A DNA stretch of 64,000 nucleotides from Aquimarina sp. TRL1 (GTDB lineage Bacteria > Bacteroidota > Bacteroidia > Flavobacteriales > Flavobacteriaceae): NCBI RefSeq assembly GCF_013365535.1, contig NZ_CP053590.1:796501-860500 (forward strand), written 5' to 3'. This document shows, one piece after another, positions 1 to 64,000 of this stretch (positions are counted from its first letter, which is position 1; every line of letters starts with the position of its first letter). The translations under genes were made by a program, and so were the position numbers. Below the pieces are notes generated by a model, which worked only from the letters and a program-made list of their open reading frames with translations, was not told the origin of the DNA and did no database searches.

Positions 1-784
1 AAGCATTTAGAGAGTCCGCTTCCATTGTAAAAGGAACAGATTCTTCTATTAGTCTAGGATGTGCTTTTAGTATTCTTCCTGTATGTGCTGATCCGGTAAA
101 AGTAACAACATCCTGAGAAGTTACTGTATCTAATATTGAGCGTGTCAATCCACTCAGTAATTGCAGTGCACCTTCTGGCAATATCCCAGAGTCTATAATT
201 ACCCGAACCACTGCTTCTGTCAGATATGCTGTTTGTGGAGCTGGTAATACTACTGCCGGCACTCCTGCCATCCAGTTTACCGCACATTTTTCCAACATTC
301 CCCATATTGGGAAGTTAAATGCATTAATATGTACAGCTACTCCTGTTTTTGGCACCAAAATATGATGTGCCATAAAACGTCCTCCTCGTGATAAATCAAT
401 CGGATCTCCTTCTACATGAAAGGGCTGATTAGGAAATAGCTTTCGCAGTGATGCATTGGCAAATAGGTTTCCAAAACCTCCTTCTATATCTATCCAACTA
501 TCGATACGAGTAGCTCCGGTACGGTAACTTAATTCATAAAATTGCTCTTTTCTCTTTGTCAAATACAAGGCTAGCTTTTTCAGCATATTTCCTCGTTCCT
601 GAAACGTCATTTTGCGCAATACTTCTCCTCCTTTGGTTCTTCCATACTCCAAAGCTGAAGGCACATCCAATCCTTCTGTGGTTGACAATGCGATTAACTC
701 TCCGGTTATAGCATCTACCATAGGAGTTCCTTCTCCGGTACCTGCTACCCAATGCCCATTTATATAGTTTTCTAGTTTTTTCAT
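1..784 (-). CDS. paaZ: PaaZ, N-terminal aldehyde dehydrogenase part (truncated by window edge)
   Basis: Bifunctional ring-opening enzyme of the aerobic phenylacetyl-CoA pathway. The hydratase domain opens oxepin-CoA and the aldehyde dehydrogenase domain oxidises the resulting semialdehyde to 3-oxo-5,6-dehydrosuberyl-CoA. Only about 261 N-terminal residues are visible, starting at the ATG at 784-782 (MKKLENYINGHWVAG). They show the ALDH Rossmann region (FTGSAHTGR) and end at the MEADSLN motif, whose Glu (about residue 255) is the conserved general base. The nucleophilic Cys and any C-terminal MaoC-like hydratase domain lie outside the window, so bifunctionality is inferred. It follows paaJ after about 59 bp in the same orientation and is the last visible gene of the operon. 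Confidence 0.9.
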   Translation of the reverse strand, partial: MKKLENYINGHWVAGTGEGTPMVDAITGELIALSTTEGLDVPSALEYGRTKGGEVLRKMTFQERGNMLKKLALYLTKRKEQFYELSYRTGATRIDSWIDIEGGFGNLFANASLRKLFPNQPFHVEGDPIDLSRGGRFMAHHILVPKTGVAVHINAFNFPIWGMLEKCAVNWMAGVPAVVLPAPQTAYLTEAVVRVIIDSGILPEGALQLLSGLTRSILDTVTSQDVVTFTGSAHTGRILKAHPRLIEESVPFTMEADSLNA

Positions 785-843
785 GCGTTTACAATCTTGT
801 TATCTGATATTCACCAAAAATATTTTTACCGGTTCCCCTGTGA

Positions 844-2052
844 CTACAAGTTTACATTTTCTATAATAGCTGCATACCCCTGCCCTACTCCAATACACAT
901 TGTAATTAAAGCATACTTCTTTTGTTGCTCTTGTAATTCCAGCGCAGCTGAATATGCAATTCGTGTTCCTGTTACTCCCAGTGGGTGTCCGATTGCTATT
1001 GAACCTCCATTAGGGTTAATTCTAGGGTCATTATCTTCTAAGCCCCATTCTCTGATACAGGCTAATGCCTGAGAAGCAAAAGCTTCATTCAATTCGATAA
1101 TGTCAATATCATCCATAGTCAATCCTGCTTTTTCTAATGCTTTATTAGAAGCTTGTACAGGACCTATTCCCATGATTCTAGGTTCTACCCCAACTACTGC
1201 AGAACTTACAATTTTAGCCATTGGCTTTAGTCCGTATTTTTTTACAGCTGCTTCAGAGGCTATGATGGTTGCTGCTGCTCCATCATTTAACCCTGAAGAA
1301 TTTCCTGCTGTTACACTTCCATCTTTCTTAAATGCAGGACGTAACTTTGCTAATATTTCCGGAGTAGTTGTCGGCTTGACAAACTCATCTGCTGTAAATT
1401 GAATCGGATCTTTCTTACGCTGTGGGATTTCTACCGTTGTAATTTCTTTTGCTAACCTCCCCGATGCTTGTGCTTTACTGGCTTTCATCTGACTCCAATA
1501 TGCAAAGGCATCCTGATCTTCTCTGGAGATCCCATATTTTTCGACCAGATTTTCTGCAGTATTCCCCATTCCGTCTGTACCGTATAAATCATGCATTTTT
1601 TTATTCACAAAACGCCACCCAAAACTAGAGTCATACATTTTTGAATCATTTCCATACGCAGAGGAAGGTTTTGCTATAACGTATGGTCCTCTGGTCATGT
1701 TTTCTACTCCTCCTGCAATAAAAACATCTCCATCTCCTGCTTTTATAGCTCTATTGGCATGGATAATTGATGACAGTCCAGAGCTACACAATCTATTTAC
1801 TGTTTCTCCTGGAACTGTAAAAGGTAACCCTGCCAACAATAATGACATTCGTGCTACATTTCTATTGTCTTCTCCTGCTTGATTCGCACATCCCATAATT
1901 ACATCATCATATGCTTCTTTTGGGATACCAGGGTTGTTTGCCACTAGTTTTTCTATCACTAAAGCTCCTAAATCATCTGTTCTAACAGCTGATAATGTCC
2001 CTTTATAACTACCTATTGGAGTTCTTACTCCATCGATGATATATGCTTCCAT
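844..2052 (-). CDS. paaJ: 3-oxoadipyl-CoA / 3-oxo-5,6-dehydrosuberyl-CoA thiolase PaaJ
   Basis: Thiolase of 402 residues, the usual length for the family. It performs the CoA-dependent cleavages that release acetyl-CoA and finally succinyl-CoA from phenylacetate. The nucleophile Cys89 is in VNRLCSSG, His356 in GHPLGVTGTR and the second catalytic Cys386 in MCIGVGQG, so the enzyme looks intact. The sequence resembles the PaaJ/PcaF type (GCANQAGEDNRNVARM) and its place between paaI and paaZ supports PaaJ. A 193-bp gap without a gene separates it from paaI, larger than most gaps in the operon. Confidence 0.92.
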   Translation of the reverse strand: MEAYIIDGVRTPIGSYKGTLSAVRTDDLGALVIEKLVANNPGIPKEAYDDVIMGCANQAGEDNRNVARMSLLLAGLPFTVPGETVNRLCSSGLSSIIHANRAIKAGDGDVFIAGGVENMTRGPYVIAKPSSAYGNDSKMYDSSFGWRFVNKKMHDLYGTDGMGNTAENLVEKYGISREDQDAFAYWSQMKASKAQASGRLAKEITTVEIPQRKKDPIQFTADEFVKPTTTPEILAKLRPAFKKDGSVTAGNSSGLNDGAAATIIASEAAVKKYGLKPMAKIVSSAVVGVEPRIMGIGPVQASNKALEKAGLTMDDIDIIELNEAFASQALACIREWGLEDNDPRINPNGGSIAIGHPLGVTGTRIAYSAALELQEQQKKYALITMCIGVGQGYAAIIENVNL

Positions 2053-2245
2053 GTTTTTTATGGTTTAAAACTGTAATCGATGCTTCTACAAAAAACGTCC
2101 TTCCTTATATCTGCTTTCTATTACTGTTATTAATTCCAGTCAACCGTTTCTACATTCCGATTAACTGTTACTTATATTGATCTTATTTTACGCTATAATA
2201 GAGTTTCTAATACTCTGGGAGATGCAGAAACACAAAAACTCATAT

Positions 2246-2674
2246 CTATTCCCAGTCTTTGGATGTTCTGTACACCACTCCTTTAAAAAGAGCAACGATT
2301 TCTTCTCCTCTTTTTACTTCTACCACATTAAAACCTACTCTGGTTTTTACGATATCCGTAACGGCTTCTGCTGTTATGTAATCTCCTTCTTCCAAAGCTT
2401 CAATATGATTAATCGATGTCTCTATTGAGACGGCATATTTTCCATGTGTATTTGCAGAAAACCCAAAGGCTGTATCCGCCAAACTATACGAAATTCCTCC
2501 ATGAGCTTTTCCCATACTATTAAGCATTTCTTTTCGTATGGTCATTCCTACTTTGCATCTTCCTTTTTCTACTGATAACACTTCTATTCCCAACCATTGA
2601 CTAAAGGGATCTAAGCTTAACATCTTATGCGGAATCTGAATCCCTGTTATTGGCGTTTCTTTATTAGTATTCAC
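2246..2674 (-). CDS. paaI: Hydroxyphenylacetyl-CoA thioesterase PaaI (hotdog fold)
   Basis: Hotdog-fold acyl-CoA thioesterase of 142 residues. In the paa pathway PaaI hydrolyses dead-end aryl-CoA esters and so frees CoA. The family signature is visible around residues 57-75 (GKAHGGISYSLADTAFGFSAN), containing the conserved HGG and an acidic residue. Its start codon overlaps the stop codon of the upstream four-helix-bundle gene at 2674, which suggests translational coupling. Confidence 0.9.
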   Translation of the reverse strand: MNTNKETPITGIQIPHKMLSLDPFSQWLGIEVLSVEKGRCKVGMTIRKEMLNSMGKAHGGISYSLADTAFGFSANTHGKYAVSIETSINHIEALEEGDYITAEAVTDIVKTRVGFNVVEVKRGEEIVALFKGVVYRTSKDWE

Positions 2675-3054
2675 TATTCTCCATGTTTTGACTGAAGGTG
2701 GTTTTGATATGCCTGTAGCATCTTAGCCAACTCCGTTACTTCCATTCTGTTTTTTTCGTCCTGCTCTGCCGAAATATATCCTCGCAACTTCGCTTTGGTA
2801 CTACATACAATACAATCATGTGCTTCGTCATATGCCAATTGAAGGCAGGTCATAAATTCAATAACATCATTACTCATAGCTCCATTTGCTATATTTACTG
2901 CGAGATCATCTGCTGCTTTGCTAAAACGCGCTGTTAACAAATGAAGTTCTTCTTTTGGAAAGGTTTGTATTTGTTTATAAACAGCTTCTCCAAAATCTAT
3001 TGCTTTGTCATAGATAGTCAGTTCTTCAAACTTGAATTGAAATTCGCTTTTCAA
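2674..3054 (-). CDS. Four-helix-bundle (S23 / IVS-encoded-like) protein inside paa operon
   Basis: Protein of 126 residues, all-helical by composition. It matches the four-helix-bundle family related to proteins encoded in 23S rRNA intervening sequences (TIGR02436-like): FEELTIYDKAIDFGEAVYKQ near the N-terminus, then FSKAADDLAVNIANG, equivalent to the family's RRAAVSIPSNIAEG segment. Here it is not in an rRNA gene but lies between paaH and paaI, and its stop overlaps the paaI start. That position suggests a role with the pathway enzymes, but I do not know one. Family assignment is by motif only; function is unknown. Confidence 0.75.
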   Translation of the reverse strand: MKSEFQFKFEELTIYDKAIDFGEAVYKQIQTFPKEELHLLTARFSKAADDLAVNIANGAMSNDVIEFMTCLQLAYDEAHDCIVCSTKAKLRGYISAEQDEKNRMEVTELAKMLQAYQNHLQSKHGE

Positions 3055-3077
3055 TGGTGTATTTTTTTTAATTTGTA

Positions 3078-4241
3078 TTAGTTAAAAAAGGTAGTCTTCT
3101 CTCTTTTCATTTTTCTAAGTAACGGACTACATCTGTATCTATCTTCTCGATATTCATCATATAATGCATCTAACTGATGAACACACCAATCAATTCCTTT
3201 CTCATCTGCCCAGGCTAACAATCCTTTTGGATAGTTCACTCCTTTTGTCATAGCATTATCTATATCTGTTGCAGAGGCGATATTCCAGAACAATGCATCG
3301 GCTGCTTCATTAATCAACATAACCAATACTCTGTCAAAAATTTGCCGAGCTAATTGCGAATCCTCATTCGGGCTTGCTTTTTCTGCCCCATCTGTATATT
3401 CATAATACCCCTTTCCTGTTTTTCTTCCTAGATACCCTGCTTCTGATAATCGTTTTTGTGTAAATGAAGGTTTGTATCTCGGATCATTATAGAATGCTTT
3501 AAACACAGTTTCTGTTACTGTATAATTCACATCATTACCGATAAAGTCCATTAGTTCAAAAGGACCCATTCTAAATTTCCCCAATGTTTTGAGGCTGGCG
3601 TCTATCGTTGCAAAATCGGCAATTCCTTCTTCGTATATCCTCAATGATTCTCCATAAAAAGGACGAGCTACTCTATTGACAATAAAACCTGGGGTATCCT
3701 TGGTTACCGCCACTACTTTTTTCCACCCATTGATTACCTCAACAATCTCTGAGGTTACTTCTTCAGAAGTCTGAACAGCTGGAATTACCTCTACCAGTTT
3801 CATCAACGGAGCCGGATTAAAAAAGTGAATTCCGATACATCGTTCTGGTTTTTTTAGTGAAGAAGCAATTGATGCAATTGACAGCGAAGAGGTATTGGAC
3901 GCTATTATAGCTGTATCCGATACATAGGTTTCTAATTCTGAGAAAACTTTTTGCTTAATATCCAGATTTTCGATAATTGCTTCAATTGTAAGATCTGCAT
4001 CTCCTAAATCTTTTAGGGTAGATACATAGGAAATATTCCCCTGAATCCTCATTTTTTCTGCTTCATCGATTCGTCCTTTAGTCACCAATCGATTTAATAT
4101 ATTATCAAGTGCATTCTTACTTTTATCTAATGCTTCTGGTTTGGTATCATATACTTTTACAGAACAACCTGCTGTAGCAGCTACTTGAGCAATACCACTT
4201 CCCATTGTTCCTGATCCTATTATTCCTACTTTTTGTATCAT
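3078..4241 (-). CDS. paaH: 3-hydroxyacyl-CoA dehydrogenase PaaH
   Basis: NAD-dependent dehydrogenase of 387 residues that oxidises 3-hydroxyadipyl-CoA to 3-oxoadipyl-CoA. The N-terminal Rossmann motif is GIIGSGTMGSGIAQ (residues 6-19). The catalytic His is in CIGIHFFNPAPLMKLVE and the substrate region in VKDTPGFIVNR-type sequence. A second C-terminal 3HCDH repeat follows (LINEAADALFWNIAS...GVNYPKGLLAW). It is shorter than the roughly 475-residue enterobacterial PaaH. A 59-bp gap follows paaG. Confidence 0.9.
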   Translation of the reverse strand: MIQKVGIIGSGTMGSGIAQVAATAGCSVKVYDTKPEALDKSKNALDNILNRLVTKGRIDEAEKMRIQGNISYVSTLKDLGDADLTIEAIIENLDIKQKVFSELETYVSDTAIIASNTSSLSIASIASSLKKPERCIGIHFFNPAPLMKLVEVIPAVQTSEEVTSEIVEVINGWKKVVAVTKDTPGFIVNRVARPFYGESLRIYEEGIADFATIDASLKTLGKFRMGPFELMDFIGNDVNYTVTETVFKAFYNDPRYKPSFTQKRLSEAGYLGRKTGKGYYEYTDGAEKASPNEDSQLARQIFDRVLVMLINEAADALFWNIASATDIDNAMTKGVNYPKGLLAWADEKGIDWCVHQLDALYDEYREDRYRCSPLLRKMKREKTTFFN

Positions 4242-4299
4242 ATATAGGTATACTGTAAATTATAAAGACATCACAATAATCATGATGTCTCTTTTGGTT

Positions 4300-5082
4300 T
4301 TATTTTCCTTTAAAATTAGGTCTTCGTTTCTCTATAAATGCGGCAACTCCTTCTGCATAATCTTCACTTTCTGCTGCGGTTATTTGCAGCTCTGATTCTT
4401 TTGCTAATTGTGTTTCCAGGTCATTTACCATCGACTGATTTAATAAATCTTTAGTGAAGCCCAGCGCTTTTGTCGGCATCAACGCCAATTTTGAGGCTAG
4501 TTTATGTACTTCTTCTTCAAAGGTATCGGCAGAGAATACTTTGTATAACATTCCGAGTTTTTCTGCTTCTGAGGCATTTACTTTATCTCCTAACATCATT
4601 AATGCAGAAGCTTTCTGAAACCCAATTAATCTGGGGAGAAAGAATGTTCCTGCACTATCCGGAACCAATCCTATTTTACTGAAAGCCTGAATAAATGAGG
4701 CTTCTTCTGTTGCTACCACAATATCACATGCTAATGCTATATTAGCGCCTGCGCCTGCTGCCACTCCATTGACTGCGGCTATGATTGGTTTTTTAATTTT
4801 TCTGATTCGGGTTATAATCGGATTATAATGCTCTTCCAGGATTTTTCGAAATCCCGGATTTAATTCCGGAGAAGTAACTTCTTTTAAATCCTGACCTGCA
4901 CAAAATGCTTTACCACTTCCTTTTACCACTATTGATCTCACATCAGCATTCTCTTCACATTGATCCAGTACTTCCTGAAACAATAATGCCATTTCTCTAT
5001 TAAAACTATTGAAGGCCTCGGGTCTGTTTAGTGTAATCGTTGCAACATTATTATCAATTGCAATTAGAATTGGCTTGCTCAT
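4300..5082 (-). CDS. paaG: Enoyl-CoA hydratase/isomerase PaaG (ring 1,2-epoxyphenylacetyl-CoA isomerase)
   Basis: Crotonase-fold protein of 260 residues. PaaG converts ring 1,2-epoxyphenylacetyl-CoA to oxepin-CoA. Oxyanion-hole segments are visible as AFCAGQDLKE and NGVAAGAGANIALACD. The catalytic Asp of PaaG-type enzymes is in GLVPDSAGTFFLPRLIG, where ordinary hydratases usually have Glu. It is the only crotonase in the window, so the PaaF hydratase step must be encoded elsewhere or shared by this enzyme. It lies between paaD and paaH. Confidence 0.88.
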   Translation of the reverse strand: MSKPILIAIDNNVATITLNRPEAFNSFNREMALLFQEVLDQCEENADVRSIVVKGSGKAFCAGQDLKEVTSPELNPGFRKILEEHYNPIITRIRKIKKPIIAAVNGVAAGAGANIALACDIVVATEEASFIQAFSKIGLVPDSAGTFFLPRLIGFQKASALMMLGDKVNASEAEKLGMLYKVFSADTFEEEVHKLASKLALMPTKALGFTKDLLNQSMVNDLETQLAKESELQITAAESEDYAEGVAAFIEKRRPNFKGK

Positions 5083-5124
5083 ATATTTTTAAAAAATTAA
5101 TTCTTCTTATAGAATTGTATATAT

Positions 5125-5628
5125 TTATTTTAAACATTTAAAATAATCAAATGGCTCCAGGCAATCCTGACATTGAAATAATGCCTTACAGGCGGTAGAA
5201 CCAAATTGACTTATCATTTTTGTATTTAATGATCCACAATGGGTACATTTCACTACTTTTTTCCCTCCCAGAAGGGCCTCCTTATCAACTGCTGCTTCTA
5301 ACGGGGCTGCAATTCCATATGCTTCTAATGCTTTTCTTCCTCTGGGAGTTATCCAGTCTGTAGTCCATGCCGGAGCTAATACCAGAGAAACGACTGCTTT
5401 TTTATTTTCTTTGGCAAAAGCTGCTGTAATATCATCCCCTATTACATCCATTGCCGGACACCCGCTATAGGTTGGTGTTATTTTTACATGTACCGTATCA
5501 TCGATTATCTTGGCGTATCGAACTACTCCCATATCCATAATAGAAAGAACCGGAATTTCGGGATCAGACACTTGTTCCAAAATTGGAACTAATTCGGGTG
5601 ATATGTCTTGTTCTAATTCGATAATCAT
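5125..5628 (-). CDS. paaD: PaaD, Fe-S/metal maturation factor of the phenylacetyl-CoA epoxidase
   Basis: MIP18/DUF59-type protein of 167 residues. The N-terminal domain carries DPEIPVLSIMDMGVVR and the conserved Cys of TPTYSGCPAMDV. The C-terminal part has a Cys-rich metal-binding region (CTHCGS and CQDC, about 20 residues apart). PaaD family members are thought to help assemble the iron-sulfur or di-iron centres of the PaaABCE epoxidase. It lies directly after paaC, as in most paa clusters. Confidence 0.9.
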   Translation of the reverse strand: MIIELEQDISPELVPILEQVSDPEIPVLSIMDMGVVRYAKIIDDTVHVKITPTYSGCPAMDVIGDDITAAFAKENKKAVVSLVLAPAWTTDWITPRGRKALEAYGIAAPLEAAVDKEALLGGKKVVKCTHCGSLNTKMISQFGSTACKALFQCQDCLEPFDYFKCLK

Positions 5629-5757
5629 TCTATTTTACTCAGCTTGTGAGGTTCTATCGCGTTATATGCCTTATATCCATGGTTGCTTTTTCTGGCAACC
5701 TTATAGCTCATTTGTTTCCTATACAGTGTCTCCTGTGTTCACTACCAAGGTCGTTTA

Positions 5758-6513
5758 TTACCACTTCATATTAGGATAGGTTCGCTGCATATATTGCATG
5801 TCCGAAAGTAAGTACCCCATATGCTCTGTATGAATTCCCTGCTTTCCTCCTTTTTGAAACCATTTAGATTCTGGCACTTCCAGAGTAGCTTCTTCCAGAA
5901 TTTCTTTAACTGTTTCGTAATATGCTCCTTTTAACCTGGATACATCGACTCCTATTCCTAAGGTTACTGCTTTTTCATCCTCTTTAGTCATATGGAACAA
6001 TTCATCTGTATATGTCCACAAATCATTCACTGCATCTTGCACTTTTTGATGACTAATGACTGTTCCATCTCCAAGTCTTTTTATCCAATCAGAAGAAAAT
6101 CGCTGGTGATAGCTCACTTCTTTGCTACTTTTTTTGGCGATAGCTGCTAAGGTTGCGTCATTGCTTTTTTCTAATTCAGCTAACAGCATTTTATGAAAAA
6201 CATCAAAAAAGAATTGGCGTGTAATCACATACCCAAAATGTGTATTGGGTTGTTCTACTAACAATACATTTTTATATTGTCGTTCTGTACGTAAAAAGGC
6301 AATATCGTCTTCTGTCTTATCTTCTCCTGATAATTGCGCCACATACTGATAATAGCTTCTGGTTTGCCCTAATAAATCCAATGCAATATTAGATCCTGCA
6401 ATATCTGTTTCCAGACTAGGTCCGTGACCACATAATTCTGATAATCGTTGTCCCAGAATTAAAGAATTATCTGCAATTCCTAAAATGTATTGTATGATCG
6501 TTTCGTTCTCCAT
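5758..6513 (-). CDS. paaC: Phenylacetyl-CoA 1,2-epoxidase structural subunit PaaC
   Basis: Ferritin-like four-helix protein of 251 residues, usual length. PaaC is the non-catalytic partner of PaaA in the epoxidase core. Typical PaaC segments are ILGQRLSELCGHGP near the N-terminus, GQTRSYYQY and KKSSKEVSYHQRFSSDWIKRLGDGT. It lies between paaD and a 227-bp gap that separates it from paaB. Confidence 0.93.
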   Translation of the reverse strand: MENETIIQYILGIADNSLILGQRLSELCGHGPSLETDIAGSNIALDLLGQTRSYYQYVAQLSGEDKTEDDIAFLRTERQYKNVLLVEQPNTHFGYVITRQFFFDVFHKMLLAELEKSNDATLAAIAKKSSKEVSYHQRFSSDWIKRLGDGTVISHQKVQDAVNDLWTYTDELFHMTKEDEKAVTLGIGVDVSRLKGAYYETVKEILEEATLEVPESKWFQKGGKQGIHTEHMGYLLSDMQYMQRTYPNMKW

Positions 6514-6740
6514 TATTTACTTTTTTACTCGATATTCGAGAATTTAAATGCTCCGGGGCTTGCCTCGAAATGAACATTCTTCCTAGTTATAATACCTCGT
6601 GTATTCTCACAGAGGTGGGGTTTACTATGCCTGATGAAAGTTTACAATTGTAAAAAAAGCTTCTCAAAATAAGCATACTTATACAACTTCCTTACTATTT
6701 ATAAACCGTTTATTGGGGCATTCTGACCAACCAACGTTTA
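6514..6740. other. Non-coding gap between paaB and paaC with a 14-bp palindrome
   Basis: This is the longest gap within the paa operon (227 bp), and I see no convincing gene in it. At 6641-6654 lies the perfect palindrome TTTACAATTGTAAA, followed by an A-run. Its centre, ACAATTGT, is the same as the centre of the large palindrome at the operon promoter (9277-9306). A regulatory role is only a guess. Confidence 0.35.
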
Positions 6741-7022
6741 CTACATATGTTTTACTTCATCTGGTAAGTCATAGAAAGTAGGGTGTCTATACACTTTGTC
6801 CTGAGCTGGCTCGAATAACTCTCCATTATTTTCCGGGTTAGAAGCCGTTATATCCTTAGATTCTACTACCCAAATACTCACACCTTCGCTTCTACGGGTG
6901 TATACATCTCTCGCATTTTCCAACGCCATTTCTGCATCTGCAGCATGTAAGCTTCCACAATGACGATGTTCCAGTCCATTTTTACTTCTTACAAACACTT
7001 CCCAAAGAGGCCAATTTTTCAT
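6741..7022 (-). CDS. paaB: Phenylacetyl-CoA 1,2-epoxidase subunit PaaB
   Basis: Small subunit of 93 residues, typical for PaaB, which bridges PaaAC dimers in the multicomponent epoxidase. Recognisable features are WPLWEVFVRSKNGLEHRHCGSLHA at the N-terminus and the ALENARDVYTRRSEGVSIWVV segment. It follows paaA after a 93-bp spacer. Confidence 0.93.
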   Translation of the reverse strand: MKNWPLWEVFVRSKNGLEHRHCGSLHAADAEMALENARDVYTRRSEGVSIWVVESKDITASNPENNGELFEPAQDKVYRHPTFYDLPDEVKHM

Positions 7023-7115
7023 CTGATTATTTTTTTAGTCATTTCTAAGTAAATGAATCCATCTACTTATTTTCTTTATTTTTTAAAAAAGGTATATCTC
7101 TTTTTTATCTACTGA

Positions 7116-8072
7116 TTATATTGCTTTCTGAAGGTTTCTATTCTCCTTTTTTTCTGCGTACGCTACTGCGGCATCACGCACCCATTCTCCTTCTTCCCAA
7201 GCATTGACTCTATCTGCCATCCTTTTTTTATTACAAGGACCGTGACCTTTTACTACCTGCCAGAATTCATCCCAGTCTATTTCTCCAAAATCATAATGCC
7301 CTCTTTCTTCATTCCATTTTAGGTCTTCGTCAGGAATGGTCAATCCGATCAATTCTGCTTGTGGTACTGTCTGATCAATGAACTGCTGACGTAGTTCGTC
7401 ATTGGTCTTTCTTTTTAGCTTCCATTTCATGGATTGCGCCGTGTGAACAGATACATCATCTGTAGGTCCCAACATCATTAATGAAGGCCACCACCAACGG
7501 TTTAATGCATCTTGCGCCATTGCTTTTTGCTCAGGAGTTCCTTTGGCCAATGTAAGCATGATCTCGTATCCTTGTCTCTGGTGGAAACTTTCTTCTTTAC
7601 ATACTCTGATCATTGCTCTGGCATATGGTCCATATGAGGTACTACATAATGGTACTTGATTAATAATAGCTGCTCCATCTACTAACCATCCAATAGCTCC
7701 TATATCTGCCCACGTCACTGTAGGGTAATTAAAGATACTGGAGTATTTTGCTTTTCCAGAGTGCAATTGTTCGTATAATTCTTCTCTTGATATCCCCAAT
7801 GTTTCGCAAGCACTATACAGATATAAGCCGTGTCCTCCTTCATCCTGTACCTTCGCTAACAATGCCACTTTTCTTCGTAAAGAAGGAGCCCTGGTAATCC
7901 AATTCCCTTCCGGAAGCATTCCTATTATCTCAGAATGTGCATGCTGAGAAATTTGACGGATATGTGTTTTGCGATACTTTTCGGGCATCCAATCCTTAGG
8001 TTCAATTTTTTCATCCCGGGCAATTTTTTGCTCGAAAAGCTCTTCTAAGTTCTTAATCTCTTTTTCACTCAT
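7116..8072 (-). CDS. paaA: Phenylacetyl-CoA 1,2-epoxidase catalytic subunit PaaA
   Basis: Di-iron monooxygenase alpha subunit of 318 residues that inserts one oxygen atom of O2 into phenylacetyl-CoA. Iron ligand motifs are visible as [17 protein letters not shown] (first E-x-x-H pair) and [14 protein letters not shown] (second pair). The segment [12 protein letters not shown] is also characteristic of PaaA. The gene sits between paaE and paaB, giving the order E-A-B-C-D. Confidence 0.95.
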
Positions 8073-8175
8073 AACACCAGGTTATTTAGATTATTCGATT
8101 TTATTTTTTTCAGAAATGCACCTATCCATAGCAGGTACTATTCATTTTACCTTTTTTTGATCTGGTCAAAATAGG

Positions 8176-9249
8176 TTACACATCAAAATCAACCACAACA
8201 TTTTCTGCAGTTGGTACTGCCTGACATGATAGCACAAGTCCTTTTTCTACTTCATCTTTCTCCAGTGCGTAGTTGATTTTCATTTCTACAGTTCCTTCTA
8301 CGACCTTACATTTACAGGTACTGCAAACGCCTCCTTTACATGCAAATGGAAGGTCTGCTCCTGCTGCAAGAGCCCCATCGAGAATATTATCGTGTTCATC
8401 ATCCATGGCGAAATGAAATTCTTTCCCTCCATCAATGATGGTTACTTTTGTTCCTTCGAATTTTTGTTCTGCAATTTTAGCTGCTTTTGCTTTATCTGCA
8501 TCACTTCCTCCGGTAAAGAATAATTCGTAATGAATTTTCTCTTTGGGCAATCCTGCTGCTGCCAATTCATCACGTATTAAAAATATCATCTCTTCCGGAC
8601 CACAAATAAAGCACTCATCAACTTCTTTTATATCGATTACTTTACTTGCCAGTATTTGTAGTTTTTCTGAAGTAAATCTACCATTAAGCAATGGTATATC
8701 TCTGTGTTCTTTGGTCAGGAAATAAAATATTTCAAACCTTCCGAAATACGTATTCTTAAGCGCCTCTATTTCTTCCTTAAAGATAATGGATTTTACAGTA
8801 CGATTCAAGTAAAACAACTTAAAGGTACTATTAGGTTCTTTTGCTAAATGGGTTTTGATAATAGACAAAATAGGCGTAATTCCACTCCCCGCAGCAAATA
8901 CGATATAGTCTTTTGATTTGGTAGTATCTACTTCTGTATAAAAGTTACCATTAGGAGGCAATACTTCTAATTCATCTCCTGCTTTTATGTCTGTGCACGC
9001 ATAAGTAGAAAACAGCCCTCCTTCTATCTGCTTTACGGCTACCTGCCATTTATCTTCTACCGGACTGGAGCATAACGAATAAGACCTCCGAACTTCTTCT
9101 CCATTAATCATTGCTTTTAGAGTCAAATACTGCCCTTGTTTATAAGCGAATTTCTCCTTGAGTTCCTGAGGGATATCAAAAGTCAACGAGGTGCACTCGT
9201 TCGTTTCTTTTGTTACTTCTGCTACTTTTATGGTATAAAAATCATTCAT
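8176..9249 (-). CDS. paaE: Phenylacetyl-CoA epoxidase reductase PaaE
   Basis: Electron-transfer subunit of 357 residues that passes electrons from NADPH via FAD and a [2Fe-2S] cluster to PaaA. Domains in order: FAD-binding barrel with RRSYSLCSSP (residues about 54-63), NAD(P)-binding domain with FAAGSGITPILSII, and a C-terminal plant-type ferredoxin with the Cys series CKGGVCSTCKCK and a later LSCQA. It is the first gene after the tetR gene and its start is 28 bp downstream of the palindromic promoter region. Confidence 0.94.
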   Translation of the reverse strand: MNDFYTIKVAEVTKETNECTSLTFDIPQELKEKFAYKQGQYLTLKAMINGEEVRRSYSLCSSPVEDKWQVAVKQIEGGLFSTYACTDIKAGDELEVLPPNGNFYTEVDTTKSKDYIVFAAGSGITPILSIIKTHLAKEPNSTFKLFYLNRTVKSIIFKEEIEALKNTYFGRFEIFYFLTKEHRDIPLLNGRFTSEKLQILASKVIDIKEVDECFICGPEEMIFLIRDELAAAGLPKEKIHYELFFTGGSDADKAKAAKIAEQKFEGTKVTIIDGGKEFHFAMDDEHDNILDGALAAGADLPFACKGGVCSTCKCKVVEGTVEMKINYALEKDEVEKGLVLSCQAVPTAENVVVDFDV

Positions 9250-9276
9250 GCATTTGCTATATACAACGTTAACTTA

Positions 9277-9306
9277 TAACAAAACTAACAATTGTTAGTT
9301 TTGTTA
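9277..9306. promoter_or_regulatory. Perfect 30-bp palindrome, likely operator of the paa operon
   Basis: Every base of 9277-9306 pairs with its partner around the central CAATTG (9289-9294). The right half is TTGTTAGTTTTGTTA. It lies between the tetR stop and the paaE start and covers the -7 element of the predicted promoter, as expected for a site from which a TetR dimer blocks transcription. Binding by the neighbouring TetR protein is inferred. Confidence 0.75.
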
Positions 9307-9311
9307 GCAAA
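9280..9311 (-). promoter_or_regulatory. Bacteroidota-type promoter of the paaE...paaZ operon
   Basis: On the minus strand there is a TTTG (-33 element, 9308-9311) and TAGTTTTG (9280-9287), which fits the Bacteroidota -7 consensus TAnnTTTG. The spacer is 20 bp, within the usual 19-21. Transcription would start some 20 bases upstream of the paaE start codon. The -7 element lies inside the palindrome at 9277-9306. Confidence 0.7.
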
Positions 9312-9345
9312 CACCTTTATTAATTTAGAATTATTTTAAATAACC

Positions 9346-9915
9346 CTAAATCACCCCTTTAAGCAAGACCGAAATCATATCTTTTTTTAAGATTTCTGCA
9401 TCAATCGTTCCTTGCTTAGGGTACCACAAATACAATGTTCTCAGAGTAGATAATGTAGAAAAAACCATGATATCAATATTATATGGTTTTATCTCTTTTT
9501 CCTTCACTCCTTTTCTGATAATGTCACTGAAGTTTTCTTCATATTCATGGCGCATTTTCTCGAAGTATTGTAAGTTTTTCTCTTCTAAATGCATCCAATC
9601 ATTATTAAGAGAAGCTAAGCCATCTGCATTCCTGAGTGTCACATCAATATGCAATGCTATAATATTCTCTAATTTCTGAATTGTCGTCTCTTCAGAGGTT
9701 GCTATTTGGTTCATTCCTGTTGTAAACTCCTCTGCCAGATCAATAATTATAGTCGATAAAATTTCTTGCTTAGACTGGATATGATTGTATAAACTTGCTG
9801 CTTTAATCCCCATAGCTCTCGCCAAATCCCTCATAGTAACAGCACTATATCCTTTCTCCTTAAAAAGTACGGATGCTGCATTAATGATTTCTTGTTTTCT
9901 ACTTTCGGGTTTCAT
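9346..9915 (-). CDS. TetR/AcrR family regulator, probable repressor of paa genes
   Basis: Regulator of 189 residues. The N-terminal helix-turn-helix is clear (KGYSAVTMRDLARAMGIKAA, then SLYNHIQSKQEIL; residues about 20-55), followed by a helical ligand-binding domain. TetR-type PaaR repressors elsewhere respond to phenylacetyl-CoA, and the position just upstream of paaE, with a large palindrome between, suggests the same here. The effector is not visible from sequence. Confidence 0.85.
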   Translation of the reverse strand: MKPESRKQEIINAASVLFKEKGYSAVTMRDLARAMGIKAASLYNHIQSKQEILSTIIIDLAEEFTTGMNQIATSEETTIQKLENIIALHIDVTLRNADGLASLNNDWMHLEEKNLQYFEKMRHEYEENFSDIIRKGVKEKEIKPYNIDIMVFSTLSTLRTLYLWYPKQGTIDAEILKKDMISVLLKGVI

Positions 9916-9921
9916 CTGTTC

Positions 9922-9948
9922 TATAATTTATTTCAAAAATAAATTATA
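9922..9948. promoter_or_regulatory. AT-rich inverted repeat just upstream of the tetR start
   Basis: Two 12-bp arms (9922-9933 and 9937-9948) separated by 3 bases lie 7 bases upstream of the tetR start codon. It could be an autoregulatory site. Its sequence does not match the 9277-9306 palindrome and it is very AT-rich, so chance is possible. Confidence 0.3.
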
Positions 9949-10029
9949 ATCTCTAATAAACGATTGTTTCTCTCTAAAATCCTTCATTATGACTTCCGCT
10001 GGTCATATTTGATCATAAAAATGATTTCT

Positions 10030-11709
10030 TTATGCTTTTTCTTTTCTCACAACCAGTTTTTTTGAGATCGCTAACGCTGCATTTTCTGTTTCTTTTAATA
10101 ACATAAAATATACTCCATTCGACAAGGAACTAATATCGACACTCTGCTCCAGCGAATTCACCACTCCTTTTTTCACTCGCTGTCCATTTATTCCAAAAAT
10201 CTCATAAAAAAATCGCTGTGTTCCTAAATTTGCTACGTTCACAATATCAGAAGCCGGTATAGGATACAATACAATCCCTCCTTCATTCTCTTCTCCTTTT
10301 TTTATAGCTTCTGATAGCATTTTTAATTTTTCCACTCCGGTTCCTGTTGGATCCAACCAATCTGACAAGCGCGTTTCTCTCGTCATCCCTTCATTCCACG
10401 AAACGGCAAACCTCCCATAGAAATCCTTCAGGTTATTATCTACTGTCGTCTCATCAAATCTACACGCTGCATCTCCTCCGTACAATTGACCAATCAACAG
10501 CCCTTCTTCATTAAACAGGGGACCTCCTGATGATCCTCCTTCTGTGACTCCTAATTCCCAACCATTTCCTTCGGCAGTAATTTCCCAAGTTTCTGCTTCA
10601 AAACCTTCTACTGCTGCACCATTATTGATTGCCTTAATAACCCCACTATCATCCCTACATACTTTCATAATATCTCCATTAGGATGATGAATACTCACTA
10701 CATAGGACGGCATATTGTCTGTTCTATCCCATCCTGCCCATTCTAAATCCCATGCTTTATCCAATCCGCCTTTTATTTCCAGAAGCTTAAAATCAGAGGC
10801 TACATTAGAAGCTAATTCCCTGGCTCCACTTGTTGTCTGATAATACTCTTCTTCTCCATTATCGATACTATCATCTGTAGAAGCACAAACTGTATTCTGG
10901 CTGACCCAATTAAAACGGAATGCCCAATTAACGACATTCCCTTCGCAGTGATTTGCTGTCAAGAAATAGGGAGCCTTATCATTATTCGTATTATTAACCA
11001 GTGCACCCGTGCAAAAACCATTACTCCCTACAATGACAATCCCTACGGATTTTTTTAACTGTTCCTTAAGAGTATCAAAATCCTCTCCCACAGAGCAATT
11101 CACATCTAAATTACAATCTCCAGAATCATTCAGTGCTTTTTGAGTTCTTTTATAATTCGCTACACTTCGATAGCCGTGTACCACCGTTCCCAGATGAAGT
11201 TTCCCTTCTCCCCGAACCTCAGCAGGCTCATAATATTCTATCCAGACCCGATCTCCATCGGCTAACCACGTTCCTAATGACTCATTCTCATTATTCATCA
11301 AACTGGTATACGCTCCTAGTTTAAATGTTCGCTCATCATTATACAAGTATACAGTAGCTCCTTCTGGTAATTTATATCGATCAAAAACAAAGTTTAATGT
11401 CTTAGCCCCATTAGAAACGATTAATACCCGCCACAATCGATCTCCATTAGGGAGTTCTTCCCATTTTCCGGCATTACCCAATCCTATATCTACACTAAAT
11501 TCGTAACCAAATCTCCAAGCTTTGGTACTATACCTATCATTAATACGATCTTCTGCCTGTACTTTTCTCAAATCAAAAGAGGGCATATAAATCGGCGCTA
11601 CTTGCTGCTTTTTAGTGATTGACCAACTAACAGGAATCCCCTGATTGCTAATCTGTGCCTGAGTCGTTAGCACAGACATTAAAAAACAGACTATGAATAT
11701 TATTCTCAT
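10030..11709 (-). CDS. Secreted trypsin-like (lysyl endopeptidase type) protease with T9SS sorting domain
   Basis: Protein of 559 residues with an N-terminal signal peptide (MRIIFIVCFLMSVLTTQA). The catalytic domain resembles lysyl endopeptidase: His254 in YFLTANHCEG, likely Asp306 in ASDFKLLEI and Ser394 in GGSSGGPLF. The final roughly 80 residues form a type A Por sorting domain (LYPIPASDIVNV...GINGQRV...DISSLSNGVYFM...KKLVVRK). The protein is therefore probably exported by the type IX system and released or anchored outside the cell. It is a single gene, oriented like the paa operon. Confidence 0.9.
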   Translation of the reverse strand: MRIIFIVCFLMSVLTTQAQISNQGIPVSWSITKKQQVAPIYMPSFDLRKVQAEDRINDRYSTKAWRFGYEFSVDIGLGNAGKWEELPNGDRLWRVLIVSNGAKTLNFVFDRYKLPEGATVYLYNDERTFKLGAYTSLMNNENESLGTWLADGDRVWIEYYEPAEVRGEGKLHLGTVVHGYRSVANYKRTQKALNDSGDCNLDVNCSVGEDFDTLKEQLKKSVGIVIVGSNGFCTGALVNNTNNDKAPYFLTANHCEGNVVNWAFRFNWVSQNTVCASTDDSIDNGEEEYYQTTSGARELASNVASDFKLLEIKGGLDKAWDLEWAGWDRTDNMPSYVVSIHHPNGDIMKVCRDDSGVIKAINNGAAVEGFEAETWEITAEGNGWELGVTEGGSSGGPLFNEEGLLIGQLYGGDAACRFDETTVDNNLKDFYGRFAVSWNEGMTRETRLSDWLDPTGTGVEKLKMLSEAIKKGEENEGGIVLYPIPASDIVNVANLGTQRFFYEIFGINGQRVKKGVVNSLEQSVDISSLSNGVYFMLLKETENAALAISKKLVVRKEKA

Positions 11710-11825
11710 AAGTTAAGACATTTGTGTTATGGGTTTTTCAAAATTAACAAGCTTCACCCACTTAGTTCAAAATAAAACTATTATTTTTCGAATCTAAAAC
11801 TTTTTTATAAATTTTAACCATCAAC

Positions 11826-13583
11826 ATGGAGCCATCAATAGAGTCTAATCCGCTAATCGACAAACTACCTCCACATCTTAAACAGTTTATAAAGCCTCAA
11901 AATTATGAGGAATATACTCCGATGGATCAGGCTGTTTGGCGTTATGTTATGCGAAAAAACATAGCCTCTTTAAGCAAAGTTGCTCATGAATCTTACATAA
12001 AAGGACTGCAGCAAACAGGAATTTCTATTGATTCAATTCCCAGTATGTATGGCATGAATCGTATTCTGAAAGAAATTGGTTGGGCGGCTGTTGCCGTTGA
12101 CGGTTTCATTCCTCCGAATGCATTTATGGAATTCCAGGCATATAACATTCTCGTTATTGCTTCTGATATCCGACAATTAGAAAACATAGAATACACCCCT
12201 GCTCCAGATATAATTCATGAAGCAGCAGGACATGCTCCTATTATTGCGAATCCTGATTACGCAGAATATCTTAGGCGTTTTGGAAAAATAGGATGCAAAG
12301 CCATTTCCTCTAAAAAGGACTATGAAATGTATGAAGCTGTTCGCCTTTTATCCATTCTAAAAGAAGCTCCTGGAACCCCTAAAACAGAAATTGAAGCTGC
12401 TGAAAAAAAAGTGGAGGCTTTACAAAATGAAAAATCCACTCCTTCTGAAATGTCTCTGATCCGTAATCTACATTGGTGGACTGTCGAGTATGGTTTAATC
12501 AACACTGTGGATGACCCTAAAATTTATGGTGCAGGATTACTCTCTTCTATAGGAGAAAGCGAATGGTGTATGACAGATCAGGTAAAAAAAATTGCTTACT
12601 CTCCAGAAGCAGCTTTTCAGGATTTTGATATCACCAAACCACAACCACAACTTTATGTAACACCTGACTTTGCTTATCTATGTCAGGTATTAGAAGAATT
12701 TGCTAATTCGATGGCTTTGCGAAAAGGGGGGCATCGGGGACTAGCCAAGCTCATCGAATCCGAAAACCTGGGAACTATTGAACTAAGCACAGGTTTACAA
12801 ATTTCAGGAGTCTTTAGTCGTATGATTACGAATGAAGATAATGAAGTCATTTATTTTGAAACAAAAGGACAAACAGCATTATCTTTTAGAGAAAAAGAAA
12901 TTATCGGACACGGAGTCGACGCACATCCTAACGGATTCCGATCTCCACTGGGAAAACTAAAAGGAATCAACCTTGCTATTGAAAACATGTCTCCAAGAGA
13001 CCTCAAAGCATATCATTTCTACGATGGGGAATATATCGAATTCGAATTTGAGAGTGGCATTACAGTTGCCGGACTCAATGTGACTGGTATGAGAAATATC
13101 CAGGGCGAGTTGATCATTATTCAATTCAAAGAATGCACCATTAAATATAAAGACGAGTTTCTATTCCGTCCCGAATGGGGAACATTTGACCTCGCTGTTG
13201 GAAAAGAAGTAGTCTCCGCTTTTTCAGGACCTGCAGACGATTACTCTTTTGACCTTATTACTCACAAATCTTCATCTACAACTGTAAAAAAAGAGTATAA
13301 TACCAAAGAACTGGAATTACATGAACTATATCAATCTGTAAGGAACATCCGAGAAGGAAACAATACTAAGTTTTCTCTGGATGCAGTTTTTGACATTCTC
13401 AAACAGGAGTTTCCTGATGACTGGTTACTTCCTCTGGAAATTTATGAACTAACATATAATAAGGACATTCGATTAAACACTTTAATCGTAGAGCATCTTA
13501 CTAATTTAAAAGAAAAAAGAGAAGAAATTCGTCATTTAATAGAAAGTGGGATTCAAATCGCAAATACTCCAGTTTCTGTCTAA
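11826..13583 (+). CDS. Phenylalanine 4-monooxygenase-like aromatic amino acid hydroxylase, long form
   Basis: Protein of 585 residues. The iron-binding facial triad of pterin-dependent aromatic amino acid hydroxylases is present: His131 and His136 in DIIHEAAGHAP and Glu221 in HWWTVEYGLI. The likely reaction is phenylalanine to tyrosine with tetrahydropterin and O2. Classical bacterial enzymes have under 300 residues. Here about 270 further C-terminal residues follow the catalytic domain; they show no motif I know and are typical of the Bacteroidota form. It is a single gene starting at an ATG 116 bp from the divergent protease gene. Its nearness to the paa operon suggests aromatic amino acid use, but they need not be co-regulated. 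Confidence 0.88.
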   Translation: MEPSIESNPLIDKLPPHLKQFIKPQNYEEYTPMDQAVWRYVMRKNIASLSKVAHESYIKGLQQTGISIDSIPSMYGMNRILKEIGWAAVAVDGFIPPNAFMEFQAYNILVIASDIRQLENIEYTPAPDIIHEAAGHAPIIANPDYAEYLRRFGKIGCKAISSKKDYEMYEAVRLLSILKEAPGTPKTEIEAAEKKVEALQNEKSTPSEMSLIRNLHWWTVEYGLINTVDDPKIYGAGLLSSIGESEWCMTDQVKKIAYSPEAAFQDFDITKPQPQLYVTPDFAYLCQVLEEFANSMALRKGGHRGLAKLIESENLGTIELSTGLQISGVFSRMITNEDNEVIYFETKGQTALSFREKEIIGHGVDAHPNGFRSPLGKLKGINLAIENMSPRDLKAYHFYDGEYIEFEFESGITVAGLNVTGMRNIQGELIIIQFKECTIKYKDEFLFRPEWGTFDLAVGKEVVSAFSGPADDYSFDLITHKSSSTTVKKEYNTKELELHELYQSVRNIREGNNTKFSLDAVFDILKQEFPDDWLLPLEIYELTYNKDIRLNTLIVEHLTNLKEKREEIRHLIESGIQIANTPVSV

Positions 13584-13691
13584 TTATTTTATTTCTTCAG
13601 GTCTTTTTATATTATTCCAAACAAAAAACCCACAACTAAGCAACTAACAACAAGACAATTACAACAACAAAAACTCTTTTTACATTATTTT

Positions 13692-13707
13692 ATTATGCAT
13701 GCATAAT
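13692..13707. repeat. Perfect 16-bp palindrome
   Basis: ATTATGCATGCATAAT is a perfect palindrome about 109 bp after the phenylalanine hydroxylase stop codon and 24 bp before a second one at 13731-13750. It is followed by a T-run, so a weak terminator for the hydroxylase gene is possible. Confidence 0.4.
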
Positions 13708-13730
13708 TTTTTGATCATTTCCAAATAAAT

Positions 13731-13750
13731 ACCGCATGAATTCATGCGGT
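13731..13750. repeat. Perfect 20-bp palindrome, terminator or operator
   Basis: ACCGCATGAATTCATGCGGT pairs completely with itself. It lies between the phenylalanine hydroxylase gene and the next lipoprotein gene, 96 bp upstream of the latter. There is no T-run after it on the plus strand, so it may be an operator rather than a terminator. Confidence 0.45.
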
Positions 13751-13845
13751 AAAACCACCTTTCTTTTGTGCATGAGGCTCATAGCTGCATCAGCTTAATT
13801 CCCTAATTTTAAAGCCTTAACATATAACAAATTCACTTACGTATT

Positions 13846-15024
13846 ATGAAAAAAACTATTTTCACAATTACCGCCCTAATTCTGATCATGCTACACATTA
13901 GTTGTGAATCAGAAAAGACCACTTTTGAACCTGCAAATGATACTGAAGTACCTAAGTTATCAGGAATTGATAAGAAAAAGATGGCATTTGATCTTATCGA
14001 TCTCTTAAACAGTCCCTCATTCAGCACAACAATTGTACAGGAATTAAGTAACAACAATACTCCTGGAATCAAACTCGCTACTTTATTACAACAACAAAAC
14101 TCTTTCTCTCATCACACGGCTTACAAATCACTTATTAAGAGTATCGAGACTTCCAAAAAACAGAGTAAAAACTACACTGCAGACTCTTTTGAAATTCCTG
14201 AATTATGGATGCATCGCCCAGCGAATAAAAAAAGCATCAACACAGAGGATATTCTTATTTCTTTTGCCCCAGAAGGAGATGAAAGCGAATGGAAAACAAT
14301 CACTGCTTATACATTAGATAAGAAAGCAGTTGAGTTAGATCCTGAAAATGCTCCTGATCTTCCTGTTATTGTCATAGAAACTAAAGGATACGAAGTATTA
14401 AAAGCAGAAGTTGACTATATGAATACTCAATTACAACTTTCTGGACTGCAAAACGATCGATTTGCTACTCAAAAGATGGATCTACGACCTACAGCTAAAA
14501 TCAATGCGGGTCTTGAAACTACAAAATTGGATAAAATCAGACTTAATAATGATGAGGAGCCCTGGATTAGCGGAGCTGCCGAAATTTATGCGATTACCTC
14601 TGGAATAAAGAATGCTGGAAATGATCCGGAAATCAAGATCATACCAATGTATTATTTAGATCACGAGGGAAAAGATTACTATCCTAACCAGGTATTGTTA
14701 TTCTGGGAAGACTACAAATACCAAGCTGCTAATATCCAATTATTTGAAAAAGATGATAACCACAACTATAAAAATCTTGTTTCTGTTATCGTAGACGGTG
14801 TTTTTAAAATCATTGGAGCTGTCTCAGCTCAGCCATGGGTTTCCGTTTTAGGTCAGGTTGCCGGAGCTATTATTCAGGCTATGCCAGATGAGTGGTATAC
14901 CAATAGCGATGACTATGTAGATTCTTTTTACACTATTGAAAAAAACAAACATTACACGGATCATATCGGAGCTGCAGGGAATGCGAAAGCAACGTTCTCT
15001 CCTTTGTTCATTCCGGAGAATTAA
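13846..15024 (+). CDS. Lipoprotein of unknown function, possibly DUF3103-like
   Basis: Protein of 392 residues with a lipoprotein signal (MKKTIFTITALILIMLHISCES; lipid-modified Cys at 20). The mature part has a helical Asn/Gln-rich region, then ILISFAPEGDESEWKTITAYT and LPVIVIETKG, which recall the DUF3103 family, and a hydrophobic segment near residues 310-345 (IVDGVFKIIGAVSAQPWVSVLGQVAGAII). I do not recognise a catalytic motif. It is monocistronic and ends at a strong terminator shared with the convergent GSCFA gene. Confidence 0.65.
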   Translation: MKKTIFTITALILIMLHISCESEKTTFEPANDTEVPKLSGIDKKKMAFDLIDLLNSPSFSTTIVQELSNNNTPGIKLATLLQQQNSFSHHTAYKSLIKSIETSKKQSKNYTADSFEIPELWMHRPANKKSINTEDILISFAPEGDESEWKTITAYTLDKKAVELDPENAPDLPVIVIETKGYEVLKAEVDYMNTQLQLSGLQNDRFATQKMDLRPTAKINAGLETTKLDKIRLNNDEEPWISGAAEIYAITSGIKNAGNDPEIKIIPMYYLDHEGKDYYPNQVLLFWEDYKYQAANIQLFEKDDNHNYKNLVSVIVDGVFKIIGAVSAQPWVSVLGQVAGAIIQAMPDEWYTNSDDYVDSFYTIEKNKHYTDHIGAAGNAKATFSPLFIPEN

Positions 15025-15043
15025 CCAATAAAATGAATGCAAT

Positions 15044-15076
15044 AAAAAGGGAAATATGTTTATATTTCCCTTTTTT
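15044..15076. terminator. Bidirectional terminator between convergent genes
   Basis: A perfect 14-bp stem (15044-15057 / 15062-15075) with a 4-base loop has A-runs on the left and T-runs on the right. It serves the lipoprotein gene on the plus strand and the GSCFA gene on the minus strand. Confidence 0.85.
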
Positions 15077-15087
15077 ATTTTTTTTTA

Positions 15088-16035
15088 TTACCAAGTAATA
15101 TGTGCGTATTGTTCTTTTAACTGAAGCTTTTTTTCTTCTAATCTTTCTAAAAACCTGAGATGTTGTTCACTATCCGGATTAAAAGCTCTATGGGACATTC
15201 CTCGTTGAATCTCTTCTACACGTTTCATCGTTTGCTGAATATTTTCAGAAAGCCAAACATACGAGAATCGCTCCCAAATATAATTAATCGCTAATTCATT
15301 TGGATGAAGCATATCCATTTCATAGAACCGGTAGTCCCTCAATTCATCCATCACAATCTCATATGCAGGAAAATATCCTATTCCGGGATCATTATCCAAT
15401 ACTTGATGAAGCCCGGTCAATAAATGAGATTTACTTCTTGAGTTTTCTACAAATCCATCCTTACTATGCCGAACAGGCGATACTGTAAATGTGACAGTTA
15501 TTTTGTCATTAAGACTTCGTATCAAATGAATACTGTTCTGAATACATTGACTAATTTCATCCACTGATAGCAACTCTTTTCTAAATTCTTTCTGTGGGAT
15601 CTTATGACAATTCGCTACAATCATATCCAATGCCTGTAACCGATATACCCAAGCAGTACCTAATGTAATAAACACATGAGTAGCGGTCTTCAATCTGGCA
15701 CGAGTAGTAACAAGTGTGTCATTCAACAACGCTAACAGCTCTTCTTTATTAGCCGTACTCAATTTGGAATGCGCATCAAAACAGTGCCATAATTCATTGT
15801 ATTGGAAAAGATCGCTTTCTGTATACTGCTCTTCCTGAGTAGCCATCCACAAAAAAGTTTCTATGGCTTTAGGATGAAAAAGAATTCCAAACGGATTGAT
15901 CAGCGATTTAAACTTATAATACGAAAATTTACTCCCAATATTTTCTGCAAAACAAGATCCTAACAATACTACTTCTGAGGTATAATCAATTTTATGCTCC
16001 TGAGGCTGTAACTGTATTTTGGTCTGTAAATTCAT
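15088..16035 (-). CDS. GSCFA domain protein
   Basis: Protein of 315 residues of the GSCFA family, named after the motif seen here as LLGSCFAENIGSKF (residues 25-38). The family is probably related to SGNH esterases or acyltransferases. Other conserved stretches are FITLGTAWVY, FTVSPVRHSKDGF and DMLHPNELAINYIWERF, the latter including a catalytic-looking D-x-x-H. No signal peptide is seen. Its substrate is not known. It lies downstream of alaS in the same direction, separated by 125 bp. Confidence 0.88.
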   Translation of the reverse strand: MNLQTKIQLQPQEHKIDYTSEVVLLGSCFAENIGSKFSYYKFKSLINPFGILFHPKAIETFLWMATQEEQYTESDLFQYNELWHCFDAHSKLSTANKEELLALLNDTLVTTRARLKTATHVFITLGTAWVYRLQALDMIVANCHKIPQKEFRKELLSVDEISQCIQNSIHLIRSLNDKITVTFTVSPVRHSKDGFVENSRSKSHLLTGLHQVLDNDPGIGYFPAYEIVMDELRDYRFYEMDMLHPNELAINYIWERFSYVWLSENIQQTMKRVEEIQRGMSHRAFNPDSEQHLRFLERLEEKKLQLKEQYAHITW

Positions 16036-16160
16036 AACCGATCTTATTTTACACGATACTATTTATTGAAAAGATACTATCCAATTTCGAAACAAGCTTT
16101 TTTTATTAAAAACGCTACACCCTCTCATATCTTATACAAAAACAATATACATCATTTTTT

Positions 16161-18794
16161 TTAGTTCAGATATTGTTTGGCTTTTTCGAGTGCTTCTTCA
16201 ATTCCTTCAGGTTTTTTACCTCCTGCAGTTGCATAAAATGGCTGTCCTCCTCCGCCTCCCTGGATATACTTCCCTAATTCACGTACCATCTGTCCTGCAT
16301 TCAGTCCTTTTTCTTCTACTAATGTTTTAGACACATAGCAAGACAATAAGGCTTTTCCATTCTGTTCTGTTCCGAAAAACGCGACCATATTCTCCATCTC
16401 ACCTCCTAATTCGAACGAAAGATTCTTGATTCCCGAAGCATCCAGATCTACTTTTTTTGCTAAGAACTTAACACCATTTACTTCTTCAAATGCATTTTTA
16501 AGTTCTCCTTTAAGGTTTTTTGCCTTATCTTTTAATAATGCTTCTATTTGTTTTTTCAAACTTGTATTTTCTTCCTGTAAAGAAACAATTGCCTTGATAG
16601 GATCTTTAGGGTTCTTAAGCACTGATTTTACTTCAGAAAATGCTTCTGACTGTGTTGTAAAATACTCTTTAGCCGCATCACTGGTAATCGCTTCAATACG
16701 ACGCACTCCTGCAGCAACTGCTCCCTCTGATGTTATCTTAAAATGCCATATATCTCTGGTATTCTCTACATGGGTTCCTCCACAAAGTTCCATAGACTCC
16801 CCAAATCGAATTGCCCTCACCGTATCCCCATATTTTTCTCCGAATAATGCAATCGCTCCTTCCTCGATTGCCTGATCATAAGAAATAGATCGTTTTTCTT
16901 CTAATGGCAGATTTTCCCGTATTCTGGCATTTACAAACTCTTCTACCTGTAGTAATTCATCATCTGTAACCTTGGAAAAATGAGAAAAATCAAAACGCAG
17001 ATTTCCACTATGCACCATTGATCCCTTCTGCTCCACATGAGTCCCTAACACCGAACGAAGCCCCTGATGTAATAAATGGGTTGCCGTATGGTTTGATGCG
17101 GATCTTGCCCGCTGATTTTTATCAACTACTGCCTTACATTCTTTCTCTAAGTTTTTAGGAAGGTTTTTGGTAAAGTGAATAATCAGGTTATTTTCTTTTT
17201 TGGTATCGATTACATACACAACATCTCCATTAGGTTCCTCTATATATCCTTTATCTCCCACTTGTCCTCCTCCTTCTGGATAAAACGGTGTTTTATCAAA
17301 GACTAACTGATATAAAGAACCGTCTTTTTTACTATCTACTTTTCTATATCTGGTGATCCGTACTGTCGATGATAACTGATCGTACCCAATAAACTCTTCT
17401 TCATTATTTTCTAAAAGAATTTGCCAATCTCCGGCAGACACCTGAGATGCAGCACGAGAACGTTCTTTTTGTTTCTGCAACTCTTTTTCAAATCCTTTTT
17501 CATCCAAATCATATCCCTGCTCACTCAAAATCAAAGCGGTCAGATCAATCGGAAAGCCATAGGTATCATACAATTCGAATGCTTTCTCTCCTGATATGGT
17601 TGTTCCTTTGGTATCTTTTATAACATTTTCCAACAACACCAATCCCTGATCTAATGTTCTTAAGAAAGATTGTTCTTCTTCCTTAATTACATTAACAATC
17701 AGATTCTTCTGTGCTTTTAACTCTGGAAAAGCATCACTCATCTGAGAACTCAATATATCTACTAACTTATAAATAAAAGGTTCTTTAGTATTTAGAAAGG
17801 TGTACCCATATCGGATGGCACGTCTCAAAATCCTACGAATAACATACCCCGCTCCTGTATTACTAGGCAATTGCCCATCTGCAATCGAAAAGGACACTGC
17901 TCTGACATGATCGGCTACTACCCGAATTGCTACACTCACTTTTCCATTTGCTTCTGTAGGCAGTGTAGTTTTATCATAATTCGTATTGGTTATTGTTTCT
18001 ATTTCTCTGATTAAAGGGGTAAAGACATCTGTATCATAATTAGATTTCTCTTCTTGCAAAACCATACATAATCGTTCGAATCCCATTCCGGTATCTACAT
18101 GCTGTGCCGGTAATTTTTCCAAACTCCCATCGGCTTTTCTATTAAACTGCATAAATACCAAATTCCAGATCTCTACCACATGTGGATCGTCCTGATTAAC
18201 CAAATCACGTCCCGGAACTTTTGCTTTCTCTTCTTCGGATCGAATATCCACATGGATTTCAGAACATGGACCACAAGGTCCTTGATCTCCCATTTCCCAG
18301 AAATTGTCTTTTTTATTCCCCATAATAATTCTATCCTCAGGAACAATTTCCTTCCACAAATCATATGCCTCCTGATCCATCTCCAGATTATCATCTTTGG
18401 AACCTTCAAAAACAGAAACATATAAAATATCTTTATCGATACCATATACCTCCGTCAGTAATTCCCACGCCCATTGGATGGCTTCTTTTTTAAAATAATC
18501 CCCAAAACTCCAGTTCCCCAGCATCTCAAACATGGTATGATGATACGTATCCATCCCTACCTCTTCCAGATCATTGTGCTTACCACTAACCCTCAGACAT
18601 TTTTGGGTATCTGCAATACGATTATTCTTAGGAGTACCATTTCCTAAAAAGAATTCTTTAAACTGATTCATCCCGGCATTTGTAAACATCAAAGTAGGAT
18701 CGTCTTTAATCACCATTGGTGCTGAGGCGACAATGCCATGTTTTTTGGATGTAAAAAAGTCTAAAAACTGTTTTCTAATTTCTTGGGATCTCAT
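16161..18794 (-). CDS. alaS: Alanyl-tRNA synthetase
   Basis: Full-length AlaS of 877 residues. Order of parts: class II catalytic core ([14 protein letters not shown], with GMGFERL as motif 3), tRNA-recognition region, editing domain with the zinc-binding [11 protein letters not shown] and CGGTHVENT motifs, and a C-terminal DHHA1-type domain rich in Gly ([17 protein letters not shown]). It charges tRNA-Ala and clears mischarged Ser and Gly. Transcribed divergently from the M23 peptidase gene across a 211-bp intergenic region. Confidence 0.97.
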
Positions 18795-19005
18795 GAGTTT
18801 TATTTTATTACTTATCAGCCAACAACAATATATATTAAATCTGCAAAAAAAACGTTACTATATTATATCTTGATCAATAGAGAAGCTGCATCCGATGTCA
18901 GCTTTTTCTGATCTTTAATACATTTTATTATATTTGTTCCGATCACATGGATATAAGCATGTCGTTTTTCGGCTATTATCCTGCAAAAATAGTATATTTT
19001 AGATT

Positions 19006-19983
19006 ATGTCAAAGGTTAAATATTACTACGACAGTGAGACGCTTTCTTATCGCAAAATAGAATACAAAAAAGGTCATAAAATTGGTCTTGCGATTTTGGG
19101 GGTTCTCGGTGCGTTTTTAGCTGGTTTTATCCTACTGGTTATCTACTTAAATATCCCGCAATTACAGACTCCTAAAGAAAAAGCATATAAAAGGGAACTG
19201 GATAACATGAAGCTTCAGTTCGAATTACTGAACAAGCGACTAAAGCGAGATGAAGCCATCCTACAAGAAGTTGCAGAACGAGATGATAACATATATCGTT
19301 TATATTTTGGAGCAAAACCAATTCCTAAAGAATTGCGTAATGCGGGATTCGGAGGTGTAAACCGCTATAGAGACCTGGAAGGTTTTGACAATTCTGAGAT
19401 TATTATTCGCGCTACTAAGCAGATTGACAAGATTACGAAACAGATTGTAGTACAGTCTAAATCATTAGATGAAATTGCCAAGCTGGCTGAGCAAAAAGAA
19501 GATTTATTAAGTACTATTCCTGCCATTCAACCTATTGCTAATTCTGACTTGAAAAGAATGGCTTCCGGATACGGATGGAGAAGTGATCCTTTTACAAAAG
19601 CTAAAAAATTCCACTACGGAATGGATTTCTCTGCAAATACAGGAACTCCCGTATACGCCTCTGGAAATGGTGTGGTTACCCGTGCTGATTCTAATTCATC
19701 GGGATACGGAAAGCACATTCGAATTGATCACGGATTTAATTATGTCAGCTTGTATGCTCACTTAAGTAAATACAATGTAGAGAAGGGACAAAAAGTAAAA
19801 CGAGGAGATATTATCGGATTTGTCGGTAGTACAGGACGATCTGTAGCACCGCATCTACATTATGAAATTTTTAAAGGAAAAGAGCGAATTAATCCTCGTA
19901 ATTTCTACTATGGTAGTTTAACCTCTGAGGAGTTTAATGAAATGCTTAAAGCCTCATCCCTAATCAATGAAACTCTAGATTAA
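19006..19983 (+). CDS. M23 family metallopeptidase, membrane-anchored
   Basis: Protein of 325 residues. An N-terminal cytoplasmic stretch is followed by one membrane segment (IGLAILGVLGAFLAGFILLV, residues 26-45), then a coiled-coil-like periplasmic region and a C-terminal LytM/peptidase M23 domain. Zinc ligand motifs are KFHYGMDFS (H-x-x-x-D) and PHLHYEIFKG (H-x-H). It should cleave peptidoglycan cross-bridges or act in cell-shape control. First gene of a probable operon with the CapA-like, MerR, LemA and TPM genes. Confidence 0.9.
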   Translation: MSKVKYYYDSETLSYRKIEYKKGHKIGLAILGVLGAFLAGFILLVIYLNIPQLQTPKEKAYKRELDNMKLQFELLNKRLKRDEAILQEVAERDDNIYRLYFGAKPIPKELRNAGFGGVNRYRDLEGFDNSEIIIRATKQIDKITKQIVVQSKSLDEIAKLAEQKEDLLSTIPAIQPIANSDLKRMASGYGWRSDPFTKAKKFHYGMDFSANTGTPVYASGNGVVTRADSNSSGYGKHIRIDHGFNYVSLYAHLSKYNVEKGQKVKRGDIIGFVGSTGRSVAPHLHYEIFKGKERINPRNFYYGSLTSEEFNEMLKASSLINETLD

Positions 19984-19991
19984 ACACACAC

Positions 19992-21107
19992 ATGCGCAAA
20001 GCACTCTTATTATTTATTTTTTTGGGTCTAGGATATACTATTCAGGCTCAGAAATACCGAGGAGAAAGACTTGACTCAATACACACATTGGCTGTACAGA
20101 CAAAAGCAGCTTTAAAAAAACTCGAAAAACCAGCTTCTATTAGATTAATGGCTGTAGGTGATATTATGATGGGAACTGATTTTCCTAACAAAAGCTATCT
20201 TCCTCCTGCCGGAAAAGGTCCTTTTGATGATGTCAATGCTATTCTACAGCAAGCAGATATCCTTTTTGGCAATCTGGAAGGAACTTTAACTGACACTGGT
20301 GAAAATGCAAAACGATGCTCCGACCCATCAAAATGTTATTCATTCCGATCTCCTGAATACTTCGGAAAGTATCTTGAGGAATCCGGATTTGATGTCATGA
20401 GTATTGCCAATAATCACATTGGTGATTTTGGAAGTATCGGAATTAAAAACACTGCCAAAACATTAGAGAAGCATCACATTGCTTACGCAGGTGTATTTGC
20501 CAAACCCTCTGCAATCTTTGAAAAAAATGGAATTAAATATGGATTTTGTGCCTTTGCTCCTAATAAAGATTGCATAAAAATTCATAACTTAAGCAATGCT
20601 AAGAAGATAGTAACCGAATTACAAAAACAGGTAGATATTGTGATTGTTTCTTTTCATGGCGGAGCTGAAGGAGCTGAACATACTCATGTCCCCAGAAAAA
20701 CAGAGCGTTTTTATGGAGAAGACAGAGGAGATGTATATCGTTTTGCACATACGATGATTGATGCTGGTGCCGATGTTATCTTAGGACACGGACCACATGT
20801 ATCCAGAGCATTCGAAGTGTACAAAGATCGATTTATAGCATATAGCTTAGGAAACTTCTGCACCTATTCCAGGTTTAATTTATCAGGTATTAAAGGATAT
20901 GCTCCGATAGCGGAAATTACCATTGATCCCAAAGGAAAGTTCATTTCCGGGAAGCTACACTCTGCAAAACAAGTCGATGAAGTATACCCTTATATGGATG
21001 ATAAAAAACGTGCCTTAAAAGAAATCAAACAACTTACCCAAAGTGATTTTCCGGAAAGCAAACTAATCTTTGAAGAAGATGGAACTTTCAAACAATTAAA
21101 AGAGTAA
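19992..21107 (+). CDS. CapA-like (poly-gamma-glutamate synthesis type) metallophosphatase-fold protein
   Basis: Protein of 371 residues with a signal peptide (MRKALLLFIFLGLGYTIQAQ). The CapA domain shows MAVGDIMMGTDFP, ILFGNLEGTLTD, MSIANNHIGDFG, IVSFHGGAE and GADVILGHGPHV, the ordered metal-binding motifs of the calcineurin-like CapA family. The exact substrate is unknown; a role in cell-envelope polymer metabolism is inferred from the family. It starts 8 bp after the M23 gene. Confidence 0.85.
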   Translation: MRKALLLFIFLGLGYTIQAQKYRGERLDSIHTLAVQTKAALKKLEKPASIRLMAVGDIMMGTDFPNKSYLPPAGKGPFDDVNAILQQADILFGNLEGTLTDTGENAKRCSDPSKCYSFRSPEYFGKYLEESGFDVMSIANNHIGDFGSIGIKNTAKTLEKHHIAYAGVFAKPSAIFEKNGIKYGFCAFAPNKDCIKIHNLSNAKKIVTELQKQVDIVIVSFHGGAEGAEHTHVPRKTERFYGEDRGDVYRFAHTMIDAGADVILGHGPHVSRAFEVYKDRFIAYSLGNFCTYSRFNLSGIKGYAPIAEITIDPKGKFISGKLHSAKQVDEVYPYMDDKKRALKEIKQLTQSDFPESKLIFEEDGTFKQLKE

Positions 21108-21109
21108 GT

Positions 21110-21439
21110 ATGTATATAAATTTGCCTAAAAAATTATACTACAGTATCGGAGAAGTAGCAGATGCTTTTGAGGTCAATACTTCTCTGATTCGTTTTTGGG
21201 AAAAAGAATTTGATATTCTAAAACCTAAAAAAAATGCAAAAGGCAATCGAAAATTCACTCAGGAAGATGTAAAAAACCTGGAGCTTATATATCATTTAGT
21301 TAAAGAACGAGGGTTTACATTAGAAGGAGCTAAAATCCACCTAAAAGAACAAAAACTAGAAGCGTTGGATAGTTTTGATATCATTCGGAAACTAGAAGCT
21401 ATTAAAGGTCAATTATTAAAAATCAAAGATCAATTATAA
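21110..21439 (+). CDS. MerR family transcriptional regulator
   Basis: Small regulator of 109 residues. The winged HTH is at residues about 9-60 (YSIGEVADAFEVNTSLIRFWEKEFDILKP, then GNRKFTQEDVKNLELIYHLV). It lacks a large effector domain. It begins 2 bp after the CapA-like stop codon, so it belongs to the M23-CapA operon. Target unknown. Confidence 0.88.
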   Translation: MYINLPKKLYYSIGEVADAFEVNTSLIRFWEKEFDILKPKKNAKGNRKFTQEDVKNLELIYHLVKERGFTLEGAKIHLKEQKLEALDSFDIIRKLEAIKGQLLKIKDQL

Positions 21440-21496
21440 GATTACGACAAACCTATTACCCAAAAAATATACGAAGCATTACAAAACACACAACAC

Positions 21497-22096
21497 ATGA
21501 AAAAACTATTGATTCCTATTATCGTTATTGTGGTACTTGCAGGTATTGCATATTCATTATTTGCAGGAAGATACAACACAGCTATTGGGCTTCAAGAAGA
21601 TGCCAAAACAGCTTGGTCTAATGTAGAAAGTGCCTACCAACGAAGAAGTGACTTAATTAGTAACCTGGTGAAAACGGTACAGGGAGCTGCTGATTTTGAA
21701 AGAAACACCTTAAAAGAGGTTATTGAAGCAAGAGCAAAAGCAACCTCAGTATCTATCGACCCTAGCAATATTACCCCTGAGCAAATGGCACAGTTCCAAC
21801 AAGCACAGGGAGGCTTATCTTCTGCCCTCTCCAAACTATTGGTGACAGTAGAACGCTATCCAGACCTAAAGGCTAATCAGAACTTCCTAAACTTGCAAAC
21901 CCAGCTGGAGGGAACAGAAAATAGAATTAACACAGAGCGCAATCGCTATAATGAAAAAGTAGGGATCTTTAATAAGTATGTAAAATCATTCCCTAATAAT
22001 TTCATACTTGGTCTCTTTGGTAATTTTAATGAGATGACTCGTTTCAAGTCAGATCCGGGAACAGAGAAAAAACCTGATGTCGAGTTTAATTTTTAA
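21497..22096 (+). CDS. lemA: LemA family protein
   Basis: Protein of 199 residues with one N-terminal membrane segment (LLIPIIVIVVLAGIAYSLFAG) and a helical LemA domain (YNTAIGLQEDAKTAWSNVESAYQRR, DLISNLVKTVQG, NRYNEKVGIFNKYVKSFPNN). Family function is unclear. LemA is usually encoded beside TPM-domain proteins, as here. A 2-bp gap links it to the next gene. Confidence 0.93.
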   Translation: MKKLLIPIIVIVVLAGIAYSLFAGRYNTAIGLQEDAKTAWSNVESAYQRRSDLISNLVKTVQGAADFERNTLKEVIEARAKATSVSIDPSNITPEQMAQFQQAQGGLSSALSKLLVTVERYPDLKANQNFLNLQTQLEGTENRINTERNRYNEKVGIFNKYVKSFPNNFILGLFGNFNEMTRFKSDPGTEKKPDVEFNF

Positions 22097-22098
22097 TC

Positions 22099-22536
22099 AT
22101 GTCTAAGGTAGAGGATTTTTTAAGTGCTGATGAGGAACAAAAGATTGTTGCTGCCATTCGTACTGCAGAAAAAACAACTTCCGGAGAGATCAGGGTTCAC
22201 CTGGAAAAAAGCACCGATAAAGATTCTTTTGAAAGAGCGAGAGAGGTATTCCATTATCTAAAAATGGATAATACCATTCAGAGAAATGGAGTACTTATTT
22301 ATATTGCTGTAGAAGATCGTCAATTTGTCATCTACGGAGATCAAGGTATTAATGACGTTGTTGCTGATAATTTCTGGGAACAAACTAAAGACCGTATTCT
22401 TTCTCAATTTAAACAAGAGAAGTATGCTCAGGGTATTATCGATGGAGTACTACTTGCCGGAGAGCAATTACAACATTATTTCCCCTGGGATCACAATGAC
22501 ACGAATGAACTCTCTGACGAAATCTCAAAAGGCTAA
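22099..22536 (+). CDS. TPM domain protein, soluble
   Basis: Protein of 145 residues made almost only of a TPM (TLP18.3/Psb32/MOLO-1) domain: KIVAAIRTAEKTTSGEIRVHL, NGVLIYIAVEDRQFVIYGDQGI and GIIDGVLLAGEQLQHYFP. No signal peptide or membrane helix. Encoded between lemA and a second TPM gene whose start codon follows immediately. Role unknown, presumably with LemA at the envelope. Confidence 0.87.
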   Translation: MSKVEDFLSADEEQKIVAAIRTAEKTTSGEIRVHLEKSTDKDSFERAREVFHYLKMDNTIQRNGVLIYIAVEDRQFVIYGDQGINDVVADNFWEQTKDRILSQFKQEKYAQGIIDGVLLAGEQLQHYFPWDHNDTNELSDEISKG

Positions 22537-23349
22537 ATGAACAATTATCAATATCATATTCGTCTTATAACATTTCTGTTGCTATTTATATGGCTTCCTT
22601 TTACAGGAAATAGCCAGCTGACCATCCCTCAAAGACCCTCTAATCAGACAAGTGTCTATGATGGAGCAAAACTTTTATCAGCACAGCAATTCAAAAGATT
22701 AGAACATAAGCTCATTACTTATAGCGATACAACCTCTACTCAAATTGTAGTTGCAACTATCCCATCACTTAATGGGGAATATATTGGCTCGTATGCTACC
22801 GAATGGGCCCATAAATGGGGTATTGGACAAAAAGAGGATGATAACGGGATACTACTTCTCGTCGCTAAAAATGATCGAAAAATATGGATTGCTACCGGAT
22901 ATGGGGTCGAAGAAAAATTAACGGATTATGTATCCAAAACTATTATTGATCAAATCATCACTCCTCATTTCAAACAAGGAAATTACTATCGAGGCTTAGA
23001 TAATGGCACCACTGCTATTTTCAAAGTACTGGACGGCACCTTTAAAGGTAGCAGGAAGTCTGATAACGATGTTTCATTTCTTCCCATCTTGTTTTTCTTT
23101 ATCATTTTCGTCATTATCATAATTTCTTTTTCTAAACGAGGTAGAAATGGCGGCGGCGGAAGAGGAGGAAACCGTTCTTCTATGGGAGACAGCCTTCTGG
23201 ATGTGATCATCCTAAGCAATATGGGAAGAGGCGGATTCGGTGGTGGCGGATTTGGCGGAGGCAGTTCTGGTGGTGGATTCGGTGGTGGATTCGGTGGTGG
23301 ATTCGGCGGTGGTGGATTCGGCGGCGGCGGAGCTGGAGGTAGCTGGTAA
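22537..23349 (+). CDS. TPM domain membrane protein with glycine-rich tail
   Basis: Protein of 270 residues. It has a signal peptide (LITFLLLFIWLPFTGNSQ), a TPM domain (VYDGAKLLSAQQFKRLEHKL, STQIVVATIPSLNG, DDNGILLLVAKNDRKIWIATGYGVEE), a membrane segment (FLPILFFFIIFVIIIISF, about residues 180-198) and a C-terminal low-complexity tail of GGGF repeats. The tail is usual in this family and ends GGGGAGGSW. Last gene of the operon, followed by a strong terminator. Confidence 0.9.
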   Translation: MNNYQYHIRLITFLLLFIWLPFTGNSQLTIPQRPSNQTSVYDGAKLLSAQQFKRLEHKLITYSDTTSTQIVVATIPSLNGEYIGSYATEWAHKWGIGQKEDDNGILLLVAKNDRKIWIATGYGVEEKLTDYVSKTIIDQIITPHFKQGNYYRGLDNGTTAIFKVLDGTFKGSRKSDNDVSFLPILFFFIIFVIIIISFSKRGRNGGGGRGGNRSSMGDSLLDVIILSNMGRGGFGGGGFGGGSSGGGFGGGFGGGFGGGGFGGGGAGGSW

Positions 23350-23390
23350 CTAAAGTCCAAAAGAAGAAAGAAGAAATAATAAAAACATAA

Positions 23391-23429
23391 AATAACAAAA
23401 GCACCATTAAATATGGTGCTTTTGTTATT
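23391..23429. terminator. Bidirectional terminator between TPM gene and der
   Basis: A perfect stem of 17 bp (23391-23407 / 23413-23429) with a 5-base loop lies between the convergent TPM and der genes. It has AACAAAAGCACCAT in the left arm and TGCTTTTGTTAT on the right. Confidence 0.88.
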
Positions 23430-23445
23430 ATCCAAGTCTTATTTT

Positions 23446-24753
23446 TTATTTTTTCCTAAAATACACTGCTACCGGAACTCCATGAAAATCAAATTCTTTT
23501 CGCAACTGATTTTCTACAAATCGTTTATACGGATCCTTAATATATTGTGGCAAGTTGCAGAAAAACACAAATTGTGGTTGCGGTGTCGGCAATTGCATAC
23601 AATATTTAATTTTTACATATTTTCCTTTATATGCAGGTGGAGGGTTATGTTCTATAATTGGTAGCATGACATCATTCATCACGCTTGTTTTGATCTTTTT
23701 TGATCTATTTTTATATACCTCTACAGCTGTTTCTATTGCCTTAAAAATTCGTTGTTTGGTCAGAGCAGAAATAAAAACAATAGGCACATCTGTAAAAGGC
23801 TCTATTTTTTTTCGGATATGTTTTTCGAAATCTTTGAGTGTATTACTCTCTTTATTTTCTATCAGATCCCATTTATTTACTAAAATAACAACCCCTTTTC
23901 TATTTCGTTCTGCCAGCCAAAAGATATTTTGCACCTGCGCATCAAACCCTCTTGTAGCATCTACTAACAGTAAACAAACATCACTATGTTCAATAGCCCT
24001 TACCGATCGCATAACCGAATAAAACTCCAGGTCTTCTTTTACTTTAGATTTTCTTCTGATTCCAGCGGTATCAACCAAATTGAATTCAAACCCAAAACGA
24101 TTGTACTTCGTATCAATCGCATCTCTGGTCGTTCCTGCAATATTGGTTACGATATAGCGATCTTCTCCTATCAGTGCATTAATAAATGAAGATTTTCCTG
24201 CATTTGGTCTCCCTACTACGGCAAATCTGGGTAGTTCTTCTTCTACGGTATCATCTTCTTCTGGTAACTTCTCTACCAAAGCATCCAGTAATTCTCCAGT
24301 TCCACTACCATTAATACTAGCTATTGTATAATATTCTCCCAACCCTAGTGAATAAAACTCAACTGCATTAGCTACCCGCTGTGCATTATCTACCTTATTC
24401 ACCGCCAAAAACACAGGTTTTTCTACTTTTCTGAGCAACTCTGCAACCTCTTCATCCATTCCTGTAACTCCTGATTCTACATCTACCATAAATATAATAG
24501 CATCTGCTTCATCAATAGCTAATTCTACCTGCTTGTCAATTTCTGCTTCAAAAATATCATCACTCCCTACGACATATCCTCCTGTATCTATCAGAGAGAA
24601 TTCTTTTCCATTCCAATCACTTTTTCCATAATGACGATCACGCGTCACTCCACTAACTGCATCTACGATAGCTTCTCTTCTTTTGATCAAACGATTAAAA
24701 AAGGTAGACTTTCCTACGTTAGGTCGTCCTACAATTGCTACTATACTACCCAT
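23446..24753 (-). CDS. der: Ribosome-assembly GTPase Der (EngA)
   Basis: Protein of 435 residues with two tandem GTPase domains and a C-terminal KH-like domain. The first P-loop is GRPNVGKST (residues 8-16) with NKVD as G4. The second is GRPNAGKSS with DTAG and NKWD. The KH-like part contains [21 protein letters not shown]. Der acts in 50S ribosomal subunit maturation and is essential in most bacteria. Monocistronic. Confidence 0.97.
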
Positions 24754-24911
24754 TGATTTTTATTCTGAAATTTTCTGCAAAACTAGGCTTTTTATTTTAG
24801 AAGTCTCCTTTCTTTTTTATCAAACCAGTATATATCTTGCACAATACCCTGTATTTAATATAAAACTGTTATAAAAAAACCTCTAAAATTCTTCTTAAAA
24901 AGGATAGTAAA

Positions 24912-24951
24912 AAAAAAGTCCAAAGGCAGCGCATTGCCAATGGAACTTTTT
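24912..24951 (-). terminator. Terminator of the choice-of-anchor-I lipoprotein gene
   Basis: An imperfect hairpin with GGCA/TGCC inner stem and AAAGTCCA paired to TGG-A-ACTTT outer stem. On the minus strand it is followed by a T-run. It lies about 100 bp past the stop codon of the gene at 25052. Confidence 0.7.
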
Positions 24952-25051
24952 CATAGTTGATAATCAGTCAGTGAAATAATTACTTATTACAAATATAGAA
25001 AACAATCATTATAAGGTGGTTACTGCAAAACAGCAAACTTTCTATGGAAGA

Positions 25052-26578
25052 CTATTTTATTTCGTAAATTGATACTGAATTAGACACTTCATTAGAAATA
25101 ATGATCAAATCATTTCCTGTAGGACTATCCTCTGCAGTAACAGCAACCAGTCCTTCAGGTCCCACATCAGCTGTTTCTCTTAGCCATTCCAAAAAGACAG
25201 GTGACCTAGGGTTACTTATATCAAAAACCATCGCGCCTCCTGTTCTTTCTAATCCTACAAATAACAATGTCTTCTCTCCTATTTTTAATATCTCTACTCC
25301 TTCCGGTTCTGCACCTTTGTCATCTGACCTCCCATCTGTTTTCCCTTCATCATTATTAAACAGCTCTGGTTGTAACTCCCATGTTTTTTCTCCAATAAAA
25401 GATCCACTATCATATACCAGTGCTCCCGAGGTAGTCCAAATAGTAAAAGACCTACCTCCATAGCAATATAAAGTATCGTAATCACCATCTCCGTCTGTAT
25501 CTCCCTGAGCAGTGGTTATTTTTAATCTCCCCAGATTTTCTGATTTCTGTAATTCAGCTGCATCCGGAAACACCGTTGGGTCTAATAGTATGTCTTTTAC
25601 TCGTTCTTCTTCAGAGAATCCTTTATAGTCTCTGGCATCTCCTTCATTTGCTGTTATTAAATATGGAGTTCCTCCAATGGTGGTATAGGTAATTGCATCT
25701 GGCATAAATATTCCATATACCGGCCAGTTTTTAAAATTCCCGGAGATATCGTCTTTATTACTTGCATCTATTTTATTCGATGCCAATGTGTGATCTTTAA
25801 CACCTAATCCTACGATATCACTAATAACTTTATTCGTTAAATCTACTATTGCAATTCCGTTATTTTCCTGTAAGGTTACATATGCTGTTTTAGAATTCTT
25901 TGCTACTGCTATATACTCTGGCTCTACATCCTGAGAAAAAGTAGCAGAAGGACCAAAAACACGAAAGTCATTTCCAATATTCTCAGCCGTAAACCCTTCA
26001 AAATCTAGCTGATTGACCATTCCTGTTTCAACTTCTACGATGGTCACTGAACCTTCCGGGTCACTAGAGTAATCATCATTTGGTTCCCCTTCATTTGCTG
26101 CAATTATATAATTTCCATCGGGGCTAAACGTAACCATATCGGGCATTGCTCCGGCAGTATATTCAGCAAGTAATTGATAATCTTCTGTATCATAGGTCGT
26201 AATTGCTCCCGGAGCTTGCGGATTTCCACCATTTTCTACGGCTACTGCAACTACTCCATCATGAACCGCAACACTGTTTGGGGTTCCTGATACTGGAATA
26301 CCTGTAAGATGTACCGGGCTTTTAGGATCAGATAAATCCCAAACAGAAAGTTGTGAGGCTGCCGGATTGACAATAAATAACTTATCGGTTTCCGGATCAA
26401 ATGCCGTAATTTCGACAAACCCTTCTTTTCCTGTGCCATTAACAAAGCCTCCTATTCTTGTAAAAGTCAACGGATCTCCATTTCCTCCTCCACTATGGTC
26501 ATCAGGAATACAAGAGTATGCTCCGCCTAAAATTGCTCCTAAAACAATTGCTTTTTGTAAAACGTTCATAATTTTCAT
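25052..26578 (-). CDS. Choice-of-anchor I domain lipoprotein (beta-propeller-like)
   Basis: I place the start at 26578 (MKIMNVLQKAIVLGAILGG), because the 12 residues upstream would precede a normal lipoprotein signal peptide ending in GGAYSC. The next ATG at 26569 is also possible. About 508 residues. Repeated segments such as AFDPETDKLFIVNPAASQLSVWDLSD, MVTFSPDGNYIIAANEGEPND and YLITANEGDARDY fit the choice-of-anchor I family. These are surface proteins with a seven-bladed-propeller-like fold, sometimes near phosphatases. Enzymatic activity is not evident. Single gene. Confidence 0.85.
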   Translation of the reverse strand: MKIMNVLQKAIVLGAILGGAYSCIPDDHSGGGNGDPLTFTRIGGFVNGTGKEGFVEITAFDPETDKLFIVNPAASQLSVWDLSDPKSPVHLTGIPVSGTPNSVAVHDGVVAVAVENGGNPQAPGAITTYDTEDYQLLAEYTAGAMPDMVTFSPDGNYIIAANEGEPNDDYSSDPEGSVTIVEVETGMVNQLDFEGFTAENIGNDFRVFGPSATFSQDVEPEYIAVAKNSKTAYVTLQENNGIAIVDLTNKVISDIVGLGVKDHTLASNKIDASNKDDISGNFKNWPVYGIFMPDAITYTTIGGTPYLITANEGDARDYKGFSEEERVKDILLDPTVFPDAAELQKSENLGRLKITTAQGDTDGDGDYDTLYCYGGRSFTIWTTSGALVYDSGSFIGEKTWELQPELFNNDEGKTDGRSDDKGAEPEGVEILKIGEKTLLFVGLERTGGAMVFDISNPRSPVFLEWLRETADVGPEGLVAVTAEDSPTGNDLIIISNEVSNSVSIYEIK

Positions 26579-26712
26579 GTGTATTAAATGAGTTAATGTG
26601 TTAAAATTCACCAATACAACAGCTACGAAGCATTATCCCCTAATTAAATAATCTTTAAATAATCCCTAATATTTTCAAAAAAAAGATAAAAAACGGTGTC
26701 TTAGTTTAGAGC

Positions 26713-26746
26713 ACAAAAAAAGCCATCAAAGAATGATCGCTTTTTA
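26713..26746 (-). terminator. Probable terminator of era
   Basis: On the minus strand an 8-bp stem (AGCGATCA with TGATGGCT, one mismatch) is followed by a run of seven T. It lies some 25 bp past the era stop codon. Confidence 0.7.
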
Positions 26747-26769
26747 TATTGTATAAAACCGGATGTTTT

Positions 26770-27654
26770 CTATTTATTATTATAGCCAAATCTTTTTAGT
26801 TGACGTTCGCTACTTCTCCAATTCTTATTTACTTTTACATATAATTCTATATGGATTTTCTTTCCAAAAAACTTTTCCAATTCTTTTCTGGACTCTACCC
26901 CTACTCTTTTTAATGCAGTTCCCTTATGCCCAATAATAATTCCTTTTTGGGATTCTCGTTCCACCATAATAACTGATCGTATTCTGATGATATCTTCATC
27001 TTCCAAAAACTCTTCTGTTTCTACCTCTACTGCATATGGAATTTCTTTTTTGTAGTGCAACAGTATTTTTTCTCTAATGGCTTCATTGACAAAAAAGCGT
27101 TCTGGCTTATCTGTTAATTGGTCTTTTGGATAAAATGGTGGTGAATCAGGTAACAGACTAACAATTCTATCAAACACTTCTTTGACATTAAAGTTTTCCA
27201 GTGCAGAAATAGGGTAAATTTCTGTTTTCGGTAATTTTTCTTTCCAATACTGTACTTGCTCTTCCAAAATTTCCTGAGAGGATGTATCTATTTTATTAAG
27301 CAATAACAACACGGGGATCGAAGCATTGGAGATTTTAGTAAAGAAAGCTTCATCTTTTAAAGCTTTTTCTCCTATCTCTACCATATATATCAGAATATCG
27401 GCATCCTCAAAAGCTGACTTTACAAAATCCATCATGGAAGATTGGAGTTCATATGCTGGTTTTATAATCCCTGGAGTATCTGACAGAATTACCTGAAAGT
27501 CATCTCCATTGACAATTCCCAAAATACGATGTCTGGTCGTCTGAGCTTTAGAGGTAATTATTGATAACTTTTCTCCTACAAAGGCATTCATGAGTGTGGA
27601 CTTCCCTACATTTGGGTTTCCTATTATATTTACAAAGCCTGCTTTATGTCCCAT
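26770..27654 (-). CDS. era: GTPase Era
   Basis: Protein of 294 residues. N-terminal GTPase domain with GNPNVGKST (G1), DTPG (G3) and NKID (G4). C-terminal KH domain with GIIIGHKGTALKRVGVESRKELE, which binds the 3' end of 16S rRNA during 30S assembly. Length is normal. Monocistronic, divergent from the signalling operon starting at 27854. Confidence 0.97.
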   Translation of the reverse strand: MGHKAGFVNIIGNPNVGKSTLMNAFVGEKLSIITSKAQTTRHRILGIVNGDDFQVILSDTPGIIKPAYELQSSMMDFVKSAFEDADILIYMVEIGEKALKDEAFFTKISNASIPVLLLLNKIDTSSQEILEEQVQYWKEKLPKTEIYPISALENFNVKEVFDRIVSLLPDSPPFYPKDQLTDKPERFFVNEAIREKILLHYKKEIPYAVEVETEEFLEDEDIIRIRSVIMVERESQKGIIIGHKGTALKRVGVESRKELEKFFGKKIHIELYVKVNKNWRSSERQLKRFGYNNK

Positions 27655-27853
27655 TTCCTATCGATTAATTCGCTGCAAAGTTAGCTCAATTGATAGAATT
27701 ACAACAAGGAACTCTTCTTTTTTCCATTCGTCTATCGAAAAAGACCATTCACCGAACTATAAAACCAACTGAACGAAATACAATCGTTTTTAGGAGAAAA
27801 AAGAAGAAATTTATTCTTGTAAATATTGATTATTCACCTTAACTTATGTTAAA

Positions 27854-28261
27854 ATGAGAGACTTAACTTTTTTATTAGTAGAAGATGACGAAATAGAAAG
27901 AATCAAATTTTCTAGAGTTTTACAAAAAAACCAATACCCGCATCAGATTATTGAAGCGACAAATGGAGAAGAAGCTTTAGAGGCATTAAAAGACAACGAA
28001 AGGGTCCCGGATGTTATATTTCTGGATCTAAATATGCCAAAAATGAACGGAATTGAGTTCATCAAAATTCTTAAAGCCGACCCTAAATGGATGTACATCC
28101 CTGTTGTAATTTTGAGTACATCTAATAACCATAGTGACCTAAAAGAATGTTATGAAACAGGCATTGCAGGATACATTGTAAAACCATTAAAATACCAGGA
28201 CTATGTGGCTAAAATAAAAAGGTTAGTTGAATATTGGAGTGAAAATGAGCTCATACAATAA
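27854..28261 (+). CDS. Single-domain response regulator (CheY-like)
   Basis: Receiver domain only, 135 residues. Acidic pocket VEDDE (residues 9-13), phospho-acceptor Asp58 in VIFLDLNMPKMNG, Thr/Ser in VILSTS and the conserved Lys in YIVKPLKY. It has no output domain, so it may be a phosphate carrier or sink, or act by protein binding. It resembles the Rcp1-type receivers found with phytochrome-like kinases. First gene of the seven-gene operon; 21 bp before the H-NOX gene. Confidence 0.92.
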   Translation: MRDLTFLLVEDDEIERIKFSRVLQKNQYPHQIIEATNGEEALEALKDNERVPDVIFLDLNMPKMNGIEFIKILKADPKWMYIPVVILSTSNNHSDLKECYETGIAGYIVKPLKYQDYVAKIKRLVEYWSENELIQ

Positions 28262-28282
28262 TAACTAAAACACCAACATAGG

Positions 28283-28828
28283 ATGAAAGGTATCGTATTT
28301 ACAGAATTTTTAGAATTGGTTGAGGAAAAATTCGGTCTGGAAATGGTTGATAAAATCATTGCACAATCAGACCTCCCTTCTAATGGGGTTTATACTGCAA
28401 TTGGCACGTATGATTTTTCAGAAATGCTCAGTTTGTTGAAAAACCTCAGCCAACAAACCAAAATAGCAATAGACGATTTGCTATTAGTATATGCAGAACA
28501 TTTTTTTAATGTATTGGCTAATGAATATCCGGATCTTATTAAACGATATAAAGATCCATTAGAACTATTAGCCTCTATAGAAAACCACATTCATGTAGAG
28601 GTACAAAAAATTTATCCAGAAGCTGAACTTCCTACCTTTCAAATCGTAGAAAAAACTTCGGATAAACTGGTTATGATCTACAAATCCAGCAGAGCTATGT
28701 ACAGCTTTGGGTTAGGACTAATGCGAAAAACATTCGAACATTTTGATTCAAAGGCTACAATAACGTACGAAAAACTTACATCAGATGGAACGGAAGTTAA
28801 ATTCAGCATTGTCAAAACCAATGGATAA
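28283..28828 (+). CDS. H-NOX haem nitric-oxide-binding sensor
   Basis: Protein of 181 residues, standard for bacterial stand-alone H-NOX. MKGIVFTEFLELVEEKFGLEMVDKII is the family's N-terminal signature. The proximal haem ligand is most likely His104 in NHIHVEVQKIYPEAELP. The haem propionate motif Y-x-S-x-R is Tyr133, Ser135 and Arg137 in MIYKSSRAMY. Such proteins bind NO at haem and, in facultative aerobes, control a partner histidine kinase. Here a kinase gene overlaps its end by 8 bp. Confidence 0.93.
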   Translation: MKGIVFTEFLELVEEKFGLEMVDKIIAQSDLPSNGVYTAIGTYDFSEMLSLLKNLSQQTKIAIDDLLLVYAEHFFNVLANEYPDLIKRYKDPLELLASIENHIHVEVQKIYPEAELPTFQIVEKTSDKLVMIYKSSRAMYSFGLGLMRKTFEHFDSKATITYEKLTSDGTEVKFSIVKTNG

Positions 28829-30419
28829 TTCAGAAATTGACATATTAAAAAGAGCCCTACAAAGAGAAAAAGCTGCCCGAAAACAGGCAGAAAAAATCCT
28901 GGAAAGCAAATCCAAGGAATTATTCTACCTCACTCAAGAATTACAAGAAACCAACGAGAAACTCGAAGATCTCGTTAATGAAAAAAAAACTGAGTTACAA
29001 GGTGTTTTTGACAATCTGGTAGACGCCTATGTATTGATGGACATCTATGGGAATGTCATAAACTTTAATGCGACAGCTACTGAGCTATTCGGATATGATA
29101 TCAAAGAAGAAAAACTCAATGTAGTACAACTTATTTATAAAGAAGATTATCAATATGCAATGAAGTCGTTCCAGCAACTGATCAACCAGGGGTTTTTCTC
29201 TGATTATCAAGCAAGAGTCTATACAAAACATAAAGGTGTTCGTACTGTACACATCAATGCCAGTATTATCTATAACAAAGAAAAAAAACCGATAGCTGCT
29301 CAGGGAATTGTTCGGGATATTACCGATGAAATTGCTCAAAAAAAAGCTTTTGAACAGCAAAAGAAACAATTAGATATTATTGTTAATAATTCTTCCCTGG
29401 GAATTGTCCTGGCACAATTCGGTAAAATTATTCAAACCAACGCTTCTTTCCAGGAATTATTAGGATATGAGAAGGAAGAGTTGCTGAATGTTGCTGTCAA
29501 AGATATTACCGTGGAAGAGGATCAACAAACCGGAGAAAGTCTACGACACCAACTCAATGCGGGGTTGATTGATCATTTTACTATTAACAAACGATATCAG
29601 CGAAAAGATGGCTCTTCTGTATGGGCAAAAACCAATGTAACTTCTGTAAAAAATGAGCAAGGAAGTATTACGCATCAAGTTGCCATTATTGAAAACATAA
29701 CTGAGCAATTGGCTTTTGAAAAGCAACGGGAGGAACTGGTAAAAGACCTCGAAAAAAGTAATCAGGAACTCAATGACTATGCACATATTGTATCTCATGA
29801 CCTGAAATCTCCTTTGCGAAGCATCAATGCTTTAGTCAATTGGCTCAGGGAAGATTATGAAGAGGTTTTAGATGATACGGCCATGAATCACATATCGATG
29901 ATTGAGACTACACTAGAAAAAATGGAGAACCTCATCAGTGATATTCTTAATTATTCCAGTGCCGGCAATAAAAATGAGATGGAAAATGAAGAGGTAGATC
30001 TCAATAAAACAATTAGAGATATTACCAGTACTATTTACATCCCTACACATATCACTGTTTCGACATTGCAACCACTACCGATAATAAAAGCTGATAAAAC
30101 AAAAATTCAGCAATTGTTTCAGAATATTATCGGTAATGCTATCAACTACAATGATAAAGACAAAGGAACTGTAGAAATCGACTTTGAGGATCACGGATCA
30201 TACTATGTTTTCTCTATAGAGGATAACGGAATAGGAATCGAGAAAGAATATCACGATAAAATCTTCAAAGTATTTCAGTCTTTGGGGAAACATGAAGATT
30301 CCACGGGAATAGGACTCTCCATTGTTAAAAAAATTGTAGACCTATACGAAGGGGATATTTGGTTAGAAAGCACCCCTACTATTGGAACTACCTTTTATTT
30401 CAGTATTAAAAAAAGATAA
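28821..30419 (+). CDS. PAS-PAS sensor histidine kinase, probable H-NOX partner
   Basis: I use the ATG at 28821 (MDNSEIDILKRALQREKAARKQAEKILE), overlapping the H-NOX stop by 8 bp. The upstream ATG at 28785 would add 12 residues that look like readthrough of another frame. 532 residues: coiled-coil linker (1-60), PAS1 (about 60-173), PAS2 (about 183-298, with the PAC segment), then HisKA with His326 in HIVSHDLKSPLRSI and HATPase with IGNAIN, DNGIGI and TGIGLSIVKKIV. The N-terminal ALQREKAARKQAEKIL segment is typical of kinases paired with H-NOX or NosP. No membrane segments, so the kinase is cytoplasmic. Confidence 0.9.
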   Translation: MDNSEIDILKRALQREKAARKQAEKILESKSKELFYLTQELQETNEKLEDLVNEKKTELQGVFDNLVDAYVLMDIYGNVINFNATATELFGYDIKEEKLNVVQLIYKEDYQYAMKSFQQLINQGFFSDYQARVYTKHKGVRTVHINASIIYNKEKKPIAAQGIVRDITDEIAQKKAFEQQKKQLDIIVNNSSLGIVLAQFGKIIQTNASFQELLGYEKEELLNVAVKDITVEEDQQTGESLRHQLNAGLIDHFTINKRYQRKDGSSVWAKTNVTSVKNEQGSITHQVAIIENITEQLAFEKQREELVKDLEKSNQELNDYAHIVSHDLKSPLRSINALVNWLREDYEEVLDDTAMNHISMIETTLEKMENLISDILNYSSAGNKNEMENEEVDLNKTIRDITSTIYIPTHITVSTLQPLPIIKADKTKIQQLFQNIIGNAINYNDKDKGTVEIDFEDHGSYYVFSIEDNGIGIEKEYHDKIFKVFQSLGKHEDSTGIGLSIVKKIVDLYEGDIWLESTPTIGTTFYFSIKKR

Positions 30420-30421
30420 TT

Positions 30422-31522
30422 ATGTATATAAATACGACCGATATTACAGAGATCATACAGTGTATTCGCCAGAGAAAATCAGTTGCCTCTACAACGATCT
30501 TATTCTTCATAGCAGAAGAAACTCCTATCGATATTACGGCTTTAATTGATGCTTGTAATGCACAGGAAATTGCTTGTGCCGGAGGAATTTTTCCGCAGGT
30601 TATATTTCAAAATAAGTCTTATAAAGAGGGAATCGTTATTAATTTTATAGAAGAAGTGGTCACTACATTTGTCTGCAATCATCTAGACACAAAAGACTTT
30701 AGTATCCCTAAGGTTTCTTTGGATAAAAATCACAGCTATTGTGCATTTACATTCGTCGATGGGCTTTCTTCAAACATCTCTCACTATCTATCAGAATTAT
30801 ATCGTCAATTCGGGAATAGCTCCTCTTACCTGGGAGGAGGGGCTGGAAGTCTAACCCTGATTCAGAAGCCATGTATTTTTACAAATGATGGTTTTTTTCA
30901 GAATGCGGCAATCTGCCTCCTTTTTAAATGTCAGGTTAGTATTGGTGTGAAACATGGGTGGAAAAAAATATCCGGTCCGGTCATAGCCACCAAAACCAAT
31001 AAAAATGTGATTGAACAAATCAATTGGATGAATGCATTAGATGTCTATAAAAGTATTATAGAGCCGGATTCTTCTACTACTCTGAAAATTGACAACTTCT
31101 TTGATATCGCTAAAGGGTATCCCTTCGGAATCATTAAGGAAGATGCTGAATGTGTGGTCCGGGACCCTATTGCCACTAATGAGAGAGGAGAGCTTATCTG
31201 TGTCGGAGAAGTTCCTGAAAATACTGTTCTGGATGTATTAAAGGGAGAAAACAATGCTTTGATTTCCTCTGCGGAACAAGCTGCCAGCCATGCACTAAAT
31301 GCCTCAAAACACCCTCAAAATGCATTTATTATCGACTGTATTTCCCGAGTATTATTTTTAGAAGATGAGTTTCCGAAAGAGCTCAATAGTACCGTACAGG
31401 CACTACAACAAAAGAGTAAAGATATTCCTATCGCAGGGGCACTGACTCTGGGGGAGATCTCTTCTTATAACGGATATCTGGAATTTTTTAACAAAACAAT
31501 TGTCGTTGGGCTTTTAGAATAA
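30422..31522 (+). CDS. FIST domain sensor, NosP-like
   Basis: Protein of 366 residues with FIST_N (about 20-200, including SSSYLGGGAGSL) and FIST_C (about 215-350, including GYPFGI and PIAGALTLGEISSYNG) domains. FIST proteins of the NosP group bind haem and NO and inhibit partner histidine kinases. The location between two histidine kinase genes and after an H-NOX gene strongly suggests a NosP-type role. I cannot identify the haem-binding His with certainty, so a different small-molecule ligand is possible. Starts 2 bp after the PAS kinase stop codon. Confidence 0.85.
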   Translation: MYINTTDITEIIQCIRQRKSVASTTILFFIAEETPIDITALIDACNAQEIACAGGIFPQVIFQNKSYKEGIVINFIEEVVTTFVCNHLDTKDFSIPKVSLDKNHSYCAFTFVDGLSSNISHYLSELYRQFGNSSSYLGGGAGSLTLIQKPCIFTNDGFFQNAAICLLFKCQVSIGVKHGWKKISGPVIATKTNKNVIEQINWMNALDVYKSIIEPDSSTTLKIDNFFDIAKGYPFGIIKEDAECVVRDPIATNERGELICVGEVPENTVLDVLKGENNALISSAEQAASHALNASKHPQNAFIIDCISRVLFLEDEFPKELNSTVQALQQKSKDIPIAGALTLGEISSYNGYLEFFNKTIVVGLLE

Positions 31523-31528
31523 AACAAT

Positions 31529-32689
31529 ATGGATATTAGTGACGTTTTGCAGATTTATGAGTTTTCGATGGCTATTGGTAATTCTTTAGACTATCAAACG
31601 AACTGTGAAAATTTTTTAAAACTCGTCCTTGCCAGAAAAAACTTAAGTGCCTGCTGGATCCTCAAAAAAGAAGTCAACGGGTATCTCCCTCAATACTCAT
31701 ACCCTTCTTATATCTCTAATTCGCTCCCATCCGTAGAGGAAGAAGAGGTTTCTTCTTTTTTTTCGCATCAGGTGCTAGCCACTGAACAGATTCCGGAAGT
31801 AATCTCCAAAGTATCTCCGGTTGCCATAGACCAGGGATCATTCTTGTTTTTTAATCTAAAAAACCACGGAGGGTTGTTCTTTTACAAAACACAACTTCCT
31901 GCTTTTTCTGATAAAGAAATTGCCCAGCTACAACCTATCATTAACAAGTTCATTCTTTCATTAGATGCCTGTGAATCCTTTTCCAAGCAAGAAAAACTAC
32001 TCAAAAAATTAGCCATTCAGAATCAGGAGCTCAATGATTATGCACATATTGTATCTCATGACCTAAAATCTCCCCTTCGGTCCATCAATACCCTGATCAA
32101 TTGGATACAGGAAGACAATCCTGAAACATTAGATCAAACGATTAAAGGATACCTGGATAAGATGGAGGATAACATAGAAAAAATGGATAATCTTATCAAT
32201 GGAATTTTAGAATACGCAGTAATAGACAAGAAATTAAAACATGTAAACACTAAGGTTAATTTATATTCATTACTCCAGGAAATCTTTACTCAGATTACGG
32301 TACCTGACCATATAAAAATCACTATCAAAAAACACATTCCCGTTCTGCATGCGGATCGTTTCAAGATGAAGCAGTTGTTTCAAAACCTGATCACAAATGC
32401 GATTCAAAACATGGATAAAGAAAAAGGGATTATCGATATCAGATATAAGGAATTTCCTTTATACTGGGAATTCGAGATAGAAGATAATGGCAAGGGAATC
32501 CCCAAAAAATATCACGATAAAATTTTCAAGATGTTTCAATCGCTAAGCACTCGAAAATCGTCAACCGGAATAGGTCTTTCTATTGTAAAAAAAATCATTG
32601 ACTATTACGACGGAAAAATCTGGATCACCTCTACCCCGGGTGTGGGCACCATATTCCATTTTACCATAAAAAAAAATAACCATGACTGA
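31529..32689 (+). CDS. Second sensor histidine kinase of the relay
   Basis: Cytoplasmic kinase of 386 residues. The N-terminal 150 residues form a GAF-like domain without recognised ligand residues. The HisKA/HATPase half is closely similar to that of the PAS kinase encoded upstream: the identical stretch NDYAHIVSHDLKSPLRSIN surrounds His177, and the ends TGIGLSIVKKI and YHDKIFK match as well. The two kinases are therefore paralogues with exchanged sensor regions. Its stop overlaps the start of the Hpt gene by 8 bp. Likely partner of the FIST protein. Confidence 0.88.
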   Translation: MDISDVLQIYEFSMAIGNSLDYQTNCENFLKLVLARKNLSACWILKKEVNGYLPQYSYPSYISNSLPSVEEEEVSSFFSHQVLATEQIPEVISKVSPVAIDQGSFLFFNLKNHGGLFFYKTQLPAFSDKEIAQLQPIINKFILSLDACESFSKQEKLLKKLAIQNQELNDYAHIVSHDLKSPLRSINTLINWIQEDNPETLDQTIKGYLDKMEDNIEKMDNLINGILEYAVIDKKLKHVNTKVNLYSLLQEIFTQITVPDHIKITIKKHIPVLHADRFKMKQLFQNLITNAIQNMDKEKGIIDIRYKEFPLYWEFEIEDNGKGIPKKYHDKIFKMFQSLSTRKSSTGIGLSIVKKIIDYYDGKIWITSTPGVGTIFHFTIKKNNHD

Positions 32690-33002
32690 AAAACCGAACC
32701 TAGATTACATCAAAGAGATTGCGGGAGGATCAGAAGCCTTCGAGCAACAGTTAATTGATATTGTCAAAAGAGAATTTCCTGCTGAAAAATCAGAATTTCT
32801 CAATAACTATAATGCAAAAGCATATCGAAAAACAGCTGAAAATGTACATAAATTAAAGCATAAAATCGGGATGATGGGGCTAGAAAACGGGTATACTCTG
32901 GCTATTGATTTTGAAGAGGAGTTGAAGCTAAATAAAACTACCTTATTTCCGAAATTTATGCTAACTTTAAGTTCAATAGAAGATTTTCTTATAAACCTTT
33001 AA
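32682..33002 (+). CDS. Histidine phosphotransfer (Hpt) protein
   Basis: Small helical protein of 106 residues. The Hpt motif is ENVHKLKHKIGMMGL, with His56 as the probable phosphorylated residue (family pattern H-x-L-K). Its presence implies a multi-step relay from the kinases to the receiver proteins, although neither kinase carries a receiver domain of its own; the CheY-like protein at 27854 could fill that position. ATG at 32682 lies within the last codons of the second kinase. Confidence 0.85.
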   Translation: MTEKPNLDYIKEIAGGSEAFEQQLIDIVKREFPAEKSEFLNNYNAKAYRKTAENVHKLKHKIGMMGLENGYTLAIDFEEELKLNKTTLFPKFMLTLSSIEDFLINL

Positions 33003-33015
33003 ACCAATAACCAAC

Positions 33016-33741
33016 ATGAAATGTATTATCATTGATGATGAAGAAACAGCAAGAGTTATTATAAGGCAATTGTGTAGTAATGCCAAGGATCTCGATGTAA
33101 TTGAAGAGTTCCCTAATGCAATACAAGCTATGAAATTTCTAAATAAAGAAGAGGTTGACCTTATTTTTCTAGATATTCATATGCCTGACTTTACTGGGTT
33201 TGATTTTATTCAGACATTAAAAAACCCTCCTAAAATTATTTTGACAACCTCTGACAAGGATTTTGCCTTAGAAGCTTTTGAATATGAGTGCATTGTAGAT
33301 TATCTGGTTAAACCAGTAACCTTACCTCGGTTCTTAAAAGCATTGCAAAAAGCAGAGGCAGCGAAGACAGTTACCCCAACCAAAGCTATTGAAAAAGAAG
33401 AAGCGACTTCTTCAAAAACAACGGATTCCGGAAATGATCTATATGTCAATATCGACAGAAGGCTTATCAAAATCGACATTCCCAGCATTTATCTCATTGA
33501 AGCAAAAGGGGATTATATCAAAGTAAAGACGGATCGCCAGAATTACACGGTTCATTCTACCTTAAAAAAGATTGAAGAGAAATTGCCTACGGATCTTTTC
33601 TTAAAAGTACATCGTTCCTATATTATCAATACTCAAAAAATTATTGATATTGAAGACAATAGTGTGTTAATTGCCAAAGATGTAATCCCGGTAAGTCGTT
33701 CTAACCGTCCTGAATTGATGAGGCGATTAAATTTACTCTGA
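33016..33741 (+). CDS. LytTR family response regulator
   Basis: Protein of 241 residues. Receiver domain (residues 1-120) with Asp53 in LIFLDIHMPDFTG, T/S in ILTTSD and the conserved Lys in VDYLVKPV. A charged linker follows, then a LytTR DNA-binding domain (about 140-240: IYLIEAKGDYIKVKTDRQNYTVHSTLKKIEEKL and FLKVHRSYIIN). It is the likely transcriptional output of the H-NOX/FIST relay. It ends only 16 bp before the convergent TPR gene and I see no terminator there. Confidence 0.93.
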   Translation: MKCIIIDDEETARVIIRQLCSNAKDLDVIEEFPNAIQAMKFLNKEEVDLIFLDIHMPDFTGFDFIQTLKNPPKIILTTSDKDFALEAFEYECIVDYLVKPVTLPRFLKALQKAEAAKTVTPTKAIEKEEATSSKTTDSGNDLYVNIDRRLIKIDIPSIYLIEAKGDYIKVKTDRQNYTVHSTLKKIEEKLPTDLFLKVHRSYIINTQKIIDIEDNSVLIAKDVIPVSRSNRPELMRRLNLL

Positions 33742-33757
33742 TCCAGGGTCTAATTGT

Positions 33758-36700
33758 TTATTCTGACGGGCTTTCTGCATTCACTTCCGTTTTTAATGCC
33801 CGAATTCGTTTATCAAAGACTGGTTTTTTAAGGAAATACCATCTTAGTACCACCCCAACTTCAGAATACTCAAATCCAGCTGCTGTAGAAGAGGCGATAT
33901 TACTATACTTACCATAGGCGTGCATCTTGAATCTGTTTACCTGATACCCCAATTTCCCCTCTAATCGATATGTATTGGATCCCGCATCATCCTCGATGAA
34001 CTGTCTTCCTCCTGCTACATTAAAATGATAAAACCATTTTTGATCCTGCTGGTTTAGTATTTCTGCAAATACTTCTACTACATTAAATCGTTTAGGGCTA
34101 AAATAGAGTGCCGGATATTGATCTTTAAAAGATATGTATTGATAATTAACCCCTGCTTTTATTACCGGAGTATGCTTTATATTATAATAAAGCGATGTAA
34201 ATAACAAGTGGCGATCATTATCATCTGTTTGATTGGTATACATATATTGTGTGTACCACCCCAGTCCCATCGTAGAACTCAGATTATTATTAAGAAAATA
34301 ATGATTCATCAATATTTTTTCATTAATCAACTCAGCATTAAAATCTTGCAATTCTCTTTTTGCTCCTATTTCCAGATGTTGCATAGCCGAAGGTTTAGTT
34401 TTTAGCATAATTTCTCCAATGGATTCCATATACTCATTAGTATATGAATCTGCATTCGTAATTCCTCCTCTGGCTAACAGCGTTATTCTTCCATTAAACT
34501 TATATGATAAACCAACCTGCCCGTCATTCAAAGAAGCTTCATTTCTCGTGATATCATTTTTAGTATTTCTATATCGAACTCTTGTACCTATTGATAATTT
34601 AGTAGACAAAGGGATTTCTACTCTTACAGAGTTATTCATCGCTTTGTTTTCTCCATTATCTTTGGTGATTGCTACTTTTCCCTCTATATAGGGCATATGC
34701 GAGCGTTTCATTTTAATGAGTAGTTTTTCTGCATCTGGTTGCTTGGGATAATATGTGAGTGTTTTATACAGGTATTCGTATGTTTTCATATCATCTCCTA
34801 CTGCTCTGTAGGCATTGGCTATTCCTAAATTTCCATCGAAGGAACGTTCGTCTTTTGCTAATAACATTTTATAAAACTCCAATCCTAAGGTGTACTTACT
34901 AGCATACATGCCATATGCTGCTAACAAACTCAAAATTTTAGGATCTTCCGGGTAGTCAAATCGCAATTTATCTATTTCCATTTTTGCCTTTGAAAATTTT
35001 CGATTCCACAAAAGTGCCTGTACATAACGTTCTTGTGTCATCAGGTATACATCTTTGTTCTTCTCCTTATATATTTGTGCTTTTGTCCGGGCAGTATCTG
35101 CGATAGCCAACGCTTTTTTCTCTTTCTTATTCTTGTGCGCCACTAATGAAAGTCCAACCATCGACTGTATACTATCTACCGGACTAATCGCTAGAGCTTC
35201 ATAGACTTTTTGGGCTTGATCCATATCGTTTGTCATCAAGAAAATATTCGCCCTGTTTAATTGTGTATCCTTATCATTCGGGAAATCAACCAAGTTTAGA
35301 TCCAACATTGCCAAAGCTCTATCATATTCTTTGTCTTGTGCTAATTTATTAGCATATCCCAGGTGTACGTATTTTCTGGAAATTAGCGCATTTTTATTTC
35401 CTTTTTGGATGGTCAAAGCTCTATTGACATAATCTAATGCTTTTTCATATTCTTTCAGATTTGACAAGGTATTTGCATATCCTAAAACTGCTGAGAAACT
35501 CGTAGCATCTTCTTTCGTTAATCCATCATATAAGGAGGCTGCTTTTTTATATTTCTTGTCCCAAAGCAATGATTCTGCATGATTTAATTTTATTTCAAAA
35601 TCTTCTGGGTATTCTTCTAGTAATTTTTCAAATAACAGCACTGCTTTTTCGGAATCTCCTGAAAGCCCCACTGCTCTTCCATAACACAATCTGGCCGTTT
35701 TATTGTCTGGAAACCGTGTCAAAATATTTTTAAAAATAGCTCGTGCTTTTTCATACTTTCCCGTTTCTAATGCTTTAAAACCTTCTTTCATATTCTGCAC
35801 TGACAATATCGAATACACTTTCTCTGCATTTTTATTATCTTTTTTCAGCTCATATAATCGTGCTTTTTTCTGCATAATCTCTGGATCATTGGGTAGCTCT
35901 TTTTCATTTTCTTCTAATAATTCCAACGCTAGATCATAGTTTTTTTTCCTTGTCAACTCCTCTGCATATTCATTCCTCACAGTCCTTCTTAATATGCTTA
36001 CTTCTTCACTTTTTTGCACAGAGAGAATTTCATTTATATATGCCAACGCCTCAGCGTATGCTTTTGTGTGATATAAAACATCTACATAAGTCGTCATCAT
36101 AGGCAGTTCTTTTTTTACAGAGAGTACTTTCTTATAATAAGGAACCGATTCTGAGTATAATTGCTTACGGTATAGTGCCTGTGCATATAATGTGTTAAGT
36201 CGGATATCCTCTGGTGTTTGATGTAGTAAGCTTTCTAGAATTGGCATTGCTTGTTTAATATTATCTGTATACATCAATGCCTCTGCGTATGGTTTCATAA
36301 AACTCGAATTATCTGGGTGCTCTTTTCGTATTTTTTCAAACTGAACGACTGACTTATTATATTCGCCTAACTCCAATGACAATACAGCCTGTTGGATCTG
36401 TTTGTCCAAGAGAGAAGCTTTCCTCTCTTCTTCTATTTTTTTTTGACTCTCGACCTGCTCTCTCTTCTTTCTATTTTCTTCCTCATTTTTTTGTATTTGA
36501 ATATTTGCAATATTCAATTTTAATTCACTATCATTTGGGTAATCTATGACGTTAGCTTCTAGTTGTTGAATTGCTTTATCGTATTCTTTTTCCTTTCGTA
36601 ATTCATCTGCATACCCTAGCCGAATATATTTTCTGGATGTCATCGCATTAGGGTTTCCTGATTGAAGAGTCAAAGCTTTATTTACATATATTAAAGCTTC

Positions 36701-37114
36701 TTTATATTTTTTCAGGTTTGAAAGTGTATTGGCATAGCCTAAAATTGCAGGAAAACTATCTTCTTTTTCCTGTATCAATTCTCGATAATAGTTTTCGGCT
36801 TTTAGAAATTTCTTATTCCAGAGTAATGACTCTGCATAATTCAATTTAAACTCATAATTAGTGGGTTCTTCGGATAGTAACGCTGTAAAAATTTCGGTAG
36901 CTTTTTCCGGAGTTCCGGATAATCCTATAGCTCTCCCATAACACAAACGTGCTGTTTTATTATCGGGATACGTTTTTAGTATTTCTTCAAAAAAAAGGCT
37001 CGCTTTTTCAAACTTCCCTGATTCTAAATAAGAAAACCCTTCATTCATATCCTGAGCCTGTACACTCATAAAAAACAATAAAAAGAAAGGAGTAAGTAAT
37101 CTTTTGGTCATCAT
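33758..37114 (-). CDS. Very large TPR protein with C-terminal outer-membrane barrel (polysaccharide export-like)
   Basis: About 1118 residues if translation starts at 37114 (MMTKRLLTPFFLLFFMSVQAQ), which gives a proper signal peptide. An upstream ATG at 37135 adds seven residues. Numbering here is from the upstream ATG. Residues 30-800 are TPR-like repeats. The block at about 30-215 is repeated at about 449-638 with phrases nearly identical (PDNKTARLCYGRA, AESLLW, GYANTLSNL). A charged coiled-coil-like stretch lies at 218-240. From about 814 onward there are alternating beta strands fitting an outer-membrane barrel. The architecture recalls PgaA, BcsC and PelB exporters. It lies beside flippase and glycosyltransferase genes, so polysaccharide export is the best guess. 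Confidence 0.75.
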   Translation of the reverse strand: MMTKRLLTPFFLLFFMSVQAQDMNEGFSYLESGKFEKASLFFEEILKTYPDNKTARLCYGRAIGLSGTPEKATEIFTALLSEEPTNYEFKLNYAESLLWNKKFLKAENYYRELIQEKEDSFPAILGYANTLSNLKKYKEALIYVNKALTLQSGNPNAMTSRKYIRLGYADELRKEKEYDKAIQQLEANVIDYPNDSELKLNIANIQIQKNEEENRKKREQVESQKKIEEERKASLLDKQIQQAVLSLELGEYNKSVVQFEKIRKEHPDNSSFMKPYAEALMYTDNIKQAMPILESLLHQTPEDIRLNTLYAQALYRKQLYSESVPYYKKVLSVKKELPMMTTYVDVLYHTKAYAEALAYINEILSVQKSEEVSILRRTVRNEYAEELTRKKNYDLALELLEENEKELPNDPEIMQKKARLYELKKDNKNAEKVYSILSVQNMKEGFKALETGKYEKARAIFKNILTRFPDNKTARLCYGRAVGLSGDSEKAVLLFEKLLEEYPEDFEIKLNHAESLLWDKKYKKAASLYDGLTKEDATSFSAVLGYANTLSNLKEYEKALDYVNRALTIQKGNKNALISRKYVHLGYANKLAQDKEYDRALAMLDLNLVDFPNDKDTQLNRANIFLMTNDMDQAQKVYEALAISPVDSIQSMVGLSLVAHKNKKEKKALAIADTARTKAQIYKEKNKDVYLMTQERYVQALLWNRKFSKAKMEIDKLRFDYPEDPKILSLLAAYGMYASKYTLGLEFYKMLLAKDERSFDGNLGIANAYRAVGDDMKTYEYLYKTLTYYPKQPDAEKLLIKMKRSHMPYIEGKVAITKDNGENKAMNNSVRVEIPLSTKLSIGTRVRYRNTKNDITRNEASLNDGQVGLSYKFNGRITLLARGGITNADSYTNEYMESIGEIMLKTKPSAMQHLEIGAKRELQDFNAELINEKILMNHYFLNNNLSSTMGLGWYTQYMYTNQTDDNDRHLLFTSLYYNIKHTPVIKAGVNYQYISFKDQYPALYFSPKRFNVVEVFAEILNQQDQKWFYHFNVAGGRQFIEDDAGSNTYRLEGKLGYQVNRFKMHAYGKYSNIASSTAAGFEYSEVGVVLRWYFLKKPVFDKRIRALKTEVNAESPSE

Positions 37115-37463
37115 GTTATAGCTTTTGTTGTTCATTAACCATTACCAACAAAACACTTGGTTTGGGGTACGTACTCTGATAAACAATTATTCCCTTATTA
37201 CATCGTGTGTATTTCTCTTGTCTACTTTCCCTAACTCGACAATCTTTTTAGTACATCTATACTAAAAAATATGAAATCATACTAGATCACTCATATACTA
37301 CAATTTAGCTATATTTTTTTGTTTTCGAAACAATTCTCTCATTTTTTTAATCTATGCAATTCTACCGCTTATCTACACTAAAATGCAACTAAACGAATTA
37401 CTGCTGTCTCTCCTTGTTTTATGCTGCATATTTGTACCATATCAACCTATTAAACAAAACGTT

Positions 37464-37766
37464 ATGGCTCTTAAGATAACAAAAAACCAAGGGATATTTG
37501 AGATCAATGGTCCTATTAATACTAAGAATGCTAAGTCTTTGTTTGATCATTTCGAACAGCTTTTAGAGACCTCTGAGAGAATTATTTTATCCTTGGATCA
37601 TGTAAATACGATAGACGTTTGCGGTATTAATGCCTTAACTTCTCTATATAAGACTGCGGTAAAAAAGAATAAAGTTTTTTCGATTATTGGAAAAGAAAAC
37701 AATGCAATAAAAAGAATCTTTGCCCGAAGAAAAATAGAACATATTATCAGAAGGGATGTTGTCTAA
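37464..37766 (+). CDS. STAS domain protein lacking the phospho-serine
   Basis: Start set at 37464 (MALKITKNQGIFEINGPI), by alignment with the paralogue at 37861. The longer frame from 37383 would add a hydrophobic 27-residue stretch. About 100 residues with a STAS (anti-anti-sigma) fold pattern: LSLDHVNTIDVCGINALTSLYK. In SpoIIAA-like proteins a Ser follows D-x; here the position is Cys53. It may therefore not be phosphorylated by an anti-sigma kinase. Its role beside polysaccharide genes is unknown. Confidence 0.75.
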   Translation: MALKITKNQGIFEINGPINTKNAKSLFDHFEQLLETSERIILSLDHVNTIDVCGINALTSLYKTAVKKNKVFSIIGKENNAIKRIFARRKIEHIIRRDVV

Positions 37767-37860
37767 AACCCTTAAACTTTCTTTATCCCGCTCCTTGCCC
37801 TTACAATTCTAAGTAATCCCTCTTAGCATACTAGCCTAACCAAATTAAAAATCTACCATC

Positions 37861-38160
37861 ATGAAATTACATATCTCTAACAACCTCGGAACCTATGAAA
37901 TTATAGGAAATTTTACTTCCAAAAACACGCATATAGTAAAAGACCATTTTGATTATCTGTTGAATCATTATGATGAGATTGTCATTAGCCTAAACAAGGT
38001 AAAAAGAATGGATGTAAGAGCTATTAAAGTATTACAGGTTATTTATCTAAAAGCTTTAAAAAGAGGTAAAGTCTTATTTGTTCTGGGGAAAGACAATTTC
38101 GTTATTACTTCTTTATTTGATGAAACAGGAATGAATCATATTTTTAGAGATGACTATTAG
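37861..38160 (+). CDS. Second STAS domain protein lacking the phospho-serine
   Basis: Paralogue of the protein at 37464, 99 residues. VISLNKVKRMDVRAIKVLQVIYLKALKRGKVLFVLG aligns over the STAS core, with Arg53 at the site of the usual Ser. Its last codons overlap the start of the flippase gene by 11 bp, which ties it to polysaccharide export genes. It could be a protein-protein adaptor in that machinery or a regulator; neither is shown by the sequence. Confidence 0.75.
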   Translation: MKLHISNNLGTYEIIGNFTSKNTHIVKDHFDYLLNHYDEIVISLNKVKRMDVRAIKVLQVIYLKALKRGKVLFVLGKDNFVITSLFDETGMNHIFRDDY

Positions 38161-39397
38161 TACTTACATCCCGAAATTGAGCGCTGAACAAAAATTCATG
38201 CTTAGTGTACTGATTGTTAATGCAGGTAATTATGTATACAATCTGGCACTGGGGAGAATTCTCGGCCCTGAAGCTTTTGCTGATGCTGCTATTCTAATCA
38301 CCTTATTATTAGTGCTCTCATTCGTAGCGATGACTTTCCAGTTAGCTACCACAAAATTTTCTGTGATTTTTGAATCTAGTATTTTCCGGGGGTTTATCAA
38401 TATTATGTATCGCTATTCCCTGATTACAGGAATTTTAATCGGACTCTCATTTATTATTTTCTCTAAGGAGTTACAAGCTATTTTTCACACACAGTCATCC
38501 ACCATTTTTATCATTTTTGGTCTGGGTATCCCAATTTATTTTGTGATGAGTGTCAATAGAGGAATCTATCAGGGTATCAAAAAATTTGACCGATTAGCCT
38601 ATACATATCAGGGAGAAATGATTTCCCGACTGGTTATTACATTGGCATTACTATATCTACTTCCCATTCCTTCTTCTATGGTAGTAGCTATGGGTATCGC
38701 TTGCTCTTTTATTTTTGGATTACACCCTTTTAGAACAAAAGATATTACAACCAACTTTTCTATCACTCTTCCTTCTTCTCATAAAAAACAAGTATATCGT
38801 TTTTTTACTCTTACTGCTTTTTATGAACTGACTCAGATTATTATTAATAATAGCGATATATTACTCGTCAAACATTATTTTGAAGGATATGAAGCTGGAT
38901 TATATGCTTCTCTGGCGTTAATTGGTCGGGTTGTTTATTTCGTTGCCTGGATGTTTGTCATGTTATTATTACCCAAAGTTGTACAGAAACAAAAAGAAGG
39001 CAAAAATACTACGAGCATTTTGTTTTCCTATGTCGGATATATTAGTATCTTGGCTTTTATCATTGTTCTGAGTTGTTATTTATTTCCCGAATTAGTAATC
39101 CAATTAATGTTTGGTTCAGAATATCTAAGTATGGCACCTCTTTTATGGAAATATGCTATTGCTACTTCCTTATTTGCCTTATCCAATATTTTTGCATATT
39201 ACTTTTTATCACTGGATCATTATATCCCTGTACTCTTATCCGGAATATTGGGAATTACTCAGGTGCTTCTTATTACATTATTTCATCAATCTCTTACTCA
39301 GGTAGTGCATATGCAGATAATTGCAATGGCTATTTTATTGGTTGTACAGCTCTTGTTTTTCTTCAGGAAAAACGCTGATAGTACTTCAAAGGACTAG
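38150..39397 (+). CDS. Polysaccharide flippase (PST / Wzx-like, MATE-type)
   Basis: Integral membrane protein of 415 residues with about 12 hydrophobic segments and almost no soluble regions. LSVLIVNAGNYVYNLALGRILGPEAFADAA near the N-terminus is characteristic of oligosaccharide flippases. It should move lipid-linked saccharide or polymer across the inner membrane. It overlaps the STAS gene upstream. A PelG-like role is possible but the sequence does not decide it. Confidence 0.85.
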   Translation: MTISTYIPKLSAEQKFMLSVLIVNAGNYVYNLALGRILGPEAFADAAILITLLLVLSFVAMTFQLATTKFSVIFESSIFRGFINIMYRYSLITGILIGLSFIIFSKELQAIFHTQSSTIFIIFGLGIPIYFVMSVNRGIYQGIKKFDRLAYTYQGEMISRLVITLALLYLLPIPSSMVVAMGIACSFIFGLHPFRTKDITTNFSITLPSSHKKQVYRFFTLTAFYELTQIIINNSDILLVKHYFEGYEAGLYASLALIGRVVYFVAWMFVMLLLPKVVQKQKEGKNTTSILFSYVGYISILAFIIVLSCYLFPELVIQLMFGSEYLSMAPLLWKYAIATSLFALSNIFAYYFLSLDHYIPVLLSGILGITQVLLITLFHQSLTQVVHMQIIAMAILLVVQLLFFFRKNADSTSKD

Positions 39398-39637
39398 GGT
39401 GTTTTCTTACCTCACTTTTTTGCCTGATGCTATCTCGCATAAAAGAACTCTTTACCTCCTTTTGTACAGCATCTCTCCAAACTCATACTGTTAGTTCATT
39501 CATCGCAAATACATTCAACTACAGCAATTTGCATTTTACCGACAGTATTATTCACTTCACCCAAAAACAATCAATAAAACCCTGATTTTTAAACACTTTT
39601 GTATTAAATCCTTATAAACCTAAATAATCGTATTGTT
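39398..39637 (+). promoter_or_regulatory. Leader region before the GT4 gene
   Basis: This 240-bp stretch has no gene. The bases just before the ATG at 39638 read CTAAATAATCGTATTGTTATG. A very similar run, CCTAAATCGAATTGTTATG, precedes a tiny reading frame at 40914, so the two leaders may share a regulatory or translational element. Confidence 0.35.
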
Positions 39638-40846
39638 ATGAAATTAGCCCTTGTCACAGCTTATCCGCCTAGTAAAGTTACCTTAAATGAATATGCGTAT
39701 CATCTGGTAAAGCACTTCAGACAGCATCAAGATGTTTCTGAGATAGTTTTACTGACCGATATTACAGCAGAAGCTGCCAATACGCATCTGGAGAGTCAAG
39801 GGTGCACAGTAACTGTACTTCCTTGCTGGAAATTTAATAGTTATAAAAATATTTTTAGCATTATGAAGGCGATAAAAACAACGGAACCTGACGCCATTCT
39901 TTTTAATCTTCAATTTATGAAATTCGGAGATAAAAAAATTCCGGCAGCACTGGGACTATTAGCTCCTTTGTTTTGTAAACTTTCTAAAATCCCTACGATT
40001 GTATTACTTCACAATATCATGGAAGAAGTTGATCTGGAAAAAGCTGGTTTTACGAATAATTTTATTGCGAAGAAGCTATATACTTTTATTGGGACTACCC
40101 TAACTAAATTCTTATTAACAGCAGATATCATTGCTGTTACTATGCAAAAATATGTAACCATTCTACAAGATAAATACAAAGCAACTAATGTAGTATTAAT
40201 TCCTCACGGTACTTTTGAAATCCCTGAACGCCCTATTTACTCCTTACAGGAAGGATCACTAAAAATAATGACTTTTGGTAAATTTGGTACTTATAAAAAA
40301 GTAGAAATCCTTATTGAAGCTATTGAAAAGTTACGATCCAAAACCGGTATAGATGTAGAAATAGTAATCGCAGGAACAGATAATCCAAACGCCAGAGGAT
40401 ATTTACAAAAAATGGAAGAAAAATATTGGTATGTGCCTCAATTAACCTTTACGGGGTACGTAGCAGAGCAGGATGTTCCCTCTTTGTTTAGAGAAAGTGC
40501 TGTGGTAGTTTTCCCATATACAGCAACAACTGGAAGTTCCGGTGTTTTGCACCAAGCAGGAAGCTATGGGAAAGCAGTTGTCATGCCTGATCTTGGAGAT
40601 TTAAGCCTCTTAACTAAAGAAGAGGGGTATGATGGAGCCTTTTTTACCCCAGAAGATATTGATAGCCTCGCTAATGCAATAAAAAAAATTATTACAGACG
40701 ACACCTATAGAATACAATTAGGAAAAACAAACTATCAAGCTGCAACCGCATATCCAATTAGTACCATTGCTGATATGTACATCAAACAATTTTTGAAAAT
40801 ACAAACCTCTAAATGGGAAAATGAGTTAATAAAAATAGATTTTTAG
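39638..40846 (+). CDS. Glycosyltransferase family 4
   Basis: Protein of 402 residues with a GT-B fold. N-terminal domain: KLALVTAYPPSKVTLNEYAYHLVKHF. C-terminal domain: LKIMTFGKFGTYKKVEILIEAI and the nucleotide-sugar region VVVFPYTATTGSSGVLHQAGSYGKAVVMPDLG. Likely transfers a sugar from a nucleotide donor to a growing polysaccharide or lipid carrier. Lies downstream of the flippase gene, same strand. Confidence 0.9.
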   Translation: MKLALVTAYPPSKVTLNEYAYHLVKHFRQHQDVSEIVLLTDITAEAANTHLESQGCTVTVLPCWKFNSYKNIFSIMKAIKTTEPDAILFNLQFMKFGDKKIPAALGLLAPLFCKLSKIPTIVLLHNIMEEVDLEKAGFTNNFIAKKLYTFIGTTLTKFLLTADIIAVTMQKYVTILQDKYKATNVVLIPHGTFEIPERPIYSLQEGSLKIMTFGKFGTYKKVEILIEAIEKLRSKTGIDVEIVIAGTDNPNARGYLQKMEEKYWYVPQLTFTGYVAEQDVPSLFRESAVVVFPYTATTGSSGVLHQAGSYGKAVVMPDLGDLSLLTKEEGYDGAFFTPEDIDSLANAIKKIITDDTYRIQLGKTNYQAATAYPISTIADMYIKQFLKIQTSKWENELIKIDF

Positions 40847-40913
40847 AAAACAGACAGATACCCTTTATTCAATCCCCCTAAATCCTTACTTTTTTACCCT
40901 AAATCGAATTGTT

Positions 40914-40991
40914 ATGAAAAGGAGAAAACTCCCTAATTCCGATAAAATAGTTACTTCTATTTTATCGGAGTTTAAAAAAGTAAAAACATAA
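40914..40991 (+). CDS. Possible 25-residue peptide MKRRKLPNSDKIVTSILSEF...
   Basis: A tiny reading frame with an ATG preceded by the same leader motif as the GT4 gene. A perfect 13-bp inverted repeat lies inside it (40938-40969), so the sequence may instead be an RNA or terminator structure. No homology is recognised. Evidence for translation is weak. Confidence 0.25.
   Translation: MKRRKLPNSDKIVTSILSEFKKVKT
40938..40969. repeat. Perfect 13-bp inverted repeat with 6-base loop
   Basis: TCCGATAAAATAG and its complement flank TTACTT. It follows the GT4 gene by about 90 bp. The next bases on the plus strand (GTTTAAAAAAG) are not a good T-run, so this is not clearly a terminator. Two further hairpins lie close by, GGAG-AAAA-CTCC at 40921-40932 and the terminator at 41052. 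Confidence 0.6.
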
Positions 40992-41051
40992 TATACCCCT
41001 TTATCTACATTGCTCAAACACCTGATGATTGCTATAAAAGAAAGGTGTCCT

Positions 41052-41080
41052 AAAAAGAGTCCTGACTTAGGACTCTTTTT
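41052..41080. terminator. Bidirectional terminator between GT4 and glycoside hydrolase genes
   Basis: A 12-bp perfect stem (AAAAAGAGTCCT and its complement) with loop GACTT, with T-runs on both strands. It sits between the convergent GT4 region and the glycoside hydrolase gene. Confidence 0.88.
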
Positions 41081-41124
41081 TAATGCTATAACGAATCGTA
41101 ATACTAGTGGCTGATTTTTCTTTT

Positions 41125-42672
41125 CTATCTGCTTATAAATTGAAAAGCTGGTTTTTTATTTCCTTTTGTATCAATAAAACCAAAGAATTTTTGTTTATGC
41201 TTTCTCCAAGGGAGCCTCCCTACAACTGAGGTAGGAATTTTATCAAAGTCATATAACGTCCAGGACATGACATGTACATCTTTCTCTCTGAGAATTTTAT
41301 GAAAATCCTTATAATATATTGCCTGATCTTCCTGGGTTGCTCCAAATGGATTCCATAACCCTTTACTTGAGGACAGCCCATATTCTTGTAATACTAATGG
41401 TTTTGACGTTTTTGTTTGTAGAGTATCATATTGCTGGGAAAATTCTTTAATATCACCATAATAATGAAACGATAGAAAATCTACTTCCTTTTCGAGGATC
41501 AAAGAAGATTGCATGTCATACCAACCAATGGTGATCAGATGATTCGGGTCGTAACGTCTTATTTGACGAATCATCTCTCTTAACCACGCTACCACTGCTT
41601 CTTTGGTACGACTATCAAAATCCAGGTCGGGTTCATTTTTAATATCCCACGCTAATATCGCTTTATGATCTTTATATGCTCTTACTAATTGTTCTACATG
41701 TCTATGGGTTACGGTCCAGTCCAACACTGAATAATCTCCATAAAAATCAAAAAGTGTCACGACTACTTTTATTGCTTTCTTTTCGGCGAGGTCTAGTACC
41801 TTTGTTAGTTTCTCTAACTTCTCTATTTTCACTTTTTCTTTTCCAAATTCCTGATACGGCACAAAAATCCGAATCGTATTTAACCCCGCTTCTTTTATAA
41901 TCTCAAAATCTTTCTCGATTACTTCTACATCGAATGTATCTCCATACATATTCCAGGGAGCATCTTTGGGATAGTAATTAATCCCCTTAACCGTATAAGG
42001 ATAATTATTCACTAATAATGTATCTCCTTTTACTGCTGCTTTTTTATTGACTTCGATACTATCCTGTATGGTTTCTAATTTATCTTTTACAATATGACGA
42101 ATCCTCCAGAAACCATCTTCTAACAGCATCACTACTTTATAGGTGGATGTTAATTCTGTATCCATCATAAAATCTTTATTGCGATAGACTCGCTGATATT
42201 CTTTCACATCCTTATCTGTAAACACAACCGTCTGCCCATCAGCACTATAAAACTCTAAAAACAAATGATGTTGAAGTGTCGTTGCTTCTATCCGATTCTT
42301 CATTTTTTTGTTATAGTTAATATTATTGATCAGATTCTTTCTGGCACTCTTGGTATAATACTGATCAATCCCAGTAGAATCATTTGTCTGATATGAAACA
42401 TTTCGCACATACCAAGCACTTAAGTAATCATTACTTATATTGGTTAAGGTTTGAGAATCTACTTCGCGTCCAGGATTATCTTGAGCTCTCCAAGAAACTG
42501 TAGGCAGGTATACAAAATCTTTTTTCATAGAAATATGTAGCATTGAAGATCGATCTGCACCTGTATTGAGAAAAGAAAATACTTTACTTAGCCCTAATAA
42601 GACAATTGCTATCACTGCTGTAAAGCCGATCCCTATTAAAAATATGTATATGGCTCTATTCCATCTTTTCAT
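41125..42672 (-). CDS. Membrane-anchored glycoside hydrolase (clan GH-A, GH5/GH2-like)
   Basis: Protein of 515 residues. An N-terminal membrane anchor (AIYIFLIGIGFTAVIAIVLLG, residues 7-27) is followed by a region of about 200 residues and then a TIM barrel. Probable catalytic acids are Glu in AWDIKNEPDLDF and Glu in LVLQEYGLSSSKG, both in clan GH-A contexts. Its product should face the periplasm. Polysaccharide genes often come with such a hydrolase for chain trimming. The exact specificity is not visible. Downstream of the Ig-like gene on the same strand. Confidence 0.82.
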   Translation of the reverse strand: MKRWNRAIYIFLIGIGFTAVIAIVLLGLSKVFSFLNTGADRSSMLHISMKKDFVYLPTVSWRAQDNPGREVDSQTLTNISNDYLSAWYVRNVSYQTNDSTGIDQYYTKSARKNLINNINYNKKMKNRIEATTLQHHLFLEFYSADGQTVVFTDKDVKEYQRVYRNKDFMMDTELTSTYKVVMLLEDGFWRIRHIVKDKLETIQDSIEVNKKAAVKGDTLLVNNYPYTVKGINYYPKDAPWNMYGDTFDVEVIEKDFEIIKEAGLNTIRIFVPYQEFGKEKVKIEKLEKLTKVLDLAEKKAIKVVVTLFDFYGDYSVLDWTVTHRHVEQLVRAYKDHKAILAWDIKNEPDLDFDSRTKEAVVAWLREMIRQIRRYDPNHLITIGWYDMQSSLILEKEVDFLSFHYYGDIKEFSQQYDTLQTKTSKPLVLQEYGLSSSKGLWNPFGATQEDQAIYYKDFHKILREKDVHVMSWTLYDFDKIPTSVVGRLPWRKHKQKFFGFIDTKGNKKPAFQFISR

Positions 42673-42735
42673 ATGAATACTTCTCTTGCTCCTTATTTCA
42701 TCTTATAAAAACACCTATTTCGAATATGTTCTGAG

Positions 42736-43977
42736 CTATAGTTTTTTGTTTTCGAATTCTTTGGTTATTCCTAATGCTTCTACCTCAAATCGGTACATTC
42801 CGCTATCGTAAAAATTTTCTTTGAGTAAAAAAGTCACATTTCCTCTAAAAGACTCTTTCACAACAGTCTCTTTAAAAATTCCATCTTTATAAATATGTAA
42901 TTTTACCAACGTCCCATCTGCTATAAGTTGCTCCATAAAACTCAATAAAGGTCCGACATTAATAGCTCTGTTATTTTGTTGGAATTCTACATCAAAATCA
43001 TCTAATACAGGCTTATAGTCTAATAAAACAGTATTACTTTCGGCCATTCCGTTAATAAATGCATGCGTCTTCCAGGTATCTTGATGATCCGGGTGTAGCA
43101 TTTTGGCATTCGCAACCCCGTTCAAAGTACTTCCTGATGTCCGCAAAAAAGCTCCTGAAGTATTTTGAGTAACAAACTCAACCATAGTCCCATCACTGAC
43201 TACATTTCCATATCGGTCTCTAATCACAGATGTATTAAATTCTGTCACCTGATTCCCATCAGCATAAAAATGCTTCCGATCACTACTAATACTAAAATCT
43301 GTAGGATGTGTTGGTGACATATCTATAGAAAATTCTTTAGAATAAAAGGTACTAATTTTTGAAGAAAAAAGCACTCTTCCTGCTTTATTATATGAATACA
43401 AATCTTTTCTTCCGTACATATTCTTCATATAAATAACTTCATCTTTTTCAATTCTTTCGAATTGATGTTTGATAGTTACAGGGGTCCCATCAGGTAATGG
43501 GTTATCATAAATATCTGATGGAATAATTACAAACGACGACATATCGCTCCCTCCTACAAGAATACTGGTTGGTCCCATATATGCTTCCATATTAATAGGA
43601 GATTTTATGTTTGCTTCTATACGCAATTCTCCTTCATAAATAGCATTAGAATCATCTAATAGCTTGTATGTTACTTTTCCTTTTTTATTGACAATAAAGT
43701 CTGGCAAAATAAAGCTAACAATAGAAGCTTCTTCTGATTCTAATATTGTACTTCCATACGAATTACTTATGTATAGGTGTGCTATTGACCTCTTACTTAA
43801 TTTAAAAAACAATTCAATATCTTCTCCTGCAATATATTGTTGTTGTTTAGAAGCATCCTGTTCCTTAAGTACTACTACAGATACTTCTTGTCGGGGTAAT
43901 TTTATAACACCCGAAAAGCCTACAGCTAATAACACTATAGGCAAGAGAAAAATGATATGTTTCTTTTTAAATTTCAT
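42736..43977 (-). CDS. Membrane-anchored protein with Ig-like (invasin type) domain, unknown role
   Basis: Protein of 413 residues. One N-terminal hydrophobic segment (HIIFLLPIVLLAVGFSGVI) and beta-rich repeats follow. The stretch DGNQVTEFNTSVIRDRYGNVVSDGTMVEFVTQ at about residue 235-265 looks like a Big_1/invasin Ig-like domain. No catalytic site is recognised. Its start codon overlaps the stop of the large membrane protein gene upstream by one base (TAATG), and the glycoside hydrolase gene follows, so it belongs to the same operon. Confidence 0.7.
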   Translation of the reverse strand: MKFKKKHIIFLLPIVLLAVGFSGVIKLPRQEVSVVVLKEQDASKQQQYIAGEDIELFFKLSKRSIAHLYISNSYGSTILESEEASIVSFILPDFIVNKKGKVTYKLLDDSNAIYEGELRIEANIKSPINMEAYMGPTSILVGGSDMSSFVIIPSDIYDNPLPDGTPVTIKHQFERIEKDEVIYMKNMYGRKDLYSYNKAGRVLFSSKISTFYSKEFSIDMSPTHPTDFSISSDRKHFYADGNQVTEFNTSVIRDRYGNVVSDGTMVEFVTQNTSGAFLRTSGSTLNGVANAKMLHPDHQDTWKTHAFINGMAESNTVLLDYKPVLDDFDVEFQQNNRAINVGPLLSFMEQLIADGTLVKLHIYKDGIFKETVVKESFRGNVTFLLKENFYDSGMYRFEVEALGITKEFENKKL

Positions 43978-46900
43978 TAAAAAGGGTTCCCCAAATAATT
44001 ATTGAGTTCTATTTTTATATAACTAAAACCTCTCCCTTCAACCGGGATTAATTGTTTTTCCTGATGTTTTTTCTTTCGACCAGGTACATAATTAATCTGT
44101 ACTTCTGAGTTACGCCTACCATTTATAAATACATTAGCAATATCAGACGTAAGAATAGTTACTTCTTCCAAGTTCATAAGAGAGTAGGTGAAATATTGTT
44201 TTCGTTGTATCCGTATGCTTTCTTCCTGATACTGATGATCTACCCAAATTAGTTCTTTATCCTTTGTATAATAGGATATTAATAATTGAGGAATCGTTGT
44301 CTCTCGCAACCCTGCATTAAACAATACTCCACTAACCTTTCCTCCTTTAATTTTCAAATCATTAATAGTTAATCCTTTATAGAGATCTGTAGTTGATATA
44401 TTTCCTGCACATTGTAGATTGAATTTTTCTGGTCTTTCTTTTAATTGAATGGGAGTAAATTGATGTGGATCAAAAGTTTTAGGTACAGAATCAAGAGCAC
44501 TCAACCAGGCTATTCCTTCAAAATTAACTTTGAAACTAGTGGTTTCTTTCGGTAATAGTTTATGTTTTATTAAATGTTTAGCGTTATGACTTGCCAATTC
44601 TTTATCTTTAGCACTATATAAAGTCCCTTTAACAACCACATCAGCAGGAGTATTATCTATGTTTTGTAATTCTCCAATTATAGAAAACTCATCCCTGTAA
44701 CGAACTAAGCTTGCTGAAAAAACTTCTAACACAGGCTGTCTTAATACATCCTCATGATAGGTTTGTTCTGAAGAAACTTTCCTCCTTCCATGATTAAAAA
44801 ACTGAGTTCCATTCTCTGAGAGCAATTGATCTGCAGGGATATCTCGACTATATTCATTCGGTTTAATTACCCATTTTCTTTTATGATACCTCAATTCATG
44901 GTGAAATTCTTTATAAATTCGGTCTAATGGAGTTACCCAATGAGTTGCTACCATTGCTTTTGCTGTAGAATCTGTTTGTTCTGTAATCGCGACATTGATC
45001 TCATCTAACTTAGCATAAGAACTTAACAGACCATCAGTTATTGATACTTCAAGCATATACTGATCCAATGTTTTTTGTTCTAAAGGATCAAGGTAGGTAT
45101 ACGCTTTTTCGAACTCTTTGAAATCCAACGCATCATAATAAGCTTTCATTACATTCTCCGGACTGATCTGAGAAGCATTTTTTATATAAAAGATATATAC
45201 TCCCACCCCTACTAATAGTAAGATCATCAAACTCCATGTAAGTGTTATCCGTAATAACCATTTTTTAAAATGACCAAATTCTGTGACAAATAACAGGCGA
45301 TAAATATCTTCTACTACTTTTTCCATTGGTTTTTCATCTTCTTTTTCTGAGGTAGATTTTAAGGTCTCTACCCATTTCAAAACAATATTGATGATAAATG
45401 CTATTAAACCAGATAGTACAGGAATCAATCCCCACATCAACTTTTGATATAAGGGGACATCCTCTTTTGGTAAAATACTGGATAATGGTGGAACATTTAA
45501 TTTCTCCCATACCATAATCCCATTTTCCAGCCTTCGTAATCGTTGCCAGCCACAGAAGTATAATAAAGGATCGTAAAACTTATCATTCGAAAACACATAT
45601 TTTAGATGATATTTTTCGGGAACGGTAAGAAATTGTTGCAAGGAACCAATTCCTTCGACTCCTTTGAACTTAGAGTTCTCTAGACGTTCTATTGCTCTGG
45701 AGGTCAATTCCGGCAATCGTCGAGAAGAATGATAATTCCCATCTACTGTCATTGCATTTGTCTGAGCAGATAACCATGCCATCTGGTCTCCAAACCCTAA
45801 TGGAAGATACCGCCAATGGTCATGTTGGTCCTGACTCAGAAAATTAAGAATTGGCAACATTTTTATTTTTTGAGGTTGCATTGGTCTAAAATACCCCAAA
45901 CTCATGGTGAAAATCATCATAAAAACAAATGCCACAGCAAATGCCCCTCCTATTATTTTATAGAAAGCCTGACCAAAACGATCAACAATCGCTCGTTTCA
46001 GATCTGATTCTACAAATCGATATACCAATTCCCCAAATATGGGTAATGACATAATTGCTCCCCACAATGTGAATCTATCCAAAGTAAGAATGTTAAATGC
46101 ATTTTCTCCTAATATTGTTAATGGTATCGGGGTTGTCCCTCCAGTTCCTAGTATAAATAATAAGGTAAGGGATAATCCAAAAAAGAAATATCGTTTACTA
46201 TAATATCTATAAAATATATAAGGTAATACAAAAAGGAGTACTCCCCAGGGAATGACAAAAAATACAAGTCCGGAAGAAGTTACTTCTAAAAAATTATCCC
46301 TTGACCCGTGTGGAATAGGAATCTGGGTAATAGGATTATCCCTTACATTAATCCAATACGGTAAAATACAGAATAATGTGATGAATAAGATTCCTCCTCC
46401 CAATCCAATGATTCTTTTAAACAATCTAAAGAAAATCCTAAAAAACCGAAGAAATCCGATTCTCTTTCCTTCTCCTACTTCTCCTTGTCCTATATCTGTA
46501 ATTGCCATTCCTATCAATGGAAAGATAAAAAAGACCAATCCAAAAATAGACGTTACATGATGAGAGGTGATTGTTACTGCTAATAAACTAAACGATGTAA
46601 ACAAGAATTTTTTATTTCCTGTTGTTACCCACCCATAAATTTCAGGTAGTGTATGCATCAAAATAGCGATTCCTACGATACTGGGTAATTGCCCAAAAAT
46701 ATGCATGGTTTCTAAAAAGGCAGAGGATAAGACTCCTAAAATCGCGGCATAACCGGAAACTCTTTTATTAGAGGTCATCAGATAAGAGAAACGATATATC
46801 CCGGTTATAAACAATAGTGTCGCAATAATTGCTACACTAAACAAACCAAACTTTAAACCTCCTATAAAGGAGAATAAAGCAATACTTTGATGTACTAACG

Positions 46901-47099
46901 GCGGATATCCCAAAACGCTAAAACCAGTATACCATCCATAGTTCCATGGTTCGAACCAGCTATTGGCATAGTGATCTGCAAAATAAATATGAATTAGGGC
47001 ATCATACGTAAATTCCAGGGTAAAGAAAATACTGGTTCCGTGAAAAAGAATCCCGATCAACAAGGCAACAACTAGATGTTTATTAGTAGATGTAAGCAT
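43977..47099 (-). CDS. Very large multi-spanning membrane protein (PTPS-related / GT-C like) with soluble C-terminus
   Basis: Protein of 1040 residues. The first 600 residues have at least 10 hydrophobic segments (for example LLIGILFHGTSIFFTL, VAIIATLLFITGIYRF, IIGGAFAVAFVFMMIF). They resemble the 6-pyruvoyl-tetrahydropterin-synthase-related membrane family, which looks GT-C-like. A further membrane segment follows at about 625 (LMILLLVGVGVYIFYI), then a DUF4878-like region (VMKAYYDALDFKEFEKAYTYLD) and beta-rich C-terminal parts. I suggest a glycosyltransferase or polymerase in the exopolysaccharide pathway; this is an inference from context. Confidence 0.65.
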   Translation of the reverse strand: MLTSTNKHLVVALLIGILFHGTSIFFTLEFTYDALIHIYFADHYANSWFEPWNYGWYTGFSVLGYPPLVHQSIALFSFIGGLKFGLFSVAIIATLLFITGIYRFSYLMTSNKRVSGYAAILGVLSSAFLETMHIFGQLPSIVGIAILMHTLPEIYGWVTTGNKKFLFTSFSLLAVTITSHHVTSIFGLVFFIFPLIGMAITDIGQGEVGEGKRIGFLRFFRIFFRLFKRIIGLGGGILFITLFCILPYWINVRDNPITQIPIPHGSRDNFLEVTSSGLVFFVIPWGVLLFVLPYIFYRYYSKRYFFFGLSLTLLFILGTGGTTPIPLTILGENAFNILTLDRFTLWGAIMSLPIFGELVYRFVESDLKRAIVDRFGQAFYKIIGGAFAVAFVFMMIFTMSLGYFRPMQPQKIKMLPILNFLSQDQHDHWRYLPLGFGDQMAWLSAQTNAMTVDGNYHSSRRLPELTSRAIERLENSKFKGVEGIGSLQQFLTVPEKYHLKYVFSNDKFYDPLLYFCGWQRLRRLENGIMVWEKLNVPPLSSILPKEDVPLYQKLMWGLIPVLSGLIAFIINIVLKWVETLKSTSEKEDEKPMEKVVEDIYRLLFVTEFGHFKKWLLRITLTWSLMILLLVGVGVYIFYIKNASQISPENVMKAYYDALDFKEFEKAYTYLDPLEQKTLDQYMLEVSITDGLLSSYAKLDEINVAITEQTDSTAKAMVATHWVTPLDRIYKEFHHELRYHKRKWVIKPNEYSRDIPADQLLSENGTQFFNHGRRKVSSEQTYHEDVLRQPVLEVFSASLVRYRDEFSIIGELQNIDNTPADVVVKGTLYSAKDKELASHNAKHLIKHKLLPKETTSFKVNFEGIAWLSALDSVPKTFDPHQFTPIQLKERPEKFNLQCAGNISTTDLYKGLTINDLKIKGGKVSGVLFNAGLRETTIPQLLISYYTKDKELIWVDHQYQEESIRIQRKQYFTYSLMNLEEVTILTSDIANVFINGRRNSEVQINYVPGRKKKHQEKQLIPVEGRGFSYIKIELNNYLGNPF

Positions 47100-47277
47100 A
47101 AGAGTAGGTCTTTAATTTGGGTATACATAAAGATACAACAAAGCTTTGATAACCAACAAATTATACATCTACACTAAAAATCATTTCACCGACAGCAAAA
47201 TACCATTAATCGAATTATTCCATTTTTGGGAGGCAATCAGCGGTAATTTTGAGGTATAAATCTCAAATAATATTACT

Positions 47278-48075
47278 ATGAAAACCGGAATAATCATACC
47301 CTGCTACAATGAAGAAAAAAGATTAAATGTTCAAATTTTTTTAAACTTCATTACAGAAGATAACGAATTTCACTTATGCTTTGTCAATGACGGAAGTAAA
47401 GACAACACAATCACTGTTTTAAGAGAAATACAAAATTCTAATCCAGAAAAAGTGAGCGTTATAGATATGAAAAAGAACTCCGGGAAAGCTGCTGCTGTAC
47501 GGGCAGGTGTACGTTATTTAAGTAATAGAGGAGATATCGATTTTATTGGATTTATAGATGCTGATTTATCTACAGATTTTAATGATTTCAATGACCTGTT
47601 ACATACCTTAAAAACAGAAAATAATTTAGCTATGGTATTTGGATCCAGATCTAAAAACGGGGCTCAAAAAATAAAAAGAGATGCCTTCCGAAGTATTTTT
47701 TCTATGATCATACAAACAATGGTCAACTTTATATTGCACTTACCTATTCAGGATTCTCAGTGTGGAGCTAAGGTGTTTAGAACCGAATTAGCCACTGTAT
47801 TATTCGCTAAAAACTTTTTTAGCAGATGGTTATTCGACATAGAAATGTTCCTGCGTTTAAAAAAATATTACGGAAAAGAAGATGTTATGAATCGTATCTA
47901 TGAGCAACCTCTAAAAAGATGGGTTCATGTAGATGATTCTAAAATCGGAATTAAAGATGCAATAAAGATTCCATTCAGGTTAGCTTCTATCTGGGTAAAT
48001 TATAACCTTACAGATCTATTATCTATGGAAATGACATATAACACTGTAGAACCTAGAATCGAAGTATACGCATAA
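47278..48075 (+). CDS. GT2 glycosyltransferase (dolichyl-phosphate glucosyltransferase-like)
   Basis: Protein of 265 residues. GT-A fold motifs: IIPCYNEEKRL (residues 5-15), FVNDGSKD, GFIDADLSTD (the metal-binding DxD-like site) and QDSQCGAKVFRTELA. The closest pattern is the ALG5/polyprenyl-phosphate glucosyltransferase type. It could supply polyprenyl-linked sugar for the GT-C-like protein encoded divergently next to it. Confidence 0.85.
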   Translation: MKTGIIIPCYNEEKRLNVQIFLNFITEDNEFHLCFVNDGSKDNTITVLREIQNSNPEKVSVIDMKKNSGKAAAVRAGVRYLSNRGDIDFIGFIDADLSTDFNDFNDLLHTLKTENNLAMVFGSRSKNGAQKIKRDAFRSIFSMIIQTMVNFILHLPIQDSQCGAKVFRTELATVLFAKNFFSRWLFDIEMFLRLKKYYGKEDVMNRIYEQPLKRWVHVDDSKIGIKDAIKIPFRLASIWVNYNLTDLLSMEMTYNTVEPRIEVYA

Positions 48076-48130
48076 AAAAATATACTCGTTCTACGAACGA
48101 ATTATTCTAACCAATATAGTCAAATAGGGA

Positions 48131-48179
48131 TTTTAAAGGCTGGAAATTAATTTAAACAATTAATCTCCAGCCTTTTTTA
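48131..48179. terminator. Bidirectional terminator that contains the end of the AGCS gene
   Basis: A 10-bp stem (AAAGGCTGGA / TCCAGCCTTT) plus an AT-rich inner stem. The stop codon and last codons of the AGCS symporter gene (KKAGD) lie in the right arm. T-runs on both sides serve the convergent GT2 and AGCS genes. Confidence 0.85.
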
Positions 48180-49560
48180 TATGTCTTTCAAAATATGTCT
48201 TTGCTCTTTTATTAACCTTATTTGCTAATAATAAACCAGATATAACAGTCGGTATTGCCATCAGTGCAAAAGCACTATCTATCAAATCGATCGCAACTTC
48301 TAGTTTTACTACTGCAGCTACTACTATTGACAGGATATAAATATAATTATAGTATTTTCCATATCTCGGTGTTAGTAAAAATCCAAGGCAACTTATTCCG
48401 TAATAAGAATATGAGAATAAGGTAGAAAACCCAAAAACCAATACCATTACAAAAACAACTATATTTCCAATATTATAAGGCAATGTTTCATTAAAAGCTG
48501 TAAGTGTTACGGTAATTCCATTATCTCCTCCCTGCTGCCAGGCTCCTGTACATAAAATTGCCAGGGCGGTAAGAGTACATACTAACAGGGTATCAATCGC
48601 TGGCCCTATCATAGCTACCAAACCTTCTCGTATAGGTTCTTTGGTCTTAGCAGTACCATGCATCATCGGTGCTGTTCCAATTCCTGCTTCATTAGAAAAA
48701 GCGGCTCGTTTGACACCTGTTTTTATTAAGCTCCCCAATATCCCTCCTGCCACAGCGTGCCCTGAAAAAGCGTCTGTAAAGATTGATGAAAACATTGCAG
48801 GAATCTTTTCTATTTGTATGATTAATACCATGAGAACTGTTATAAAATATAAGATCACCATCAACGGTACCAGTTTACTTGCTACTAAACCGATCCGTTG
48901 AATTCCTCCCAAAATCACTACGGACGCTACTATTGCCAGACTTATCCCTATATAAAGTTTAACACTTTCATCCCACTTCATTACATCCACCATTGTCTGT
49001 GTCAACTGATTAGCTGTAAAAGCGGGTAGTGTTCCTATCAAACCAGCTAACGCAAATAATATGGCCAGTGGCTTCCATTTTGCACCAAGTCCTTCTGTTA
49101 TAACATACATAGGGCCACTAAGTACAGTTCCCTGACTTGTTTTGGAACGATACATCACTGCTAATGAGCAGGTATAAAACTTAGTTGCCATCCCCATCAA
49201 CGCACTGATCCACATCCAGAAAATAGCCCCTGGACCCCCACTGACAATTGCAATAGCTACTCCACTGATATTCCCCATTCCTACAGTTGCTGCCAGTGCA
49301 GATGACAATGCCTGGAAGTGACTTAATTGTCCTGGTGCATCATCCCTGTCATATTTTCCTCCCAAAATCTGTAGGGCGTGTTTGAAATACAAAAAAGGAG
49401 TGAAACGAGAATAAATCAGAAAAAAAATCCCTCCTCCGATGAGTAATATAAGTAAAGGCCAATCCCATATCCATTTACTAAATGCTTTGAGATAAGCCGG
49501 TATTGAATCTATTGGTGTTAGTCTATTAAAAAGCATTCTATAAATGTAAGAAAAAAGCAA
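48160..49560 (-). CDS. Alanine/glycine:cation symporter (AGCS family)
   Basis: Membrane protein of 466 residues with about 10-11 hydrophobic segments. Family signature: GMGNISGVAIAIVSGGPGAIFWMW and GVKRAAFSNEAGIGTAPMMHG. It probably imports alanine or glycine with Na+. Length is normal. It is monocistronic and convergent with the GT2 gene. Confidence 0.93.
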   Translation of the reverse strand: MLFSYIYRMLFNRLTPIDSIPAYLKAFSKWIWDWPLLILLIGGGIFFLIYSRFTPFLYFKHALQILGGKYDRDDAPGQLSHFQALSSALAATVGMGNISGVAIAIVSGGPGAIFWMWISALMGMATKFYTCSLAVMYRSKTSQGTVLSGPMYVITEGLGAKWKPLAILFALAGLIGTLPAFTANQLTQTMVDVMKWDESVKLYIGISLAIVASVVILGGIQRIGLVASKLVPLMVILYFITVLMVLIIQIEKIPAMFSSIFTDAFSGHAVAGGILGSLIKTGVKRAAFSNEAGIGTAPMMHGTAKTKEPIREGLVAMIGPAIDTLLVCTLTALAILCTGAWQQGGDNGITVTLTAFNETLPYNIGNIVVFVMVLVFGFSTLFSYSYYGISCLGFLLTPRYGKYYNYIYILSIVVAAVVKLEVAIDLIDSAFALMAIPTVISGLLLANKVNKRAKTYFERHIKKAGD

Positions 49561-49603
49561 GCGCCTTTAACTCTCTATCTCTTTTCTTCTTTTTTCCAAA
49601 ATA

Positions 49604-50068
49604 TCATCTGATAAACCGGGGTTTCCCTATACCTCTGTCATAAAGTACAATACTACCCGCTACTGCCACATTCAGGCTATAAGTAGAGGAGAATTGTACC
49701 AATCGATGGGATTTTTCAATCGCTTTTTTAGAAAGTCCATGATCCTCTGCCCCTAAAAGATATACACAGCGTTTAGGGTGATGAAATGTTTCCAAAGGTT
49801 CTGCACGTTCATCCATTTCCACTCCGACTAACATGGCTCCTTTGGGCAAATGCTTATAAAAATCATCAAAGGTATCATAATGAAAATATGGCATCGCTGC
49901 TACTGCATTGTGCGTATCACATGCTTGCTTAGCATAACGGTTACCAATGGTAAAAATAAAGCTGGCTCCCATATTCTGGGCCGAACGCCATAGCACCCCC
50001 AGATTCTCCGGAGTTTTTCCATTTTGAATTCCTATTCCAAAAAATTCGTTTTCAAAAGTATCGATCAT
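49604..50068 (-). CDS. TrmH/SpoU family RNA methyltransferase
   Basis: Protein of 154 residues, a short SPOUT enzyme. Motifs of the SpoU family: NLGVLWRSAQNMGA (motif 1), VYLLGAEDHGLSKKAIE (motif 2) and STYSLNVAVAGSIVLYDR (motif 3), which form the knotted AdoMet site. It probably 2'-O-methylates a ribose in tRNA or rRNA; which one is not decided by sequence. 43 bp upstream of the AGCS gene, same strand. Confidence 0.9.
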   Translation of the reverse strand: MIDTFENEFFGIGIQNGKTPENLGVLWRSAQNMGASFIFTIGNRYAKQACDTHNAVAAMPYFHYDTFDDFYKHLPKGAMLVGVEMDERAEPLETFHHPKRCVYLLGAEDHGLSKKAIEKSHRLVQFSSTYSLNVAVAGSIVLYDRGIGKPRFIR

Positions 50069-50174
50069 GCTACAAAAATATAAAAGCCATAGAAACCAAT
50101 ATCCTATAATTTTCTTTTTATATAGCTTCTTAATTTAAAGGTAGACAAACTTCTTTTTATTCTTACGAAAACAA

Positions 50175-50201
50175 AAAAAGGGAGCTAAAAACTCCCTTTT
50201 T
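50175..50201 (-). terminator. Terminator of the S41 peptidase gene
   Basis: Stem AAAAAGGGAG paired with CTCCCTTTTT around a 7-base loop. On the minus strand it is followed by TTTTTTTGTTTT, directly after the S41 gene. Confidence 0.85.
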
Positions 50202-50238
50202 AAATCACTAAGTATATACCTTGAAGGCGTCCCTTATG

Positions 50239-51984
50239 TTAATTCATTTTAGAGATTTCCAGAAGGGCCGCTTCAAAGACACTATCTTTAATCTCTGGAT
50301 TTTCTCCTAATCCAAAAATTTCTTCTTCTGTAGGAAGAATATGTATATCTGGCTTGATTCCAATGCCTTCAATTACATTTTTAGATGCATCTCTGGTAGC
50401 CATTAAAGGCATGTAAAAATTAATATTTCCTACATCTCCAATATATCCTCCGTTCATCGAATCATTACCTCCCAATATTGCTGTACCTCCACGAGTATAG
50501 TCCCCTACAGAAATCACATGACTTCCTTGTGACTTGATTGCCATGGTAGACATTTCCGGCATACTAATAGAAATTTTGTTTGTTAATAAAGCTATCGGGA
50601 TTTTTTGGGGAATTCCAAAAGGATGTGGAGCAATTGTATTAGCTACCCATGGAGTATAATTAAATCGTCCGTTCCCTTCTTTGGTTCTTTGATAAGAATA
50701 CACTTTTTCTTCTGTGATAAAGCGTTCTACAAATGTCCTAAGATCTAATACCATTCCTCCTGTATTACCTCTAAAGTCTACAATAAGTTTTTTGATTGTT
50801 CCATCTGTTAATTTATTATAGAAGTTTCGGTATAGCTCATATGCACTATTTATTTTTTCTTGCGTTTTAAAAAATGATTGTAACCCATGTAATACAGAAA
50901 GTTTTCTATGAAGATTAAACAAACGATTCGCATTGATCACCTCTCCTAAATTATTGATATCCAACTGATCAATCGCTGGGTTTAATGCTAAGTTTTGTTG
51001 AACAAGAATTATTTCTTCTAACATCTCATTAATGGTATCAAACAAGTGTTCAAATTCGATAGCTAGTTCATCTGAAGCTTCCTTCAGAGGAGTTATTTTT
51101 TCTGTTTCCTGAAAAATAGCCACCGCCTGTTTATAAGATGTATATTTTTCAGAAGATCGGATCTCTCCTAAAGTTCCTATCCACGTAGCTACAAATCTAT
51201 CTATGAAATCTGTTGCATAATTCCGTACTTCTTCATTTTTAATAACATCTAATGGAAATAAAGAAACTGTCGGAACTAATGAAGGGGTTAACTCTTTAAT
51301 TTCGAAGGCACTTCCTATATTCAAATCTCTATTGGTAAGTGAAAAACTACCAAAAGAAAAATAATACACATCCGGGTCAGATTTTAGAAAACCTCCATAG
51401 GCAGAAAATGTGACGTTCCCTTCTTCGTTCTTATCTGCGATATTAATATCTCGATTAATCTTAGTTTCCATAACTCTTCTTATTTGACCTCTGCCTACTG
51501 CTGTTTTTTCCTGTACCGAATAGTTGTATGGAAAGTCCTTATATGCGTCCTTATCCGTCATTCCTGTTTGATAAAATGCTTTCAAAGGAAAATTTGATAG
51601 GGAAGGGATATTAAATGATATAGAAATGTTCAGGTGGCGATCTATTAACGGATTAATTATCTCATAAAAATAATCTACAGCTAATCGAAGCTCTTGTAAA
51701 GCTAACTCCTTATTTGCCTGCTTATCGCCATAGGTAGATAGCTTTGCAAACTTTGGATAATATTCCCGATAAACCTCATCCCAATCTAATCCATTTCTAA
51801 TTTTTTCTTCATAAAAATAATTATACCGCTTATCCATTACATCCCATAATAACTGAAATGTTTCTGCATAAGATGTCGGTAGTGCTTTTCTAGAAGGCTC
51901 TTCTATAACTGTATCATCTTGCGTACAAGAAAACTGTATACTTCCTAAGAAAAGAAAGAGTATACTTATATAATAATTTTTCAT
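50239..51984 (-). CDS. S41 family (C-terminal processing type) peptidase lipoprotein
   Basis: Lipoprotein of 581 residues (lipobox SIQFSC, Cys20). The S41 catalytic region lies near the C-terminus: LIVDFRGNTGGMVLDLR, then LLTNKISISMPEMSTMAI, where Ser474 fits the nucleophile pattern N-x-x-S-x-S-x-x-E. GDYTRGGTAILGGN follows. There is a long N-terminal and middle helical region of about 380 residues, larger than in typical CtpA. Substrate unknown. Single gene with its own terminator. Confidence 0.85.
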   Translation of the reverse strand: MKNYYISILFLFLGSIQFSCTQDDTVIEEPSRKALPTSYAETFQLLWDVMDKRYNYFYEEKIRNGLDWDEVYREYYPKFAKLSTYGDKQANKELALQELRLAVDYFYEIINPLIDRHLNISISFNIPSLSNFPLKAFYQTGMTDKDAYKDFPYNYSVQEKTAVGRGQIRRVMETKINRDINIADKNEEGNVTFSAYGGFLKSDPDVYYFSFGSFSLTNRDLNIGSAFEIKELTPSLVPTVSLFPLDVIKNEEVRNYATDFIDRFVATWIGTLGEIRSSEKYTSYKQAVAIFQETEKITPLKEASDELAIEFEHLFDTINEMLEEIILVQQNLALNPAIDQLDINNLGEVINANRLFNLHRKLSVLHGLQSFFKTQEKINSAYELYRNFYNKLTDGTIKKLIVDFRGNTGGMVLDLRTFVERFITEEKVYSYQRTKEGNGRFNYTPWVANTIAPHPFGIPQKIPIALLTNKISISMPEMSTMAIKSQGSHVISVGDYTRGGTAILGGNDSMNGGYIGDVGNINFYMPLMATRDASKNVIEGIGIKPDIHILPTEEEIFGLGENPEIKDSVFEAALLEISKMN

Positions 51985-52162
51985 CTATTGTTTTATTTGT
52001 CTATTAAAACTACAACTTGTTGGTTTTCAAAATTTCACCTTTTTTAAGAATAATCATCCTGTTTAAAAATTAGAAACAACAATCCCATACGCATACAATC
52101 TGTCTATAAATATTTTTACTATCGTTATGGATTTTATTCTGAAAAAAGAGTGAGTAGAGTAT

Positions 52163-52912
52163 TTAAAGTTTATAGGACATGCCTATCGATATAACAGAGG
52201 TACGGTTATACATGGGATGGTCATTGATATTTGTTTTATAAATATTAGAAAGCCCATGCTTATAGGTATACCCCAAAGAGCATCCCAGGTATTTTGAAAA
52301 GTCATATATTACTTTTACCTCTCCTTGTACTCCATAATCAAATCGATTCAATTGATTCTCATTGGTATCAAAATCATATCGTTCCTCTACCGTAGCCCAA
52401 GGAAACACCTCTACCTTTACCACATCATCAAACTCTAACCCTTTTATTGACTGATATCTTCCTTTTCTTTTTAGATCTAACCAATGTCCTAGATATCCTC
52501 CTGCTGCTACAGAAAGTTTCCAGCCTTTTTCCTTATATGGATTGATCAGATAAGCTCCCAACATTATTGGAAAATTAAGATATGTCGTATTATAATCTGT
52601 AAATACTCCTTCATAAGGACCTGAACGCTTAAATTCAAAGTCTTTCTGCAATAATGAAATCCCGGCAGTGATAATCAACGGATCTTCAAACCTATATGCT
52701 ACTGATGCATTGACAAAATACCCTTCTTTTCCTATATACCGAGAATGAATTAGGTTAGATAGGTTTTGCCGGACACTATTCATAGATAGCCCCCCCGACA
52801 CCTCAACTCTAAGCATTGTTTGATCCTGTTTTGTTTTTATTTGTACTTCCTGGGCTCCCAGATGGAATACCATTAGGAAGCAGGCTATACAGCCATACAA
52901 TTTTATATTCAT
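52163..52912 (-). CDS. Outer-membrane beta-barrel protein of unknown role
   Basis: Protein of 249 residues with a signal peptide (MNIKLYGCIACFLMVFHLGAQ) and alternating beta strands (PLIITAGISLLQKDFEF, PIMLGAYLI, LSVAAGGYLG, YLGCSLGYTYKHGL) ending in SIGMSYKL. It resembles the small PorT/OmpW-like barrels of Bacteroidota. It may form an operon with the S41 gene 178 bp downstream, but there is a clear gap. Confidence 0.75.
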   Translation of the reverse strand: MNIKLYGCIACFLMVFHLGAQEVQIKTKQDQTMLRVEVSGGLSMNSVRQNLSNLIHSRYIGKEGYFVNASVAYRFEDPLIITAGISLLQKDFEFKRSGPYEGVFTDYNTTYLNFPIMLGAYLINPYKEKGWKLSVAAGGYLGHWLDLKRKGRYQSIKGLEFDDVVKVEVFPWATVEERYDFDTNENQLNRFDYGVQGEVKVIYDFSKYLGCSLGYTYKHGLSNIYKTNINDHPMYNRTSVISIGMSYKL

Positions 52913-53628
52913 AAATTACGTTTTAAATTTTTAAGTCACCAATTATGATCATCACTACAATAAGTGCATACTTATGTACTCCGTACTGTTTTGTACCGAT
53001 ACACAACAATCAAAGAAGCGGGTTTATAAAAACATTTTTATAAGTACTCCCTTTATAAAAAAATGATTTGCTTAATAAAGAATCAGACCTTTTGATTGTC
53101 TGTTTATGCAATTATTGATGACTTGTTTTTGGATAAGAATTAAGATGATCATACTATCGTTTTAGTTTTGGTGAGCAGCAAATGTATCTTCTGGTATTGG
53201 CAATAACACCCAACACCTTGTTAAAACCCCCTAAAAATAGCGTTAAACCCATTGTTTGTACAATATTAAAACCTTATTTATTTTATGGTTTTTGCATACA
53301 TTTTAAAAGATTAAGTCTTTTAAAAAATAAATACACAATTGATTACCCCGTCTAAAACACTATTTCTCCTTTTAATAGGCTAACATCTCATATTTTTACT
53401 ATAAATAATACTACTTTATGTCTCAGAAGTTAACATCTCATTACTATTCGATTTAACTTTTAGTCGCTATTCTATAGCTCTTGGGTACTCGAAGTGCCCC
53501 CTGAGAACCGAATGAAGTCTTCAAAATACAAGCACTATTTTTTCAATTACGATCAAGAAGAAAGAATGTATATCTTTTACCTTCTTTTTCTGTTTAAGCA
53601 AATTAGCTATCCACTTAAAAACCAAAAA
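52913..53628. other. Long intergenic region without a recognised gene
   Basis: About 716 bp of AT-rich DNA between the barrel gene and the RND operon terminator. Short open frames occur but none has a believable start, signal or family. The phrase TAACATCTCAT appears twice, near 53382 and 53429. It includes the promoter region of the barrel gene. Confidence 0.4.
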
Positions 53629-53651
53629 AGCCTGTACATAATGTACAGGCT
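53629..53651 (-). terminator. Terminator of the RND efflux operon
   Basis: A perfect 10-bp stem (AGCCTGTACA / TGTACAGGCT) with a 3-base loop. On the minus strand it is followed by TTTTTT. It is 26 bp past the RND permease stop codon. Confidence 0.9.
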
Positions 53652-53676
53652 CTCTTGGATATTGTTGATTGACTCT

Positions 53677-56600
53677 TTACTCAAGTAAAGACTCATTAAA
53701 AGTATAATCTGAATAATCTACCTTATACAGGACACTGTAAAATGCGGGAATAAATACCAGAGTGATAACCGTTCCAAAAAGCAATCCTATCATAATAGTT
53801 ACTGCCATGGGTTCCCATAGTTCTCCTCCTCCTAGATACAAAGGAATAAGCCCTAATACCGTAGTAAAAGTCGCTAATAAGATAGGGCGAAAACGCTGTA
53901 AACAAGCTCCTATAATAGCATCCTGAGGAATCCGCTGCAATTCTTTTTCTTCGATTTCGATCCGATCAACTAATACAATTGCATTATTAATCACAATTCC
54001 TGCCAGCGATATAATTCCTAAAAAGGCCATAAATCCAAAAGGCACTCTAAAGACCAATAATCCGATAACCATACCAATAACACCTAGTGGAATGGTACTG
54101 ACAATCATTGTCATTTTTCTAAAAGAATTAAACTGGATAATGAGTAACATCACTATAATAAAACCGGCTAATGGCAAGTATTTTGCTACTGCTCCCATAT
54201 TTTCTGCTGTATTCTCTGCATCTCCCCCAAGGGTATAGGTATATTCATCTCCCCATTCCTTTTTCTGTTCTTCCAACCAGGGTTTCATCTCTGACATAAT
54301 CTTAGAAGCATTTCCTTCTTCGGTCAACTCACTAGAAATAATCATTGTACGTGTAAGATCCAGTCGCTTGATCTTGGAGTACTGCCATTTTGGTATCACA
54401 TTTGCCACTTGCAACAATGGTACACTTTTTCCAGAATTTTGTGCATAAACATTAAGAGTTTCCAAAGAAGCTAATGTTTGTTCTTTCCCCTGATCACTCA
54501 TCATTACAATCGGGATAAACTTATCTCCTTCTCTAAATTCTCCTGCCTTAAATCCATCCAATACTGTCTGTAAAGAGGTGGCAATATCTTGATTAGTAAT
54601 TCCTGCTGACTGAGCTTTATTTTGATCAATCTCAATTACAAATTTTTTCCCTTTAGGCCCCCAGTCATCTTTGATATTCTTAGTCCCATTAATTCCTGAT
54701 AAGCGGGTTTTAATCGCTTCCGAAATAACAGCCAAACGATCCGGGTTATCCCCTGATACCTTAATCTCGATAGGAACCCCTCCTCCTCCAGATCCTAAAA
54801 ACCCTACTTTGATATCTGCATTGGGGAAAGTATTAAAGCAATAAGCATCTAATTGTTTAACCATCTCAGCATTTACAGTAAATGAGGAGGTATTAATCAC
54901 AATATGAGCATAATTAGAGTTTGCTTCATCTGCACTATACCCTAAATCATATGCAGATGGTCCTTTTCCTATAAAGGCAGCCCAATTAGCAATTCCCTCA
55001 GAGCGTTGTTCCGTCACTTCCAACTCTTTTCTGATATAGGCTTCTATAGCATCTACTGTTTTCTGAGTCGTACTGATTTTAGTCCCCTCTGGCAGATTAA
55101 TATCCATGGTAATCATATTCCGGTCACTATCCGGGAAAAAGACAAATGCCAGTTTAGTGAACCCAAAAATCGACAAAAGAAATAAGACGACAATACCAAT
55201 CAACACAGATTTTTTCCAGGACAAGGCAAACATGATTAAAGCTTTATATTTTGTTTTCAGACTATTGATCAACTTATCCAGAAAAGAAGGTTTCTGATCT
55301 TTTTCTTTTTTCTTAATCTTCAGAAAAAACACACACAATAAAGTAACAATACTCAAAGCAATAATCCATGAAGATAAAAGAGCAATGGAAATCACCACAA
55401 ACAATGGTCCCATAATATCTCCCATAACAGATTCTGCAAGAAAAAATGCTAAAAATGCTGCCGAAGTAGTCAGTGTAGAAATTAACAGAGGAGTAAATAA
55501 CTCGGAGCAAGAATCAATGGCTGCTGTTTTTACCGAAACTCCTTGCTCCATCTTAACCATGACGGATTCTGCCACTACTATGGCATTATCTACCATCATT
55601 CCTAAAGCCATAATTAAAGCTGCCAGTGTAATTTGGTTGAGTCCGGTTCCCAGTAGTCCCATGATCATGATGGTAGTAATAGTTACCATCGGAATTAAAC
55701 TAGCAATAATCAATCCGGTTCGTATTCCTAAAAACAGCAACATAACCGCTAACACAATAACAATAGACTGAATCAGATTCCCTACAAAATCATTGATTTT
55801 TAAATCAATATAACTATCAATAGAAGCGATTCTTTGTACTTCGAGTCCTACAGGTAGTTTTCCTTCCCATTTTTTTAATACCTGGTCAATTTCCTCTCCC
55901 AATTTGATAACATTGGCTCCTTCTTTTAAAGAGACATGTAAAGAAATTGCTTCTTTCCCGTTGATACTTACTTTCTGTTTTGGAGGGTTAATATATCCCT
56001 TGCGAATTGTGGTTATATCTTCCAATGCTACTACCTGATCTCCTTGTCCTATAGGAATCAACATGCTTTTTATATCCGACAGATTATTAAAGTTCCCTGT
56101 AGGTTCTAAAATAATTCGTTCATCTTCTACATTAATTTCTCCTCCTGAACTAAGAATATTCGTATTATTGATAATTCCTTTTAGTTTTCCGGCTGTCAAC
56201 CCATAAGCTTTGAGTTTGGTATTATCAAACATCACAAAAACGCGTTCTTCCTGATCTCCATTTATCTCCACCTTAGCTGCATCTTCTAACTTGATCAGAT
56301 CATCTCTAAGATCATCAGCATATTCCTTCATTTCTCGATAAGAATATCCATCACTGGTGATCCCTACTGCAATTCCGAATACTTCCCCTATTCCATCATC
56401 ATCAAGCATAGGTTCTACATTGCTCGGCAATCCTTTTAATGCATCTAACTTTCTTCGCAGACGATCCCAAACAGATTGTAGCTTCTCTGGGGTTACATCC
56501 ATTTTCAGTTCTACTTTTACGACGGATAGCCCTGTTCTGGACGTACTTTTTACATTTTTTAATTCTGGAAGTTCCTGAACTACTTTTTCTATTTTATCTG

Positions 56601-56790
56601 TAACTAACTCTTCTACTCGCTCGGGGCTAGCTCCCGGAAATGAAGATACAATCGTAGCAACCCGTACCGTATACGGTGGCATACTATCTCTGGACAGCGA
56701 TTGGTAAAACGCCATTCCCATAATAAGTACTACCCCAAGAATACTAAGTACTACCCGGTTTTGACTTATTGAAAATTTCGTAAGATTCAT
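53677..56790 (-). CDS. RND efflux permease
   Basis: Inner-membrane pump of 1037 residues with 12 membrane segments and two large periplasmic loops. N-terminal SISQNRVVLSILGVVLIMGMAFYQSL begins TM1. The TM4 proton-relay motif reads ALGMMVDNAIVVAES, with one Asp followed by Asn where AcrB has two Asp. It works with the adaptor and the TolC fusion encoded upstream in the same operon. Substrates are unknown; both the HAE family and related subgroups fit. Confidence 0.92.
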   Translation of the reverse strand: MNLTKFSISQNRVVLSILGVVLIMGMAFYQSLSRDSMPPYTVRVATIVSSFPGASPERVEELVTDKIEKVVQELPELKNVKSTSRTGLSVVKVELKMDVTPEKLQSVWDRLRRKLDALKGLPSNVEPMLDDDGIGEVFGIAVGITSDGYSYREMKEYADDLRDDLIKLEDAAKVEINGDQEERVFVMFDNTKLKAYGLTAGKLKGIINNTNILSSGGEINVEDERIILEPTGNFNNLSDIKSMLIPIGQGDQVVALEDITTIRKGYINPPKQKVSINGKEAISLHVSLKEGANVIKLGEEIDQVLKKWEGKLPVGLEVQRIASIDSYIDLKINDFVGNLIQSIVIVLAVMLLFLGIRTGLIIASLIPMVTITTIMIMGLLGTGLNQITLAALIMALGMMVDNAIVVAESVMVKMEQGVSVKTAAIDSCSELFTPLLISTLTTSAAFLAFFLAESVMGDIMGPLFVVISIALLSSWIIALSIVTLLCVFFLKIKKKEKDQKPSFLDKLINSLKTKYKALIMFALSWKKSVLIGIVVLFLLSIFGFTKLAFVFFPDSDRNMITMDINLPEGTKISTTQKTVDAIEAYIRKELEVTEQRSEGIANWAAFIGKGPSAYDLGYSADEANSNYAHIVINTSSFTVNAEMVKQLDAYCFNTFPNADIKVGFLGSGGGGVPIEIKVSGDNPDRLAVISEAIKTRLSGINGTKNIKDDWGPKGKKFVIEIDQNKAQSAGITNQDIATSLQTVLDGFKAGEFREGDKFIPIVMMSDQGKEQTLASLETLNVYAQNSGKSVPLLQVANVIPKWQYSKIKRLDLTRTMIISSELTEEGNASKIMSEMKPWLEEQKKEWGDEYTYTLGGDAENTAENMGAVAKYLPLAGFIIVMLLIIQFNSFRKMTMIVSTIPLGVIGMVIGLLVFRVPFGFMAFLGIISLAGIVINNAIVLVDRIEIEEKELQRIPQDAIIGACLQRFRPILLATFTTVLGLIPLYLGGGELWEPMAVTIMIGLLFGTVITLVFIPAFYSVLYKVDYSDYTFNESLLE

Positions 56791-56812
56791 AGTGTTTCTG
56801 TTTTGTATACGG

Positions 56813-57907
56813 TTATTGTAATCTTACTTTTTGTCCATCTAACAGGGTCTGTAATCCTGCAGTAGCTATTTTCTGCCCTGCAGTGATTCCTGAACGTACT
56901 GTAAACCCTTCTGTCGTCAGTTCTCCTATCTCAATGGTTTGTTTTTTGACAATTCCGGTTTTTCCATCTGCAGTCTCAATTAAGAAAACAAAATTTCCAT
57001 TTCCGTCTTCACCTACTGCTTTTACAGGTACAATCAATTGGCTGCTTGGTATTTTCTCCTGCTCTCCAAAATCAAAAGTCACATTTGCAGCCATCCCTGG
57101 TTTGATTGCTGTTTCTGGTTTTTTTATCGCGATCTTCACTGGATATGTGGAAGATCCTGTATCTACAATTGGAGAAATCTCAATAATAGTTCCTTCGTAC
57201 TTTTTCCCATTAAGTGCCGAAAAAGAAAGGGATGTCTTCATCGACAACGCAACCTTATTAATCACATTTTCAGGAAGTCCTACCTCTACATTGATCTGCT
57301 CTCCTGCATTTAGCACTGCAATTACTTGTCCTGGATTCACATTTTCATTCAATTCATTATTTTTAGCTGCAATTGTCCCATCACTAGGAGCATAGATATA
57401 CCCGTAGTTTACCTGTGATTGTTGTATGCTTTTATTTCTTTTTGCAGATTCATATTGTTCTAAAGCATTTTGATATGCATTTTTAGCAGCTTCATAATCA
57501 CTTAGAGAATTGCTTCCTTTCTCGTATAAGGATTTCATTCGTTCCAGGCTGGACTTTGCTGTTTTCATTGACGATTTAGCACTAATCGTAGCAGAAACTG
57601 CTTTCTCATAGGATAAATTAGCTTGTACATTATCCAGCTTGGCAATCAGGTCTCCTTTTTTTACTTTTTGACCTACTTTGATATTAGAAACCGTAATGAT
57701 TCCACTGCTTCTAAAACTTAATTCGATTTCATCTCCTGCTTTAGCTACTCCACTAAAGGTTCTCACATTCTGAGTGGCAACTGTACCTATTGTCTGGTAT
57801 TTTACAGGTCGTAATATTTCTTCTTTTTGTTCTTCTTTTTTACTCTTACATGATCCCAGTAAAAAAACCAGCATCAGGGGTAATCCGATATATTGTATAC
57901 ACTTCAT
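56813..57907 (-). CDS. RND efflux periplasmic adaptor (membrane fusion protein), lipoprotein
   Basis: Protein of 364 residues. Lipobox MLVFLLGSCKSK (Cys20). A barrel-sandwich hybrid domain starts at VRTFSGVAKAGDEIELSFRSSGII with IKVGQKVKKGDLIAKLD. A coiled-coil hairpin follows (about 95-150), and then the second half with DGTIAAKNNELNENVNPGQVIAVL. It links permease and outer-membrane channel. 22 bp upstream of the permease gene. Confidence 0.92.
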   Translation of the reverse strand: MKCIQYIGLPLMLVFLLGSCKSKKEEQKEEILRPVKYQTIGTVATQNVRTFSGVAKAGDEIELSFRSSGIITVSNIKVGQKVKKGDLIAKLDNVQANLSYEKAVSATISAKSSMKTAKSSLERMKSLYEKGSNSLSDYEAAKNAYQNALEQYESAKRNKSIQQSQVNYGYIYAPSDGTIAAKNNELNENVNPGQVIAVLNAGEQINVEVGLPENVINKVALSMKTSLSFSALNGKKYEGTIIEISPIVDTGSSTYPVKIAIKKPETAIKPGMAANVTFDFGEQEKIPSSQLIVPVKAVGEDGNGNFVFLIETADGKTGIVKKQTIEIGELTTEGFTVRSGITAGQKIATAGLQTLLDGQKVRLQ

Positions 57908-57920
57908 GAGTTGATTGGTA

Positions 57921-60272
57921 TTAGTTTTTATTGAGTATAAACTGATTTGCTTTTTGAATAAATTCCTGATTTCTCTCGTCCGTGTTCATCAAGAAGAAAT
58001 ATCCGATCACTCTTTCTAACTGCATTGTCGTCATCAGATAATTATATACAGCAGTAGCACTGGCCAACTGAGACTGTAATAAATTATTCTGGGCATCTAT
58101 TAATTGTATAATCGGAATGGCTCCCTGCTTATAAGCATTCTGGGATAATGAAAGACTTTCTTCTGCGGTTCGCTCTGCCTCTTTAGAAATTTCAATATTT
58201 GCAATTTGATTAATCACATTTAGCACCATGTCATTTAATCGTTTGTCAAGGTCCAGGGTAATGTTATCTTTCTGAATCAACAGTTGATCTTCCTGTATTT
58301 TGGCAATTTGTTTATTGATATTTCGTTCATTTCTTTGAAAAATCGGTAGAGAAATATTCAATCCTATATTGTAATAATTATCTGGTAACATTGGAAAACC
58401 TGCCGGTGGAGAAGCTCCTTCTCCCGATCGGGAGAAAGTCATATTATAATTTCCTTGTAAGGCAACCGTTGGTATCAATCTTCCCAGATTATTCAACTTA
58501 TAATTTATCTGTGTAGCATCCAGGTTATATCCCAGGTTTTTGAGCTCAGGAGAATTGGTTTTTGCTTCTTCTATTAAAAACTCTATAAATGCCGGGCGTA
58601 ATTGAGGGCTATCTAAAATTTCCTGAAATTCTTCATATCGATAATTCTTAAAGATTCCGTTGGCAATACCAGCATCCATTACATCTATTTTGGTACTCAT
58701 CGGGTTATTCATCAACTGATTGATTGCATTAAAGGCTTGCTGCAATGAGTTTCCTGCATTAATCAAACTTTGGGTATTCTGGGCCAACTGACTTTGTAAT
58801 CTCAGGACATCTGATTTTCCAGAAGCTCCGGTTTCAAAATTTTGTTGTGCTATCTGTAGGTTCTTTTTGGTCACCTGTAGGTTTTGATTCTGAATTCTTA
58901 CATTCGTTTTTAATATCAATGCATTAAAATAAGAAGCTGAAGCATTGAGAATTGCATCGAGTTCTTCTGCATTATACATCTCTTGCTGTGCTTTCTGTAA
59001 GTTTTTCTGAATTTTTATGTTGGCATTTGCTCCCTCTGAATAAATCACTTGCTCTAACCCTATATTTGCAGAGGTTGATAGTTCTGGCCGCTGTCCATTG
59101 GAAACCTTAGCCAATTCCGGGTCTACATAAGCTCCGGATGCACTCGCGACTACATTGGGCAAGAAATTACTCTTAGCCAGTTTTACATCTTGTTCACTTA
59201 GGGCAACTTCTTTTCTGGCAGCTTCTAATGATAAGTTCTTTTCTACTACCCCGTTTAATATATCTGTAATCGTATAAGATTTCTGATTAGGTCCCGGGTG
59301 AATCTCCTGAGAACCTTCTACAAAATCTACCGAAGACAACATACTATATCGCATCGGAAAACCGATTTCATCTGCTGTTCTGTAATTCACCGTTAACTTA
59401 TTCTTGTAATCGACAAAAATGGGCAGGTCTGAAGGGTTTACTCCACTGATAATTGACTCTACATTCAAGGCTATTCTCCTGAAAAACCTATCTATATTCG
59501 TCTCTGGTTGATTCGTCGCTAAAATTCCTCTTTCTACATCTACTATACTATTGGCAGAAAATGAAGGGATTTTATTTTTATTAATTGTTGTAACCAACTC
59601 TCCAAATTGAGTTTCCTGAAGGTAAAAACCGCTAATAAGATATACCGCATCAACCTCATTAAGAGAAGAAGGGGGTAATTTTCCTTCTTTGATAGGTAGT
59701 AAGGAATAGGTAGCTTCTTTATCCGAAAAATGAGTATCAAAAAGCGATTGCAATGGAAGAATCTCCGGTAAAAACTCATCCACTATAATTCCTACGTGAT
59801 CGTACTCGTACAGACTATGAAAAGCTTCCAAATCCTTCGTGTATGAAAAAGGTGTAATGAGGTACGTAATATTAGGAATTTCTGATGTTTTTTGTTCCTT
59901 TGGGAAATCAGTAAAATCACTATTCACAGAACCGAATAAAATAGTAGGTTTTGCGTATTGTTTTATTTTATTAATCACTAAGTTATTTACTACCCCAAAT
60001 GCCAAAATGATATCCGCATCTCCAGCAACCATTTTTTCATAGTTCTTCTTAGCTTCCGGAAAGTTAAACTGATTTTCTAAGGGTTGTTTAAACCGAACAG
60101 TAACATCTTGTCCTATAACTGCTGTAATTTCTTTTTTCATCTGCTGAAAAAGAACTTGTGTTCTGGCAGTTGATTTGTCTGTTAAAACTCCTATTGTAAC
60201 TGTTTTATTGGTTTGCGCATATCCAAACACCATACTGAATACAATACAGAGTAGAAGTGTTATGTGTTTCAT
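57921..60272 (-). CDS. Fusion of periplasmic substrate-binding-like domain and TolC outer-membrane channel
   Basis: Protein of 783 residues with a signal peptide (MKHITLLLCIVFSMVFGYAQ). Residues about 22-320 resemble ABC transporter periplasmic binding proteins (VTIGVLTDKSTARTQVLFQQM, DADIILAFGVVNNLV, PTILFGSVNSDF). Residues about 335-770 form a TolC-type outer-membrane efflux protein with helical repeats (AARKEVALSEQDVKLAKSNFLP, and the second copy near SPELKNLGYNLDATQINYKL). An ordinary TolC has about 420-450 residues. I infer that the extra domain senses or delivers a substrate to the pump. Gap to the adaptor gene is 13 bp. Confidence 0.85.
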   Translation of the reverse strand: MKHITLLLCIVFSMVFGYAQTNKTVTIGVLTDKSTARTQVLFQQMKKEITAVIGQDVTVRFKQPLENQFNFPEAKKNYEKMVAGDADIILAFGVVNNLVINKIKQYAKPTILFGSVNSDFTDFPKEQKTSEIPNITYLITPFSYTKDLEAFHSLYEYDHVGIIVDEFLPEILPLQSLFDTHFSDKEATYSLLPIKEGKLPPSSLNEVDAVYLISGFYLQETQFGELVTTINKNKIPSFSANSIVDVERGILATNQPETNIDRFFRRIALNVESIISGVNPSDLPIFVDYKNKLTVNYRTADEIGFPMRYSMLSSVDFVEGSQEIHPGPNQKSYTITDILNGVVEKNLSLEAARKEVALSEQDVKLAKSNFLPNVVASASGAYVDPELAKVSNGQRPELSTSANIGLEQVIYSEGANANIKIQKNLQKAQQEMYNAEELDAILNASASYFNALILKTNVRIQNQNLQVTKKNLQIAQQNFETGASGKSDVLRLQSQLAQNTQSLINAGNSLQQAFNAINQLMNNPMSTKIDVMDAGIANGIFKNYRYEEFQEILDSPQLRPAFIEFLIEEAKTNSPELKNLGYNLDATQINYKLNNLGRLIPTVALQGNYNMTFSRSGEGASPPAGFPMLPDNYYNIGLNISLPIFQRNERNINKQIAKIQEDQLLIQKDNITLDLDKRLNDMVLNVINQIANIEISKEAERTAEESLSLSQNAYKQGAIPIIQLIDAQNNLLQSQLASATAVYNYLMTTMQLERVIGYFFLMNTDERNQEFIQKANQFILNKN

Positions 60273-60286
60273 CTGAAAAATAAGTT

Positions 60287-60700
60287 CTAATTATCTTTTT
60301 GTTGTGTCTTTCTATTGTGAACACTCTTAATAATGTCTCCAAAAATACTTAGATGCTTTGCATATTGCTCTTCTGTCAAGATCCCTTTTACTTCTTTGTT
60401 TTGCTTTAGCAACAGCGTCTTTGCTTTATCCCTTATTTCTTCCTTTGTCAACGTTTTTTTATCGTCTAGTCTTGTAATTTTCACTATGTGATATAAAACA
60501 ATACTAAAATACTCTTCTTCCACCTCCATTCCAAGTTTCATGTCTTTTACTTTTTCATGAAACCATACTTGTAGATTATCTCTTTCCTGTGGAGTAAAAA
60601 TTTCTACTTTTTTGTTTTTTTCCACTGGTGCTTCCTGTGCATAAAAAGCGATAGAAAAAATTAAACAGATGAAGGTTGCGATTGGTTTTACTAATTTCAT
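60287..60700 (-). CDS. Small secreted protein of unknown function, first gene of the efflux operon
   Basis: 137 residues with a signal peptide (MKLVKPIATFICLIFSIAFYAQ). The mature part is charged and helical, with a Lys-rich C-terminus (LLLKQNKEVKGILTEEQYAKHL). The pattern ILTEEQYAKHLSIFGD recalls Spy/CpxP-like periplasmic chaperones, but I cannot confirm the family. It starts the efflux operon, 14 bp before the TolC fusion gene. Confidence 0.6.
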   Translation of the reverse strand: MKLVKPIATFICLIFSIAFYAQEAPVEKNKKVEIFTPQERDNLQVWFHEKVKDMKLGMEVEEEYFSIVLYHIVKITRLDDKKTLTKEEIRDKAKTLLLKQNKEVKGILTEEQYAKHLSIFGDIIKSVHNRKTQQKDN

Positions 60701-60903
60701 GGTTTTTTATTTTGTTTTTTAAACTTGTTATATCTGATATTACATCCCTTAAAATCAAATAACTACACACAAAAATATTATACATCAAAAGGTAGTTCCT
60801 CATTTTTTAAGGTCAAGTATTCTTTTTGACAGATCAAATGACCTTTATAACATGTGAAACCACCTTCCATATATTTTATCTTCTAAGTAAAAGGTTCCTT
60901 CCT

Positions 60904-61809
60904 TTATCTTCCAAACTTCAGTGTAGCTCTTAAGAAATACTTGTTTTCTGGCGATAAATCCAATGCTGTTTCACTATCACTATCTGTCCACTCCAGTTTA
61001 TTAGCAACAGTAATTCCTCCACTAACATTGATTTTTAGTTTTCCTCCTATTTTTGTTTCGTATTCAGGTCCTATATTAACACGAGTATAATTTAACTTAT
61101 CCAGATTCAATCCTGCTCCTGTATCGTCATAAAAGTTATAATTATTACCATTGGCTATAATTGACAGACCAACTTTTCCATTTTTTAAATGATAAAACTG
61201 AGAAATATAAGCAGGTAGGTAGGCATAGGTCCCCCAATGTCCTTTTTTATACACTAACTGTACTAATGGAATCACCATTCTTCTACCAAAACGCGTATTA
61301 TAAGACACTCCGAACCCGTATTTAAATGACCTGCTTACTTGTTTACTGACTAGAGCGGTTCCTCTAAGCATAAAATCATCAGAAGAAATTCCACTCTGAA
61401 AATCAGATGCGAAGGTAGGTTTTAATCCAATTGAATAACTCCATTGTTTTCCGATTCTATTATTCAATGCTAAATAATACGCTACAGAATAAAAGTTTCT
61501 GGATACGGAAGAAGAGGCATCTGCTTCATTAGAAAAATTAGGTTTTAAATTGGTAAACTCAACTCCATTAATTATGATTGTTTTTTTATTTTTTAAAACA
61601 TAGGGGAATTTTAAGTCTACTAAAACCTCAGAGAATCCAACTTTTCCTTCATATTGTTTTTCTTCAAAACTGGATTCTCCAAAATGTGTGTAACTAACAG
61701 TCCCAATATAAAACTCTTCCATAGGATCTTTTTGTGATCTTTCCTGACCGATAACAAGAATCGTTTGAAAAAAAAGTACTGCGGTGGTTAATAAAATCTT
61801 ATTATTCAT
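60904..61809 (-). CDS. Outer-membrane beta-barrel protein, possibly DUF6268-like
   Basis: Protein of 301 residues with a signal peptide (KILLTTAVLFFQTILVIGQ). The mature part is rich in aromatic-alternating strands (KFPYVLKNKKTIIINGVEFTNL, WSYSIGLKPTFASDFQSG, KYGFGVSYNTRFGRRMVIPL). It ends in YFLRATLKFGR, typical of outer-membrane barrels. Many members of DUF6268 have this layout, but I assign it only tentatively. Single gene. Confidence 0.7.
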   Translation of the reverse strand: MNNKILLTTAVLFFQTILVIGQERSQKDPMEEFYIGTVSYTHFGESSFEEKQYEGKVGFSEVLVDLKFPYVLKNKKTIIINGVEFTNLKPNFSNEADASSSVSRNFYSVAYYLALNNRIGKQWSYSIGLKPTFASDFQSGISSDDFMLRGTALVSKQVSRSFKYGFGVSYNTRFGRRMVIPLVQLVYKKGHWGTYAYLPAYISQFYHLKNGKVGLSIIANGNNYNFYDDTGAGLNLDKLNYTRVNIGPEYETKIGGKLKINVSGGITVANKLEWTDSDSETALDLSPENKYFLRATLKFGR

Positions 61810-62054
61810 TTTTAGTCATTTAATTTGTGGCAAATAAAAACAATATTTGCCAATTTCAATATTTGGTTTATAAATAAATTCAGCTATAAATCAACTATGT
61901 AGGACTATTATGAGTAGGTATACTCAGCAAAAAACAGGGGTATTTTATTTTTTTTTCAGAACTACATAATGGTAAGTGATTATCGGTGGGTTTTTCTTAT
62001 TTTTTTAATGTTTTTTTTGACATTTTACTATTTTCTATTTTTCCTGACTTCTTT

Positions 62055-62089
62055 TTTAAAAAGAAGAAGCCTCCATTACTTCTGGAGGC
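62055..62089 (-). terminator. Terminator downstream of the 76-residue gene
   Basis: On the minus strand the perfect 7-bp stem GCCTCCA / TGGAGGC around a 7-base loop is followed by TTCTTCTTTTT. Confidence 0.75.
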
Positions 62090-62103
62090 CTGATCAAAAT
62101 ACG

Positions 62104-62162
62104 GTGAAGGGACGTGTAATCAACTTTAGTTAGGGGGAAATTTTGGGGGAGTGTCCCTTCAC
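62104..62162. repeat. 10-bp inverted repeat with long G-rich loop
   Basis: GTGAAGGGAC at 62104-62113 pairs with its complement at 62153-62162. The 39-base loop holds two runs of five G separated by about nine bases. The loop resembles the G-rich loops of hairpins 5 and 6 of the array upstream. No T-run follows on either strand. Confidence 0.5.
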
Positions 62163-62197
62163 TGTTTGACTGCTACCTACTTTACTTTATTTACTCA

Positions 62198-62428
62198 TCA
62201 TTCATTCTGGTAGTCATTTTCTTCCGAACCTTTTCCTTCATCTTCCAAAAGGTTCTTCTCATTATCTTCATCTGCTAATAGTTTCTCTATTTTCTCTATT
62301 GTCGTAAGCTCTCTGGTTATTGACTCATTGCATCTTTTTTCACAAAAATCATATTTTCCTTTTCCTATCATTAACCAAACTACTCCTGCAATCACCAACA
62401 TTCCTATTAACAGATTTGAAGTTCTCAT
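62198..62428 (-). CDS. Small membrane protein, unknown
   Basis: 76 residues with one N-terminal membrane segment (LLIGMLVIAGVVWLMIG, residues 6-22), then a Cys pair (YDFCEKRCNES) and an acidic C-terminus. No family recognised. The segment suggests a single-pass membrane protein with its tail in the cytoplasm or periplasm. Lies between two sets of hairpins. Confidence 0.55.
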   Translation of the reverse strand: MRTSNLLIGMLVIAGVVWLMIGKGKYDFCEKRCNESITRELTTIEKIEKLLADEDNEKNLLEDEGKGSEENDYQNE

Positions 62429-62693
62429 AACTAATATTTAATAGTGGTGTTTTATTTTTTCTACACTCCAAAAATACGACACCAATCAGGCTCAAAATCT
62501 GCTTTTCTGGGTGAAGCAGACAAATCCGTACCTGAACTATCCTATAAGAACAGTCAACCGTTTTTTATCAATAGAAGTTTTATTCCACATCCTATTATGT
62601 TTCTCTTTTTGTGTTTTCTGACACATCGTATTCTATGCATATCTTTTATCCTTAATAATAAATATTCTTATATCCCTACTGACTACAAAAAAA

Positions 62694-62725
62694 TACCGGA
62701 AGCTATTTAGAATTTGCTTCCGGTA
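62694..62725 (-). terminator. Array hairpin 1
   Basis: Stem TACCGGAAGC / GCTTCCGGTA with a 12-base loop. T-run on the minus strand (ATTTTTTTG). Confidence 0.7.
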
Positions 62726-62841
62726 ATTAACCAATCCAATTATGAAAAAATATGTACGACTCGTACATGAATTTTATATTTCTTAATCATTGCTTTGTAT
62801 CCAATCCGATAATATTTCAGCAACTTGTTTTGTTTTTAAAA

Positions 62842-62877
62842 ATTACCGGAGGCGCCCTTTACTTCACCTCCGGCAAT
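62842..62877 (-). terminator. Array hairpin 2
   Basis: Stem CCGGAGG / CCTCCGG plus ATT/AAT outside. The intervening pair is G-U on the minus strand and A-C on the plus strand. T-run on the minus strand. Confidence 0.7.
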
Positions 62878-62940
62878 CAACCAATCCAATTATGAAAAAA
62901 AATGTACTACCTGTACATATGTTTTTATCTTTTTTAAAAA

Positions 62941-62978
62941 CTGCCGGAGATGCCCTTTCCCTTATTTATCTCCGGCAG
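62941..62978 (-). terminator. Array hairpin 3
   Basis: Perfect 11-bp stem CTGCCGGAGAT / ATCTCCGGCAG; the next pair is G-U on the minus strand. Followed there by TTTTT. Confidence 0.72.
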
Positions 62979-63051
62979 CTTACCAACCCAATTATGAAAT
63001 AATTACTTACCTCTTATTTTTATGTTTTTCACGGTTTTCTTTTCTTAAGAA

Positions 63052-63087
63052 ACTACCAGAGAATTCTCTTTACTACTCTCTGGTAGT
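63052..63087 (-). terminator. Array hairpin 4
   Basis: Perfect 11-bp stem ACTACCAGAGA / TCTCTGGTAGT; outer pair G-U on the minus strand. T-rich run (TTTCTT) follows on the minus strand. Confidence 0.65.
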
Positions 63088-63154
63088 CACCAACCTAATT
63101 ATTATGAAAAAAAATTACTTACTATTTTTTAATGCCCCCTCTCTACTTTAAAAA

Positions 63155-63204
63155 AAGCCACTGGAAATGTTTGTGGGGGGAATACATTGTGATTCCAGTG
63201 GCTT
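63155..63204 (-). terminator. Array hairpin 5
   Basis: Perfect 12-bp stem AAGCCACTGGAA / TTCCAGTGGCTT, long loop with GGGGGG and a possible inner ATGT/ACAT pairing. T-run on the minus strand. Confidence 0.72.
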
Positions 63205-63294
63205 ACTCACTTAATTATTATGAAAAAAATTACTTACTATTTCTTTATGCATCCCCTCTCTTTTCTTTATTACTGATTCTTTTTCTTTAAAAAC

Positions 63295-63340
63295 AATCAC
63301 CGGAGATGTTTGTGGGGGAAATACATATCCTCCGGTGATT
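63295..63340 (-). terminator. Array hairpin 6, terminator of the lipoprotein gene
   Basis: Perfect 11-bp stem AATCACCGGAG / CTCCGGTGATT, loop with GGGGG and inner ATGT/ACAT. It lies 28 bp after the lipoprotein stop codon on the minus strand and is followed by GTTTTTAAA. Confidence 0.75.
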
Positions 63341-63367
63341 TGCTAACCTAATTATTATGAAAAAAAA

Positions 63368-63997
63368 TTACTTACTCACTAACGCTTCTACAATCTCTTT
63401 CGAGAACTCTCTCGACACTGAGGTAAGCTGTTTCGGATTATCAATTTCTGTAATCATCACTGATAACAATTGCTTTTCCTTTTCTTCTTTCAGATCATAT
63501 ACCAATGTCTCGAGCACAAAGCTTCTTTTTATTGTTTTTATGACTTCTTCTGGTGTTGATTTTGTATACAGTACACTATCTCCTGATCTGAAGGGTCTAT
63601 AAAACAAAGGGTATGATTTTGTTTCATAGGTTGTTTTTACAGCTTTTTTATACTCCTTTCGATCCCTGAGTACCGTAAGAAATAAAATATCAGCTCCTCT
63701 TCGTATCAAACTATTTTTTATCCGTACAACCTCTCTATTATCTAAGTTGTTTAATCTTGATAGTTCCGGCATCACTAAATAACTCTCAAGTGCGATATAC
63801 CCTTCTTTATTTAAAGCTGTCGTGATATCTCTCTCGAACTGCTTTCTTATATCTGTATCTGTTGTTTTACTAACAACGACTACATTTTCTTTTTTCCAGT
63901 CTGTAGTTTGGCTTCTATTCCATGTCTTAGTTACATCTACCGATGAACAACTACAGTACAACAATGCGATTACACTTACCCCTGCTAACCTTAACAT
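63368..63997 (-). CDS. Lipoprotein of unknown function
   Basis: 209 residues visible, with a lipoprotein signal (MLRLAGVSVIALLYCSCSS). The gene starts three bases from the window edge, so a longer N-terminus cannot be excluded. The mature part alternates helices and strands (VVVVSKTTDTDIRKQFERDITTALNKEGY, RGADILFLTVLRD) and resembles small bacterial lipoproteins with a nucleoside-binding-like or DUF4136-like fold, which I cannot confirm. Its stop codon lies in the leader of array unit 6. Confidence 0.65.
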   Translation of the reverse strand: MLRLAGVSVIALLYCSCSSVDVTKTWNRSQTTDWKKENVVVVSKTTDTDIRKQFERDITTALNKEGYIALESYLVMPELSRLNNLDNREVVRIKNSLIRRGADILFLTVLRDRKEYKKAVKTTYETKSYPLFYRPFRSGDSVLYTKSTPEEVIKTIKRSFVLETLVYDLKEEKEKQLLSVMITEIDNPKQLTSVSREFSKEIVEALVSK

Positions 63998-64000
63998 CCC

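Follow-up and report, generated by a model that had tools for sequence, protein, structure and literature searches.

Does an operon that encodes two putative sensors, an H-NOX protein and a FIST protein, bring both signals to a single output? The question is raised by seven genes, all on the + strand, at positions 27854-33741 of a 64,000-nucleotide stretch of Aquimarina sp. TRL1 DNA (contig NZ_CP053590.1), the whole of which we call the window. Most work on NO-sensing proteins of the H-NOX and NosP types has been done in Proteobacteria. The NO pathways described in the relevant parts of a review act on c-di-GMP, on quorum sensing and on a few gene-expression routes, and its section 10 already mentions FIST genes close to hnox in one sequence group of a neighbourhood network (PMC8738867). 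From sequence comparisons, we consider it probable that the operon encodes a phosphorelay of four steps split over separate proteins, into which two sensors feed and which has a single transcriptional output, present family-wide and commanding a tandem-box regulon. Such a flavobacterial system, predicted to end in a DNA-binding regulator, makes NO-controlled functions in flavobacteria, the convergence of two sensors and the exchange of a sensory cassette without breaking the relay accessible to experiment. Since the predicted operator lists target genes from sequence, these targets are testable too. In the open-access literature, searched by titles and abstract starts, no account of the operon or of the DNA box was found, and we report the 21-bp-spaced direct repeat before the operon as new.

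The operon and its distribution in Flavobacteriaceae

Open reading frame positions and Pfam domains bear out the seven genes that an earlier note had read here, and the domain content supports its picture of two sensors, two kinases, an Hpt protein and a LytTR output in one operon (Table 1). The genes are separated, in order, by 21, -44, 2, 6, -8 and 13 bp. The gap of -44 is a product of the ORF finder taking the first ATG (28785); HK1 more likely starts at an in-frame ATG at 28821, where the two genes overlap by 8 bp and the start runs into the H-NOX stop codon. No other HNOB or FIST match at E <= 0.001 was found anywhere in the genome.

Table 1. Features of the operon and its surroundings, in window positions
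Feature	Position	Strand	Evidence or remark
Predicted LytTR operator	27724..27753	+	CCATTCGTC (27724-27732), CCATTCACC (27745-27753), direct repeat, 21-bp period
Lone receiver (REC)	27854..28261	+	Pfam Response_reg 88.5 bits; proposed first phosphate acceptor
H-NOX haem NO sensor (predicted)	28283..28828	+	Pfam HNOB 135.8 bits, cut-off 25.5
HK1, PAS-PAS histidine kinase adjoining H-NOX	28821..30419	+	PAS x2-HisKA-HATPase; ORF finder start 28785
Divergent-type FIST protein, putative second sensor	30422..31522	+	FIST 80.9 and FIST_C 83.7 bits
HK2, histidine kinase	31529..32689	+	HisKA-HATPase; N-terminal 163 aa specific to divergent FIST type
Hpt phosphotransfer protein	32682..33002	+	Pfam Hpt 20.8 bits, under the 24.6 cut-off
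LytTR response regulator, proposed output	33016..33741	+	Response_reg 67.9 and LytTR 74.8 bits, above cut-off
TPR protein, convergent, start of polysaccharide locus	33758..37135	-	Pfam TPR
STAS-domain protein	37383..37766	+	Pfam STAS
Polysaccharide flippase	38150-39397	+	Pfam Polysacc_synt_3
Weak operator-like repeats before the glycosyltransferase at 39638	39497..39544	+	PWM 13.3, just above 13
Family-1 glycosyltransferase	39638-40846	+	Pfam Glycos_transf_1
Operator-like repeats, 21-bp period, before a family-2 glycosyltransferase (47278-48075)	47162..47215	+	PWM 13.6

The His104 and Y-x-S-x-R motif previously noticed in the H-NOX protein is present as H104, Y133, S135 and R137. Among 146 family homologues, H104 is kept in 145, Y133 and S135 in all, and R137 in 139, the other 7 carrying K or D. 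The closest solved structure is 6bdd (275.7 bits), and the pocket residue equivalent to the O2-binding Tyr of Tt H-NOX is presumably F142. The H-NOX of the operon is predicted to bind haem and NO.

H-NOX is present in 146 of the 397 genomes of the host family, Flavobacteriaceae. Neighbourhoods were taken for all listed family H-NOX matches, minus one weak match below the cut-off (G469:C2). With a gap rule of <400 bp, HK-FIST-HK genes follow H-NOX in 77 of 149 family loci, which excludes the chance occurrence in one strain that the earlier note had wanted checked; the rule ended some operons early (L170, L172), and L170 makes at least one further such locus beyond the 77. In 57 of the 149, FIST-HK2 is missing while H-NOX, HK1 and Hpt remain; REC and LytTR are both present in 54 FIST-less operons. 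The same note had held the joining of H-NOX and FIST to be unusual. This did not stand: the exact seven-gene string (68 loci, against 49 for the exact five-gene string) is the commonest single form in the family. On a tree of four other operon proteins from 70 seven-gene and 54 five-gene operons, presence and absence of the FIST-HK2 cassette required 24 changes (200 label shuffles: mean 40, minimum 32). Therefore, the cassette comes and goes often.

Exchange of the FIST sensory cassette

The FIST protein had been called NosP-like. It does have FIST and FIST_C domains, as NosP proteins do. The AlphaFold models of both FIST types of the family have human FBXO22 as best match, which supports the FIST fold (window protein: pLDDT 95.3, TM 0.42-0.47); the usual-type model also weakly matches chorismatase and cyclic-amide-hydrolase folds. 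The likeness to NosP is doubtful: against the curated NCBIfam NosP equivalog model (cut-off 450 bits) the window FIST scores 36.1 bits and the usual type of the family (P0121) 59.9 bits. The window protein belongs to a divergent clade of 11 members (support 1.0) with a mean identity of 21% to the usual FIST. The His of the C-terminal HNQT motif, kept in 74 of 74 aligned usual-type proteins, is absent from it, and the divergent type has its own H178, C151 and C260 in 11/11 members. The sensory half of HK2 also exists in two versions, usual and divergent, with 16% identity on average. These comparisons indicate that the divergent FIST replaced the usual one together with the sensory half of HK2, the kinase half being retained.

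The low NosP score, the missing HNQT His with the divergent type's own H and C residues, and the swap along with the HK2 sensory half all favour a FIST arm that senses something other than NO, such as free haem, a redox state or a metabolite, so that the operon would integrate NO with a different cue. That this His is the haem ligand of NosP is not a given, and its loss may be irrelevant; moreover, a common NO theme would fit the presence of H-NOX in 93 of the 116 genomes with FIST. We give the non-NO reading, which is compatible with the relay model, nearly even chances. A fuller picture is offered tentatively: a plug-in integrator, in which a fixed core (H-NOX-HK1, REC, Hpt and LytTR) gains or loses FIST-HK2, FIST and the N-terminal half of HK2 are swapped as a unit with the kinase half kept, and the divergent FIST senses a non-NosP ligand. 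NO might then be weighed against another cue, upstream of a haem-fed, AlgR-like regulator that would switch a secreted protein and the surface polysaccharide.

Recombination between the two kinase domains was considered as a possible way of losing FIST-HK2: in the kinase tree, 8 kinases from operons without FIST, including the one from same-genus L133, group with HK2, though with mixed support.

The predicted LytTR operator and its candidate targets

LytTR regulators typically use pairs of ~9-bp direct-repeat sites. A direct repeat with a 21-bp period, a putative LytTR site, was found through enrichment upstream of REC, and in the window it lies ~100 bp upstream of the REC gene. Its first half, CCATTCGTC, is one base apart from the AlgR box (8/9 bases the same). 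In the part of the AlgR study that bears on this, AlgR of Pseudomonas aeruginosa, also a LytTR regulator, binds the core box CCGTTCGTC and controls an exopolysaccharide, alginate; its partner is AlgZ, with no haem sensor relay, whereas the boxes here are in tandem at 21 bp (PMC4064291).

For the alignment, every second of the 97 promoters with the box was taken (49) and 11 were dropped by eye, leaving 38. A position weight matrix (PWM) built on 36 of these, with a threshold of 13 of our choice, gave 265 matches in 149 loci, whereas 20 column-shuffled controls, in which base order is not kept, averaged 0.2. A plain 30-base pattern with 2 mismatches gave 52 matches against 30 for the reversed control; this pattern was too loose and, therefore, model R1 was used. 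With R1, the operator of the operon is the best match in the whole genome (window match 27722-27762).

The box lies upstream of REC in 106 of 123 operons with LytTR, the window left out, and is missing from the other 17. R1-positive genomes number 116/146 with H-NOX against 13/251 without, a contrast inflated by family relatedness. The box is absent from 5/5 H-NOX operons in which Hpt is the last gene and LytTR is lacking (L052, L054, L062, L084 and L136). In the 4/4 genomes fetched for such LytTR-less operons, it instead precedes a distant REC-LytTR pair (LytTR 61-63% identical). Finally, a LytTR orthologue was found in 2/2 genomes with three R1 matches and no H-NOX match (76% and 62% identity). 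Altogether, the box appears mostly to follow the LytTR gene, not H-NOX. It could also be the site of another LytTR regulator or a general promoter element, linked to the operon by shared ancestry: flavobacterial genomes are related, further, more distant matches to the LytTR query occur in the two R1-positive genomes without H-NOX, and in operons L110 and L182 the box persists although no LytTR gene lies next to them. We hold this to be unlikely, because the box is lost with LytTR, found at its new place and kept with it where H-NOX has no match. Of the two genomes without an H-NOX match, G536 is only 73% complete, so that an H-NOX gene could have been left out of its assembly.

Taking the box as a putative LytTR site, candidate targets can be named. 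Own-genome E-values with R1 are modest and rough (0.002 to 0.04), and stricter filters left no match at E <= 0.001 in this genome. The third match in the genome precedes a gene for a secreted protein of DUF6923 type, which shares 61% identity over 462 aa with the gene directly downstream of the L060 operon. The repeats at 47162..47215, before a glycosyltransferase of the neighbouring polysaccharide locus, are the fourth-best (E 0.0005 within the window), and those at 39497..39544 reach 6.8 bits (E 0.56) and match the plain pattern with 2 mismatches. Downstream of the second-best match, no ORF of >=50 aa starts within ~570 bp. A search for the DUF6923 gene in 12 genomes that lack H-NOX found it in 0/12, which shows little because the same search had no positive control. 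Homologues of the TPR protein stand beside 45 of 149 family H-NOX loci, and a STAS-like cluster, judged by eye, beside 18. The C-terminal part of the TPR protein looked, also by eye, like an outer-membrane beta-barrel.

A probably shared partner interface and the proposed phosphorelay

Among the 36 other kinases of the genome, the best match of HK2 is HK1 (53%, 252 bits), the next one reaching 39% and 143 bits. The six partner-contact positions read SRSALW in 73 of 77 HK1 proteins; at least 66 of 77 HK2 proteins read the same if S/N is allowed at position three and A/T/S at position four. Within this genome, the two kinases agree at 5/6 of these positions, and none of 28 other kinases aligned agrees with either at more than 3. 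Judging from their sequences, HK1 and HK2 are paralogues whose partner-contact residues are nearly the same. Concerted evolution of the two was tried as a further feature and rejected: DHp identity is 0.500 within and 0.506 between genomes (permutation p 0.98). In the ATPase part, identity is slightly higher within genomes (0.460 against 0.445) and was not counted as evidence.

The separate HK, REC, Hpt and REC-output proteins of a phosphorelay are all present with intact acceptor residues, Hpt being just under its Pfam cut-off. The phospho-Asp58 of REC is kept in 142/142 operon homologues, the phospho-His (His56) in 133/133 operon Hpt proteins parsed, and Asp53 of the LytTR regulator in 125/125 operon homologues. 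In a class sample from outside the family, 5/5 long H-NOX-adjacent kinases scanned (L197, L199, L200, L201 and L203) are single HisKA-HATPase-REC-Hpt chains, and at L200 and L205 a LytTR gene follows. Short kinases of 445-452 aa stand beside H-NOX at three of the ten sampled loci (L202, L204 and L206), and the displayed stretch carries no label for REC, Hpt or LytTR there. Within the family, kinase L167 includes REC but no Hpt at the cut-off used. Because HK, REC and Hpt are fused in H-NOX-adjacent kinases outside the family, the split genes most likely form a relay in the order HK, REC, Hpt, LytTR. Since 57 loci keep HK1 and Hpt without FIST, and REC and LytTR also occur in 54 FIST-less operons, Hpt and LytTR would serve H-NOX-HK1 there.

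Two parallel systems sharing the operon, with H-NOX-HK1 acting on a CheY-like lone REC without transcription and FIST-HK2 acting through Hpt on LytTR, would accord with each sensor gene being directly followed by its own kinase and with locus L045, a FIST-HK-LytTR set in which neither H-NOX nor a labelled Hpt occurs (L043 is similar, with a REC-HATPase protein in addition), but the FIST-less loci just mentioned, the fused chains and the near-identical contact residues make such a lack of convergence quite improbable.

In the favoured relay, NO bound by H-NOX would alter the activity of HK1, and a second cue sensed by FIST that of HK2. Through a presumably shared partner interface, both kinases would phosphorylate the lone REC, and the phosphate would pass to Hpt and on to the LytTR regulator. 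Once phosphorylated, this regulator would act on tandem CCATTCGTC-like boxes 21 bp apart, and its regulon may comprise its own operon, the adjacent polysaccharide genes and the secreted DUF6923-type protein. Of this scheme, the sequences show which genes are present and how they are conserved, the phospho-acceptor residues, the paralogy of the kinases, the exchange of the sensor cassette, and the box with its tracking of LytTR; the binding of NO, the direction of phosphotransfer, the binding of the box by LytTR and the sign of regulation are what we infer.

The Spo0F-Spo0B-Spo0A phosphorelay is likewise split: several kinases converge, and they, the lone receiver, the phosphotransferase and the final regulator are all separate chains. 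Here, the chains come from one operon, with gas-sensor inputs, an Hpt protein and a LytTR output. The H-NOX relay genes of Shewanella and Vibrio go by the names HnoB/HnoC/HnoD, and Nisbett is said to have reported in 2019 that NosP modulates the H-NOX network in Shewanella. As far as the review's account of the Shewanella and Vibrio relays goes, a stand-alone H-NOX also sits beside a kinase and signals through further proteins, but the outputs are c-di-GMP enzymes or LuxU, whereas here REC, Hpt and a DNA-binding LytTR regulator lie in the same operon (PMC8738867). NosP-NahK and NosP-NosK, in the passages concerned, likewise pair a FIST protein with a kinase without a recognised sensory domain (PMC12570481). 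In contrast, our FIST protein and its kinase fall well short of the NosP and NahK/ErcS models (HK2 has 75.5 bits with near_NosP_CTERM, cut-off 400 bits, only the general kinase part being aligned), have no c-di-GMP domain and are joined to H-NOX. Legionella pneumophila also has H-NOX and NosP in one organism (Hnox1, Hnox2 and NosP), affecting biofilm, but its receptors are called functionally non-redundant in the part of the study that treats them (PMC11237717). Their genes carry the far-apart locus numbers lpg1056, lpg2459 and lpg0270 where the review lists them (PMC8738867).

The operon and its occurrence among relatives

The seven-gene operon claimed for this DNA by the earlier note is real: seven genes with the expected domains fill the interval, in the order lone receiver (REC), H-NOX, PAS-PAS kinase (HK1), FIST, second kinase (HK2), Hpt and LytTR response regulator. 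Each of the seven proteins had a Pfam match, that of Hpt being slightly under the cut-off. The H-NOX protein carries both the haem His104 and Y-x-S-x-R, and its nearest PDB relative is 6bdd (275.7 bits, 179 residues), which we take to be a Kordia algicida protein. Named relatives of FIST are chiefly from Flavobacteriaceae, e.g. Aquimarina and Winogradskyella, and HNOB and FIST matches were found nowhere else in the 5.4-Mb genome than in the operon. FIST genes near hnox appear in one neighbourhood network in section 10 of a 2022 review (PMC8738867), and two other papers already describe NosP systems (PMC12570481) and Legionella receptors (PMC11237717). No description of the operon, the relay or its upstream repeat was found in open-access titles and abstract beginnings. 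We regard the operon as a variant of the NO-sensor kinases already described, with a predicted operator and regulon that can be tested; every function given is a prediction from sequence.

Features in the window with predicted operator matches
Feature	Position	Strand	Context or source
Seven-gene operon	27854-33741	+	
Fourth R1 match	47166-47200		Before glycosyltransferase of polysaccharide locus adjoining operon
Weak triple repeat	Before glycosyltransferase at 39638		R1 and PWM scans

Among 397 genomes of the family, H-NOX was present in 146, FIST in 116 and both in 93. We read 149 H-NOX neighbourhoods, the window counted, and chained the operons by a 400-bp gap rule, which overlooked at least one locus (L170). 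The search for the same gene order in relatives succeeded: the exact order of the window recurs in 68/149 loci, and the exact order minus the FIST-HK2 cassette in 49/149. When variants were counted, HK-FIST-HK was detected in 77/149 loci and HK1 with Hpt without FIST in 57/149; other loci showed losses, contig ends or different arrangements. In a class-wide sample of 395 genomes, H-NOX was found in 72 and FIST in 104. As judged by eye, five genomes, Aquimarina's included, have the two on a single contig, no more than about 3.5 kb apart; in one of these (G271) the FIST frame is broken and on the opposite strand. Of 12 further loci from this sample, the seven-gene order was seen in L166, of the same family, and in L165, of a different one, and was absent from the other ten, all of other families. 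Since the family and class counts differ so, the proposal that H-NOX and FIST in one operon are unusual holds for the class at large but fails within the family, and the earlier interpretation is partly right, its seven-gene arrangement standing.

Only one of the 146 family H-NOX proteins, that of L162, has Tyr in place of the proximal His; its operon encodes two kinases but lacks FIST. At hinge position 71, these proteins have Ala (69, the window included), Gly (70) or Ser (7), variants distributed over both operon forms. Several family genomes (G462, G494, G611, G647 and others) hold three to four FIST genes clustered on one contig, and an H-NOX match was absent in the four named.

Predicted relay and exchange of the second sensor

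In ten class loci of other families, the kinase beside H-NOX was long in seven and 445-452 aa in three. All five long kinases scanned (L197, L199, L200, L201, L203) had HisKA-HATPase-REC-Hpt in this order, and a LytTR gene followed the H-NOX-adjacent long kinase in L200 and L205. The long in-family kinase of L167 has REC, with no Hpt match at the cut-off used. From this fused-domain order, HK -> REC -> Hpt -> LytTR is predicted for the split genes. Acceptor residues were invariant in the parsed operon proteins (REC Asp58 142/142, Hpt His56 133/133, LytTR Asp53 125/125). A tree of 222 kinase halves placed 77/77 HK1 of FIST operons on one side (support 0.42) and 77/77 HK2 on the other (0.92), and in the Aquimarina genome no other kinase comes near HK1 in similarity to HK2 (53%; next 39%). 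Six DHp positions, presumably partner-contact sites, read SRSALW in 73/77 HK1; in the six commonest HK2 patterns (66/77), they vary from this only at the third (S/N) and fourth (A/T/S). HK1 and HK2 of Aquimarina are identical at 5/6 of these positions, and 28 other aligned kinases of the genome share at most 3/6 with either. No co-variation between HK1 and HK2 within genomes was found in the DHp part.

The FIST of the window falls within a divergent clade of 11 sequences (support 1.0). We compared 76 family operons, five of them of this divergent type. Identity between the divergent and usual types is 21% for FIST and 16% for the N-terminal half of HK2, and each forms its own divergent clade (support 1.0 both). 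The types do not separate in the kinase half of HK2 (49% divergent-to-usual vs 53% among usual), nor in REC (63 vs 69%), H-NOX (64 vs 63%), HK1 (47 vs 53%), Hpt (46 vs 48%) or LytTR (67 vs 68%). Because FIST and the HK2 N-terminal half separate by type and the relay parts do not, this sensory module alone was exchanged, the relay being retained. A C-terminal HNQT His is present in 74/74 aligned usual-type FIST and never in the window type (F, L or Y instead), in which H178, C151 and C260 are conserved (11/11). Both types score under the 450-bit cut-off of the NosP model (window FIST 36 bits, usual type 60). On Fulvivirga and Flammeovirgaceae contigs (L043, L045), the divergent FIST is also accompanied by a kinase and LytTR, and no H-NOX was found within the contig stretch examined.

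The upstream box and the LytTR gene

Enrichment in the region before REC picked out CCATTCGTC and neighbouring words, which align as a tandem repeat of 21-bp period, at a median of 107 bp before the start codon (the box). With at most one mismatch, CCATTCGTC is present within 400 bp upstream in 104/142 loci. The core of AlgR, a LytTR regulator, is given as CCGTTCGTC in PMC4064291. Over the 2.4 Mb of the 149 loci, a matrix (PWM) built from 36 promoters of other species yielded 265 sites at or over its threshold of 13 bits; 20 control matrices with shuffled columns averaged 0.2. REC sites, which partly overlap the training set, account for 139, in 115 loci. Of the sites elsewhere, all outside the training set, 40 precede the secreted-protein gene close to the operon (35/50 loci having that gene); STAS-like and glycosyltransferase genes have seven each upstream, and flippase genes three. 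For 28 sites, no gene start was close by.

A second model, R1 (38 promoters, window left out), matched 116/146 genomes with H-NOX vs 13/251 without, and at least twice 72/146 vs 3/251, contrasts that relatedness inflates. Natural relocation of LytTR is the better test. Where operons end at Hpt, LytTR being lost (L052, L054, L062, L084, L136), the box was at the promoter in 0/5. In the four of these genomes examined, R1 matches best at another site, 42-56 bp upstream of a second REC (L277-L280), which is followed about 270-300 bp further by a LytTR 61-63% identical to that of the window; no Hpt frame was seen between the two. R1 matches three times in each of two genomes that gave no H-NOX match, and both hold a LytTR orthologue (76% identity in G508, which is 99% complete, and 62% in G536, of only 73% completeness). 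Boxes in G508 stand directly before a nearby receiver-like frame and directly after LytTR. Exceptions are the operons of L110 and L182, which have the box with no neighbouring LytTR gene, and the 17/123 LytTR-bearing operons that are without it. Altogether, the box, a predicted LytTR operator, appears to follow the LytTR gene, with exceptions. The four genomes with the second REC-LytTR pair, which has its own box, thus hold two such receivers.

Predicted targets and neighbouring genes

Ten places in the Aquimarina genome match R1 with an E-value of at most 10, the best being the H-NOX/FIST operon. No ORF start was found within about 570 bp downstream of the second (G000:C1:5148293, L268) on that strand. 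The third is 82 bp upstream of a gene encoding a homologue (61% identity over 462 aa) of a protein with DUF6923 and a type-9-secretion tail from another locus (L060); the latter is encoded directly downstream of the operon there, the Aquimarina homologue 4.2 Mb along the contig instead. The operon neighbourhood comprises a TPR protein, STAS, a flippase, glycosyltransferases and a glycoside hydrolase. A TPR, flippase or glycosyltransferase cluster stands beside 46/149 H-NOX loci, and a secreted-protein cluster, a loose one with DUF6923 and DUF4114 members, beside 50/149. Upstream in 15/149 loci (e.g. L048, L049, L061, L189, L193) are genes for a 1173-aa molybdopterin oxidoreductase and for proteins resembling nitrite/sulphite reductase, which we read as nitrate assimilation.
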